A stretch of DNA of 41,389 bases, from NCBI GenBank assembly GCA_023249105.1, contig JAHFDG010000033.1:1-41389 (forward strand), given 5' to 3'. This DNA comes from Candidatus Methanoperedens sp. (GTDB lineage Archaea; Halobacteriota; Methanosarcinia; Methanosarcinales; Methanoperedenaceae). The notes beneath the pieces are model-generated. The model did not search any database. It saw nothing but the letters and a program-made list of their open reading frames with translations, and had not been told where the DNA came from. This document shows, one piece after another, positions 1 to 41,389 of the stretch (positions are counted from its first letter, which is position 1; each line of letters opens with the position of its first letter). Both the position numbers and the translations under genes were made by a program.

Positions 1-96
1 ATCTCCGATGAAGAGCTATCTGATGTCAAAATTCTAAAGGATGATTTCCATGGCGAATGGAATTATACCATTTGCCCAAAAATAGTGGGTAAATAA
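1..96 (+). mobile_element. C-terminal tail of an ISAzo13-type transposase
   Basis: The first frame reads 31 codons from the window edge to a TAA at 94-96. The peptide contains SDEEL followed by FHGEWNYTI, close to the C-terminal signature I know from ISAzo13 (Rhodopirellula-type) transposases, which end in a run like FHGDWNYTI. Only the tail is inside the window, so whether the element is intact cannot be judged. It runs towards the minus-strand csc1 and ends 59 bases from the csc1 stop. This places a mobile element directly at the downstream end of the CRISPR effector operon, where further cas genes would often follow. Confidence 0.7.
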
Positions 97-154
97 TCAA
101 GTTATTTCGTAACAATTCCTGAGGTGAAATTGATAATATCTTCCCTCTATCCAT

Positions 155-793
155 CTAGAAAACACCGCTAAAAATTTTAATTAATGTATCTTCGTTTACA
201 TTCCTCAGTATTAAATAATTATTCATTTTATATTCGACATTGAATCCAGGATATAGAGGAACATCTAAATTAAATATTTTCTTCAAAGTGTAATAATTCA
301 ACCATATATCATCGTTTGGTTCAGCATTGATTTTTTCCAATTTAGCTAAACACTCTTTTCCTGTCCCTATTCGAATACATAAAGGTAATTTGATATTGAA
401 ATCATCCTTACAAATTAAATAGGTTTTAAACTCACTAAATGGCTTCAAACCTTGAACAAGAAAATAGTTCTTAAATAAATTGCGCCCAGATTGTTCGATA
501 GTATCTGCATGTGGTCCGCCATCCATAAATAAGGTATTTCTTATATAAATTGGGGTTCTCGTGACTTTTATGGGTTTACCGATTGTGAAAGAAAAAGGTA
601 AGTTCTTTAATTCGTTATATTGAGGTTTTTCCTTATACTCTGTATTAAAATTCTTTAATTTAAGCACAGAATTCAGAGCATAATTTAACGCTATGTCACC
701 AATAAATTCATCCGTAATAGAGCCACCACTAGTTATTTTGGAAAAATAAAAAAAAGGTGACAGAAAAGTAATTTTTAGTGGTATTAGCTTCAT
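155..793 (-). CDS. csc1: Type I-D CRISPR Cas5-like subunit Csc1
   Basis: 212-residue protein that I read as Csc1, the Cas5-type subunit holding the 5' handle of crRNA in the type I-D Cascade-like complex. The N-terminus has a strand followed by LSPFFYFSK, and TRTPIYIRNTLFM sits in the middle, as expected for a RAMP-fold Cas5. Length matches Csc1 (roughly 200-250 residues). The main argument is position: it starts 9 bases after csc2 stops, in the standard order cas10d-csc2-csc1. Codon use is very AT-rich, like the two genes before it and unlike the rest of the window. It is the last gene before the transposase fragment. Confidence 0.82.
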   Translation of the reverse strand: MKLIPLKITFLSPFFYFSKITSGGSITDEFIGDIALNYALNSVLKLKNFNTEYKEKPQYNELKNLPFSFTIGKPIKVTRTPIYIRNTLFMDGGPHADTIEQSGRNLFKNYFLVQGLKPFSEFKTYLICKDDFNIKLPLCIRIGTGKECLAKLEKINAEPNDDIWLNYYTLKKIFNLDVPLYPGFNVEYKMNNYLILRNVNEDTLIKIFSGVF

Positions 794-802
794 ACATTAA
801 CC

Positions 803-1786
803 TTATTTACTTAAAATTTTCATTTGTTGCAAATAAGTTTTGACATCTTCTGATGATTTTATATACAATTTCTTAAGTAGCTCTTTATTAGTCCAAGTCT
901 GATTAATAAGAGTTATCAAATCTCTAATTTTTGCATCGTTATCATTAATGAGAGATTTCGGATACAGTGCGCTCATTTTTAGGTTAATGGCATTTTTAAC
1001 ATTTTGTTCCGTTACGCCATTAATGAAGTCCCATTCCTTTGAAATGATGAAACTATTTATTGGCTGCTCAAAGTCTCCAAAACCTATCGCGACGAAATCA
1101 TTGTTGAAGTTTGCTCCATCAGTTGTAGTTTGTGCGCCATAACGTTTCTCATACATTATCGTAAATACTAAATGAGTAAACAATTCGGGTGTAAGATTAT
1201 CTACAGAAATAAAGAAAGGAATAAAAGTATTTGGCAAGACGTACCTTGTTCTGAACAAACTCTGTCTTAATTCTCCTGTTTTACCTTCATACATAGTTCC
1301 TTCTTCACTCAAGGCATTATGTTGTAATTTCTGAGTGATTTCTTCAAAATCACGGATAGAATATCCCCAATCATAAATTGCCCTACTTGGTAATCCCACT
1401 GATTCGGATGCACCAGCTTTAGTCACACTATCTCCAAATACAATAGAATTTGGATTACTCAAATGAGCTTTATCTTCTACCATATTATATTTCAGAGATT
1501 TATCAACAACTCCAAACTCCCTGCAAATTTTTAACCCTAATAATTTTTCTTTGCTTTTAAATTTCCTTGCTGGAACTTCAATAACTTCTCTTTTATCATC
1601 TATCTTGAATGTAATCGTCTCTTCTGAATCTGTGCTTCGATCAATAAATGGATTTATCGTCTTTCTCAGCAATGCGATTTTTATAGCACCTATTTTGTTT
1701 TCAGTCAAATCGTCTACAAAATATTTCTCTGGAATAAATTCATATAATTTTTTTCTAAATTCTTCAAATGTTTTAATTTCTGACAT
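803..1786 (-). CDS. csc2: Type I-D CRISPR Cas7-like backbone subunit Csc2
   Basis: About 327 residues. Csc2 is the Cas7-family subunit that polymerises along the crRNA spacer in type I-D effector complexes. Family-like stretches include VGLPSRAIYDWGYSIRD in the middle and YEKRYGAQTTTDGAN further on, and the length is typical. I take the ATG at 1786 because AGGTGA lies about 5 bases upstream of it. A GTG at 1795 would add three residues, but it lies within that ribosome-binding site and overlaps the cas10d stop. The gene is tightly coupled to cas10d upstream and csc1 downstream, and is strongly AT-rich. Confidence 0.9.
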   Translation of the reverse strand: MSEIKTFEEFRKKLYEFIPEKYFVDDLTENKIGAIKIALLRKTINPFIDRSTDSEETITFKIDDKREVIEVPARKFKSKEKLLGLKICREFGVVDKSLKYNMVEDKAHLSNPNSIVFGDSVTKAGASESVGLPSRAIYDWGYSIRDFEEITQKLQHNALSEEGTMYEGKTGELRQSLFRTRYVLPNTFIPFFISVDNLTPELFTHLVFTIMYEKRYGAQTTTDGANFNNDFVAIGFGDFEQPINSFIISKEWDFINGVTEQNVKNAINLKMSALYPKSLINDNDAKIRDLITLINQTWTNKELLKKLYIKSSEDVKTYLQQMKILSK

Positions 1787-1791
1787 TTTAA

Positions 1792-4560
1792 TCACCTTTT
1801 ACTTTTTAATTCATTAAACAGCTTGACATGCGCTTCAAGAGAACTTTTGGAAATATCCTGTTCCTTTGATTTTTTATATTCTTTTAATTTCTCAACAAAT
1901 TCCTTTTCATTATTAGGATTAAAATCTTTAATTATTCTGGACACGGTAGCTTTTCTCCTTTCTTCAAGCGATTTTTGACTATATAAAAATCCAAATTGAT
2001 AGATCCAATTATTCAATCGATTTTGGTTTGGAATTTGTTTTTTCCATTGTTTATCGTATAAATTCCAAATGCTCTCAGCAAAAACAACTAATTTTTCTTG
2101 TTCAGGATTTTCAGATTTTAATGTTTTATATAACATACCTGCAATCTGTTGTACAGTTGTATTCTTATCGGTTCCTTCTTTGATATTGCTCTTTAATATT
2201 TCGATGCTATCCCTGAACATCCAAGTTTCCTGTGAAGTACTGCCAATAATACCCCATTTAACTTTTAAAGCGCAATCAACAATTTGTTCCATTATGTCCA
2301 TTTCAAAAACCTCCTTATGTTTTGATAAGAATTCATACATCCTCGCCTTTATTTTATTTTTATTTGATTCATCTAATTTATAAAAATAAGAAAACATGCA
2401 TTTTTTATCAGATGCATAATCAAGAAGTAAAGAAACAATTTGATTACCAGCTAAAGATCTCAATATACGATGCTCTTCTAAGATACCTGGAATCTCATCA
2501 ATTCGTACTTTATCCCATCCACATTGTTTTATGAAAGGCATACATTCTTCGATTACGAACATTTCATTGTGATATGTGTGAGGGGTGATTATATTAGTAG
2601 TATATATTTTAAAGCCAGTATAATTAATCAGATTCAAAAGGTTATTTAGTGTCCAATAATTGGATTTAACATCGCTACCCATATTAGAGTATATAATTGT
2701 ATTATAGTCAAAATTAAAGGAGATTTTTTGAATGGTTAATTCTAGCTGTTTGGAACTTTGATTAATTGAAATTTTTTTCTCAAATAACTTATGTAACGTC
2801 TCAGCTAATGCTTTTTTTTCCATATTTATAAAATAGTCGCCGACATCAATGTATATACATAAGTTGCTTTTCGTAGCATTAGGGAATTTTGCAATTCTTA
2901 GAAGTGATTCTGTTGCGCAAAGCTGACAAAGATAACTTTTTTTATTGTTTAATTTGTTCAAGCATTTGTTACTAAACCCTCTCGCAGAGAACCCAAAAAC
3001 TTTGGATTCTTTGACTTCTATCTCACCTTTGTCCCCACAGACTATGCACATATTTTTTTTAGGTGGGGGTTCATTTAAAATACTATCTAAATTATATAGT
3101 TTCTTAATAAAATTTCCGTTTAAATAAGTATTTATAAAGTCGCTATAATCTGCGTTTGAAGAACTCGAACTATTATTATTGTTGAATTTGTTTAAGATTT
3201 CAGAAATAAGCAATGTGTATAACTTTTCTTGGTCATCATTCTCACAAGCATATAAAATTGAGATGAGTGTTTTATCAGTTGGATCATCATTTGTAAAAAT
3301 TGTATTTATATTACTATATGCAAATTTCTTAAGAATCTCGATTTCATTTTTTTGAAGAATTTCCCTCTCTTTTTTCCATTCTTCTTTTTCTTTCAAAAAT
3401 TTTATTTTAGATAATCCGATATTTAGAATAATCTTTTTATCAATATCATCTAAGTCATTCCATTCTTTATGAAGCGCCACAAAATATTTTCCATCTTTTC
3501 GTTGAACAATCTCTAACGGCAATTCATAATAATCAATTATATCATTAAAAAATTCCTTATTTTCATCAATTAGTTCTTTCTTAAGGTATATGATTTTAGA
3601 AATATTTTTTATAATTATCTCTTTAATGATGTTCTCATTCAAGGGTAAAAAGTCTAAAAAGCCAAAATCAACCTTCTGGAAATCAATTTTAGTTGTCGCT
3701 GTAAAATCAATTTCGGACTCAAGAGGATTTCCAAATATTTTAGTGATGGTATCGATATCTCGATACTCTAAAGGATTACCAAAGTAAACTATTCCGTCTT
3801 TTAAATGAAATAATAATCTGTATTTCTTTTCATCATTCAGATACTGTTTTACCACAGTAATCAATTTTTGTGATAAAAGTGTGTGAATATTTTTATCAAC
3901 ACATACATAGGATATGTTCCAAAAATCGCTTATCTTTTTATCTGCTTTAAATTGAATATTATTTATTTTTTTAAAAAATGTATGTGCATCATCAACCTTT
4001 TGACTGGCTATTTTATCGGCAAACTGAGAATATTCAACCAGTTCATTTAGAAAATTTCTATTTTTAACATTAAGTGTAGTAGCATAATTTTTTGTCCGCT
4101 CTTCTGTTTTTAAAATAATAAATTTTATTTCTTCTACATAATTATCCCATTCTGGAAAAAAATTAATAAGATTAAGTTCATTGCATACAATTTTTAGATT
4201 GTTATCCACAGCGTCTCTTAAATCATATATATTACATAGTTTATTGATATCATGCAGTGTATAGCCTATAATAAAACATTTAATATATTTTTCAATTTCT
4301 TTGTTTTCTTCTAAATTATCATATTCTTTTATAAGGTGTTCTTCCAGTAACAAACACGCAGGGTATAAACCATTGAGTATGTGAACATAATATGGAACAT
4401 CAGGTAAGTCCTTGAATCTGGAAGTGCCTTTAGCACTTAGAAGAAGATAATTTTTCATTAATTCACTGAGAAGCAGTTCGTTATAATTATTAATTAGTTC
4501 ATTGAATATTCTTGACCTGAAATATCCAATTTGCTCGATACTTACTTTTACTTCTTCCAT
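1792..4560 (-). CDS. cas10d: Type I-D CRISPR large subunit Cas10d (Csc3)
   Basis: About 922 residues. Cas10d is the large subunit of type I-D effector complexes and carries the HD nuclease that type I systems usually have on Cas3. An N-terminal HD motif is visible (GYTLHDINKL, His-Asp near residues 103-106). A treble-clef-like zinc site lies near residues 505-545 (CIVCG and, about 40 residues on, CQLC). A palm-like stretch with IDVGDYF follows near residue 570; the canonical GGDD of type III Cas10 is not seen, as usual for Cas10d. The start is either ATG at 4560 or GTG at 4566; the latter overlaps the upstream stop as GTGA. Low GC, with many Asn and Lys codons. No cas3 helicase gene is in the window. 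Confidence 0.9.
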   Translation of the reverse strand: MEEVKVSIEQIGYFRSRIFNELINNYNELLLSELMKNYLLLSAKGTSRFKDLPDVPYYVHILNGLYPACLLLEEHLIKEYDNLEENKEIEKYIKCFIIGYTLHDINKLCNIYDLRDAVDNNLKIVCNELNLINFFPEWDNYVEEIKFIILKTEERTKNYATTLNVKNRNFLNELVEYSQFADKIASQKVDDAHTFFKKINNIQFKADKKISDFWNISYVCVDKNIHTLLSQKLITVVKQYLNDEKKYRLLFHLKDGIVYFGNPLEYRDIDTITKIFGNPLESEIDFTATTKIDFQKVDFGFLDFLPLNENIIKEIIIKNISKIIYLKKELIDENKEFFNDIIDYYELPLEIVQRKDGKYFVALHKEWNDLDDIDKKIILNIGLSKIKFLKEKEEWKKEREILQKNEIEILKKFAYSNINTIFTNDDPTDKTLISILYACENDDQEKLYTLLISEILNKFNNNNSSSSSNADYSDFINTYLNGNFIKKLYNLDSILNEPPPKKNMCIVCGDKGEIEVKESKVFGFSARGFSNKCLNKLNNKKSYLCQLCATESLLRIAKFPNATKSNLCIYIDVGDYFINMEKKALAETLHKLFEKKISINQSSKQLELTIQKISFNFDYNTIIYSNMGSDVKSNYWTLNNLLNLINYTGFKIYTTNIITPHTYHNEMFVIEECMPFIKQCGWDKVRIDEIPGILEEHRILRSLAGNQIVSLLLDYASDKKCMFSYFYKLDESNKNKIKARMYEFLSKHKEVFEMDIMEQIVDCALKVKWGIIGSTSQETWMFRDSIEILKSNIKEGTDKNTTVQQIAGMLYKTLKSENPEQEKLVVFAESIWNLYDKQWKKQIPNQNRLNNWIYQFGFLYSQKSLEERRKATVSRIIKDFNPNNEKEFVEKLKEYKKSKEQDISKSSLEAHVKLFNELKSKR

Positions 4561-4562
4561 TT

Positions 4563-5009
4563 TCACTTCTTCCCTTCCCCCATCTTCTTCTTCCCCTCCC
4601 TTATCGCCTCCTCCAGATCATCCAAAAACGGCGGCGGCATCCCCGTGCTTATCAAAAGCCCCAGCATCGAACTTGCGCCCTGGATAAAGAACATCTTCGC
4701 AAGAGCCTCATAGTTGTAATGCTCCATGCCCTGCTCCTGCACCTTTTTCCAGTAGCCGTAGAAAGCGATATCCAGCATCTCCTCTGCGACCTCATCGCAG
4801 CGCGCAAAATGGCGCGCCAGGCTCTTTTTATCCATCTTCAGTTCCTCAGGCTCGTAGCCCTCAGCTAAGAGGTCGGTGCATCGCGCGCAGAAATGCCCCT
4901 CCGCCGAGAGCATCGATTCAGGGCAATCCATGTCAATGCCGCAGATAGAGCAGGGGACTTTCACCACTTTTGAGTTATTTGTTTTTCCACCTTTTTTCTC
5001 CGCCTTCAT
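4563..5009 (-). CDS. Zinc-knuckle protein, first gene of the I-D operon; function unknown
   Basis: About 148 residues from the ATG at 5009 (TTG at 5012 is an alternative). An N-terminal zinc-binding motif is clear: CSICG, then Cys in MDCPE, then HFCARC about 15 residues later. The rest is predicted mostly helical, with a hydrophobic C-terminal stretch (SSMLGLLISTG) and a Lys/Gly-rich tail. I do not recognise the family. Its TGA at 4563-4565 overlaps a possible GTG start of cas10d, or lies 2 bases from its ATG, so the two are cotranscribed and probably translationally coupled. Base composition is markedly more GC-rich than cas10d, so this gene may belong to the older genome, with the csc genes placed behind it. 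Confidence 0.72.
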   Translation of the reverse strand: MKAEKKGGKTNNSKVVKVPCSICGIDMDCPESMLSAEGHFCARCTDLLAEGYEPEELKMDKKSLARHFARCDEVAEEMLDIAFYGYWKKVQEQGMEHYNYEALAKMFFIQGASSMLGLLISTGMPPPFLDDLEEAIREGKKKMGEGKK

Positions 5010-5373
5010 CAACTCATTACATTTATTCTAAGGCTATAAATGTTTCCAGAGCGGGGTGAAAGTGTCCGGCTTAATGCAACGGACATCATAGCTTAAAACT
5101 GTTAAAAACTCGTAACTCTAATCCCCATGAGTTCGTATTGAGTTCATTGTGAGTTATAGCAGGTTCGTAAATTTCCATAATTTCAAATCTCGACGTATCA
5201 TTTTTAGACCCCGAAGCTTTTTATTCAGGGCTATGATTATTTAAGAACGTGATTATAGTTGTCAAATCCTTCAAGTAAAACGACACATCGGGGTTTTACG
5301 GAAGCGCCATAACTTAATTCAGTTCTATTTATAAATTTTAAGTACTTCAAATGGGAAAACTCCGGAATTGCTC
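5010..5373. other. 364-base gene-free gap between cas6 and the I-D operon
   Basis: No convincing gene, tRNA or repeat-spacer array is present. It contains the operon promoter at its left end. A cluster of GTTCGTA / AGTTC words lies at 5107-5170, including GAGTTCGTATTGAGTTC at 5129-5145. A weak stem (GTAAAAC at 5275-5281, GTTTTAC at 5293-5299) lies about 75-100 bases downstream of the cas6 stop on the minus strand and might end that transcript. The repeat words recur at 25247-25307. Confidence 0.6.
5033..5042 (-). promoter_or_regulatory. TATA-like box for the I-D operon
   Basis: Read on the minus strand this is CATTTATAGC, centred about 28 bases upstream of the ATG at 5009. That spacing would give a leaderless or nearly leaderless transcript starting at the zinc-knuckle gene and continuing into cas10d, csc2 and csc1. 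No ribosome-binding site precedes the ATG, which fits. Confidence 0.45.
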
Positions 5374-6141
5374 TCACCTGCGCCGATTGGTCTCATCAAC
5401 CTCAACGCACCCGAAGCCCATCGCGTTCTTCTCACCCAGACCTGCATCGTAGGCGAACTTAAGCAGCTCCGGGTTTGCCTGGATTCTAAGGCGCATGAGA
5501 CAGCACCTTCTGTAATCCTGCGCAATTTTAATGCGCCTGGGGTTGATATCAGATACCTCTATGACATCAAAATGCTCTTTTTCAGGGGGCGCGCCATAGA
5601 ACTCCGAGTACCGCTCGATCAGGTTTTTGTGCAGGTTCTCATAGAATTTAGGTTCGCTCGGATACAGGTCGAATTCCCTCAATTTTCCACCATCGGAACG
5701 CTGCGTTTTAACATATATCGGGGATATCGCCCTGAAAGTGCACTCCTCGCCAAACTGCAACGGAGGGAGTATTTCTATGCGTTCGATTGTAAAATTGACC
5801 TCTCCATGCATACCTTCAAGAAAAAAATCCGGGTTCATAAGCAGTCCTTCAGCAAAGCTCTTGATGAACCGCTCATCAGGAGAAGAGAGGAAGAAATGAG
5901 CCCTGTCAAAATCTAACCCCCCTCTACATCGTCTTTTATCCTCAAGTATCAGGTTGGAAAAAGTGTAAAACTTGAATCCCTGGTGCGAATGCGTCTCGTT
6001 TGCCAGTTTAACATCCGATTCTGCGAGTTTGAGATAAAGCATCGAAGCAATGCCATACTGGTAGTTGTAACTGATTGGCGCTTTTGATTTATTAGATACA
6101 GTTATTTTACTCCTCAAATTAAATCTCCCTGCAATCAACAA
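5374..6141 (-). CDS. cas6: CRISPR pre-crRNA endoribonuclease Cas6
   Basis: 255 residues. Cas6 cuts the CRISPR transcript within repeats to make crRNAs. The C-terminus has the glycine-rich loop AGLGEKNAMGFGCVEV typical of Cas6, and the N-terminal RFNLRSKITVS strand followed by an NYQY...SMLYLKL helix matches the family start. Length is usual. The start is one of two tandem TTG codons (6141/6138); no ATG occurs until residue 33, which would cut into the first ferredoxin-like fold. The gene is more GC-rich than csc1-csc3 and is separated from them by the zinc-knuckle gene and a 364-base gap, so it may have a separate history. It probably processes the repeats used by the I-D complex. Confidence 0.85.
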   Translation of the reverse strand: MLIAGRFNLRSKITVSNKSKAPISYNYQYGIASMLYLKLAESDVKLANETHSHQGFKFYTFSNLILEDKRRCRGGLDFDRAHFFLSSPDERFIKSFAEGLLMNPDFFLEGMHGEVNFTIERIEILPPLQFGEECTFRAISPIYVKTQRSDGGKLREFDLYPSEPKFYENLHKNLIERYSEFYGAPPEKEHFDVIEVSDINPRRIKIAQDYRRCCLMRLRIQANPELLKFAYDAGLGEKNAMGFGCVEVDETNRRR

Positions 6142-6199
6142 ATTTTTAATTTAAATTTAATTGGTAAGGTATAATCTTTTGGCAAAGGTTATTATGAAT

Positions 6200-6403
6200 T
6201 TAACTTTTTTTCTTGCTAACAGAGTATTTTATAGTTAAATCAACCGTAAGCCCACCGATAGACTCTTCAGCATCGCGCAGAGTCTCCTTTAAGTTTGCAT
6301 TATCTATAATCTGCTGGATTTGCTCTTTTATCCTGATATAGCGCACATATTCCTCGACTGTGAGCTGGTTTTCATTACTTGTTTCTGTCGATATCGAACT
6401 CAT
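6200..6403 (-). CDS. Small acidic hypothetical protein
   Basis: 67 residues, not recognised. It begins with a Ser/Thr/Glu-rich segment, continues with a probable helix (VEEYVRYIRIKEQIQQII) and ends in a basic KKKS tail. ATG at 6403. It stands between ftsZ (stop at 6511) and cas6 on the same strand, about 58 bases ahead of the cas6 start. It could belong to either transcript; nothing ties it to CRISPR function. Confidence 0.5.
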   Translation of the reverse strand: MSSISTETSNENQLTVEEYVRYIRIKEQIQQIIDNANLKETLRDAEESIGGLTVDLTIKYSVSKKKS

Positions 6404-6510
6404 CGTCCTCGGATGAGTTTATATGCGAAAGTTAGCAAAAAACGTATCTATTTGCTGTTAAACAAAAAAAGAAAAATTGTGTGATGTGAAATATCACATC
6501 ACGTTAAACC

Positions 6511-7491
6511 TTACTGGCCTTCCATGAATGGGCTCTTGACACCTGTCAAGACTGCCATTACACGCACTCTGCCTGTGAGCTGGTCATCGACTTTTGCTCC
6601 CCAGATAACTCTCTTTGTATTGGGGACCTTGTCCATGATTAACTCGCCTGTGACCGCGACCTCTTCGAGTGTCAGGTCTTCGCCTCCTACAATGTGGATA
6701 AGCACACCGTATGTGGCAGACATATCGGAGATGTCAAGCAGCGGGACAGCAAGCGCCTGCGATACCGCCTTCGCTACCCTGTCCTCTCCATCGCCTTCAC
6801 CAATGCCGATTGCGGATATTCCACCGCGCTCCATGACTGCGCGAAGATCTGCGTAGTCAAGGTTGATCAAGCTTGGCTGGGTGATTGTCTCGGTAATGTT
6901 CTTGACGAACGCACCTACCAGGGCATTTGCAACAGCAAGTGCCTCTTTCAGCGGGAGATTGCCGGCTACTTCTCTTAACTTTGAGTTATCGATAACGATT
7001 GTTGAATCGCAACTCTCTGAAAGTGCCTTTATGGCTTCTCTTGCTTTCTCTCTTCTGAATTGCTCGATCTTGAATGGGATCGTGACGCAAGCAATAGTAA
7101 GTGAGCCGATGCCTCTTGTAACTTCTGCTACAACAGGTATTGCACCCGTACCAGTTCCTCCGCCTAACCCGGCTACAAGGAAAACGAGGTTTGTTCCCTC
7201 TAATTCAGCTTTTATCTCTGCAAGATTTTCTTTGGTTGCCTGGGCACCCATTTCTGGATATCCACCGCACCCGTGTCCCTTGCATAATTTCTCACCGAGT
7301 AATATCAGCTTATCAGCCTTACTCATTGTACTCAGGTGATTTACATCAGTATTAGCTGCGATTATCCTTCCGCCTGCCATTCCTTTCTCTGCTATCCAAG
7401 TCGTAATATTGCATCCAGCACCACCAAGCCCGACTACGGCCACAGATGGTTTTGCTGTTTTTACAAACTCTGCTAACTTTTCATTAACCAT
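6511..7491 (-). CDS. ftsZ: Cell-division GTPase FtsZ (archaeal)
   Basis: 326 residues. FtsZ polymerises at mid-cell with GTP to form the division ring. N-terminal VVGLGGAGCNITTW and the tubulin signature GLGGGTGTGA near residue 110 form the nucleotide pocket. NLDYADLRAVM near residue 210 matches the T7-loop region with its catalytic acidic residues. The protein ends soon after the C-terminal domain (FMEGQ) with no long linker. A strong AAAGGAGG site lies just ahead of the ATG at 7491. It lies 105 bases downstream of cdhE on the same strand. A TATA-like CTATATACTTAAAA sequence in that gap suggests its own promoter. Which archaeal FtsZ subgroup it belongs to needs a tree. Confidence 0.92.
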   Translation of the reverse strand: MVNEKLAEFVKTAKPSVAVVGLGGAGCNITTWIAEKGMAGGRIIAANTDVNHLSTMSKADKLILLGEKLCKGHGCGGYPEMGAQATKENLAEIKAELEGTNLVFLVAGLGGGTGTGAIPVVAEVTRGIGSLTIACVTIPFKIEQFRREKAREAIKALSESCDSTIVIDNSKLREVAGNLPLKEALAVANALVGAFVKNITETITQPSLINLDYADLRAVMERGGISAIGIGEGDGEDRVAKAVSQALAVPLLDISDMSATYGVLIHIVGGEDLTLEEVAVTGELIMDKVPNTKRVIWGAKVDDQLTGRVRVMAVLTGVKSPFMEGQ

Positions 7492-7596
7492 ATAATAGCC
7501 TCCTTTGACTAAAATTGTGGCTACTACTTTTACATCTTTTAAGTATATAGATATTATTGATACGAAGGTGTGTAAAGAATAACCATGAACATTTAT

Positions 7597-9006
7597 TTAC
7601 TTCGGTTTAGGTGGCCAACTTTTTTCCATCCACCCTGGAATGCGTCCTGAGTCCGGAGGACCTATCATCACACGAAGTCCTGTCACATCTTCCACATCCC
7701 CCTGCAGCCTTGCCGCAAGACCCGGCAGTATCAGTGTGCCATGGGATGTCTTATCCTTGAAATCAAAATTCGCTTTCTGGAATGTGTCATTAATCTTGGC
7801 TGCCGTAAGCTGTCCGCCTGCAACTGCCGCTTCCACCCCTATGCCATCTGTATCTACTGCTGCAAGATAACAATTTATTTTGTTGGATGAAAGGTCACTT
7901 TCCACGGTGTAATATGTGAGTGCGAAATTGGTTGTGACTATCACAGGTGAATCTTTTGTCGGAGAACCGACCTCGTTCACTCCCGGCGCTACTTTCACCG
8001 GTGTTCGCGGGTCGGTATAAATGGTATCACGAATGTGCACTTCAGGCAGCATGGCATATGGTTCAAGGCTGTGAAGTATCATGATGTCGCCATACCTCAC
8101 AGTGAAAACCGAAGCTAACACAGTTTCCCAGTAGGAAGCAGTGACTGTATCCTTATAGACAAGCCATGCATTAAGAGGAACGGCCATAATCGGGTACGCT
8201 ATATCCTTTTGCCCCTCTTTTATCCCTGCGCGCCGAAGCATTATGAATTTCTCAAATGTTTCTTTAAGCTTCTTTCCCTGGGGATATGTGCCAGGGTCAA
8301 GCACAATGTCTTTCATTCCCATTTCCCTGAACGTAAGAGCAAGGGATTTTAGCTTATCAAGGTCGGGCGAGAACAATACGACCGGGACTTTATAATTCAA
8401 AGCCAGGTCTGCAACTTCGCCCCAGTTCTTTTCCGTTGCCGCGTATATCAGGGGATTCTTATCCCTGACAACTTCAAGCGCGGCTTTTAGCGCAGCAGGG
8501 TCAAATGAACAGAGTATCAGGGGAAGTTTTGTGGTCTCGCTTGCTTTCTTTACAGCGCCGGCAAATTTCAGGGGATCACCTGAAACGCATCGCACTGCTA
8601 CCATATCCACTTTCAGGAATTTCCCGACATAGAATTTCCGAAAATTCGTAATCTTGTTTATCCTCTCTACGAATTCTGCTTCAGGCATCGTATCCCATAC
8701 ATCGTAAGCAAACGCGGTCGGGTCGAAAAATGTCAATTGGTGGCGATAAAGAACATCATCCCCGCCAATACTCTTTGCATGTTCACCCGTACCTATCGTG
8801 ATTTCCCTGATTTCCGGGGCTAGAAGGGTCTGCAATTCTGTATATTTTTTCTTGTACTCGTTTTTAAGTATGGGCGGGCAATCATCGAGCTTTTTTGACC
8901 TGTCGATGAGATGGGCTGCAAAAGCCATGCATGTTGCATCACCGCACTCGGCGCAGTTTATCTGCGGCAGGTACTTATAAACCTGGAGCGGACTGTTCAG
9001 TTTCAT
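7597..9006 (-). CDS. cdhE: Acetyl-CoA decarbonylase/synthase gamma subunit, corrinoid Fe-S protein
   Basis: 469 residues from the ATG at 9006. CdhE is the large subunit of the corrinoid iron-sulfur protein that passes the methyl group between tetrahydrosarcinapterin and the acetyl-CoA synthase A-cluster. The N-terminal 4Fe-4S motif is visible (INCAECGDATC, with a further Cys in DDCPP). The TIM-barrel body and the C-terminal B12-binding part (GLRVMIGPPDSGRIPGW) follow. The ATG overlaps the cdhD stop by one base (TAATG), so the pair is translationally coupled; a longer reading starting at 9027 would run into cdhD and is unlikely. The catalytic CODH/ACS subunits (cdhA, B, C) are not in this window. 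Confidence 0.93.
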   Translation of the reverse strand: MKLNSPLQVYKYLPQINCAECGDATCMAFAAHLIDRSKKLDDCPPILKNEYKKKYTELQTLLAPEIREITIGTGEHAKSIGGDDVLYRHQLTFFDPTAFAYDVWDTMPEAEFVERINKITNFRKFYVGKFLKVDMVAVRCVSGDPLKFAGAVKKASETTKLPLILCSFDPAALKAALEVVRDKNPLIYAATEKNWGEVADLALNYKVPVVLFSPDLDKLKSLALTFREMGMKDIVLDPGTYPQGKKLKETFEKFIMLRRAGIKEGQKDIAYPIMAVPLNAWLVYKDTVTASYWETVLASVFTVRYGDIMILHSLEPYAMLPEVHIRDTIYTDPRTPVKVAPGVNEVGSPTKDSPVIVTTNFALTYYTVESDLSSNKINCYLAAVDTDGIGVEAAVAGGQLTAAKINDTFQKANFDFKDKTSHGTLILPGLAARLQGDVEDVTGLRVMIGPPDSGRIPGWMEKSWPPKPK

Positions 9007-10292
9007 TATATCACCGCCGATGTCCAATTATCGATATTCACGGGCTCGCTCTCCTTTCCGCCGTAAAGCGTTTGTGTAATTTCCTTTAGCACCTGGACGG
9101 CGGTTGGGTGCATCATCATGAAAAGGTCATTCCCTGCAAGCGATAATGTCAGTCCTGTGATAATCTCCCATATCGGCCCCCTGTACTCGCGCGGTCCCCA
9201 GTCAGAGTCTTCCTTGAGCGGCGAAGAAACCATCCAGGATTCGCGCGCACCCCATGCATTTGTGGTGCCGCTTGACATCGGGAAATTAAGTTCCGTATCA
9301 CCCATAAGACCTGCAAGCCTGATTCTTTCCATGTTCGTGTAAGCATAATCAAGCCCGTAACCAAGGGCAGCAGTCGTCGGGTCCATCAGGATATTCTCGC
9401 GGGCTACACCGCACTGTTTCATAAGTTTGCGGTTCAATTCTTTTTGCGCATTAATCTCAAGCTGTGTCCAAGAAAGCACTACGTGATTATATTTCTTGGC
9501 TGCTTCCGCGATTCGCGCATAATCAAGGTTCAAGCTTGCTGAAGCAAGGAGGCATCGCTCACCCTCAGCGGCTTCTGCGGCTTTCTCAAGTACAGCAGGG
9601 TCTTTCTCAGGATTCCCCGAGCCGCCGATGACGATGGGTACATCCACGGCCTGAAGGACTTCTTCCACCGTTTTTGCCGCTTCCTTCGGAGATGTGTCCT
9701 TGATGTTCGGGTCTGTGCTTATGAGATGAATAGTAACCATATCAGCCCCAAAGTCGCGGACTACTTTCTTTGCCCACTCTGCGGGGCTGTTGATAACATC
9801 CTCGTAGTTTGATTTGACCGCTTTTGCCATATTTATGGGCATATCAAAAACATCCATGGTTATGTGATTGCGGTGAGGCATCGGGCTGTCAAAATAATAT
9901 GGAAGCGCTGTTTCCCCGCCGAGCGTTATTGTGCTTTTTCTCGTTCCGCCATCTGATGAAGTTGCCCCGAGAACAACTTCCTGTATCGGGGTTTTCCACT
10001 CCTCAATTTTGCCCACGCTGAATTTGGATTCAATCAATTTACTGAGCCTTGCAGGCTTTGCAGGTGCTGCGCCGAGCATCTGGTCAACCGGATAACCTAA
10101 AATCCTGGAAATGTTAATTAAGTGATGAGCAAGCTGGGCTGTTTCATGACCCAGTGCATAAGCCATCTGCGGGTTCATTCCCGTTTGTCCAAGGTCTATC
10201 TCCACATCACCTTCTATCTTTACACCTTCAAGGGCCTGAATCTCGCCCCCGAACAGGCTTCCAAGTTCTGAGAGTTTAATCTTTTTCGTCAT
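9006..10292 (-). CDS. cdhD: Acetyl-CoA decarbonylase/synthase delta subunit
   Basis: 428 residues. CdhD is the small TIM-barrel subunit of the corrinoid Fe-S protein and pairs with CdhE. Recognisable stretches are [19 protein letters not shown] at the N-terminus, [13 protein letters not shown], a barrel with [19 protein letters not shown], and [20 protein letters not shown], all typical of the archaeal delta subunit. It heads a two-gene operon with cdhE. A TATA-like element lies 50-70 bases upstream. A delta-gamma pair separate from the other subunits departs from the cdhABCDE arrangement known in Methanosarcina. Confidence 0.93.
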
Positions 10293-10341
10293 TATTACAT
10301 CCCATTTAGCATTATTAATCGACCAAGATAGGACTGGCTAC

Positions 10342-10360
10342 ATATATATTTTTATATACG
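10342..10360 (-). promoter_or_regulatory. TATA-like element upstream of cdhD
   Basis: On the minus strand the sequence reads CGTATATAAAAATATATAT, a strong AT-rich TATA candidate 50-68 bases before the cdhD ATG. This implies a short 5' leader of about 25-40 bases. Confidence 0.45.
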
Positions 10361-10404
10361 AAAATCAAGCGAGTTTATGTTACAGGGGGTTGTATAGCAT
10401 TTAA

Positions 10405-10451
10405 AGTGGAAACCCGCTATCAGTACAGGCTGTGGGGTATTCTGATAAAAT
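10405..10451 (+). repeat. IS200/IS605-end-like relic in the mdh leader
   Basis: Bases 10426-10451 match 23 of 26 positions of 36805-36830, the hairpin-proximal end of the IS200-type element in this window: both read CAxGCTGxGGGGTATTCxGATAAAAT. The preceding bases can form an imperfect stem (CCCGC with GCTGTGGGG). No transposase gene is near. It is either a solo transposon end (a palindrome-associated element) or the scar of an IS200 copy, sitting about 105 bases ahead of mdh. Confidence 0.6.
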
Positions 10452-10554
10452 GAAAACTTCAAAAATCAGCAAAAAAATCAGGATACAAAAAAACCAAAGG
10501 ATAACAAATATTATAATCCTCAAACTCTTCAAGACACAAAATCAGGTGAAACAA

Positions 10555-11484
10555 ATGCCCAAAATAACAATCATCGGCGCAGGCGCTGTGGGCGCGACCG
10601 CCGCACAGAGAATCGCAGAAAAAGGACTCGGGGACGTTGTCCTCACAGATATCGTTGAAGGCTTGCCGCAGGGCAAAGCTCTTGACCTGATGGAAGCTGG
10701 CCCACTATTCGGATACGATTCAAAAATAACCGGCACTAACGACTATAAGGATATAGAAGGCTCGGACGTTGTTGTCGTTACCGCGGGAATAGCAAGAAAA
10801 CCCGGGATGACGCGGGAAGACCTGCTTAAGATAAACACAAAGATAATCAGGGAAGTGTCGCAGAATATCGCAAAATACGCCCCTGATTCCGTGGTCATAA
10901 CGGTCACCAATCCGCTTGACATAATGACATACGTTACAATGAAGACCACGGGTTTTGAGCCGCACAGGGTGTTCGGGATGAGTGGTGTCCTGGATTCTGG
11001 CAGGTTTGCCACGTTTATTGCCATGGAACTTGGCTGCTCGGTGCGGGATATTAACGCAATGGTGCTCGGGGGTCACGGCGATACCATGGTGCCGCTTCCG
11101 CGCTTTACCACTGTTTCGGGTGTCCCCATCACAGAACTTCTATCCGAAGATGCAATCAAGCGCCTCGTAGGAAGGACGGTCAACGGCGGGGCTGAAATTG
11201 TCAATCTCCTGAAAACCGGAAGCGCTTTTTACGCGCCTTCAGCCGCAGTCACGAACATGGTTGAGGCTGTCGTAAAGGATACAAAACGTGTTCTGCCGGC
11301 GTGCGCTTACCTGAACGGCGAATACGGAAATAAGGACATTTATCTTGGCGTTCCGGTGAAGCTCGGGCGTAAGGGTGTGGAAGAAATAATAGAACTGAAA
11401 CTGGCATCTCCTGAGAAAAAAGCCCTTGATAAGTCGGCAGAGGCTGTTAAGGAAGGTATAGCTTCCCTTAATGCGTTGGCCTGA
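10555..11484 (+). CDS. mdh: Malate dehydrogenase (LDH-like type)
   Basis: 309 residues. It interconverts malate and oxaloacetate with NAD(P). The start has the dinucleotide-binding motif GAGAVGATAAQ and an Asp at the end of strand 2 (LTDIVEG), which usually favours NAD. The substrate loop carries RKPGMTREDLL, with the Arg that separates malate from lactate dehydrogenases. NPLDIMTYV and the catalytic GGHGDTMVPL follow. I take the ATG at 10555 because AGGTGA lies 7 bases upstream and the fold starts there; the open frame extends to 10432 through an IS-end-like sequence. No operon partner is evident. Confidence 0.93.
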   Translation: MPKITIIGAGAVGATAAQRIAEKGLGDVVLTDIVEGLPQGKALDLMEAGPLFGYDSKITGTNDYKDIEGSDVVVVTAGIARKPGMTREDLLKINTKIIREVSQNIAKYAPDSVVITVTNPLDIMTYVTMKTTGFEPHRVFGMSGVLDSGRFATFIAMELGCSVRDINAMVLGGHGDTMVPLPRFTTVSGVPITELLSEDAIKRLVGRTVNGGAEIVNLLKTGSAFYAPSAAVTNMVEAVVKDTKRVLPACAYLNGEYGNKDIYLGVPVKLGRKGVEEIIELKLASPEKKALDKSAEAVKEGIASLNALA

Positions 11485-11505
11485 TTCCTGAAAGGATTAA
11501 TCAGG

Positions 11506-11565
11506 TTATCGCGCGCCACCACCGCCACCGCCAAATCCCTCGCCATGGCTTTGCATGACAGGCAT
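11506..11565 (-). other. Tiny Gly-rich reading frame, possible gene remnant
   Basis: On the minus strand an ATG at 11565 opens 19 codons ending in HGEGFGGGGGGAR and a TAA. Such Gly-rich ends are common at the C-terminus of longer membrane or RNA-binding proteins, so it may be the residue of a decayed gene in the mdh to TrmO-like spacer. No ribosome-binding site is visible. Confidence 0.25.
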
Positions 11566-11603
11566 AGAATTGCGAAAGAGATATAAGCAGGTCGTAAGAT
11601 TAG

Positions 11604-11918
11604 ATGCTATATTATCACGAGGTTATTCATTTGAATCTAAGAATTGAACCCATTGGTATAATCAAAAACTCCACTCCGGGGTTAGCTGATGTTTTAATAT
11701 ATTCTGATTTTGAACATGTTCTTGGCAATGTTATTGAAAAATTTGAAAAAGGAACCAAAGTGCTGATTATTCATAAAAATATCGAATCAAATGATAAGCA
11801 CCAGGTGAAAGTTTCGGCTGCTGAATTGATTACTATGAAAGGCAATCTTTTAACAGTAAAAGGCATTGAAGCCGATAATGATTCTGTAATAGATGTCAGA
11901 TTGAGGGATGACCTCTGA
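11604..11918 (+). CDS. Minimal TrmO/TsaA-like domain protein
   Basis: 104 residues. The start LRIEPIGIIKN matches the opening of TrmO/TsaA (UPF0066) proteins, which methylate t6A37 in tRNA with SAM. The end (GNLLTVKGIEADNDSVIDVRL) matches the last strands of that domain. The middle is short and the family's conserved RPNPIG-type motif is missing, so this is either a divergent small relative without methyltransferase activity or a reduced paralogue. A TATA-like GATATAAG lies about 20 bases before the ATG, suggesting a leaderless transcript and supporting this start. fen follows 14 bases later and is probably cotranscribed. Confidence 0.6.
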   Translation: MLYYHEVIHLNLRIEPIGIIKNSTPGLADVLIYSDFEHVLGNVIEKFEKGTKVLIIHKNIESNDKHQVKVSAAELITMKGNLLTVKGIEADNDSVIDVRLRDDL

Positions 11919-11932
11919 ACTGAGGGATTGAA

Positions 11933-12949
11933 ATGGGGGTTGACCTCGGAGACCTCTTCGAAAAGAAAGAAATAGAGCTTACTGAGCTAAAAGGGAAAGT
12001 AATAGCCATAGATGCCTACAATACCCTTTACCAGTTCCTGAGCATAATCCGCCAGCGCGACGGTACGCCGCTCATGGATTCCCACGGCGGGATAACATCC
12101 CATCTTTCAGGTTTTTTATACAGGACTACAAATCTTGTAGAAGCGGGTATCAAACCTGTATTTGTTTTTGACGGGGCGCCTCCGGCGTTCAAGAATAATA
12201 CTATTGAAGAGCGCAAAAAAATCCGCACTGAAGCCCGGGAAAAATATGAAGAGGCAAAAGCAAAAGGCGATGAGGTGGCGGCGTTTAAACATGCCCAGGC
12301 GTCATCCCGTATAGGTGGGAATATGATTGAAGATGCTAAAAACCTTCTTGGGTTCATGGGAATTCCGGTTATCCAGGCGCCATCCGAGGGTGAAGCCCAG
12401 GCTGCGTTCATGGTGAGGGAGAAAAAAGCGTATGCAGCAGGTTCGCAGGATTACGATGCGCTGCTTTTTGGCGCATCCATTATGGTCAGGAACCTTGCGG
12501 TTACGGGCAAAAGGAAGCTTCCCGGGAAAAGTGTGTATGTTGATGTAAAACCTGAAGCTATTGAACTTGAACCCGGTCTTCTTAAACTTGAGATTTCAAG
12601 AGAGCAGCTTATTGACATAGCGCTTCTTGTGGGAACGGATTACAATGAGGGCATTAAGGGAATAGGTCCGAAAAAAGCCCTGAAATTGATAAAGAAGCAT
12701 GGAAGCATCGGGGGAGCGCTCGGTGAGTTGAATGCTGAAATTAAAAACCTTGCAGAAATAAAAGCACTTTTTATCAATCCGGATGTTACGTCAGATTATG
12801 ACCTCAAATGGAAAAAACCTGATTCGGCAGCGATAATAAAGTTCCTATGCGAAGGGCATGATTTCTCGCAGGAACGGGTGTCAAAAGCTGTGGAGCGCTT
12901 ACTTCTGGCCTCGGATGAGGGGCAGCAGACGCTGGATAAGTGGTTTTAG
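11933..12949 (+). CDS. fen: Flap endonuclease FEN1
   Basis: 338 residues. FEN1 removes 5' flaps during Okazaki-fragment maturation and repair. The N-terminal block ([12 protein letters not shown], then VFVFDGAPP) and the internal block ([42 protein letters not shown] with its H3TH motif) carry the acidic metal ligands. The C-terminus QQTLDKWF is a clear PCNA-interacting box. ATG at 11933 follows the TrmO-like gene by 14 bases. The stop lies 1 base from that of the convergent GAPDH gene. DNA polymerase B, another PCNA client, is at the right end of the window. Confidence 0.95.
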
Positions 12950-12950
12950 C

Positions 12951-13970
12951 TCAGGATTTTATTCCAAGCGCCTTATTCGTCTTCTTTATCGAGCTTGCCC
13001 CGTCCTTTTCTATCTCAAGCATAGCCCTTATGGCATCCACGTTTTCGGGAACAACATCGGATTCCTGGTGTATAGCCTGGAAGAAGTAGAGTTCGCCTTT
13101 GTTGATGGCAATAGAATCCTTCCATACCACGTTCTCCCACATATCGCCCCTCGGTCTTCCCAGGTCTTTTGCCAGTTCCATCGCCTCAGCAGTTGATTTT
13201 ATCCTGTCCTTGCTGCTCACGAGCCTGATTCTCGGTCTTTTTTCAAAGACTTTAATGATGTCGTCTTCCTTGCATTCCTTTTTTAATTCGATATTCAGCG
13301 CATGGAGATGCATTAGCGTGGTCGAGGTTTTCACTGCCATGGTGGTGATATCAATATCCGGAAGAATTGAATTCACATCAGGGCCGTGATGGGAGGGAAG
13401 TTTGATGGGGTCTGGAATGAGGGCGTTAATCGGGCCTGTTTTTATGTCATTAGGGTCGGCAGCCCGCCGCATCAATGTCACCCGTGCTTTCCTGACACCG
13501 AATGTGGTATCAAGCGGGTACAAAACCCTGACGAGTCCTGTGGTGTTGCATGAGACCACCCTGGCAAAATCCCTGCCAAGTGCATCGCTGTAATTTGCCT
13601 CTGAATTGAAGGAAAATCCAGTAAGTTCATGTTCTTCCCCGCCCTGCCAGATGGCTTTAACGCCATGTTTTTCATAGAGTTTCTTGTACTCTTCGCCCGT
13701 ATCACCGGGCGTTGCATCAATCACGATATCTGCTTTATCAAGTAGTTCTGGAAGTGTGCCGCTGACTTCTAGTTTTGATTTCTTAAAATCCTCAATATTT
13801 TCTTTTGCAGCGGTATAAAGCGGAAAACCTTTTTCAAGCGCGATTCGAGCCTCAAAACTGGGTCTTGTCTTTACAACACCCGCGACCTCCATATCGTCCT
13901 GGGCAGCCACGGCGTCTGCAACACGTTTCCCGATAGTTCCAAAACCATTTATTGCAACTTTTGCCTTCAT
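12951..13970 (-). CDS. gap: Type II glyceraldehyde-3-phosphate dehydrogenase (archaeal)
   Basis: 339 residues. It catalyses the phosphorylating oxidation of glyceraldehyde-3-phosphate, or the reverse in gluconeogenesis, as the archaeal class II enzyme. The Rossmann motif AINGFGTIGKRVADAV is at the N-terminus. The catalytic cysteine is in VSCNTTGLVRVL near residue 140. Downstream are the HHGPDVNSILPDI and TTLMHLHALNIELK stretches characteristic of the archaeal type. Length is standard. It is convergent with fen and divergent from nothing close: the CooT-like gene lies upstream on the same strand, 26 bases away, so a two-gene transcript is possible. Confidence 0.94.
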   Translation of the reverse strand: MKAKVAINGFGTIGKRVADAVAAQDDMEVAGVVKTRPSFEARIALEKGFPLYTAAKENIEDFKKSKLEVSGTLPELLDKADIVIDATPGDTGEEYKKLYEKHGVKAIWQGGEEHELTGFSFNSEANYSDALGRDFARVVSCNTTGLVRVLYPLDTTFGVRKARVTLMRRAADPNDIKTGPINALIPDPIKLPSHHGPDVNSILPDIDITTMAVKTSTTLMHLHALNIELKKECKEDDIIKVFEKRPRIRLVSSKDRIKSTAEAMELAKDLGRPRGDMWENVVWKDSIAINKGELYFFQAIHQESDVVPENVDAIRAMLEIEKDGASSIKKTNKALGIKS

Positions 13971-13996
13971 CTGTTATTCTCCCAAAGCCTGATTGT

Positions 13997-14170
13997 TCAG
14001 CTATCTATTATAGCTTCCTGTTTTGTTAAATTGATGTCTGCAATCCTGCCATGGACGGTTTTGCTCTCACCAAGCAGACTCTGGAGTTTGATTGTATCTT
14101 TATCCGCGGTCAAACGAACAACATCTTCCATTATCGTTTTTCCTTTGAGGATTACCTTGAGTTCGCACAT
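13997..14170 (-). CDS. CooT-family nickel-binding protein
   Basis: 57 residues from the ATG at 14170, starting MCELKVILKG and containing the VHGRIADINL block near the end. This matches CooT, a small dimeric protein that binds nickel through the N-terminal Cys2 and helps mature carbon monoxide dehydrogenase. Cys2 is present. The open frame extends further upstream, but that part lacks family similarity and crosses into the bactofilin-like gene. A TATA-like sequence (GATAAATATTAATATC on the minus strand) lies roughly 20-40 bases upstream. The cdhDE genes 4-5 kb away fit a link to the nickel enzyme CODH/ACS. Confidence 0.75.
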   Translation of the reverse strand: MCELKVILKGKTIMEDVVRLTADKDTIKLQSLLGESKTVHGRIADINLTKQEAIIDS

Positions 14171-14284
14171 AGCTGTTAATTCGGTCTTGTTGATATTAAT
14201 ATTTATCATATCCTGCAACCATACAGGGATGGAGGCTTTGCTATACCTGAACTGAAAGGACTTATAATACCGGATTATACAGTA

Positions 14285-15133
14285 ATGGAAGAGCATTCCA
14301 TCGTGGTCCGCGGCGATGTTATTGTGGGGAATTACGCGGAACTCGCTTATGGTTTGATAGCCGACATGGTTATAGCAGGGGAGCATGTGAAGATAAACGG
14401 GAACATAATTTCACAGAACGATATCAGGATAGACATGTGGTCAGATATTACCGGGGATGTCAGGACAAAGACCGATGCGTATCTCGGGGAATTTGTCAAT
14501 ATCAATGGGAAACTCTTTGCTGCCGGCAATCTTGATGTGGGGAACAACGTGAAAATAAGCGGAGGCTATGATGTTAAAGGATGGCTGGTGGTGCGCAATC
14601 CGCTCCCCGTCGTTATGTTCTTATTCCTTTATTTGATGGCACTTCTGCGCTTTGGCAATGAGGAGGAGGTTGAAAAGGCGCTAAATGAGCTTTTCTCTGA
14701 GGAGACTTCGGATAATAAATTATTGTCAATACCCAACAGGACAAAGATTGACCTTGAGGCGATAAAGACCTCCTCGCGCGCCGTTATCGGGAACCACTGC
14801 CGCCTGCTCGGGAATATCCGCGCGCGGTATCTGAACATGGGGAAACACGTAACATTGTTCGGAAGTATCCGCACAACGGGAGATATAACAATCGGGCGAA
14901 GTTGTATCATACATGGGAATCTTGTCACGACAAAGGGAAAAGTGAATATAGAGAGGAACTGCAAGGTACTGGGTAAAGTCCAGGCTGATTCTATAATAAT
15001 GCATGAAACCTCAAAAGTGGACGGCACTTTGATTGCCCCGAACGGGGTGGCGATAGTGCGGGATGACCTTGAGGGAGTGGAGGAGTTCGGGAAAAGGTTG
15101 TTCTATGGGTTTACGCTGCTTGAGGATATTTGA
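14285..15133 (+). CDS. Bactofilin-like / polymer-forming beta-helix protein
   Basis: 282 residues. The sequence consists of short hydrophobic-Gly-Asn strands such as VVRGDVIVGNYAEL, INGNIISQNDIRID and LFGSIRTTGDITIG, typical of bactofilin-like or hexapeptide-type beta-solenoids. A hydrophobic interruption at about residues 103-120 (PLPVVMFLFLYLMALL) could be a membrane-contact or transmembrane insertion between two solenoid halves. Bactofilins form cytoskeletal filaments; a polyhedral acyltransferase role is less likely since no catalytic His stands out. TTATAATACC about 25 bases before the ATG suggests a leaderless mRNA, divergent from the CooT-like gene. Confidence 0.65.
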   Translation: MEEHSIVVRGDVIVGNYAELAYGLIADMVIAGEHVKINGNIISQNDIRIDMWSDITGDVRTKTDAYLGEFVNINGKLFAAGNLDVGNNVKISGGYDVKGWLVVRNPLPVVMFLFLYLMALLRFGNEEEVEKALNELFSEETSDNKLLSIPNRTKIDLEAIKTSSRAVIGNHCRLLGNIRARYLNMGKHVTLFGSIRTTGDITIGRSCIIHGNLVTTKGKVNIERNCKVLGKVQADSIIMHETSKVDGTLIAPNGVAIVRDDLEGVEEFGKRLFYGFTLLEDI

Positions 15134-15185
15134 AGAAGTATGGATTAGCTGTAATGTTTTATAATATGGAAATAAATTAATAGAT

Positions 15186-15623
15186 ATGAACGCCAGCAAA
15201 CTTTTAGAAGATTGCGAAAAGAGTATTGGTTGGAGTCTGCATAGCTTCACAGGCGATTTTGGGCATTATAGGAAAATTATAAAAGACAATCTCGAAGGAA
15301 AAGAAATTGAAGTAAAAGAAATAGATAAATTTATTGAAATCTGTAATAACAGAATAGAACGAGCAAAAACATTCCTAAGCGATGTGGCTACTGTACTAGG
15401 TTTTGGTATTACTGGCGCATCTGTCATCGTCTCTTTCACAGATGTCTTATCTCCTACACAAAAAGATGTTTCCTTTTTTCTCATAAGTTTGTTTGTGGTT
15501 CTGGTAACGGGTATAATAATTGGCTTTTTACTGCTTGTCCATTACAGAACTCATATTCACATATGGACTGCATTTAAAGAAGCAGCCATTTTGAACGAAA
15601 AATACAGCCCAAAAGGATTGTAA
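15186..15623 (+). CDS. Two-transmembrane-segment hypothetical protein
   Basis: 145 residues, family not recognised. The first 70 residues are charged and helical. They are followed by two membrane segments at roughly 72-90 (VATVLGFGITGASVIVSF) and 100-121 (VSFFLISLFVVLVTGIIIGF). A short cytoplasmic tail ends the protein. It lies 52 bases after the bactofilin-like gene and may share its transcript. Its codon use is a little more AT-rich than its neighbour. Confidence 0.6.
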   Translation: MNASKLLEDCEKSIGWSLHSFTGDFGHYRKIIKDNLEGKEIEVKEIDKFIEICNNRIERAKTFLSDVATVLGFGITGASVIVSFTDVLSPTQKDVSFFLISLFVVLVTGIIIGFLLLVHYRTHIHIWTAFKEAAILNEKYSPKGL

Positions 15624-15697
15624 TCAGAGCATGCCGACACCATTATTTGCCATTGAATGCATTAGAAAAATCAAATGGAGAGGTAAATAAGCAACTT

Positions 15698-16342
15698 CTA
15701 TGTCCTCTGCCTCACTACCCTCTCCCCATCGCACACAAAAACCTCCCCCTCATACCCGCGCGGCAGCATCCGCAAGTTCGCAAAACTCAGCTTATCCCCA
15801 AGCTGCGCCATGATGCTAATGTAACTTCGAAGCTTCTTAATCTCATACCGCTTAAGCATCAGCGCCATCTCCTCCGCGTTCTCCTTCGCCATCTTTTTCT
15901 CCAGCCTCTCGCAATGCATCACTTCCACACCCCGCTTCCCCATAAAAAAAGGATAGCACCTGCAAATCATGGGACGAAATTCGTATATCGCGCATGCGCC
16001 ATCCCTATAAAAAACGCACTCTCTCCCATCATTTCGCCGCAGAATCCACCCAATAGCCCAAATTTTATCCCCGTCGGATAAACACGAATAAATATCAGGC
16101 TGCACCACATCATCCCATTTTAATCCTTTTCCTTTCATTATGCGCCTGATGTCATCCGGGAAAATCGAAATCGCATTTGAGGGGCGCAAAATATCCTTCG
16201 TAATCCTGATGCTGAAATTCTCACAACAGCACCAGCCGCACCGCTCACACGAAAAACCGGAGCTAAGAATATCCGGAACATAATCCCGCGAATGCGCATG
16301 GATGAGGCTTTCCACTCTTCCCCGGAGAGAGACGGTGTCCAT
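15698..16342 (-). CDS. YkgJ-type cysteine cluster protein (zinc/iron chelating)
   Basis: 214 residues. An eight-cysteine pattern is visible: CERCGWCCCENF near residue 33, then CVFYRDGACAIYEFRPMICR around residues 110-130 with CYP following. This is the CxBCxx(A)CC-type or YkgJ family, thought to bind iron-sulfur or zinc; no reaction is established. The His-Cys rich arrangement and length fit archaeal members. ATG at 16342. The convergent neighbour on the left ends about 75 bases away. On the right a repeat-rich divergent region separates it from superoxide dismutase. Confidence 0.8.
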   Translation of the reverse strand: MDTVSLRGRVESLIHAHSRDYVPDILSSGFSCERCGWCCCENFSIRITKDILRPSNAISIFPDDIRRIMKGKGLKWDDVVQPDIYSCLSDGDKIWAIGWILRRNDGRECVFYRDGACAIYEFRPMICRCYPFFMGKRGVEVMHCERLEKKMAKENAEEMALMLKRYEIKKLRSYISIMAQLGDKLSFANLRMLPRGYEGEVFVCDGERVVRQRT

Positions 16343-16368
16343 GAATAAACATCGTATTGGGGGGATAT

Positions 16369-16387
16369 AAAGTCTTTTGGAGACTTT
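16369..16387. repeat. Short perfect hairpin upstream of the YkgJ gene
   Basis: AAAGTCT at 16369-16375 and AGACTTT at 16381-16387 form a 7-base stem with a 5-base loop. It lies at the left edge of the repeat-rich divergent region. A related ACTTTTT / AAAAAGT word recurs near 16514-16520 on the far side of the larger inverted repeat. Confidence 0.5.
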
Positions 16388-16428
16388 TTAATTTATTCTG
16401 GATAAATGAGTCCCGTCGGGGATAATCA

Positions 16429-16497
16429 ACCACGGAGGACACAGAGAGCACAGAGATTTGCTATTTTCTTCTCTGTGTCCTCTGTGCTCTCTGTGGT
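16429..16497. repeat. Large inverted repeat of CACAGAG-type units
   Basis: Left arm ACCACGGAGGACACAGAGAG (16429-16448) continues with CACAGAG. The right arm, 16471-16497, carries its near-complement (CTCTGTGTCCTCTGTG, then CTCTCTGTGGT). The arms themselves are built from an approximately 8-10 base repeating word (CACAGAG, GGACACAG), so several registers pair. A 15-base loop separates them. It sits between the divergent YkgJ and SOD genes. Repeats of this kind are dispersed in many environmental genomes; here it is probably a miniature mobile or palindromic repeat and may affect both promoters. Confidence 0.75.
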
Positions 16498-16600
16498 TTT
16501 TCAAACCAAAAGATAATAAAAAGTCCCGTCTTTTGACTCTTCAAATGCAATATTATTAAATATGAACAGGTTGAATGTACATATTATAGGGTGTTTGAAT

Positions 16601-17191
16601 ATGGCATACGAAGCAAAGAATTTCGAGAGCCTGTTGGGAACGAAAGGGTTAAGCGATACACTGCTGAAAAACCATTTTACGTTATACCAGGGCTATGTAA
16701 CAAATACAAATAAAGTAGCGGATGCGCTTGGGGCGATGGCAAAAGAAGGGAAGACCGCAAGTCCTGAATATGCAGAGCTAAAGCGCAGATTCGGATGGGA
16801 GTGGAACGGCATGAGATTGCATGAATTATATTTCGGGAATATGGTAAAAGGCGGGAAACCCATCGATAAGAATACCAATTTATACAAGAAAATTGTCGCT
16901 GATTTCGGGTCATATGAAAACTGGGAAAAGGATTTCAAGGCGACAGGTGCAATGCGCGGCATCGGTTGGGTTATATTATATTATGACTTTCATGAAGAAC
17001 GGCTCTTTAATACCTGGATAAATGAGCATGATGTTGGTCATCTTTGCGGAGCCAGTCCCATGCTGGTCATGGATGTCTTTGAACATGCCTATATGGTTGA
17101 TTACGGTCTTAAAAAAGCAGATTATATCGAGGCATTTTTCAAGGCAATCGACTGGACAATCGATCCAAAATTCGATTCAATGCTGGGGTAA
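16601..17191 (+). CDS. sod: Superoxide dismutase, Fe/Mn family
   Basis: 196 residues. It dismutates superoxide to oxygen and hydrogen peroxide. Metal ligands expected for the family are found: His in LLKNHFTLYQGYV, His in RLHELYFGN, and the Asp/His pair in MDVFEHAYMVDYG; INEHDVGHL lies between. I chose ATG at 16601 because AGGGTG lies about 8 bases upstream; an earlier ATG at 16562 would add 13 residues with no family similarity. The sequence is divergent from textbook Fe/Mn SODs in the middle, but all ligands are in place. Together with the following zinc-ribbon and desulforedoxin-like genes it suggests an oxygen-defence neighbourhood. Confidence 0.87.
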   Translation: MAYEAKNFESLLGTKGLSDTLLKNHFTLYQGYVTNTNKVADALGAMAKEGKTASPEYAELKRRFGWEWNGMRLHELYFGNMVKGGKPIDKNTNLYKKIVADFGSYENWEKDFKATGAMRGIGWVILYYDFHEERLFNTWINEHDVGHLCGASPMLVMDVFEHAYMVDYGLKKADYIEAFFKAIDWTIDPKFDSMLG

Positions 17192-17197
17192 GGTTAA

Positions 17198-17374
17198 ATG
17201 ATAGAATGGAATAGCCCCTTCAAACGACAGGCTCCACATTCGTGCAAAAGCTGCGGCATACCTATGAGCAGGTCTGAGGATTTCGGGACAAATGCTTTTG
17301 GAAGCAAGAGCAAGGAATACTGCCAATATTGTTTCCAGAACGGAAAGTTCATAAAATCAATTACAGCACGCTAA
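17198..17374 (+). CDS. Small zinc-ribbon protein
   Basis: 58 residues in a frame that begins 6 bases after the SOD stop. Two knuckles are clear: CKSCGIPMSR and, about 23 residues later, EYCQYCFQNGKF. This matches the putative zinc-ribbon family in which CxSCGMPM and YCxYCYQNG recur. Function is unknown; such domains often precede or accompany regulators. Probably cotranscribed with sod. Confidence 0.78.
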   Translation: MIEWNSPFKRQAPHSCKSCGIPMSRSEDFGTNAFGSKSKEYCQYCFQNGKFIKSITAR

Positions 17375-17377
17375 AGA

Positions 17378-17391
17378 GTTAAAAAAAAATA
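17378..17391 (-). terminator. Poly-T terminator after the desulforedoxin-like gene
   Basis: On the minus strand the sequence after the stop at 17413 reads into an uninterrupted run of nine T residues (plus-strand A run at 17381-17389). Such T runs end archaeal transcripts without needing a hairpin. Confidence 0.5.
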
Positions 17392-17412
17392 TCTTGCTAA
17401 TAGGCGTTCTCG

Positions 17413-17535
17413 CTACTTGATTAATTGCATATCCTCACCGCAGCAGACAAGAGTTCCACCGCCAGCTTTGGTTACAGTTACCTCGTTCCCGCAAATATTG
17501 CACTTATACTTCTCGCCAACTTTTTTTACGCCCAT
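17413..17535 (-). CDS. Desulforedoxin-like iron protein
   Basis: 40 residues: [20 protein letters not shown], then a Gly-rich turn and LVCCGEDM. The CxxC plus adjacent CC pair is the FeS4 site of desulforedoxin and of the N-terminal domain of desulfoferrodoxin. It could deliver electrons to a superoxide- or peroxide-detoxifying enzyme; sod lies nearby. A perfect AAGGAGGTT site lies about 7 bases upstream of the ATG. It is convergent with the zinc-ribbon gene. Confidence 0.85.
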
Positions 17536-17620
17536 TGTTTTAACCTCCTTGTAATACTTATCCGACAGGATATATAATCTTTAGTCATAAAACTACCATA
17601 ACAGGATAAAAGAGTGCAAA

Positions 17621-18226
17621 ATGAACGTCATTTTAAACTTTGTATTGTATTTTCTGCTTTTCGCCGTAATCCACAGCGTTCTCGCATCCGATTATATCAA
17701 AAACAAAGCTAAAAGGTTTCTCGGGGAAAGGTTTCGGTTCTACAGGATTATATACACGCTCATAAGCATTCCCGCATTCGCCCCCGCTTTCCTCGTATGG
17801 ATAGAATATTCCGGCTCGACCCCACATGTTTATAGCATTCCCCAGTGGGCATATCCTTTAATTATCATGGTCAAGGCGCTTGCGCTGGGAATATTTGCTT
17901 ATGCCTCGTCCCAGATAGACATCTTCGATTTCATAGGACTAAAACAAACGCATGAAAAAAGCATTCTTATAACAAAGGGCGCCTACGGGATAGTACGCCA
18001 CCCGCTTTATTCGTCCGGTATACTCCTCCTGATTACAAAAATGGAAATGAGCCAGCTTGATTTAATCGCAGTGCTGTGCGTTTCTATTTACTTTTTAATA
18101 GGGGCATACATAGAGGAGAGAAGATTGCTTTCCATTTTCGGGAACGAATACCGGAAATACCGGCAGCAAGTGTCCATGTTCATTCCTGTGAAATGGGTAA
18201 ATAAACAGATAGCGAAAATATTATAA
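17621..18226 (+). CDS. Isoprenylcysteine/phospholipid-type membrane methyltransferase (ICMT/PEMT-like)
   Basis: 201 residues with about five hydrophobic segments (starting NVILNFVLYFLLFAVIHSV). The C-terminal half has the ICMT/PEMT signature: TKGAYGIVRHPLYSSGILLL, followed by EERRLLSIFGNEYRKYRQQV. The His-Pro and the later Glu-Glu bind SAM in this family. The substrate cannot be told from sequence; archaeal members may methylate lipids or small molecules. ATG at 17621, divergent from the desulforedoxin-like gene with an 85-base spacer. A membrane protein follows 24 bases later, likely in one operon. Confidence 0.78.
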   Translation: MNVILNFVLYFLLFAVIHSVLASDYIKNKAKRFLGERFRFYRIIYTLISIPAFAPAFLVWIEYSGSTPHVYSIPQWAYPLIIMVKALALGIFAYASSQIDIFDFIGLKQTHEKSILITKGAYGIVRHPLYSSGILLLITKMEMSQLDLIAVLCVSIYFLIGAYIEERRLLSIFGNEYRKYRQQVSMFIPVKWVNKQIAKIL

Positions 18227-18250
18227 ATGAATAAAACTTAACCATTCGTC

Positions 18251-18622
18251 ATGGATAGGTTGCTCGGTGGTATAATAAACGATTATACCCTGTATAAAAT
18301 TATTGAAGGTGTTATCGCAATACTTTCCCTGGTAATGATATATCTTGGTATTCAAATAGCTCTGACATGGAAATTCTTAAAAAAGGACGGAGCGGGTCCC
18401 GGCGAAATTCTTGCACAACATGAGAGTTTTTTTAGATCCAGCATATTCATTTTCATTGCAGGACTTTTCATGCTTATCCATGAATTTTTTGAAGGTCTTG
18501 AGAAAGATGCGCCGGATTATACAACGTATGAAATGTTTGAGCTGATAGCAGTTCTGGGATTGGTATTATTCTTCTATGAGTGGAATAAAATATTGAAGAA
18601 ACTTAAGAAAAAAGAATCCTGA
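18251..18622 (+). CDS. Three-transmembrane-segment hypothetical protein
   Basis: 123 residues, not recognised. Membrane segments are visible near residues 15-38 (IIEGVIAILSLVMIYLGIQI), 60-78 (SSIFIFIAGLFMLIHEFF) and 93-112 (MFELIAVLGLVLFFYEW). The end is highly basic (KILKKLKKKES). It follows the methyltransferase by 24 bases and converges on smc, whose stop is 18 bases away. Confidence 0.65.
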   Translation: MDRLLGGIINDYTLYKIIEGVIAILSLVMIYLGIQIALTWKFLKKDGAGPGEILAQHESFFRSSIFIFIAGLFMLIHEFFEGLEKDAPDYTTYEMFELIAVLGLVLFFYEWNKILKKLKKKES

Positions 18623-18640
18623 CAGTGTTAAACCGTTGTC

Positions 18641-21600
18641 TTAATTCAACTTTATCCCTGTAATGCTCGAAATATTATTCTCCTGCATGGCAACGCCCAG
18701 AGTCCTTTTTGCCGCCTCAATCATGGGTTTCCGCAGCGAAACCACTATAAACTGGGCATTGGCCGCGGATTTCTGGATGCGTCTTGCCACTTTTTCGGCA
18801 TTCACGCCGTCAAGGAACATATCAATCTCATCAAACGCATAAAAAGGCGCAGGCCTGTACTGCTGGATAGCGAATAGAAGCGATAAGGCGGTCAGGCTTT
18901 TCTCCCCGCCCGACATTGCTTCAAGCCGCTGCAGGGTCTTCTCGGATGGCTGGGCTTTTATGGTCATCCCGCCTGTAAATGGCTCGTCTGGTTTATCAAG
19001 GATAATAGAGCCTGTGCCATCGGATAACTCCGCGAAAACCTGTTTGAATTGTTCGTTCACGCCATTGAATACATCCATAAATGCTTCTTTTTTCAGTTCC
19101 TCATATTTCTTTATACGAAGCAGCAGCTCCTCTCTTTCATTGAACAGTATATCACGCCGTGATTTCAAATCTTTCTGCCTGTTTTCCACCTCGTTATACT
19201 CATCTATCGCCCTCATGTTGACAGGTTCAAGTTTCTCCATTGCGCGGGTAAGCGCCGCGATGCGCGAGGCTATGGACTCAGACGACGGCACTTCTTCTTC
19301 CCTGGCTATGCCAAGCTCTGCGATTTCGTTATCCAGTTTGATTATCTGCTCGGTAAGCGCATCTTTTGTAGAATAAAGCGCTAGCAAATTCCGCTCCATA
19401 TCATTTTGCATTCTCTCAACATCCAGAAGCCTCTCCCTTAAAGTGGCATGCTCTTTTTGCACCGTTTCTCTCTTGTTCTGGAGTTCAAGCAGTTCCCCGC
19501 CCAGTTCCTTTTCCCTTGCGTTCTTGATGTTTAACTCGATTTCAAAAGTCTTAATCTGTTCCCTTAAGCCGTTTATCCTTCCCCTGTGCTCGTTTTTCTT
19601 TTTGTCAAGTTCAACAAGCCGCTCTTTTGTCTCGTCTATTTTAGCCTGGGCATATTTGCGTTCAAGCGTAACCGCATTGATTCCCGCCTCAATATCCCGA
19701 AGCCTCCCTTCAAGCCGCTGTATTTCCTCCTCTATCCCTGAAGCTTTACTGTTAAGCTCCGGAACCTGTGAATCTTTCAATAATTCCTCAATATTGCCTA
19801 TCTCTTCCAGCAGCGTACTTATCGCTGCGTCTTTCTCCCGCTTCTTCACTTCAACATTATCCATGTCCTTCTTTATCTGGATGCGGGCAGCTTCTATCTC
19901 CTTAAGCTCCCTGTTCCTTGTTTCCAGCACTTCGGCAAGACGGGCTCCGCGGCCTTTGATTTCGGTAAGCTGCATCTCAAGCTTTGTTATCTCATTGTCA
20001 AAACCTGCCGCTTCTGTCTTTATCCGTAAAAGTTGTTCCTCGAACTTTTCGAATTTATTGACAGCAGTTTTTCGCCTCCCTTCATATTCGGATATCTGCT
20101 CAGCAATTTTTTTTATATTTTCCTCTTCGCCTGAAGCAAACGAGAGTTTTGACCTGATTGTGCCGCCGGTCATTGCTCCCGCTTTCTCTATCAATTCCCC
20201 GTCAAGCGTCACAAGCCGCTTCCCGCCCATGAGTCGCCTTGCTGTTGTCAGGCTGTCGGAAACAATAGTATCCCGGAATACGTACCAGAAAGCAGGTTCA
20301 AACTTTGACTCATAATTTACAAGGTTAATCGCATAGTCTATGAGACCTTCTTTTTCAGTCTTTGAAAGTTTTTGCCCGCGTTCCAATTTATTAAGCGGTA
20401 AAAACGTGACCCTGCCAAGGCGCTTTTCTTTGAGATAATTAATCGCCCGTGCCGCATCCTCATCATTATCCACCACAACCGATTGCATCCTTGCGCCTGC
20501 TGCTATCTCAAGCGCAACGGAGTATTTTTTATCCACTTTCCCGAGTTCTGCAATGGTGCCGTAAATACCTGGAAGTTCTTTGTTTTTCTTTGCGCGAAGG
20601 ACAGATTCGACAGGCTCGCTGTAATTGATTTCAGCCGCAGCCTTAATCCTTGCCTCGGACCTTGCGTATTCCTGCTGGAATATCCGCAGGGAATTCTCAA
20701 TATCGGTTATTACGCTTTTTATCTGAACCCTGTTTTTCTCAAGGTCAAACGTATCTTTTAAAAGGTCCTGCTTTTTGGCATTGAGCTCTCCTATTCCCGA
20801 ATTTGCGTTAGCCGCATCGAACTCCGCGGAGCTCATCCTGGATGTCGCATCCTCTATCTCAAGCTCCCTGTCCCGCGCCTCCGAGGATTTGCGGCGAATC
20901 GCATCGAGCAGGCGGTCTTCCTCGCGCATGAGTTCATTCTTTTCATTTTTCAGGGTTTCAAGTGCAAGTTTAGCCTCTGTGAGTTTATCCCGGGTTTTTG
21001 AAAATCTGGCGTCCACTTCTGCAATCTTGCTCTTTACCACAAGCAGTTGGGTGTTTTTATCGCCAATCTCATTGGAAATTGTGTCTTTCCTGAGGGTTTC
21101 TTCATTTAATTTCTCATTGAATCCCACAACTTTGCCCTGGCCATCATCGATTTCCAGAAATGCTTTTCTTTTCAGGGACTCGATGTCATTTATTTCATTC
21201 TCGGCAAGCTCGATTGTGCTTGTGCAGCGGGAAATTTCCCCTCTTATCGATTCTATCTCTTTCTTAAGCGCTATCTGTTCACTTTCGCCTTTCCGGATAA
21301 TCAAAGCGTTTAAATCTGAAAGCTTGCCTTCGATACCGCGCAGTTCTTCTTTTCTAATATCAAGCTGTTTTGTGAGCTCTTCTTTTTTAGATTCCTTATC
21401 CTTGAGTTCCCCGGCGAGCTTATCAAGCTCGTTTTTTGCATCCTTGAGTTTGGCAAGCAGGATATATCCTTCATATTTTCGTTTCTCATCCCGAAGTGAC
21501 TGGTATTTCAAGGCCTGGTCGCGTTCCAACTTAAGTTTTGCAAGCTGGTCATCAACTTCCGCAAGGATAATATCAACCCTTTCTATCCGCTCGCGGACGA

Positions 21601-22150
21601 TTTCCAGTTCATTGAGAGCCTGTTCTTTTTTATCATCGAACTCCGCCACCCCTGCAATCTCATCAATGATTTTTCGCCTCTCGGTAGCCGTCATTTCAAT
21701 TATGTTCGTCACGTCCCCCTGCATGACCACGTTATAACCTTCAGGAGTTATTTTGGCTTTTGAAAGGTAATTGTGGATATCCGATAAGCCCACTGCTTTC
21801 TCATTAAAATAATAATAACTGTAATACCCGGATCCGGTCTGCCTCACTTTCCGCGTGATTACAACTTCGTCAGAATCGACCGGCATCTCGCGGTCTTTAT
21901 TGTCAAAGTGGACACTCACCTGCGCAAAATCCCTCGGGCGCGTATCCCCGTTATAAATGAGGTCGGTCAGTTTCTCAGCCCTCATAACCCTTGAATTTGA
22001 GAGCCCGAGCGCAAAAAGAATACCGTCGATAATGTTTGATTTTCCGCTTCCGTTTGGACCGGATATGGTAGTGAAGTCGTCGAAGAAGGGTATTTTTACT
22101 TTTTTTCCGAATGATTTGAAATTTTGAAGCTCAATTTCTTTGATATGCAA
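18641..22150 (-). CDS. smc: Chromosome segregation ATPase SMC
   Basis: 1169 residues. SMC dimers organise and segregate the chromosome. Walker A GPNGSGKSNIIDGILFALG is near residue 32, two long coiled coils flank a hinge around residues 510-670, and the C-terminal head carries the LEAMSGGEKSLTALSLLFA signature and Walker B YAFDEIDMFLD. Length is standard. The start codon is TTG at 22150, 2 bases after the stop of the preceding coiled-coil gene, with GAGGT 6-7 bases upstream. No scpA or scpB gene adjoins it. Confidence 0.95.
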   Translation of the reverse strand: MHIKEIELQNFKSFGKKVKIPFFDDFTTISGPNGSGKSNIIDGILFALGLSNSRVMRAEKLTDLIYNGDTRPRDFAQVSVHFDNKDREMPVDSDEVVITRKVRQTGSGYYSYYYFNEKAVGLSDIHNYLSKAKITPEGYNVVMQGDVTNIIEMTATERRKIIDEIAGVAEFDDKKEQALNELEIVRERIERVDIILAEVDDQLAKLKLERDQALKYQSLRDEKRKYEGYILLAKLKDAKNELDKLAGELKDKESKKEELTKQLDIRKEELRGIEGKLSDLNALIIRKGESEQIALKKEIESIRGEISRCTSTIELAENEINDIESLKRKAFLEIDDGQGKVVGFNEKLNEETLRKDTISNEIGDKNTQLLVVKSKIAEVDARFSKTRDKLTEAKLALETLKNEKNELMREEDRLLDAIRRKSSEARDRELEIEDATSRMSSAEFDAANANSGIGELNAKKQDLLKDTFDLEKNRVQIKSVITDIENSLRIFQQEYARSEARIKAAAEINYSEPVESVLRAKKNKELPGIYGTIAELGKVDKKYSVALEIAAGARMQSVVVDNDEDAARAINYLKEKRLGRVTFLPLNKLERGQKLSKTEKEGLIDYAINLVNYESKFEPAFWYVFRDTIVSDSLTTARRLMGGKRLVTLDGELIEKAGAMTGGTIRSKLSFASGEEENIKKIAEQISEYEGRRKTAVNKFEKFEEQLLRIKTEAAGFDNEITKLEMQLTEIKGRGARLAEVLETRNRELKEIEAARIQIKKDMDNVEVKKREKDAAISTLLEEIGNIEELLKDSQVPELNSKASGIEEEIQRLEGRLRDIEAGINAVTLERKYAQAKIDETKERLVELDKKKNEHRGRINGLREQIKTFEIELNIKNAREKELGGELLELQNKRETVQKEHATLRERLLDVERMQNDMERNLLALYSTKDALTEQIIKLDNEIAELGIAREEEVPSSESIASRIAALTRAMEKLEPVNMRAIDEYNEVENRQKDLKSRRDILFNEREELLLRIKKYEELKKEAFMDVFNGVNEQFKQVFAELSDGTGSIILDKPDEPFTGGMTIKAQPSEKTLQRLEAMSGGEKSLTALSLLFAIQQYRPAPFYAFDEIDMFLDGVNAEKVARRIQKSAANAQFIVVSLRKPMIEAAKRTLGVAMQENNISSITGIKLN

Positions 22151-22152
22151 AT

Positions 22153-22815
22153 TTACCTCTTCTTCAAGGTTTCTACGATTTCCACCCCTTCCACTACCTT
22201 TTCACTCTTCTTCAAAGCTGGTTTTTTCATTAGTTCTTTTTCCCTTTCATCCGCAACTATGGTCTTTTCTTCAGCTTCGATTACCGGCGCTTGTTTTCTT
22301 CTCTCCCTGGGAACGTAATTATCAGCGATTATGTATGTGCTTTTTGGTTTAGGTTTCTCTAGCTGCTTCTCTTCTTCTTTAGGTTTTATTTCCGGTTTGG
22401 GTGCTGGCTCTTCCCTGACCGCTTTCCTGGGTTTTAATTCTTGGATTATCGATTTCTGGTCAAGAAGCTCTTTCATGACGCCGTCGTATGCGCTATTTAG
22501 TTCAATGAGCCTGTGTTCCATCCTGTCCATCCGATTCTGGCATTCCTTAAGGGCATCGCTTTCTGATTTTCTCCCTTCAAGCAGGGAGGTTCTGAGGGAT
22601 TTATTCATCTCGATTATTTCTTTGATTTTCTCACCGAATTTGATTTTGATCTCATCAAGTGTGGATTCCCTGAGCTTGATTTTATCAGTGAATCGTTTTT
22701 CCATTTCCATGAGAATGGATTCTTTCAAAGATTCCTGCATATCTGCAAACTCTTTATCGCGTGCAGCTAGCTTTTGCTCAAGTCTTTCTATTATAATATC
22801 CCTTTCAGTGCTCAT
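22153..22815 (-). CDS. Coiled-coil protein coupled to smc
   Basis: 220 residues. Residues 1-125 are strongly charged heptad-like coiled coil (IIIERLEQKLAARDKEFADM and onward). A Pro/Lys/Glu-rich linker (PAPKPEIKPKEEEKQ) and a basic tail follow. Not recognised. The stop codon lies 2 bases ahead of the smc TTG, so translation is coupled, which suggests a physical partner, though no kleisin (ScpA) features are seen. ATG at 22815. Coiled coil plus disordered tail are generic, so homology will be hard to trust. Confidence 0.65.
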   Translation of the reverse strand: MSTERDIIIERLEQKLAARDKEFADMQESLKESILMEMEKRFTDKIKLRESTLDEIKIKFGEKIKEIIEMNKSLRTSLLEGRKSESDALKECQNRMDRMEHRLIELNSAYDGVMKELLDQKSIIQELKPRKAVREEPAPKPEIKPKEEEKQLEKPKPKSTYIIADNYVPRERRKQAPVIEAEEKTIVADEREKELMKKPALKKSEKVVEGVEIVETLKKR

Positions 22816-22908
22816 TATATCCCTCGTTCTTTATTCGGCAAAAATGCTCAAATAGTTTTTGGTAATTGACTTTTTGCACAGTAGACATATCGTATTAAGT
22901 TAAATATT

Positions 22909-24213
22909 TTATGGGGACAATCGCTTTCTATCCCGCGGGAACAACACAACTTCACGGATATTCTCAATCCCAAGCATTGTCATAAGCAGCCGCTCCGCGC
23001 CAAGACCCCAGCCCGAGTGCGGCGGCATGCCGTACCTGAAAGCCTTGAGATAGAAATCAAACCCGTCCGCATTCAACCCCTGGTCTGTAATCCTCTGGCG
23101 CAGCAGTTCATACGAATGCACGCGCTGCGCGCCCGAAGAAAGCTCCATGCGCGGGTGCATCATATCAAATGCCCTGCACAGCTCTGGTTTGTCATCATAA
23201 GGCATAGCGTAGAATGGTTTTATCTTTGATGGCCAGTCCACTATGAAGTAATGCTCGCCAATCGTTTTTCCGATAGTGTGTTCCGACTCCGTGCTCAGGT
23301 CGTCGCCCCATTCTATCTGTTCACCACCATCGTTTGCGATTTTTATTGCCTCGTCATAGGTGATGCGCTTAAAAGGCGTTTGCGGGATTTTGAGTTCCAC
23401 GCCAAGGTTTGAAAGATAATTTTTCCCATTTTCGGAAACGTATGTATAAACATATTTAACAAGGTTCTCAAGAATGACCATTATATCCTCGTTGTCAAGG
23501 AAACTTGCTTCTATATCGATGGAGGTGGCTTCATTCAGGTGTTTTCGCGTATCGTGTTCCTCTGCCCTGAATATTGGGCCTATCTCAAATACGCGGTCAA
23601 GCCCCCCGGACATCATCAATTGCTTGAATAGCTGCGGGCTCTGGTTTAGAAATGCCTCGCGTTCAAAATACGTTATAGGGAATAGCGCCGTTCCGCCTTC
23701 GGTCGCCGTAGCCACCACTTTTGGCGTTGTTATCTCGACAAAACCTTCACGGTCAAGATACTCCCTTATGCCCTTCTGGATAAGGTGCCTTATTCTGAAA
23801 ATGGATTGCGTGTATGGGCGGCGAAGGTCCATGAACCTGACATCAAGCCTTGTATCAAGGTCGGCATCTACTTTGCCCGTTGTATCCATGGGCAACGGGG
23901 ATTCGGCTTTCCCGAGCACTTTGATTTCCGTGGGGATTAATTCATATCCGTTTGGCGCCTTTGCTTCTTTCTTGATATTACCTGTAACTGCGACAACGGA
24001 TTCGCGTGAGAGGTTCCTTGCTATATCAAGCACGTTCTTGTCTATTGTCTTCTTGAAAAGCGTGACCTGAACAAGCCCTTCACGGTCGCGGACAATGAGG
24101 AATGTGATGCCCCCGAGGTCGCGTATCTCATGCGCCCAGCCGCATATGGTGACAGGGCTTTGCATTTCTGGTGTTATCTGGGTTGAGTAGTGAGTTCTTA
24201 TCATTGGTATCAT
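22909..24213 (-). CDS. aspS: Aspartyl-tRNA synthetase, archaeal type
   Basis: 434 residues. It charges tRNA with aspartate. The N-terminal OB-fold anticodon domain ([20 protein letters not shown]) is followed by class II motif 1 ([20 protein letters not shown]), motif 2 ([20 protein letters not shown]) and motif 3 ([14 protein letters not shown]). The short form without the bacterial GAD insertion marks it as archaeal/eukaryotic type. Whether it also makes Asp-tRNA(Asn) cannot be read directly. ATG at 24213 or 24204 are both possible; neither has a clear ribosome-binding site. The open frame ends 93 bases ahead of the coiled-coil gene. Confidence 0.94.
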
Positions 24214-24359
24214 GGCTCTGTAATGAGTAAATGTATTATTAATCTATTTGGATTGAGCGTGACTGTTTCAATTTGTTTTGGTGGTTATCCTAGGATACGA
24301 TATATCAAGAAAAATTATTGGATACATTTATCTCAATTAACTGTTAGAAGGAGGAAGAT

Positions 24360-24605
24360 ATGACAAACATGAAATGCAGGGTTTGTGGAAAGAGTATTAA
24401 CAAAAGAAGAAGTGGAAGAGGATGGTATCACATAAATGTAAGAATGTATCATTGGGCAATTCCAGATTATTCACGATATAAAAGAGAGAATCCTAAAAGG
24501 GAAATGGTTCCTGACCCGCGTGTCTATTTGCCTTATATTTACCTCATAACAGCAATAATTGGTTTAATAACTTCAATAATTATTATTTTCAGAGAATTGA
24601 GATAA
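24360..24605 (+). CDS. Small CxxC-plus-membrane-anchor protein
   Basis: 81 residues: an N-terminal MKCRVCGKSINKRRSG-type knuckle with a single CxxC, a middle rich in Tyr, Arg and Pro, and one C-terminal membrane segment (LPYIYLITAIIGLITSIIII). AGGAGGAAGAT lies right ahead of the ATG. Not recognised. AT-rich relative to neighbours. It is bracketed by a 10-base inverted repeat (24280-24289 / 24601-24610) and by the 13-base direct repeat GACTGTTTCAATT (24261-24273 and 24711-24723), suggesting an inserted cassette. Confidence 0.6.
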   Translation: MTNMKCRVCGKSINKRRSGRGWYHINVRMYHWAIPDYSRYKRENPKREMVPDPRVYLPYIYLITAIIGLITSIIIIFRELR

Positions 24606-24713
24606 CCACCTGAGATAATGCGCCATATCGCATTTATGAGGCGCCCGAATATGATTGTTTTAGATATTACTGAAAACTGCATATAATTTTTTGTTATATT
24701 CATTTTTTAAGAC

Positions 24714-24743
24714 TGTTTCAATTCACCAACATGAATTGAAACA
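24714..24743. repeat. Perfect 12-base inverted repeat resembling a lone CRISPR repeat
   Basis: TGTTTCAATTCA at 24714-24725 pairs exactly with TGAATTGAAACA at 24732-24743 around a 6-base loop. The GTTTCAATT...AATTGAAAC form resembles many archaeal CRISPR repeats, but there is no second copy at spacer distance. It lies between the 81-residue gene and the DUF488 gene. Confidence 0.6.
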
Positions 24744-24815
24744 ATCTCGATTAAGCGCACTTAATGAAAAGCTATTAATTCCTTAAATCGTGTCATATAT
24801 ATTAGAGGGAGTTAA

Positions 24816-25166
24816 ATGATACAAATAAAAAGAGTTTATGATGAAATAGCTGAAAGTGACGGTTCCAGGATTCTGGTGGACAGGCTCTGGCCCCGTGGAT
24901 TAAGCAAGGATAAGGCAAAAGTTGAGATGTGGCTGAAAGACATAGCTCCAGGCGATGACCTCAGGAAATGGTTCGGGCATGACCCTGAGAAATGGAATGA
25001 ATTCAAGCGCCGGTATTTTGAAGAATTAAAGTATAAAAAAGAACTTGTCGGCATGATTGTCGAAAAATCACGAAGCGGGACTGCTACCCTGCTTTATGGG
25101 GCGAAGGATGAAAAATACAATAATGCAGTCGCATTAAAGGAATTTATTGAGGCTCAAAAGAGTTGA
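24816..25166 (+). CDS. DUF488 family protein (YeaO-like)
   Basis: 116 residues. The opening IQIKRVYDE, the block [17 protein letters not shown] and the later [20 protein letters not shown] are the hallmark of DUF488/YeaO. The family's biochemical role is not established. GGGAG lies about 6 bases ahead of the ATG. It stands alone: about 210 bases of mostly repeat-bearing sequence before it and 236 after it. TATATATTAG 15-25 bases upstream could be the promoter. Confidence 0.88.
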
Positions 25167-25246
25167 AAGTAATAATTACAAACCTGATTTACATATTATA
25201 TCAACACTTTGCGTACTTGGCGCCTGGTATGAAAAAATCAACAACT

Positions 25247-25307
25247 AACTCGTACGAACTGATACGAACTCACGCCATCATAGTTCGTACGAGTTCGTAT
25301 TAGTTCG
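25247..25307. repeat. TACGAACT / GTTCGTA repeat cluster with a 14-base inverted repeat
   Basis: AACTCGTACGAACT at 25247-25260 is the exact reverse complement of 25282-25295. Additional units (GATACGAACT at 25261-25270, GAGTTCGTATTAGTTCG at 25291-25307) repeat the same word. The word GAGTTCGTATT followed by AGTTC also occurs at 5129-5145 next to cas6. It precedes the E1-like gene by about 95 bases. It may be a dispersed repeat family or a binding site. Confidence 0.7.
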
Positions 25308-25402
25308 CTGTTAATGTATACCCGATTTACCACAAATTATATATGGCAGTAATACTTTATGGTGCTAAATAATACTCCCAGTAATAATATGGTGATAAAA
25401 CA

Positions 25403-26212
25403 ATGTTAGGCGGATTCAATGAAGAACAAATAAGAAGATACTCGCGCCACATCATTTTACCTGAAGTTGGCGGAAAAGGGCAAAAAAAACTTCTCTCCTC
25501 GAAGGTATTATGCATAGGCGCAGGAGGTCTTGGCGCGCCCATAATCGAATACCTTGCAGCGGCAGGCGTGGGGACGCTCGGCATCATCGACGACGACACG
25601 GTTGACCTTAGCAACCTCCAGCGGCAGGTCATCCACGGGGGGAATGTGGGCAAACCCAAAGCCGAATCTGCAAAACAATTTGTCAATAATCTCAATCCCG
25701 ATATCGAAGTAAAAACCTATATCGAACGGCTTAATGCCAATAATGTGGTTGATCTTTTCAATGAATACGATATAGTGGTGGACGGCTCTGATAATTTTGC
25801 AACCCGGTACCTTGTCAATGATGCCTGTGTTATTACTGACACACCGCTATCCCACGGCAGCATATACAGGTTCGAAGGACAGGTCACAACAATAATACCG
25901 CACAAAGGCCCGTGCTACAGGTGTCTCTTTGAACACGCGCCCCCGCCTGGAATGGTGCCGAGCTGCCAGGAGGCTGGAGTGCTTGGCGTTCTCCCCGGCA
26001 TAATAGGCGTAATCCAGGCGACCGAAGTGGTAAAATACCTGCTCGGCATAGGCGAGATGCTTACAGGGCGCCTTATTTACTACGATGCGCTCAACATGAC
26101 CTTTGACGAAATCAAAATGCGGTGGAACAAGCAGTGCCCCGTATGTGGGGAACAACCCAAAATAACATCGATACAGGAAGAAATATACGGAGATTCATGC
26201 AGGATATGGTGA
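25403..26212 (+). CDS. E1-like adenylyltransferase (MoeB/ThiF/UbaA family)
   Basis: 269 residues. Family members adenylate the C-terminal Gly of a ubiquitin-like or sulfur-carrier protein. RYSRHIILPEVGGKGQKKL opens the sequence; the ATP-binding GAGGLGAPIIEYLAAAGVG and DDDTVDLSNLQRQVIH follow. The zinc site uses CYRC (near residue 172) and CPVC (near residue 247). In archaea this type (UbaA) activates SAMP proteins for tRNA thiolation, molybdopterin synthesis and protein modification. GGTGAT precedes the ATG. It heads a five-gene sulfur-relay operon, with tusA starting 4 bases after its stop. No SAMP gene is nearby. Confidence 0.88.
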   Translation: MLGGFNEEQIRRYSRHIILPEVGGKGQKKLLSSKVLCIGAGGLGAPIIEYLAAAGVGTLGIIDDDTVDLSNLQRQVIHGGNVGKPKAESAKQFVNNLNPDIEVKTYIERLNANNVVDLFNEYDIVVDGSDNFATRYLVNDACVITDTPLSHGSIYRFEGQVTTIIPHKGPCYRCLFEHAPPPGMVPSCQEAGVLGVLPGIIGVIQATEVVKYLLGIGEMLTGRLIYYDALNMTFDEIKMRWNKQCPVCGEQPKITSIQEEIYGDSCRIW

Positions 26213-26216
26213 AAAA

Positions 26217-26441
26217 ATGGCAGTTGAACTTGATTTGAAAGGGGAAGTATGCCCCTATACATTTGTAAAAACAAAACTCAAACTTGAGGAACTTGAAAGC
26301 GGCGAAGAACTGTGCGTGACATTTGACCATGCCCCGGCAGTAGAGAACGTGCCGCGCAGCCTGAAAAACGAAGGGCATAAAATAATGGGTATAGAGCAGA
26401 AGGGCGAACACCTCTGGATTGTCAGGATTCGTAAAGCATGA
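26217..26441 (+). CDS. TusA-like sulfur carrier
   Basis: 74 residues. LDLKGEVCPYTFVKTKLKLE carries the single active Cys of the TusA/SirA/YeeD family, with CPYT in place of the usual CPxP. The C-terminal GHKIMGIEQKGEHLWIVRI matches the last strands. TusA accepts persulfide sulfur from a cysteine desulfurase and passes it on. Its stop overlaps the next start (ATGA at 26438-26441). Confidence 0.85.
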   Translation: MAVELDLKGEVCPYTFVKTKLKLEELESGEELCVTFDHAPAVENVPRSLKNEGHKIMGIEQKGEHLWIVRIRKA

Positions 26442-26740
26442 AGCTCGGGATACTATTGACCACAAGCCCTGAGAACGAGAATACCAGTACGGTTATTTCA
26501 ATAAGCTCGGCTGCAAGGGAACAGGGTCATGATGTATCGATTTTCCTGATGTACGACGGCGTTTATAACATACAAAAAAAGGAATTTACTGATCTAATCG
26601 AAAAAGGCGTTAATATCGCCGTCTGTGCGTTCAACGTGGAGCAGCGCAATATCGCCAGGGTGGACGGCATCCTGTTTGGCAGCCAGTACGACCATGCGTG
26701 CATAGCAGGCGAAGTTGACAGGTTCATATCTTTCGGGTGA
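26438..26740 (+). CDS. DsrE-family protein, TusD/DsrE-like
   Basis: 100 residues. ILLTTSPENENTSTVISISS opens the fold and AREQGHDVSIFLMYDGVYN is the typical second block. The Cys in NIAVCAFNVEQRNI sits where TusD and DsrE carry the persulfide-accepting cysteine (C-A---xxxRxI). It would form a complex with the two later paralogues. Overlaps tusA by 4 bases. Gly-rich KxxFSG-type endings are absent. Confidence 0.8.
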   Translation: MKLGILLTTSPENENTSTVISISSAAREQGHDVSIFLMYDGVYNIQKKEFTDLIEKGVNIAVCAFNVEQRNIARVDGILFGSQYDHACIAGEVDRFISFG

Positions 26741-26743
26741 GCA

Positions 26744-26827
26744 ATGAAAAACTTTACGAAAGTTTTATCAAATGAAGGGGTATGGCACATACCCCTATAC
26801 GTCATAAAGGGGCGTAACCCTTTATGA
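26744..26827 (+). CDS. Possible 27-codon leader-type ORF in the sulfur-relay operon
   Basis: An ATG at 26744, preceded by GGGTGA (which includes the stop of the TusD-like gene), opens 27 codons ending in a TGA at 26825-26827. The stop overlaps the ATG of the TusC-like gene as ATGA. The predicted peptide starts MKNFTKVLSNEG and ends IKGRNPL. The whole ORF is made of three hairpin-forming segments. It could couple translation across the spacer or act as a regulatory leader; it could also be a chance frame in a repeat insertion. Confidence 0.4.
   Translation: MKNFTKVLSNEGVWHIPLYVIKGRNPL
26748..26826 (+). repeat. Three successive perfect hairpins between tusD-like and tusC-like genes
   Basis: Hairpin 1: AAAACTTT (26748-26755) / AAAGTTTT (26759-26766), loop 3. 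Hairpin 2: AGGGGTATG (26776-26784) / CATACCCCT (26788-26796), loop 3. Hairpin 3: CATAAAGGG (26803-26811) / CCCTTTATG (26818-26826), loop 6. The last arm contains the ATG of the next gene, whose only ribosome-site-like purines (AAAGGGG) are in the opposite arm, so the structure could hide the start. Confidence 0.75.
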
Positions 26828-27168
26828 AAAAAATAACCGTGATTGTCAGAAACCTTCCCATGAATACAAGGAGAAACGCCGAGGCGCTCCGGATGAGTGT
26901 GGGTCTTACGTTGCGCGAGGATAAGGTCACGGTTATTTTCCTGGATGACGGCGTTTATTCCGCGACCCAAACAAAGCCTGAACTGATTAATCTGAAACCA
27001 TTGACTAAGGAATTCGAGGTGCTTTCAATGCTGAAATGCACATTGCTGGTTGACAGGCTTTCCATGGAAAAGAGGGGTATATCAAATCTTCTTGGAAATG
27101 TGATGCCCGTTCAACGAGACGAGATTGTAAAAACGATAACAGAATCTGATATAGTGATACCATTTTAA
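26824..27168 (+). CDS. DsrE-superfamily protein, TusC/DsrF-like
   Basis: 114 residues. MKKITVIVRNLPMNTRRNAE is a DsrEF-type start. The middle (VTVIFLDDGVYSAT) has the conserved DGVY motif, and the later MLKCTLLVDRLSMEKRGI keeps the RGI block seen in DsrF/TusC. It is expected to form part of a TusBCD-like hexamer. Its ATG lies within a 9-base hairpin stem and has no free ribosome-binding site. The next gene follows after 2 bases. Confidence 0.75.
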   Translation: MKKITVIVRNLPMNTRRNAEALRMSVGLTLREDKVTVIFLDDGVYSATQTKPELINLKPLTKEFEVLSMLKCTLLVDRLSMEKRGISNLLGNVMPVQRDEIVKTITESDIVIPF

Positions 27169-27170
27169 TT

Positions 27171-27416
27171 ATGAAGATACTTCACATTATCCGGAACCCG
27201 AACGATGAAACCCCACTGGAGATAGCAAGGGCGCAGAGCAAGGACCACGAAGTGGCAATATTGTTATTGCACGATGCTGTTTACGCAAAACCTGATTTAA
27301 CGACCTATGCCTGTGCGGCGGATGCAGAGGCGAGAGGGGTTACAGGGCATGAAAACGTGGGATATGACAGGATTGTCAAGATGCTGTTCGAGTTTGATAA
27401 AGTGGTTTCGTGGTAA
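27171..27416 (+). CDS. DsrH/TusB-like protein
   Basis: 81 residues. VAILLLHDAVYAKP, a Cys in the TYACAADAEARGV block, and a C-terminal FDKVVSW (the terminal Trp typical of TusB/DsrH) identify the family. With the two genes before it this completes a TusD-TusC-TusB set in the same order as the bacterial operon. The stop is 4 bases from that of the convergent manC-type gene. Confidence 0.82.
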   Translation: MKILHIIRNPNDETPLEIARAQSKDHEVAILLLHDAVYAKPDLTTYACAADAEARGVTGHENVGYDRIVKMLFEFDKVVSW

Positions 27417-27419
27417 TAT

Positions 27420-28808
27420 TTAAACCACCCGCCCGTATTCATCCTCGAACCTCTCAATATCGTCCTCTCCCACATAATCGCCAAGCTGCACCTCTATGAT
27501 TTCAAGCGGGATTGTTCCGGCGTTTGATAAACGGTGCTTTACTTTAGCCTTTATAAAAGTACTTTCTCCCTCTTCCAGACGTTTTTCTTCACCATCCACC
27601 TGCACCAATGCAATTCCTTTTACCACTACCCAGTGCTCGCTCCTGTGTTTGTGCAACTGCAGGCTGAGTTTCTTTCCCGGCGTGACCCTTATATTTTTTA
27701 TCTTGTGTCTTCCTGACGTTTCAAGTACGGTGTACGAGCCCCATGGCCTGTACACGGTCTGGTGGAGAAGAACCCTTTCGTCTTTCTTTTCTTTAAGCGC
27801 GGTAACTATTTCCTTGACTTTCTGTGAGCTTTTCCTCGGGCATACAAGCAGCGCATCAGCCGTGTCCACCACGACCATATCATTAACATCGATAAGTGAC
27901 ACCGCTTTGTCCTTTTTTGAATAAATCAGGTTGGCAGTGGAATTTATTGAGATATCCTCGCAATTATAGATGGCATTCCCTTTTTCATTCTTTTCAGTTT
28001 CCACATACATGGAATCAAAATCTCCAAGGTCGCTCCATTTGTATCCCAGCTTTACAACTGCCACTCTTCCAGATTTTTCCATGATGCCGTAATCAACTGA
28101 GATGGAGGGGAGTTTCTGGTATATTTGACTGACATCACCGCCGGGTTTCTTGAATGCAGTAAAAATATCAGGTGAATGGGTTTTAAGTTCTTTGAAAAAT
28201 AGTTTTGTGTTGAAAAGGAACATGCCGCTGTTCCAGAGGCATCCTTCTTCGATATATTTCCTTGCAGCCTCAAGTTTGGGTTTTTCCATGAATTTGAGAA
28301 CTTTTTGGGCATTTTCCAGATTTTCCCCGGGTTTTATGTAACCATAGCCTGTGTGAGGGAAAGCCGGTTCAATCCCGAAGGTAACAAGATATTCCCCGGC
28401 TAGTTTTTCCGCGCCCCTTATCGTATCCATGGCATCCATGTCCAGTACGTGGTCTGAAGGGAATACGCCAACTGAACATTCACCGAATCTTTTTTCTATT
28501 TCACTCATCCCAAAACATATTGCAGGGAGAGTATTTTTTCCCTCCGGCTCAATAAGGACCTGGTCTTCCGGGAAATTATACCCGAGCTCTTCAATTTGTC
28601 CTGTTACAAAGAACTTCTGGGCATCGTTCGTGACTACGAATATTTCGGTGATATCCGATAACTTCAGGCACCGAAGCACTGTATTCTGGAAAAGCGATGT
28701 CCTGCCAAGTTTTAAAAACTGTTTCGGGTACTGTTCCCTGCTCAGTGGCCAGAGGCGTGTGCCCGACCCGCCGGCAAGTATTATGGATTTTATGTTATCT
28801 GCGTTCAT
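27420..28808 (-). CDS. manC: Mannose-1-phosphate guanylyltransferase / mannose-6-phosphate isomerase
   Basis: 462 residues, the bifunctional ManC/AlgA type. It makes GDP-mannose for glycan synthesis and has a cupin-type phosphomannose isomerase end. The N-terminus SIILAGGSGTRLWPLSREQY is the nucleotidyltransferase signature. FVEKP-type motif appears as KFMEKPKLEAA, and the C-terminus shows the cupin (RPWGSYTVLETSGRHKIKNI, then LQLHKHRSEHWVVVKG). ATG at 28808. It lies downstream of purP with a 29-base spacer on the same strand. In Archaea it probably feeds N-glycans or the S-layer coat. Confidence 0.93.
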   Translation of the reverse strand: MNADNIKSIILAGGSGTRLWPLSREQYPKQFLKLGRTSLFQNTVLRCLKLSDITEIFVVTNDAQKFFVTGQIEELGYNFPEDQVLIEPEGKNTLPAICFGMSEIEKRFGECSVGVFPSDHVLDMDAMDTIRGAEKLAGEYLVTFGIEPAFPHTGYGYIKPGENLENAQKVLKFMEKPKLEAARKYIEEGCLWNSGMFLFNTKLFFKELKTHSPDIFTAFKKPGGDVSQIYQKLPSISVDYGIMEKSGRVAVVKLGYKWSDLGDFDSMYVETEKNEKGNAIYNCEDISINSTANLIYSKKDKAVSLIDVNDMVVVDTADALLVCPRKSSQKVKEIVTALKEKKDERVLLHQTVYRPWGSYTVLETSGRHKIKNIRVTPGKKLSLQLHKHRSEHWVVVKGIALVQVDGEEKRLEEGESTFIKAKVKHRLSNAGTIPLEIIEVQLGDYVGEDDIERFEDEYGRVV

Positions 28809-28837
28809 CTGTGTTCATCTGCGGTTATATATTTTCA

Positions 28838-29992
28838 TTACGTCACAATCTCTTCCACTCTCTCCTCTTCGATAGCTCGCCTTATCTCCATTGCCATTCT
28901 CCTCCCCGTGCTCATGGGTTTGCGCCAGAGCGTATTGCCGTACGGGTGACCAACGGACACATGCACATTCGTGCCCCCACCCACACGCGGCGCCACATCG
29001 TATACATAGAAATTCAGGTCTTTGTCTACGCATGTCTGGAGGCAGAACGGGCCGATAATCCCGGGTTTATAGTATTTTTGGGTCGCTTCCACGTATTTCC
29101 GAGCTAGTTCAAATGCGTCCTCCAGCAAGGATTCACGAAGCGTGGCCGAGTTGTGACCGCATACCGTATATTCAGGCATTACCTGGCGCTCATTTAGCGT
29201 CATCTGCTGCGGCGCAGGTAATCGTACATGCCCGTCAAGGCTTGTCTCAAAGCGCCAGTCGATACCGAGGAGTTCAATTTTGCTCATTTCCTCTTCAATT
29301 GGCGAGTAGAACATGTCGAGGTTAAAAACAGGTCCGATGATATATCGTTCTATCCTTGCTTCCGCAAGCGCCTCCCGTGTGATTACCCGTTGTTTCAGGA
29401 AGGCTTCTGATTTTTTCTTGAATTCCTGAAATGATGCCGCTGTGAAGAATCCGCGTTCGAGCTTCTTTACTGCATGTGGAAGTTTAACCATAACGAGGCT
29501 GTCGATATCTTCTGGTTTTTCAATTTTTTCAGGGAAGGGAAGACCCGCTTTTTCAAGAAGCCAGTAATAATCCCGCGGAATGCCCCGCTCTTCGCTTCTG
29601 AGCAGGTTTCGGCTCCCGAACATCGGAACTTTGAAATTGTCTTCAATTTCATCTATTCCGCAATAAGAAGTGAACGAGCGGTTCGGGATAAATATCGTGT
29701 TTTTATCCCGCAGTTTTTTCTGGTTTTCGGGTTTTAATATTTCATTGAATTTATTATAAACATCGGCGCTGTCCACTATCCCGCGGATGAGTTTTCCTTT
29801 TTCCCTCTGCGCCTTAAAGTATTCTGTATAAGTCTTCTCCCGTCCCTTTTCGCATACCGCATGAGTCCTGAAACCCTCTTCAACAGCCCCATCGCAAACG
29901 TCGAGAGCAGAGTGGGATGCCAGTACTCCAACTGTGGCTTCACTCAAATCGTATCCGGATAAAACATCTATTATTTCCTTTCTATCTATCAT
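28838..29992 (-). CDS. purP: 5-formaminoimidazole-4-carboxamide ribonucleotide synthetase PurP
   Basis: 384 residues. PurP converts AICAR with formate and ATP to FAICAR, the archaeal route for the penultimate purine step. The N-terminus IDVLSGYDLSEATVGVLASH and the following HSALDVCDGAVEEGFRTHAV are typical. The C-terminal ATP-grasp part includes FCLQTCVDKDLNFYVYDVAP and a Gly-rich GGGTNVHVSVGHPYGNTLW. I start at ATG 29992 because AGGTGA lies 3-4 bases upstream; a GTG at 29998 lies inside that site. GC is slightly higher than neighbours. Confidence 0.93.
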   Translation of the reverse strand: MIDRKEIIDVLSGYDLSEATVGVLASHSALDVCDGAVEEGFRTHAVCEKGREKTYTEYFKAQREKGKLIRGIVDSADVYNKFNEILKPENQKKLRDKNTIFIPNRSFTSYCGIDEIEDNFKVPMFGSRNLLRSEERGIPRDYYWLLEKAGLPFPEKIEKPEDIDSLVMVKLPHAVKKLERGFFTAASFQEFKKKSEAFLKQRVITREALAEARIERYIIGPVFNLDMFYSPIEEEMSKIELLGIDWRFETSLDGHVRLPAPQQMTLNERQVMPEYTVCGHNSATLRESLLEDAFELARKYVEATQKYYKPGIIGPFCLQTCVDKDLNFYVYDVAPRVGGGTNVHVSVGHPYGNTLWRKPMSTGRRMAMEIRRAIEEERVEEIVT

Positions 29993-30049
29993 ATTCACCT
30001 GTAAGTCTTTTACGTCTATGAAGTTTACGATTTTGGAACCTGCACTCCT

Positions 30050-30796
30050 TTATTTTTGAGCTTCAGCAATAATAATGTTAGCGCGCCCTTTTTTTATTTT
30101 TTTGACTAAACCCCTGTTTTCAAGGTCAGCTATCAAGAGACTTACCTTTGCCTCTCCGTATTTTACTTCTTTTCTCAGCTCCTTCTGGGTTACCCTGCCG
30201 CCTTTTTTCAGTATCAGCTCATAAATCCCGCGCAGATCTTCCGGCAGTTCTTTGCTTTCTGTTTTTGCAATTTTTTCAGGGGGAATCTCAATAGTTTCTT
30301 CAGCTTCCTGTTCAATCGGTTTATTTTTCTTTTTCCTCATCCAGTAAAGAATAAATAAAGCAGCGAACACGATGATTATGGTAATTATATAATACTTCAG
30401 ATTGGATTCACTTTTTAATTCCAGGTCGCCAGTCAGGTTTATGTCGCCAAGATATTCGTTTTCCAATTCTGTGGGCGGAAATAGCAGGAGGTCATGGACA
30501 TAATCTCCTTCCCGGTCAATACGTATCTCATCTTCGGCAGCATATTCAAGGATATTATTGCGGTAGTATTTTGCCTTAATCAAATAATTGCCGGATGACA
30601 GGTTGAATGAATATGTCCCGGTCGTTGAAACCACATACTGTGACGGTGTGGAGTTCACCTCTACAATAGTATTTTTAAGCGGAGTTTCAAGATCCGACCA
30701 TTCATAAATGGTACCATACACTTTTGCTGCCTGCGCGCTGGCAATAAGGCTGGTCATTAACAGGATTATAAGAACAAACCGTCTTTTCGTTAACAC
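30050..30796 (-). CDS. Membrane-anchored winged-helix regulator with extracellular beta domain
   Basis: 248 residues. A signal-anchor or signal peptide (FVLIILLMTSLIASAQA) leads into an external domain resembling a carboxypeptidase-regulatory fold (KVYGTIYEWSDLETPLKNTI). One membrane segment lies near residues 136-153 (YYIITIIIVFAALFILYW). After a Glu/Lys linker comes a winged helix (LRGIYELILKKGGRVTQKEL, ending AKVSLLIADLENRGLVKKI). So it may sense the cell surface and regulate genes directly. GTG at 30796, 27 bases after a TATATATA box centred near 30823: probably leaderless. Divergent from the exported-protein gene. Confidence 0.72.
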   Translation of the reverse strand: MLTKRRFVLIILLMTSLIASAQAAKVYGTIYEWSDLETPLKNTIVEVNSTPSQYVVSTTGTYSFNLSSGNYLIKAKYYRNNILEYAAEDEIRIDREGDYVHDLLLFPPTELENEYLGDINLTGDLELKSESNLKYYIITIIIVFAALFILYWMRKKKNKPIEQEAEETIEIPPEKIAKTESKELPEDLRGIYELILKKGGRVTQKELRKEVKYGEAKVSLLIADLENRGLVKKIKKGRANIIIAEAQK

Positions 30797-30817
30797 ATGA
30801 TTCTAATTTTAAAGTAT

Positions 30818-30828
30818 GGTATATATAG
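30818..30828 (-). promoter_or_regulatory. TATA box of the membrane regulator
   Basis: Minus strand AACTATATATACC centred about 27 bases before the GTG at 30796. Its position supports a leaderless transcript for the regulator gene. Confidence 0.55.
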
Positions 30829-30850
30829 TTTGGTGTAAAGTAAAAAAACG

Positions 30851-30870
30851 ATTTATAAAGATTTATAAAG
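30851..30870. repeat. Tandem ATTTATAAAG pair in the divergent promoter region
   Basis: An exact 10-base direct repeat (ATTTATAAAG twice in a row), followed by a partial third unit (GATTTAATGG), between the divergent regulator and exported-protein genes. It may be an operator for the neighbouring winged-helix regulator or two alternative TATA boxes for the rightward transcript. Confidence 0.5.
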
Positions 30871-30995
30871 GATTTAATGGCTTTAAAAAACTTTAAATAT
30901 TAATCATATAAAAGTATGTTTATCTATTCCAGAATTATATTATCGGTCATGCAATTGCCCATGGCGATTGATATAGAATAGAAGGAGGAACAAAG

Positions 30996-32222
30996 ATGAA
31001 AAACAAAAATAAGTTCAGTATATTATCCTCACTTATCGCAGTGATGTTTATATTGAGCATGTTCTCCGGGATTGCAGCTGCGCAAACCCCCAAGGAACAG
31101 TACGAAAAGGCAACGGAACAATATCAGAAAACCAAGGAGAAATACGAAGATACAAGACAAAAATTTGAAAACGCAAAGAAAGAATTCGAGAAAGCTAATA
31201 AGCAATTCAGGGAAGGAAAAGATAATAAATCAAAGGAAGAACTTATTCTAAAAACAAGGGATTATCTTGGAAAAGCAATAGATCATACGGTTTCGCAACT
31301 AAACATCCTGAAATCAAGGGTGGATAATTCTGAAAATAAAGGGGTTCTGCCATTTGATGCCTCTAAAAACATCGATGCTCATATAGCCCAACTGGAACAG
31401 CTAAGAACAAAAGTACAGCAGGCAAACACAACCCAGGAATTTAAAGACTCATATCAGGAGTTAAAAGATTTATATTCAAATATCAGGCTTGAAACCCGCT
31501 ATTATTATGAGATAGTGCTTAACAAAAGAATAGACAATTTCATTACAAAGGCAGATAATGTTTCAGCCAAAATCGATTCAGAAATCCAGAAACTTAAAAG
31601 CCAGGGAAAAGATACAACCAAACTTGAGGAAATGGCTGCAAGTTTCAATAACCTGGTGAAAGAAGCCAAAGATTCCCAGCAGAAAACGAGTGACCTATTT
31701 GCAAGCCATAGCGGATTTTCTTCTGATGGTATGGTGACGGATAATAAAGCTGCTGAAGCTTTTGTAAAACAGGCCGATAACTCTCAAAAAGAAACCGTCA
31801 AAAAGCTGAAAGAAGCCAGCAAGAAATTGTTGGACTTTGTCAAGGATTGGAGAAAAGAGTCAGGCGGAAAAGTTGTAGTACGCGGGACTGGCACACTGAT
31901 AGCAAACGGTAGCGGCAGGGCAGTAATCGAAGGAAACGTGACCGTCACGCTGTCCGGAATAAACGGTACTTTGAAGGTTTCAAGTAATGCGGACGTTGTA
32001 ACAGACGGAACCGGAACCAAAGAAGTTCTCGGAAATGGAGATATCAAATACCAGGGATTCGGTTCAGCAACGATAAAAGGCGATAAAATCAGAGTTGAAA
32101 TTTCGGGTAACGATATCACTCTCACCGCTACCGGAACCGGTTCAGCGGTCATGAGCGGCAAAGGAACCTATAGAACTGAAAAGGATTTCAGTGCAAGCGG
32201 AGAATGGAAGAAGGAGGATTGA
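30996..32222 (+). CDS. Exported protein: coiled coil plus C-terminal beta-repeat domain
   Basis: 408 residues. A signal peptide (LIAVMFILSMFSGIAAAQ, cleavage after about residue 29) is followed by a highly charged coiled coil of KEQYEKATEQYQ-type heptads (residues 30-95). A helical middle continues to about residue 290. The C-terminal 110 residues are short Gly/Thr-rich strands (VVRGTGTLIANGSGRAVIEG and onward; GTGSAVMSGKGTY) that look like a small beta-solenoid. No function is known to me. AAGGAGGAACAAAG lies ahead of the ATG. A lipoprotein gene starts 2 bases after the stop, so the two are coupled. Confidence 0.7.
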   Translation: MKNKNKFSILSSLIAVMFILSMFSGIAAAQTPKEQYEKATEQYQKTKEKYEDTRQKFENAKKEFEKANKQFREGKDNKSKEELILKTRDYLGKAIDHTVSQLNILKSRVDNSENKGVLPFDASKNIDAHIAQLEQLRTKVQQANTTQEFKDSYQELKDLYSNIRLETRYYYEIVLNKRIDNFITKADNVSAKIDSEIQKLKSQGKDTTKLEEMAASFNNLVKEAKDSQQKTSDLFASHSGFSSDGMVTDNKAAEAFVKQADNSQKETVKKLKEASKKLLDFVKDWRKESGGKVVVRGTGTLIANGSGRAVIEGNVTVTLSGINGTLKVSSNADVVTDGTGTKEVLGNGDIKYQGFGSATIKGDKIRVEISGNDITLTATGTGSAVMSGKGTYRTEKDFSASGEWKKED

Positions 32223-32224
32223 AC

Positions 32225-32482
32225 ATGAAAGGTGTTTATATTCTGCTTCTGGCGCTTGTGGTTGTCTCATTAACCCTGGGTTGCGTAGGTAAGAAGGCGC
32301 CCGATACAAAAGCTTCCGTAACACCGGTACAGACAGTATCGCAAGCGCAAACACCGGTACCTCCTGCAGGAACTCCGGCACAGGGCACAGACGAATTCGG
32401 AACCGAGAGCGACATTACAGCAATGGATTCGCTGGTCAACGATTCGAACCTGGATATTTCATTATCAGATATAACAATCTGA
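32225..32482 (+). CDS. Small lipoprotein
   Basis: 85 residues from the ATG at 32225. A short signal with lipobox VSLTLGC predicts lipid attachment at Cys20. The mature part is a Thr/Pro/Gln-rich linker (TPVPPAGTPAQGTDEF) and an acidic end. Starts 2 bases after the exported coiled-coil gene; GGAGGATTGAAC precedes it. Not recognised. Probably displays or anchors the exported partner at the membrane. Confidence 0.72.
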   Translation: MKGVYILLLALVVVSLTLGCVGKKAPDTKASVTPVQTVSQAQTPVPPAGTPAQGTDEFGTESDITAMDSLVNDSNLDISLSDITI

Positions 32483-32483
32483 A

Positions 32484-32521
32484 GGTAAGCGCTTTCGCGT
32501 TTACCCCTTTTTTATTTTTTC
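32484..32521 (+). terminator. Hairpin and T-rich terminator after the lipoprotein gene
   Basis: GGTAAGCG (32484-32491) pairs with CGTTTACC (32498-32505; one G-T pair) around a 6-base loop, followed by CCTTTTTTATTTTTTC. It ends the exported-protein/lipoprotein transcript. Confidence 0.7.
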
Positions 32522-32662
32522 TTATCTGAGCAAGACATGGGAATTGCTTTTATTATGCCTGTCATTCCGCTGCTGATAGTGCAATTCACCATGCATTGAA
32601 CCAAAATTATATAAGCTATTAAGTATAATTTATTCGTGGATGCATACATCGGAGGTGAAATT

Positions 32663-32902
32663 ATGGTACGGCTAGAAAGAGAGGGAGACTCATTCGTACT
32701 CATAACAGGACAAACGCAAAAGCAGGATACCAGCATTTTAATCCATGCCATTTCCGAGCTTCAGAAAAATTCCCCTGACATGGCCAGGATAAAAGAAGGA
32801 CTCCTTTATCTTGACAATTCGGCGGGAATTGATATCAGAAGGGAGATTAAAAGCGTCCTGCAAAAAGCCCTGGAAAATAAAGTTGTGCAAACAGGCTTAT
32901 AA
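32663..32902 (+). CDS. Small hypothetical protein
   Basis: 79 residues from the ATG at 32663, chosen because GGAGGTG lies 6-7 bases upstream; the earlier start at 32636 has none. Two helical halves (SILIHAISELQK and IDIRREIKSVLQKALENKV). Not recognised. A TATA-like AATTATATAAG lies about 50 bases upstream. It is followed 21 bases later by a longer unknown gene and probably shares its transcript. Confidence 0.6.
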   Translation: MVRLEREGDSFVLITGQTQKQDTSILIHAISELQKNSPDMARIKEGLLYLDNSAGIDIRREIKSVLQKALENKVVQTGL

Positions 32903-32923
32903 CTCCATGACAATACTTTATTG

Positions 32924-34042
32924 ATGCCGAAATTGTTCCTGGTTCCTGCCATCAGCGTATTTGATGTCCACGATGCTGCTGTAAGGGATTGGCTCAATAA
33001 TCTTGATGACACTGCTATTTTCCTTCATCTTGATTATCCTTTCAAACTTCCGCGATATTTCCCTGAGAATGCAAGACGCGCCATTTTGTGCGCAGATGAT
33101 ATTCACATGGAAGTGCTTTCTTTGCTGGATATTATTGGCCCGCAGGCAGTTTTCCTTGATATTTCAACCGACATGTTCGAACTTGAAAATAAATACAATA
33201 AAAGACTTATCTCACCCCACGATTTCTGGGCGCGGTATTATGAAACAGCCTCGGAAGATATGGATGAGCCTGCAAAAACCCTGTACAGGATTTATATAAA
33301 CGAGATTGTGGATAAGAATACAAGGCTTATCGAAAGTAAAGACAGGCTTCCATTAAGCGTTGTTTTTTATGGTCTTGATAAGAAATCCCATGAGGATTTT
33401 TTTGCGGCATATGAAGACATTTTTGAAAAAGACGGCGAGTTCCTGTTACAGGCTGCAAAGGCTATCAATGAATTGATGAACTTGCGTGAAAAACCAAAAC
33501 ACCTCTGGTACAGTCCCTTGAAAGCCAGGCAAATGGCAATCTCGTACGAGGAAACTGAAAAATTCTATAATGAGCTTATAAACCGACTTGGAAGACTTCT
33601 TAAATTCAAAGTCAGGGATTATATTGTTAAAAGCCTGAGCCTGGAAGCCCGTGCATTTATATCGTCGTACGAAAAATTCCTGGATTATAAGATTAAAGTT
33701 GATGAAATAAAAATCTCAAATATCATCGAAGGTTTGAATGTTTTAACAGCCCAATCGGATTATCCCGCTATTGCAGTATTATGTGAGCCGGTACACTATT
33801 TTGCTTTATTGGACGCATTAAGAAAAGACAGAAGCCTGAATCAAAAGGGTATCACAATTGAAGAACACGATATTGCTTCACTGATGGATAAAATAAAACC
33901 GTTTATCCAGAAGAACAGGATAATGCAGAGTAACTATGAAATGGCTTTGAACATTCTTGGAATGGAAAAAGCAAAAGAATACGATACACCAAATGCGATT
34001 CTTGTCCCTAAAAGTTATGATTTATCAAAATCGCCCATATAA
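32924..34042 (+). CDS. Hypothetical protein, largely helical
   Basis: About 372 residues, ATG at 32924 (TTG at 32921 is adjacent). Not recognised. The start is a strand-rich segment (LFLVPAISVFDVHDAAVRDW, then AIFLHLDYPF). The remainder is alternating charged helices (LINRLGRLLKFKVRDYIVKS). No metal motif or known catalytic signature stands out, and no signal peptide or membrane segment. It follows the 79-residue gene, and its end overlaps the convergent MgtC-like gene by about 35 bases. Length and codon use look like a real gene. Confidence 0.65.
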   Translation: MPKLFLVPAISVFDVHDAAVRDWLNNLDDTAIFLHLDYPFKLPRYFPENARRAILCADDIHMEVLSLLDIIGPQAVFLDISTDMFELENKYNKRLISPHDFWARYYETASEDMDEPAKTLYRIYINEIVDKNTRLIESKDRLPLSVVFYGLDKKSHEDFFAAYEDIFEKDGEFLLQAAKAINELMNLREKPKHLWYSPLKARQMAISYEETEKFYNELINRLGRLLKFKVRDYIVKSLSLEARAFISSYEKFLDYKIKVDEIKISNIIEGLNVLTAQSDYPAIAVLCEPVHYFALLDALRKDRSLNQKGITIEEHDIASLMDKIKPFIQKNRIMQSNYEMALNILGMEKAKEYDTPNAILVPKSYDLSKSPI

Positions 34043-35306
34043 TAAGAACAATCGTACCGAATATTATGAAGCGAGTGAAGGACTTTTTTATCAATTGCAT
34101 AAGTTCAGGCGGCCCTGACCATTTTACAAGCATCATCTTATTGCCTGTGCTTATTATACTTGCAAGAACTGCGGTTATCGCCGCTGTATTGTATGAGACA
34201 TTACCGCTGACAGCAAGCGCCGTCACTGATGCTGTTACCACGGCGCTACTTATGAATCCACCCAGCGCAATCGCATAAACTCCCGCAACACCTGCCCACA
34301 GGTAGGCAAATCTTGAAATAAAAGATAATGCAGTGAACCCGAAAGCGAATTTTACAGCCGAGGAAAGCGCAAACGGGGACTGCAATTTTATAGTCTCGCT
34401 TGAAACCATGCGGTCCCTTGATTTAATAACTGCGGCTGCCGCAAACAGGATAATGACAATCTGCACTGGTGCCATCAATAAAAGCACTTTTCCGCTGGGG
34501 TCTACAATGAAAGCTATGACCATGTTCCTTACCAGCATTGCAGCATTTGAAAGGATAATCCCCAGATAACTTGATTCTATCAACTCGCCTCTTTTTTTTG
34601 CCATCGCAGCAAGGGCGCCTGTCGTTGCTTCGCTGTTCACAAGCCCGCCAAGCATCCCGGAAACAGGTATCCCGCGTTTTGTCCCGAGCTGCTTCATGAT
34701 GATAAAGCTGATGAAGCTGACAGTCGCTACTATTATCACAATCAGGAGAATCGTCCTTGGATTAATTACACCCATGAATAATTCATTCGGCGTAATGGGA
34801 AAGAGTATGAATACAACTGCAAGAAATCTTACCCCGCTTAAGATTTCATCATCAGTAAGATTGGTGGCAAATGAATGAAGAGGACGTTTTTCTGCAAGGA
34901 GGAGTGTAATAATCACAGCACCTGCGATTGCCGGGATATATAATTCATAAGTTATCAAGACACCAAGCAGGAACGTACAATACAATGCAATCGGGCCGGT
35001 TATCCCGGGCATTTTCAATAGTACATTTTTTATGTAAATGTATAGTGCAGATATTATCGCAAAAAAAGCAAGGGAAATTAGAAGAATTCCTGAAACGATT
35101 TTCATTGCCAGATACGAAGAAACCATTCCCGCGATGCAGGCAATAGTAAAAGAACGAATCCCTGCTATCAGTTCCATTGTTTCAGGGCGCTTGTGTTCCC
35201 TTTCGATCCCGATGAGAACCCCGATAAGCGTAGCCAGTGCTAATTTTTGGAAAAAATCGAAATTGACATCCATATTGTTTAAAGACTGCGATACCAGGTC
35301 AATCAT
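34008..35306 (-). CDS. MgtC/SapB - DUF4010 membrane protein
   Basis: 432 residues with about eleven to twelve hydrophobic segments. The N-terminal MgtC/SapB block is visible: LATLIGVLIGIEREHKRPET with the conserved Arg-Glu, then AGIRSFTIACIAGM. The C-terminal half (GMLGGLVNSEATTGALAAMA, then IISTGNKMMLVKW) is the DUF4010 domain. Members are membrane proteins linked to magnesium or other cation homeostasis in some bacteria; the transported solute here is unknown. ATG at 35306. Its end overlaps the unknown plus-strand gene by 35 bases. Confidence 0.85.
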   Translation of the reverse strand: MIDLVSQSLNNMDVNFDFFQKLALATLIGVLIGIEREHKRPETMELIAGIRSFTIACIAGMVSSYLAMKIVSGILLISLAFFAIISALYIYIKNVLLKMPGITGPIALYCTFLLGVLITYELYIPAIAGAVIITLLLAEKRPLHSFATNLTDDEILSGVRFLAVVFILFPITPNELFMGVINPRTILLIVIIVATVSFISFIIMKQLGTKRGIPVSGMLGGLVNSEATTGALAAMAKKRGELIESSYLGIILSNAAMLVRNMVIAFIVDPSGKVLLLMAPVQIVIILFAAAAVIKSRDRMVSSETIKLQSPFALSSAVKFAFGFTALSFISRFAYLWAGVAGVYAIALGGFISSAVVTASVTALAVSGNVSYNTAAITAVLASIISTGNKMMLVKWSGPPELMQLIKKSFTRFIIFGTIVLIIWAILINHNF

Positions 35307-35434
35307 TGATAATCAATCAATAATAATTTTTAAAATACTTATGTCCTTTCATCAGATGTTTTGTTGCAGAAGAACCAACTTGAACTTATCCGGTATAAGA
35401 AAGATAATATTATTAGAGAACATTACTTGAAGAT

Positions 35435-36199
35435 ATGAAAATAGTAATGTCTGTTGGCGGGTCGGTTCTTGCACGCGAGTTAAATCCTGAGAAATTCAAA
35501 AGCTATGCATTGATGTTAAAGGAGCTCTCAAAGAAAAATACCGTATTTGTTGTCACTGGGGGCGGGAGAGCAGCGCGCGATTATATTAATGTGGCAAGGG
35601 GGCTCGGGGCGGATGAAGCGACCTGCGATGTCATGGGGATAGAAATAACCCGTATTAATGCCAGGCTCCTGATTGCAGCTCTTGGCGAGTCGGCATACCA
35701 TGAACCACCTCTTGATTATCAGCAGGCGAAAAAGGCAAGCTTAAGCGGAAAGATTGTTGTCATGGGCGGGGTTGTACCGGGACAGACAACCGACGCTGTA
35801 TCAGCAGTCCTTTCAGAATACATCGGCGCTGACCTTCTAATTAATGCTACATCAACAGATGGCGTTTATACTTCTGACCCGAAGAAAAATAAAGATGCAC
35901 AGAAATTTGAAACCATGACACCGGCGCAGCTCATCGAGGTTGTAATGAAGACAGAAATGGTCGCGGGCGCAAACTCACCCGTTGACCTGCTGGCAGCTAA
36001 AATCATTGAGCGAAGCAATATCAAGACCATAGTATTAAACGGGGAATCTCCACAAAATATCTTTGATGCGGTTTATGGTAACCATAAAGGCACGGTGATT
36101 GAAAAAAATAGAGCGCATGCAGGTCCAAAAAAGAAAAATGACACTGGAGAAGATCCCTGCAATCTTGGTTATTTCAGTACTAACGGCTGTGATTCATGA
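35435..36199 (+). CDS. pyrH: UMP kinase, archaeal type
   Basis: 254 residues. It phosphorylates UMP to UDP with ATP. VMSVGGSVLARELNPEKF and FVVTGGGRAARDYI form the amino-acid-kinase core; NATSTDGVYTSDPKKNKDA is the typical nucleotide-binding stretch. The usual family end would fall near the GTVIE block (about residue 221), so about 30 extra basic/Cys-containing residues follow. This tail overlaps in a second frame a hydrophobic reading frame (36138 onward) and may have arisen when the IS200-type element inserted downstream. ATG at 35435. Confidence 0.88.
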   Translation: MKIVMSVGGSVLARELNPEKFKSYALMLKELSKKNTVFVVTGGGRAARDYINVARGLGADEATCDVMGIEITRINARLLIAALGESAYHEPPLDYQQAKKASLSGKIVVMGGVVPGQTTDAVSAVLSEYIGADLLINATSTDGVYTSDPKKNKDAQKFETMTPAQLIEVVMKTEMVAGANSPVDLLAAKIIERSNIKTIVLNGESPQNIFDAVYGNHKGTVIEKNRAHAGPKKKNDTGEDPCNLGYFSTNGCDS

Positions 36200-36239
36200 T
36201 TCTGCTATCGGCAAATATTTAAAATCCAAAAGTCAAATT

Positions 36240-36289
36240 GCGGCGGTGCACCCACGCTGCAAGCAGCGGGGCATGATTCGCACCGCCGC
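36240..36289. repeat. Inverted repeat at the 3' side of the IS200-type element
   Basis: GCGGCGGTGC (36240-36249) pairs exactly with GCACCGCCGC (36280-36289). Inside lies a second small hairpin, GCTGC AA GCAGC followed by GGGGCATGATTC, which resembles the hairpin at the other end of the element (36800-36830). The outer stem abuts the tnpA stop. It is probably the right-end structure recognised by the transposase. Confidence 0.65.
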
Positions 36290-36750
36290 TAAGGTTGTTC
36301 GAATTCAAAAAGCTTCATCTGTGCATAACCTTCTTTTTCTTCAGGCGTACCCTGTGTTTCGATGTAATTCCGTATAATTTCTGCTGTAATACCATCGCCT
36401 ACCGTCCCTATGTAACCTCCATCACTCCAAAATTCCCCTCCCCAAAGCTGTTTTTTAATTTCAGGGTACTGCTTAAACAATTCTCTTGCCGTAATACTTT
36501 TAATAATTTGCATTACCCGCGAAGGTGCATACTTGGGGGCTGCTTCTAAAAAAACATGTACATGATCGCCATCAGTTCCTAGAGCGTCAAACTCAAACCA
36601 ATATCTTTTGCCAATCTCCAAACACAGATTTTTGAAGTTGTTTATTCTATCTTTCTCAAATAGCAATTTCTTTCTATACTTCACACATAGCACCATGTGG
36701 TATCTTATTTTGTAAACACAATGGCTTGCACGCCTTAATTCTACCATCAC
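36289..36750 (-). mobile_element. tnpA: IS200/IS605 family transposase TnpA (Y1 type)
   Basis: 153 residues. VYKIRYHMVLCVKYRKKLL opens the Y1 HUH fold; DGDHVHVFLEAAPKYAPSRV carries the HUH metal-binding pair, and NYIETQG near residue 130 holds the catalytic Tyr. Length is usual for IS200-type TnpA. ATG at 36750 (or the next codon). No tnpB accompanies it, so this is an IS200-like element. Hairpins lie on both sides, within about 80 bases of the gene. It has landed between pyrH and the DUF6159 gene. Confidence 0.92.
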
Positions 36751-36796
36751 TCTTCATAATGTTCTCACGTTTAAAATTGCTTCGTGAGTTTATCCC

Positions 36797-36830
36797 AACC
36801 GCAGCAAGCTGCGGGGTATTCAGATAAAAT
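36797..36830. repeat. Hairpin at the 5' side of the IS200-type element
   Basis: CCGCAGC (36799-36805) pairs with GCTGCGG (36808-36814) around a 2-base loop, followed by GGTATTCAGATAAAAT. The last 26 bases match 10426-10451 upstream of mdh at 23 positions. This is the left-end type structure of IS200/IS605 elements. Confidence 0.65.
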
Positions 36831-36844
36831 CAACAGGAGAAAAT

Positions 36845-37708
36845 ATGTTTGAAAATATATTCAAGGGATTTTCCTTCATAAAGGAGAGTTTCAGTTTGAT
36901 TGCAAAAGATGCCACTCTTATCAAACCCTCAATTTATTCGATATTCGTAGCAATATTTTTTACAATCTTTTCTGTTATCGTTCTTTTTCTTCTGCAACCT
37001 GTGATACCGACAGGGATATTTTACATCCTTGTTTTCCTCGTGCTTCTCGGGGATTATTACATTTCTTACTTTTTCACAGCCATGACCGCTTTCCTTGTGT
37101 ATGATTTCTTCAAAGATGGCAAAGCCACCATGTCAGAGGCATGGGAAGCCACGAAAAAGAATGCCCTGACATTATTTTATTTAAGCATCATCTCAGCAAT
37201 CATATACATTATTACAAGCGTTCTTCGAAGACGGGAAAGAGAAAGAGGTGGTGTCGGCGGCGGAATTACAGACATGATTCTTGGATTTATTGAATCGGTC
37301 TGGACTGTGGCGACCTATTTCATCATCCCTGCTATTGTCATAGAGGACAGGGACATAAAAGGTGCAGTGGCAAGGGCTGCTGATATCATGAAGAAGAATC
37401 TTCTACCCATCGGTGTGGGTGAGATTGCTGTTGGGTTCGTGACTGGTATTCTTTCCTTCATCGGAATAATAGTCGCCATCGTTGTCGGTGTAATGTTATT
37501 CAATGCTATTGGCGCCGTAACCGGCGCGCTGGTCGCGATACTGGTTGCCGCGGTGCTGATTATCCTGATAGTGGCGCTGTCCATGTATATCACTACGGCT
37601 TACCATACGTGTTTATTCCTGTGGGCAAGAGATGTTGAAGCGGCGAAGATTGGCGCGCCTGGAACAATAAAACCGCCGGCGCCGATTGCGAATGCGATGG
37701 GCGTGTGA
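36845..37708 (+). CDS. DUF6159 family membrane protein
   Basis: 287 residues. The start FKGFSFIKESFSLIAKDATL and the glycine-rich hydrophobic body resemble the DUF6159 family, multi-pass membrane proteins of unknown function in archaea and bacteria. About six membrane segments are visible (for example YSIFVAIFFTIFSVIVLFLL, then IIVAIVVGVMLFNAIGAVTG). The charged cytoplasmic loop RRRERERGGVGGG is in the middle. CAGGAGAAAAT precedes the ATG. Only about 15 bases separate it from the IS200-type end, which may therefore supply or block its promoter. Confidence 0.72.
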   Translation: MFENIFKGFSFIKESFSLIAKDATLIKPSIYSIFVAIFFTIFSVIVLFLLQPVIPTGIFYILVFLVLLGDYYISYFFTAMTAFLVYDFFKDGKATMSEAWEATKKNALTLFYLSIISAIIYIITSVLRRRERERGGVGGGITDMILGFIESVWTVATYFIIPAIVIEDRDIKGAVARAADIMKKNLLPIGVGEIAVGFVTGILSFIGIIVAIVVGVMLFNAIGAVTGALVAILVAAVLIILIVALSMYITTAYHTCLFLWARDVEAAKIGAPGTIKPPAPIANAMGV

Positions 37709-37783
37709 AAATAATAGTTACAAGGAATATATATTTGACAAGCCCAATATGTGGTATGGATTAACTGGATACATATTGCAACT

Positions 37784-37912
37784 ATGAAAATCAACAAGAA
37801 CATTCATAATAAAATAAATCCGCAATATCTTAAAAAATTAGAAAAAATACAGCAACAGAAGGGTATTAGATTCAAAAGTGTTGAGGAATTTGAAGCTTAT
37901 TTCCCTGATTAA
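37784..37912 (+). CDS. 42-residue basic ORF, antitoxin-like
   Basis: A 42-codon frame, MKINKNIHNKINPQYLKKLE at the start and FKSVEEFEAYFPD at the end. The composition (Lys/Asn/Gln-rich, one helix, then an acidic end) is like small antitoxins or their DNA-binding parts. No partner toxin is visible. No strong ribosome-binding site; ATTGCAACTATG precedes it. AT-rich relative to neighbours. Confidence 0.4.
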   Translation: MKINKNIHNKINPQYLKKLEKIQQQKGIRFKSVEEFEAYFPD

Positions 37913-37915
37913 TTT

Positions 37916-38776
37916 TTATTCTTCCACCCTCGCCACATTCATATTCCTCGAAAGCCCCATCGCCTCAGCCACAGACTCGCATTTAGTCTTCAAAAGATAG
38001 GCTATCGGTTTGAAATCATACTCTGACATTGTCTCATAATTCGCCATACCCTTGCTGATAATCAGCGATGCCTTCCCGATCGCCTCCACAAGCTCAGGCG
38101 GCGCTTCTTGCAAACACAAACCGATAGCGTTAGAACCCGTGGTGAGAACCCGGTCAACCATTTTGTCAAGCCCGAGTTCCATTACCTCTTTCATGGTAAC
38201 ATCATTCAGAATCGGCGCTCCCCTGACAACGAGCGTGATTTTGCCTCCGAATTTCCGAATCTCCTCGAATAACAGTATATCGAACACTATCTCACCGCAG
38301 TTATCAGCAAGATATACCACGTTTTTGAGCATTTTTTTCATCCTGTCGGTGTCGTCCACGTCAAGTCCGCACTGAAATTGTTTGAGCATCGTTTCTTTCG
38401 CTGTCGCTTTATCGGCATCAAACCCCAGCACCCCGAAATCAAAGGAGTTACCGATGATGGAAACAAGCACAGCGCGCCTGAACGAATCCTCTTCTGACAC
38501 AAAATCACGCACCAGGGGCAAGAGATTCTTTGCAGCCTCATTGCTTTGCTGCTTTTTTTCCCGGTATGGATCAATATCCCCCAGAACCCGGTATGCTTCC
38601 CTGTGTATCTTCGTACTAAGGTGTGTCGCAGGCGCACCGTCCACAAAGTAATTCCGAAGCACCTCGATTCCTGCAAGCACAGCCTTCTTCTGCAATTCTA
38701 TTTCTTTTGTGGAAAGCTCAGCCTCGAACTGGACTCTCGATAATAAGCACGGTGCACATCTTGGATGGATTTTCAA
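37916..38776 (-). CDS. DUF89 family phosphatase (ARMT1-like), archaeal
   Basis: 286 residues. The start MKIHPRCAPCLLSRVQFEAE is typical of the archaeal DUF89 type, and VYLADNCGEIVFDILLFEEI carries the Asp residues of the metal-dependent site. DUF89 proteins are damage-control phosphatases acting on abnormal phosphometabolites; the natural substrate here is unknown. Translation starts with TTG at 38776, preceded by AGGAG. It lies 10 bases after the polymerase gene on the same strand, so the two are cotranscribed. Confidence 0.88.
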   Translation of the reverse strand: MKIHPRCAPCLLSRVQFEAELSTKEIELQKKAVLAGIEVLRNYFVDGAPATHLSTKIHREAYRVLGDIDPYREKKQQSNEAAKNLLPLVRDFVSEEDSFRRAVLVSIIGNSFDFGVLGFDADKATAKETMLKQFQCGLDVDDTDRMKKMLKNVVYLADNCGEIVFDILLFEEIRKFGGKITLVVRGAPILNDVTMKEVMELGLDKMVDRVLTTGSNAIGLCLQEAPPELVEAIGKASLIISKGMANYETMSEYDFKPIAYLLKTKCESVAEAMGLSRNMNVARVEE

Positions 38777-38786
38777 GGTTTTTCTC

Positions 38787-41375
38787 CTAAAATTCGAATA
38801 ATTGCCTCTGCTTGGTTTCTGCCTGCACCTTTTTCTCCCCCATCCATCTTAACATTTCCCCGGTCACGCCAAAATCTGCCAAAATGCGCTCAACAGGAGG
38901 AAGTATCTGTTTATTGATATAGTAATCCACATCAAGAGGCAGCTTTTTCTCTCTTGCGTAATCAGGGTCTTCCGCCCTGTCCACAAAAAGACCTTTTCCT
39001 GCTAAGATCACAAAGGGTATCCTGTCGCCCACATTGGCAATTATGCCTCTTTTTTTCAATTTCTCAATCACGGTTATGTGCGGCTGTTTGTTCTTATAAC
39101 TCTCGACTTTTTTGGTATACTGCCGCGTCAAAACAAGGTCGTCAAACAGCTCAGTATCTTTGCTTGCATCTATCGACCTTATGCGGTTTATGATATCCTT
39201 CACAAGAAGAACAGCCTCGTCCACCTTCGCTTCTTTCAGCACGAGTTCAAGCACTTTTTCCACGGTCTTCGTGGTCAGCTCGCACCAGTCGCGGCGAACA
39301 GTCTCCATGCCTTTTACCTTAATTTTTTCCTTCATGCCCTGCGCCGTTTTCTCCACTATTAGAAGAGCATAGCGCTTTTTGGCAAGGAATATGGCGCGCC
39401 TTGCAAATGAGTCAAAAACAAGTTCCATAGGCTTAACGAGCGATGCTGTAACAGTATCTGCGATGCTGTTACCCACAAGCTGCGCCTCACCAAACGTGAG
39501 TTCTTTGTCAAGGAGATGCACGAAAACGCTGTCCGTATCCCCGTATACAACAGATAAACCAATGCGCTTCCCGTCTTTAACTTCATCCTTTCTAAAAGCC
39601 CTGCCGTCCTTAAGGATTATTTCATTTATATCCTCCTCAATCAGCTTTTTGGTACGCAGGATATTCTCGCGCCCGAAACTTGTGACTGCGCTTGCAAGGG
39701 TCAAACTATAAAGCCTTGCCCTTGCATATCCGGAATAACCATAGAAGCTGTTAAGAAGGATTTTGAGCGCAAGCTGCGTGGCGTCAAGCACGCGTTTTTC
39801 CTCCTCGCTTGCGGTCTTCATTTTTGCACGCGTCTCCTGCCTGCGGTTAAGTAAATCCTCAAGTATGGAAGGTACGATGCCTTTTACAACATTGCGGGAA
39901 ACAAAAACCCCGCCCGTAGGCGCAACGACTACATCGTCGGGTCTCTCGCCTACTACCTCGGTGGTATAGCACAGGTTATGCGCCATCATTATGGTCGGGT
40001 AAAGCGATTTGTAATCAAGGATTACGATATTCTCAAGCAGTCCTTTCTTCGGCGGCAGCACCTCTGCGCCTGCCAGTTCCTCTCCTTCATCATAGCGCTC
40101 ATCAGACATCTCGCCCGTGGGGCGCGCCGGCAGCACCCTGTCGTGCCTCTTGTACTCCTTGAGGATGAGATTCTCCACCATCTGGGTCTGTCCGCCGTCA
40201 AGGATGTCCTGGAGAAGCGTTCCGCTCACCCTGGCAAGAGCTATGTATTTGTCTATAAGCCGCAGTTTCAGGAGGAACGCGAGGGCAAGCTCAGAGTCAC
40301 GCCTTGCATATTCGATGAACTTTGACAGCTTCTCCCCGTTATCATTCCAGTAGGCTTCCATCTCAAGGAAAGGTATGTCGAGTTTCTCAGCGCTGAGGAG
40401 TTCCTTTGCTGCATTCCTGAGCGTGTACTGCTTCAGGCTGAACTCACGGCGCAAAAGCGGCAGCACATCCACGGCGATGCGCCCCATCACGCTTACTCTT
40501 GTGACATTCCCGATTTTCCTGTAATAGAGAGTCCTTCCGTCCCGGCCTGCTATCGGGTCTATCCTTGCTCCTTTTTTATTGAGCGCTTTTATCCTGTCAA
40601 CGATATATGGAATATCAAAACCGTTTGAGTTGTAGCCCACAAGGATATCGGGGTCGTATTCCCTGATTATCTCGAAGAACCTTCTCAGCATTGCATCTTC
40701 GCTGCCGCAGCTCTCTATATCCCCTTCCATTTTTACTCCTTTTCCCACAAGCACAAGCGTCTTTTTACTATTAAATTCCGGCGCAAATGCAAGACTTATA
40801 AGGACGATGGGTGAGTTTTCCGGCGCCGGCATGGCGCCATGCAAGGGGAGACACTCGATATCAAAAGCAAGATTCCGAAGGGGCGCGTTTTTCAGGATTT
40901 CAACTGGTTTTACTTTGCGTGATGTTATCCTGACGCTGCTTAAAACCTCATTGCTTATCGGATTCCCTTCCGGTTCAACTGTTGCCCAGCCCATGCCTCC
41001 AAGCCCTGTATCCACCATGTACCTGTTCCTGAAAAGAATGTCTGTTTCATATACTTCTTCCACCATGTTCCTGACATCGTCACGGATGATGGGTACGCTT
41101 TTCGGGTCAAAGAGGATGATTTTTAGCATGCTGGTTTTGTTTTTGAAATAGCCTACTGGTTCAAAACGTAGAACGGGCTCGACCCTTTTTATATGTTCTT
41201 TGAACTTTTCCTGAAGAATTCCAGCCATTTCAGGCTCGGCTTTTGCATAAAAATACGGTTCAAAGCCTGGAACCATGCAGCAGACGCTGTTTCCTGATTC
41301 GTCTCTTCCATAGAGCCTTACTACAGGCTTATCTTCGCTGTAAGTGTAGTCGGCATCAAGAATCTGGAAGTTCAT
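38787..41375 (-). CDS. polB: DNA polymerase family B (PolB)
   Basis: 862 residues. Replicative or repair DNA polymerase of the archaeal B family with 3'-5' proofreading. Exonuclease motifs: FDIECLPLHG, VGYNSNGFDIPYI and YARRDSELAL. Polymerase motifs: DYKSLYPTIMMAHNL (A), KILLNSFYGYSGYA (B), VYGDTDSVF (C), and AKKRYALLI. All acidic catalytic residues are present, so it looks active. The last residues QRQLFEF form a PCNA box. ATG at 41375, only 14 bases before the window end, so the upstream context is unseen. Confidence 0.95.
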   Translation of the reverse strand: MNFQILDADYTYSEDKPVVRLYGRDESGNSVCCMVPGFEPYFYAKAEPEMAGILQEKFKEHIKRVEPVLRFEPVGYFKNKTSMLKIILFDPKSVPIIRDDVRNMVEEVYETDILFRNRYMVDTGLGGMGWATVEPEGNPISNEVLSSVRITSRKVKPVEILKNAPLRNLAFDIECLPLHGAMPAPENSPIVLISLAFAPEFNSKKTLVLVGKGVKMEGDIESCGSEDAMLRRFFEIIREYDPDILVGYNSNGFDIPYIVDRIKALNKKGARIDPIAGRDGRTLYYRKIGNVTRVSVMGRIAVDVLPLLRREFSLKQYTLRNAAKELLSAEKLDIPFLEMEAYWNDNGEKLSKFIEYARRDSELALAFLLKLRLIDKYIALARVSGTLLQDILDGGQTQMVENLILKEYKRHDRVLPARPTGEMSDERYDEGEELAGAEVLPPKKGLLENIVILDYKSLYPTIMMAHNLCYTTEVVGERPDDVVVAPTGGVFVSRNVVKGIVPSILEDLLNRRQETRAKMKTASEEEKRVLDATQLALKILLNSFYGYSGYARARLYSLTLASAVTSFGRENILRTKKLIEEDINEIILKDGRAFRKDEVKDGKRIGLSVVYGDTDSVFVHLLDKELTFGEAQLVGNSIADTVTASLVKPMELVFDSFARRAIFLAKKRYALLIVEKTAQGMKEKIKVKGMETVRRDWCELTTKTVEKVLELVLKEAKVDEAVLLVKDIINRIRSIDASKDTELFDDLVLTRQYTKKVESYKNKQPHITVIEKLKKRGIIANVGDRIPFVILAGKGLFVDRAEDPDYAREKKLPLDVDYYINKQILPPVERILADFGVTGEMLRWMGEKKVQAETKQRQLFEF

Positions 41376-41389
41376 AATGGTTAGATTTG

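Follow-up and report, generated by a model that had tools for sequence, protein, structure and literature searches.

Rickettsia palindromic elements (RPEs) are described, in the summary of Ogata et al. 2000/2002 given in PMC10969869, as frame-keeping selfish palindromes that are translated within the host protein. MITEs of archaea and bacteria are short, dispersed, multicopy sequences which lack an enzyme gene and duplicate their target site. PATEs derived from IS200/IS605, as well as REP/REPIN palindromes, are short palindromic repeats with hairpin ends. IS200/IS605 elements insert without target duplication. Termination-reinitiation at ATGA overlaps has been established experimentally in Haloferax and E. 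coli, and a ribosome-binding site is helpful but not essential for reinitiation at ATGA in Haloferax (Huber et al. 2019, PMC6728339). A stop-start distance of about 20 nt nearly abolishes coupling (Huber et al. 2023, PMC10666635).

We analysed a window of 41,389 nucleotides from Candidatus Methanoperedens, to which genus the host is assigned. Between a TusD-like and a TusC-like gene of a sulfur-relay cluster, the window contains a palindromic insert which appears to unite two of the phenomena above, the selfish palindrome that preserves a reading frame and the coupling of translation where stop and start overlap as ATGA. From the sequence we infer, with a probability of about 0.83, that this spacer is a small mobile palindromic element found at start codons with its target ATGA duplicated, and that the host gene is expressed via termination-reinitiation. 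Like RPEs, the copies of this element are short dispersed palindromes that occur within or next to protein-coding genes and preserve the frame; two Methanoperedens copies lie in frame within genes (Kae1-Bud32 and MoeA), but the tusC copy and most others do not. Unlike RPEs, they are mostly at start codons, with a distinct leader ORF ending at the regenerated start, and they differ in sequence and in domain of life. The -4 nt geometry is the same as in the ATGA overlaps that undergo termination-reinitiation (PMC6728339, PMC10666635). The known pairs are native neighbouring genes, whereas here a mobile element would create the overlap de novo.

The spacer between tusD and tusC

The cluster and the spacer contain the following features.

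25403..26212, plus strand: ThiF/MoeB-like gene of the sulfur-relay cluster (Pfam ThiF, 1.4e-86)
26217..26441, plus strand: TusA-like gene (Pfam TusA, 1.9e-22)
26438..26740, plus strand: TusD-like gene, DsrE family (Pfam DsrE, 5.9e-11)
26735..26740, plus strand: GGGTGA, native tusC ribosome-binding site, now probably used by the leader (sequence; empty-site congeners)
26744..26747, plus strand: ATGA, left copy of the duplicated target and ancestral tusC start codon (single ATGA in 20 empty-site congeners)
26744..26827, plus strand: 27-codon leader ORF MKNFTKVLSNEGVWHIPLYVIKGRNPL, ending in the TGA of ATGA (translation)
26748..26823, plus strand: body of the inserted palindromic element, 76 bp (80 bp added including the duplication; dispersed copies, empty sites)
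26748..26766, plus strand: left terminal hairpin, 8 bp, stems 26748-26755/26759-26766, hallmark AAAACTTTNNGAAAGTTTTATCAAA
26776..26796, plus strand: middle hairpin, 9 bp, stems 26776-26784/26788-26796, strong covariation among copies (double changes in 6 of 9 pairs)
26802..26827, plus strand: right terminal hairpin, 10 bp, stems 26802-26811/26818-26827, holding the tusC start codon; type A, without ribosome-binding site
26824..26827, plus strand: ATGA, right copy of the duplicated target, leader stop and tusC start (sequence, translation)
26824..27168, plus strand: TusC-like gene, DsrE family (Pfam DsrE, 5.7e-14)
27171..27416, plus strand: small gene 3' of tusC, probably TusB/DsrH-like by position (Pfam gave no match)

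The TusD-like gene ends at 26740 and the TusC-like gene starts at 26824, leaving 83 bases between them. The GGGTGA site at 26735-26740 overlaps the tusD stop, and GGGTGA or GGGTAA is retained in most congeners whose tusC site is empty. The leader begins at ATG 26744, runs for 27 sense codons and ends at TGA 26825-26827, overlapping the tusC ATG at 26824 as ATGA. An earlier note on this DNA had reported the 83-base spacer, the ORF with its own GGGTGA and ATGA overlap, and a third stem holding the tusC-like start codon, and the coordinates agree with it on each of these, the hairpin at 26802-26827 spanning ATG 26824. It had also given three perfect stems of 8, 9 and 9 bases; the first two are as described and the third is 10 bp, one pair longer. 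The folding z score of the spacer is -7.9 as DNA and -6.2 as RNA, and none of 200 dinucleotide shuffles folded equally well. These shuffles, together with the repeat copies elsewhere in the genome, rule out hairpins arising by chance.

Dispersed copies and their target sites

The element census was built from similarity searches and fetched stretches, with the copies of relatives picked by their similarity to the tusC copy. The 84 bp spacer stretch belongs to a family of dispersed palindromic elements and has 48 matches in its own genome, itself included. The next best match has an E value of 5e-31, and several are near full length with about 80-92% identity. When at most 2 mismatches are allowed, the left hairpin AAACTTTNNNAAAGTTTTATCAAA has 52 occurrences and its reversed control has 0. 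We found the element family in 19 of the 31 genomes from Methanoperedens, and in none of the 29 that represent other genera in the same taxonomic family or order. Its members are multicopy, measure 80-270 bp and have no enzyme gene of their own. An Rfam search with the element returned no known RNA family. Phage and plasmid records, and viral contigs searched with the exact pattern, gave no element match, and an origin from phage, plasmid or virus was rejected on these records. The covariation between copies can come from constraint on either DNA or RNA and does not choose between them. Some composite elements carry extra modules inside or before the right hairpin (TCGCTAAACTTTTAG...; L125 1504-1765, L024 4345-4500 on the minus strand, and L134). 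These extra modules suggest nested insertions that preserve the frame.

At the tusC site, 20 congeners are empty, with the junction TTCGGGTGA followed by two to four bases and then ATGAA. Filled tusC sites are confined to the genome of the window (G000; insert of 80 nt), its sister G009 (168 nt) and G041 (107 nt). The argH site is empty in 21 genomes and filled in 7. Filled sites carry the start tetra- or pentanucleotide on both flanks: ATGA/ATGA, GTGA/GTGA (L118, with a GTG start), the 5-bp ATGAA/ATGAA (argH, L119) and TCAA/TCAA (L022 and L031, minus strand), with mismatched flanks in a few copies (TTGA/ATGA in L122, ATGG/ATGA in L132). Because the GTGA, ATGAA and TCAA pairs exist, the flanking duplicate must be copied from the target and not borne by the element. 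We considered an insertion without duplication in which the element carries the ATGA; this fits tusC alone and fails for those three kinds of flank. Comparison of filled with empty sites thus indicates that the tusC insertion duplicated the ATGA at the start codon. One TCAA-flanked copy, near 3181 on the minus strand of L022 (G000 C26:14955-15024), appears, when the opposite strand is read, to coincide with a stop codon (TTGA) of a gene.

Genus-wide, the fetched loci include 79 copies at start codons, which lie before 45 gene families. An ORF of at least 100 aa follows 64 of the 79; as a baseline, just 5.4% of the ATGA sites in this DNA resemble gene starts. The targets include rpoA2 (RNA polymerase A''), ribosomal L14 and L19e, pheS (PheRS alpha), cca (CCA enzyme), RtcA, dapB, a LeuB-like enzyme and argH. 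Within the window's own genome, a hand count with a flank-blind pattern gave about 46 outermost elements, about 22 of them at start codons. Most of the remainder, which make up about half, lie between genes; two lie in frame within genes. One of the two, near 2084 on the minus strand of L229 (G000 C27:16992-17015), lies at the Kae1/Bud32 junction of a fused 550-aa ORF and adds about 20 residues; the other, near 2057 of L230 (G000 C58:2950-2973), is in reverse orientation within a MoeA-like gene. Copies flanked by ATGA are nearly all at gene starts. Start codons may be chosen by the machinery or may simply be where insertions survived: those within genes would be purged, yet on survivorship alone intergenic ATGA sites should be hit too.

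The leader frame and expression of the host gene

The old start codon opens a leader encoded by the element, and in 66 of the 79 start-codon copies the leader stop overlaps the regenerated start as ATGA. The stop lies 6 nt before the start in 7 copies and 16 nt before it in 3, and the last three copies are tandem or degenerate. These distances agree with the reported coupling range. The coupled frame is open in 66/66, the other two frames in 0/66 and 4/66. The inserts at argH in six species (143, 158, 161, 173, 218 and 266 nt) are all coupled. The argH-type copies restore the frame: their duplication has one extra base and their interior has two. The argH site of G008 (L157) is the sole filled one whose leader, read from the old ATG, is interrupted; its frame into ATGA is open. 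In right hairpins of type A a stop lies at most 16 nt from the start whichever frame is read, and each frame is represented among them, whereas type B hairpins do not provide such a stop in every frame and tolerate only one; GAGGTG is present in 33/33 of type B and in none of type A. The p-values on frame are optimistic and serve only as guides, because the copies share descent and insertions at orthologous sites do not count as independent events: among composites of 103-269 nt, 22 of 26 copies, and 15 of the 19 distinct lengths, leave a remainder of 2 on division by 3 (binomial p = 6e-5), and type A is coupled in 33 copies and not in 12, vs. 33/33 for type B (Fisher p = 9e-4).

The leader peptide has a dN/dS of 1.27 overall and 1.45 outside the middle hairpin. 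With these values above 1, a conserved functional peptide was ruled out. The peptide is not conserved and is without purifying selection, and what persists is the open frame and the palindromic stems.

We propose that ribosomes would enter at the native ribosome-binding site, which now serves the leader, and that translation of the leader would melt the right hairpin burying the start of the gene. The ribosomes would then terminate at the TGA and reinitiate on the overlapping ATG. The regenerated start is held in the 10-bp stem, without a ribosome-binding site in type A and with a hidden GAGGTG in type B. Such termination-reinitiation would make insertions at start codons survivable even in essential genes, and so allow the element to persist. 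In our best reading, a MITE-like element is tolerated because the host gene stays expressed by this route. The element is probably selfish or neutral; it could regulate tusC, an idea for which we have no support.

Whether the hand-over is needed at all depends on how the frame match arose. A purely neutral insertion could have inherited it from a common 80-nt source copy, with de novo initiation on the regenerated ATG and no need for leader translation. The 80 or 83 nt common to many copies by descent, and the GAGGTG that gives type B hairpins a ribosome-binding site of their own, are consistent with this idea. It has difficulty with composites of many lengths in the coupled frame (22/26), some with a 5-bp duplication compensated inside the element, with type A hairpins that have no ribosome-binding site and yet precede essential genes, and with a gene start buried in a 10-bp stem. 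We therefore regard it as improbable. A ribosome hop from the first ATGA to the second, as in byp-like translational bypassing, would find identical take-off and landing tetranucleotides with hairpins between them. It is superfluous, given an open leader that ends at ATGA, and a hop needs no open frame, yet the frame is open in every one of the 66 coupled copies; we give it almost no credence.

The earlier note had raised a translation switch. In a switch dedicated to tusC, the leader peptide or the hairpins would sense something and regulate the sulfur-relay operon. The leader ORF, the start-burying hairpin and the ATGA overlap are all there, but the same element precedes dozens of unrelated genes, housekeeping genes among them, and is missing at tusC in the 20 congeners, and three sister species have tusC inserts of differing size. 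A regulatory leader peptide or attenuator would be recognised by a conserved peptide or by a leader at orthologous genes; the empty tusC sites, the dN/dS and the Rfam result all point away from one. A switch specific to tusC is thus very unlikely. The other suggestion of that note, a palindromic insertion that kept the frame, is confirmed by the empty sites and the dispersed copies. Its picture of leader ribosomes opening the hairpin holds as the likely route of gene expression, because the coupled frame is preserved over dozens of genes and many element lengths; as a tusC switch it is not supported. The hairpins are indeed a common dispersed repeat, an outcome named beforehand as fatal, and this counts against the switch idea alone.

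A further step would be that the family evolved for start codons. The element ends carry TCA/TCAT, which can pair with the target. The machinery might recognise NTGA at gene starts, and the element might be built as a ribosome relay, of which the open frame, the start-burying hairpin, the hidden ribosome-binding site of type B and the ATGA stop-start would be the parts, with little harm even in ribosomal protein or RNA polymerase genes. We put this forward tentatively, at somewhat less than even odds.

Mobilisation and relation to transposons

The element shares with MITEs its small size, dispersal, copy number and absence of an enzyme gene, as well as the duplicated target seen in the flank pairs and empty sites, apart from the few mismatched pairs. 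It differs in having no terminal inverted repeats, since each end is its own, different hairpin, in having no autonomous parent that we could find, and in its position at start codons with a coupled leader ORF. Inspection of left-end-only and right-end-only copies revealed no enclosed transposase, and no mobilising enzyme was found. Hairpin ends and short palindromic repeats are also features of IS200/IS605-derived PATEs and REP/REPIN palindromes, but here the flanks duplicate and covary (GTGA/GTGA, TCAA/TCAA), and no association with a Y1 transposase was seen. We considered a Y1 transposase as the current mobiliser and found no clear association with the element: G015 has many copies and no PF01797 match. 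The window itself encodes a Y1_Tnp (IS200/IS605-type) transposase domain at 36352-36720 on the minus strand, and no ends of the palindromic family were seen beside it.

The element could nevertheless be a classical transposon derivative, either an ordinary MITE or an IS200/IS605-type PATE or REP-like repeat, moved by a known transposase with a preference for ATGA, its placement at start codons reflecting survivorship only. The terminal hairpins look like IS200/605 ends, Y1 transposases occur in the genus and in the window, and insertions within genes would be lost. Target duplication with covarying flanks is at odds with IS200/605, the element-rich G015 has no Y1 match, there are no terminal inverted repeats, and no parent was found. 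We consider this origin unlikely, though it deserves some weight; it bears on the mode of movement alone and is compatible with coupled expression of the host gene. We do not class the element as an RPE, given its sequence and its location mostly outside coding sequence, as a classical MITE, given that it has no terminal inverted repeats and no parent was found, or as an IS200/IS605 derivative, given its target duplication. The literature searched, which included few subscription journals or preprints, contained no report linking Methanoperedens with MITEs or with palindromes at start codons, and related searches returned nothing similar.

If expression by termination-reinitiation is correct, the element undoes, in translation, the damage that its own insertion causes, and does so neither by avoiding genes nor by splicing out. 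The strength of coupling at ATGA overlaps in uncultured archaea could then be read from natural experiments, with dozens of genes that have or lack the same leader in sister species. For annotation, the element explains why many Methanoperedens genes are preceded by spurious small ORFs and have uncertain start calls.

Another dispersed repeat (TTCGTACGAGTTCGTA...) lies at 25240-25330 of the window, and the palindromic element has inserted into related copies of it in L033 and L022.
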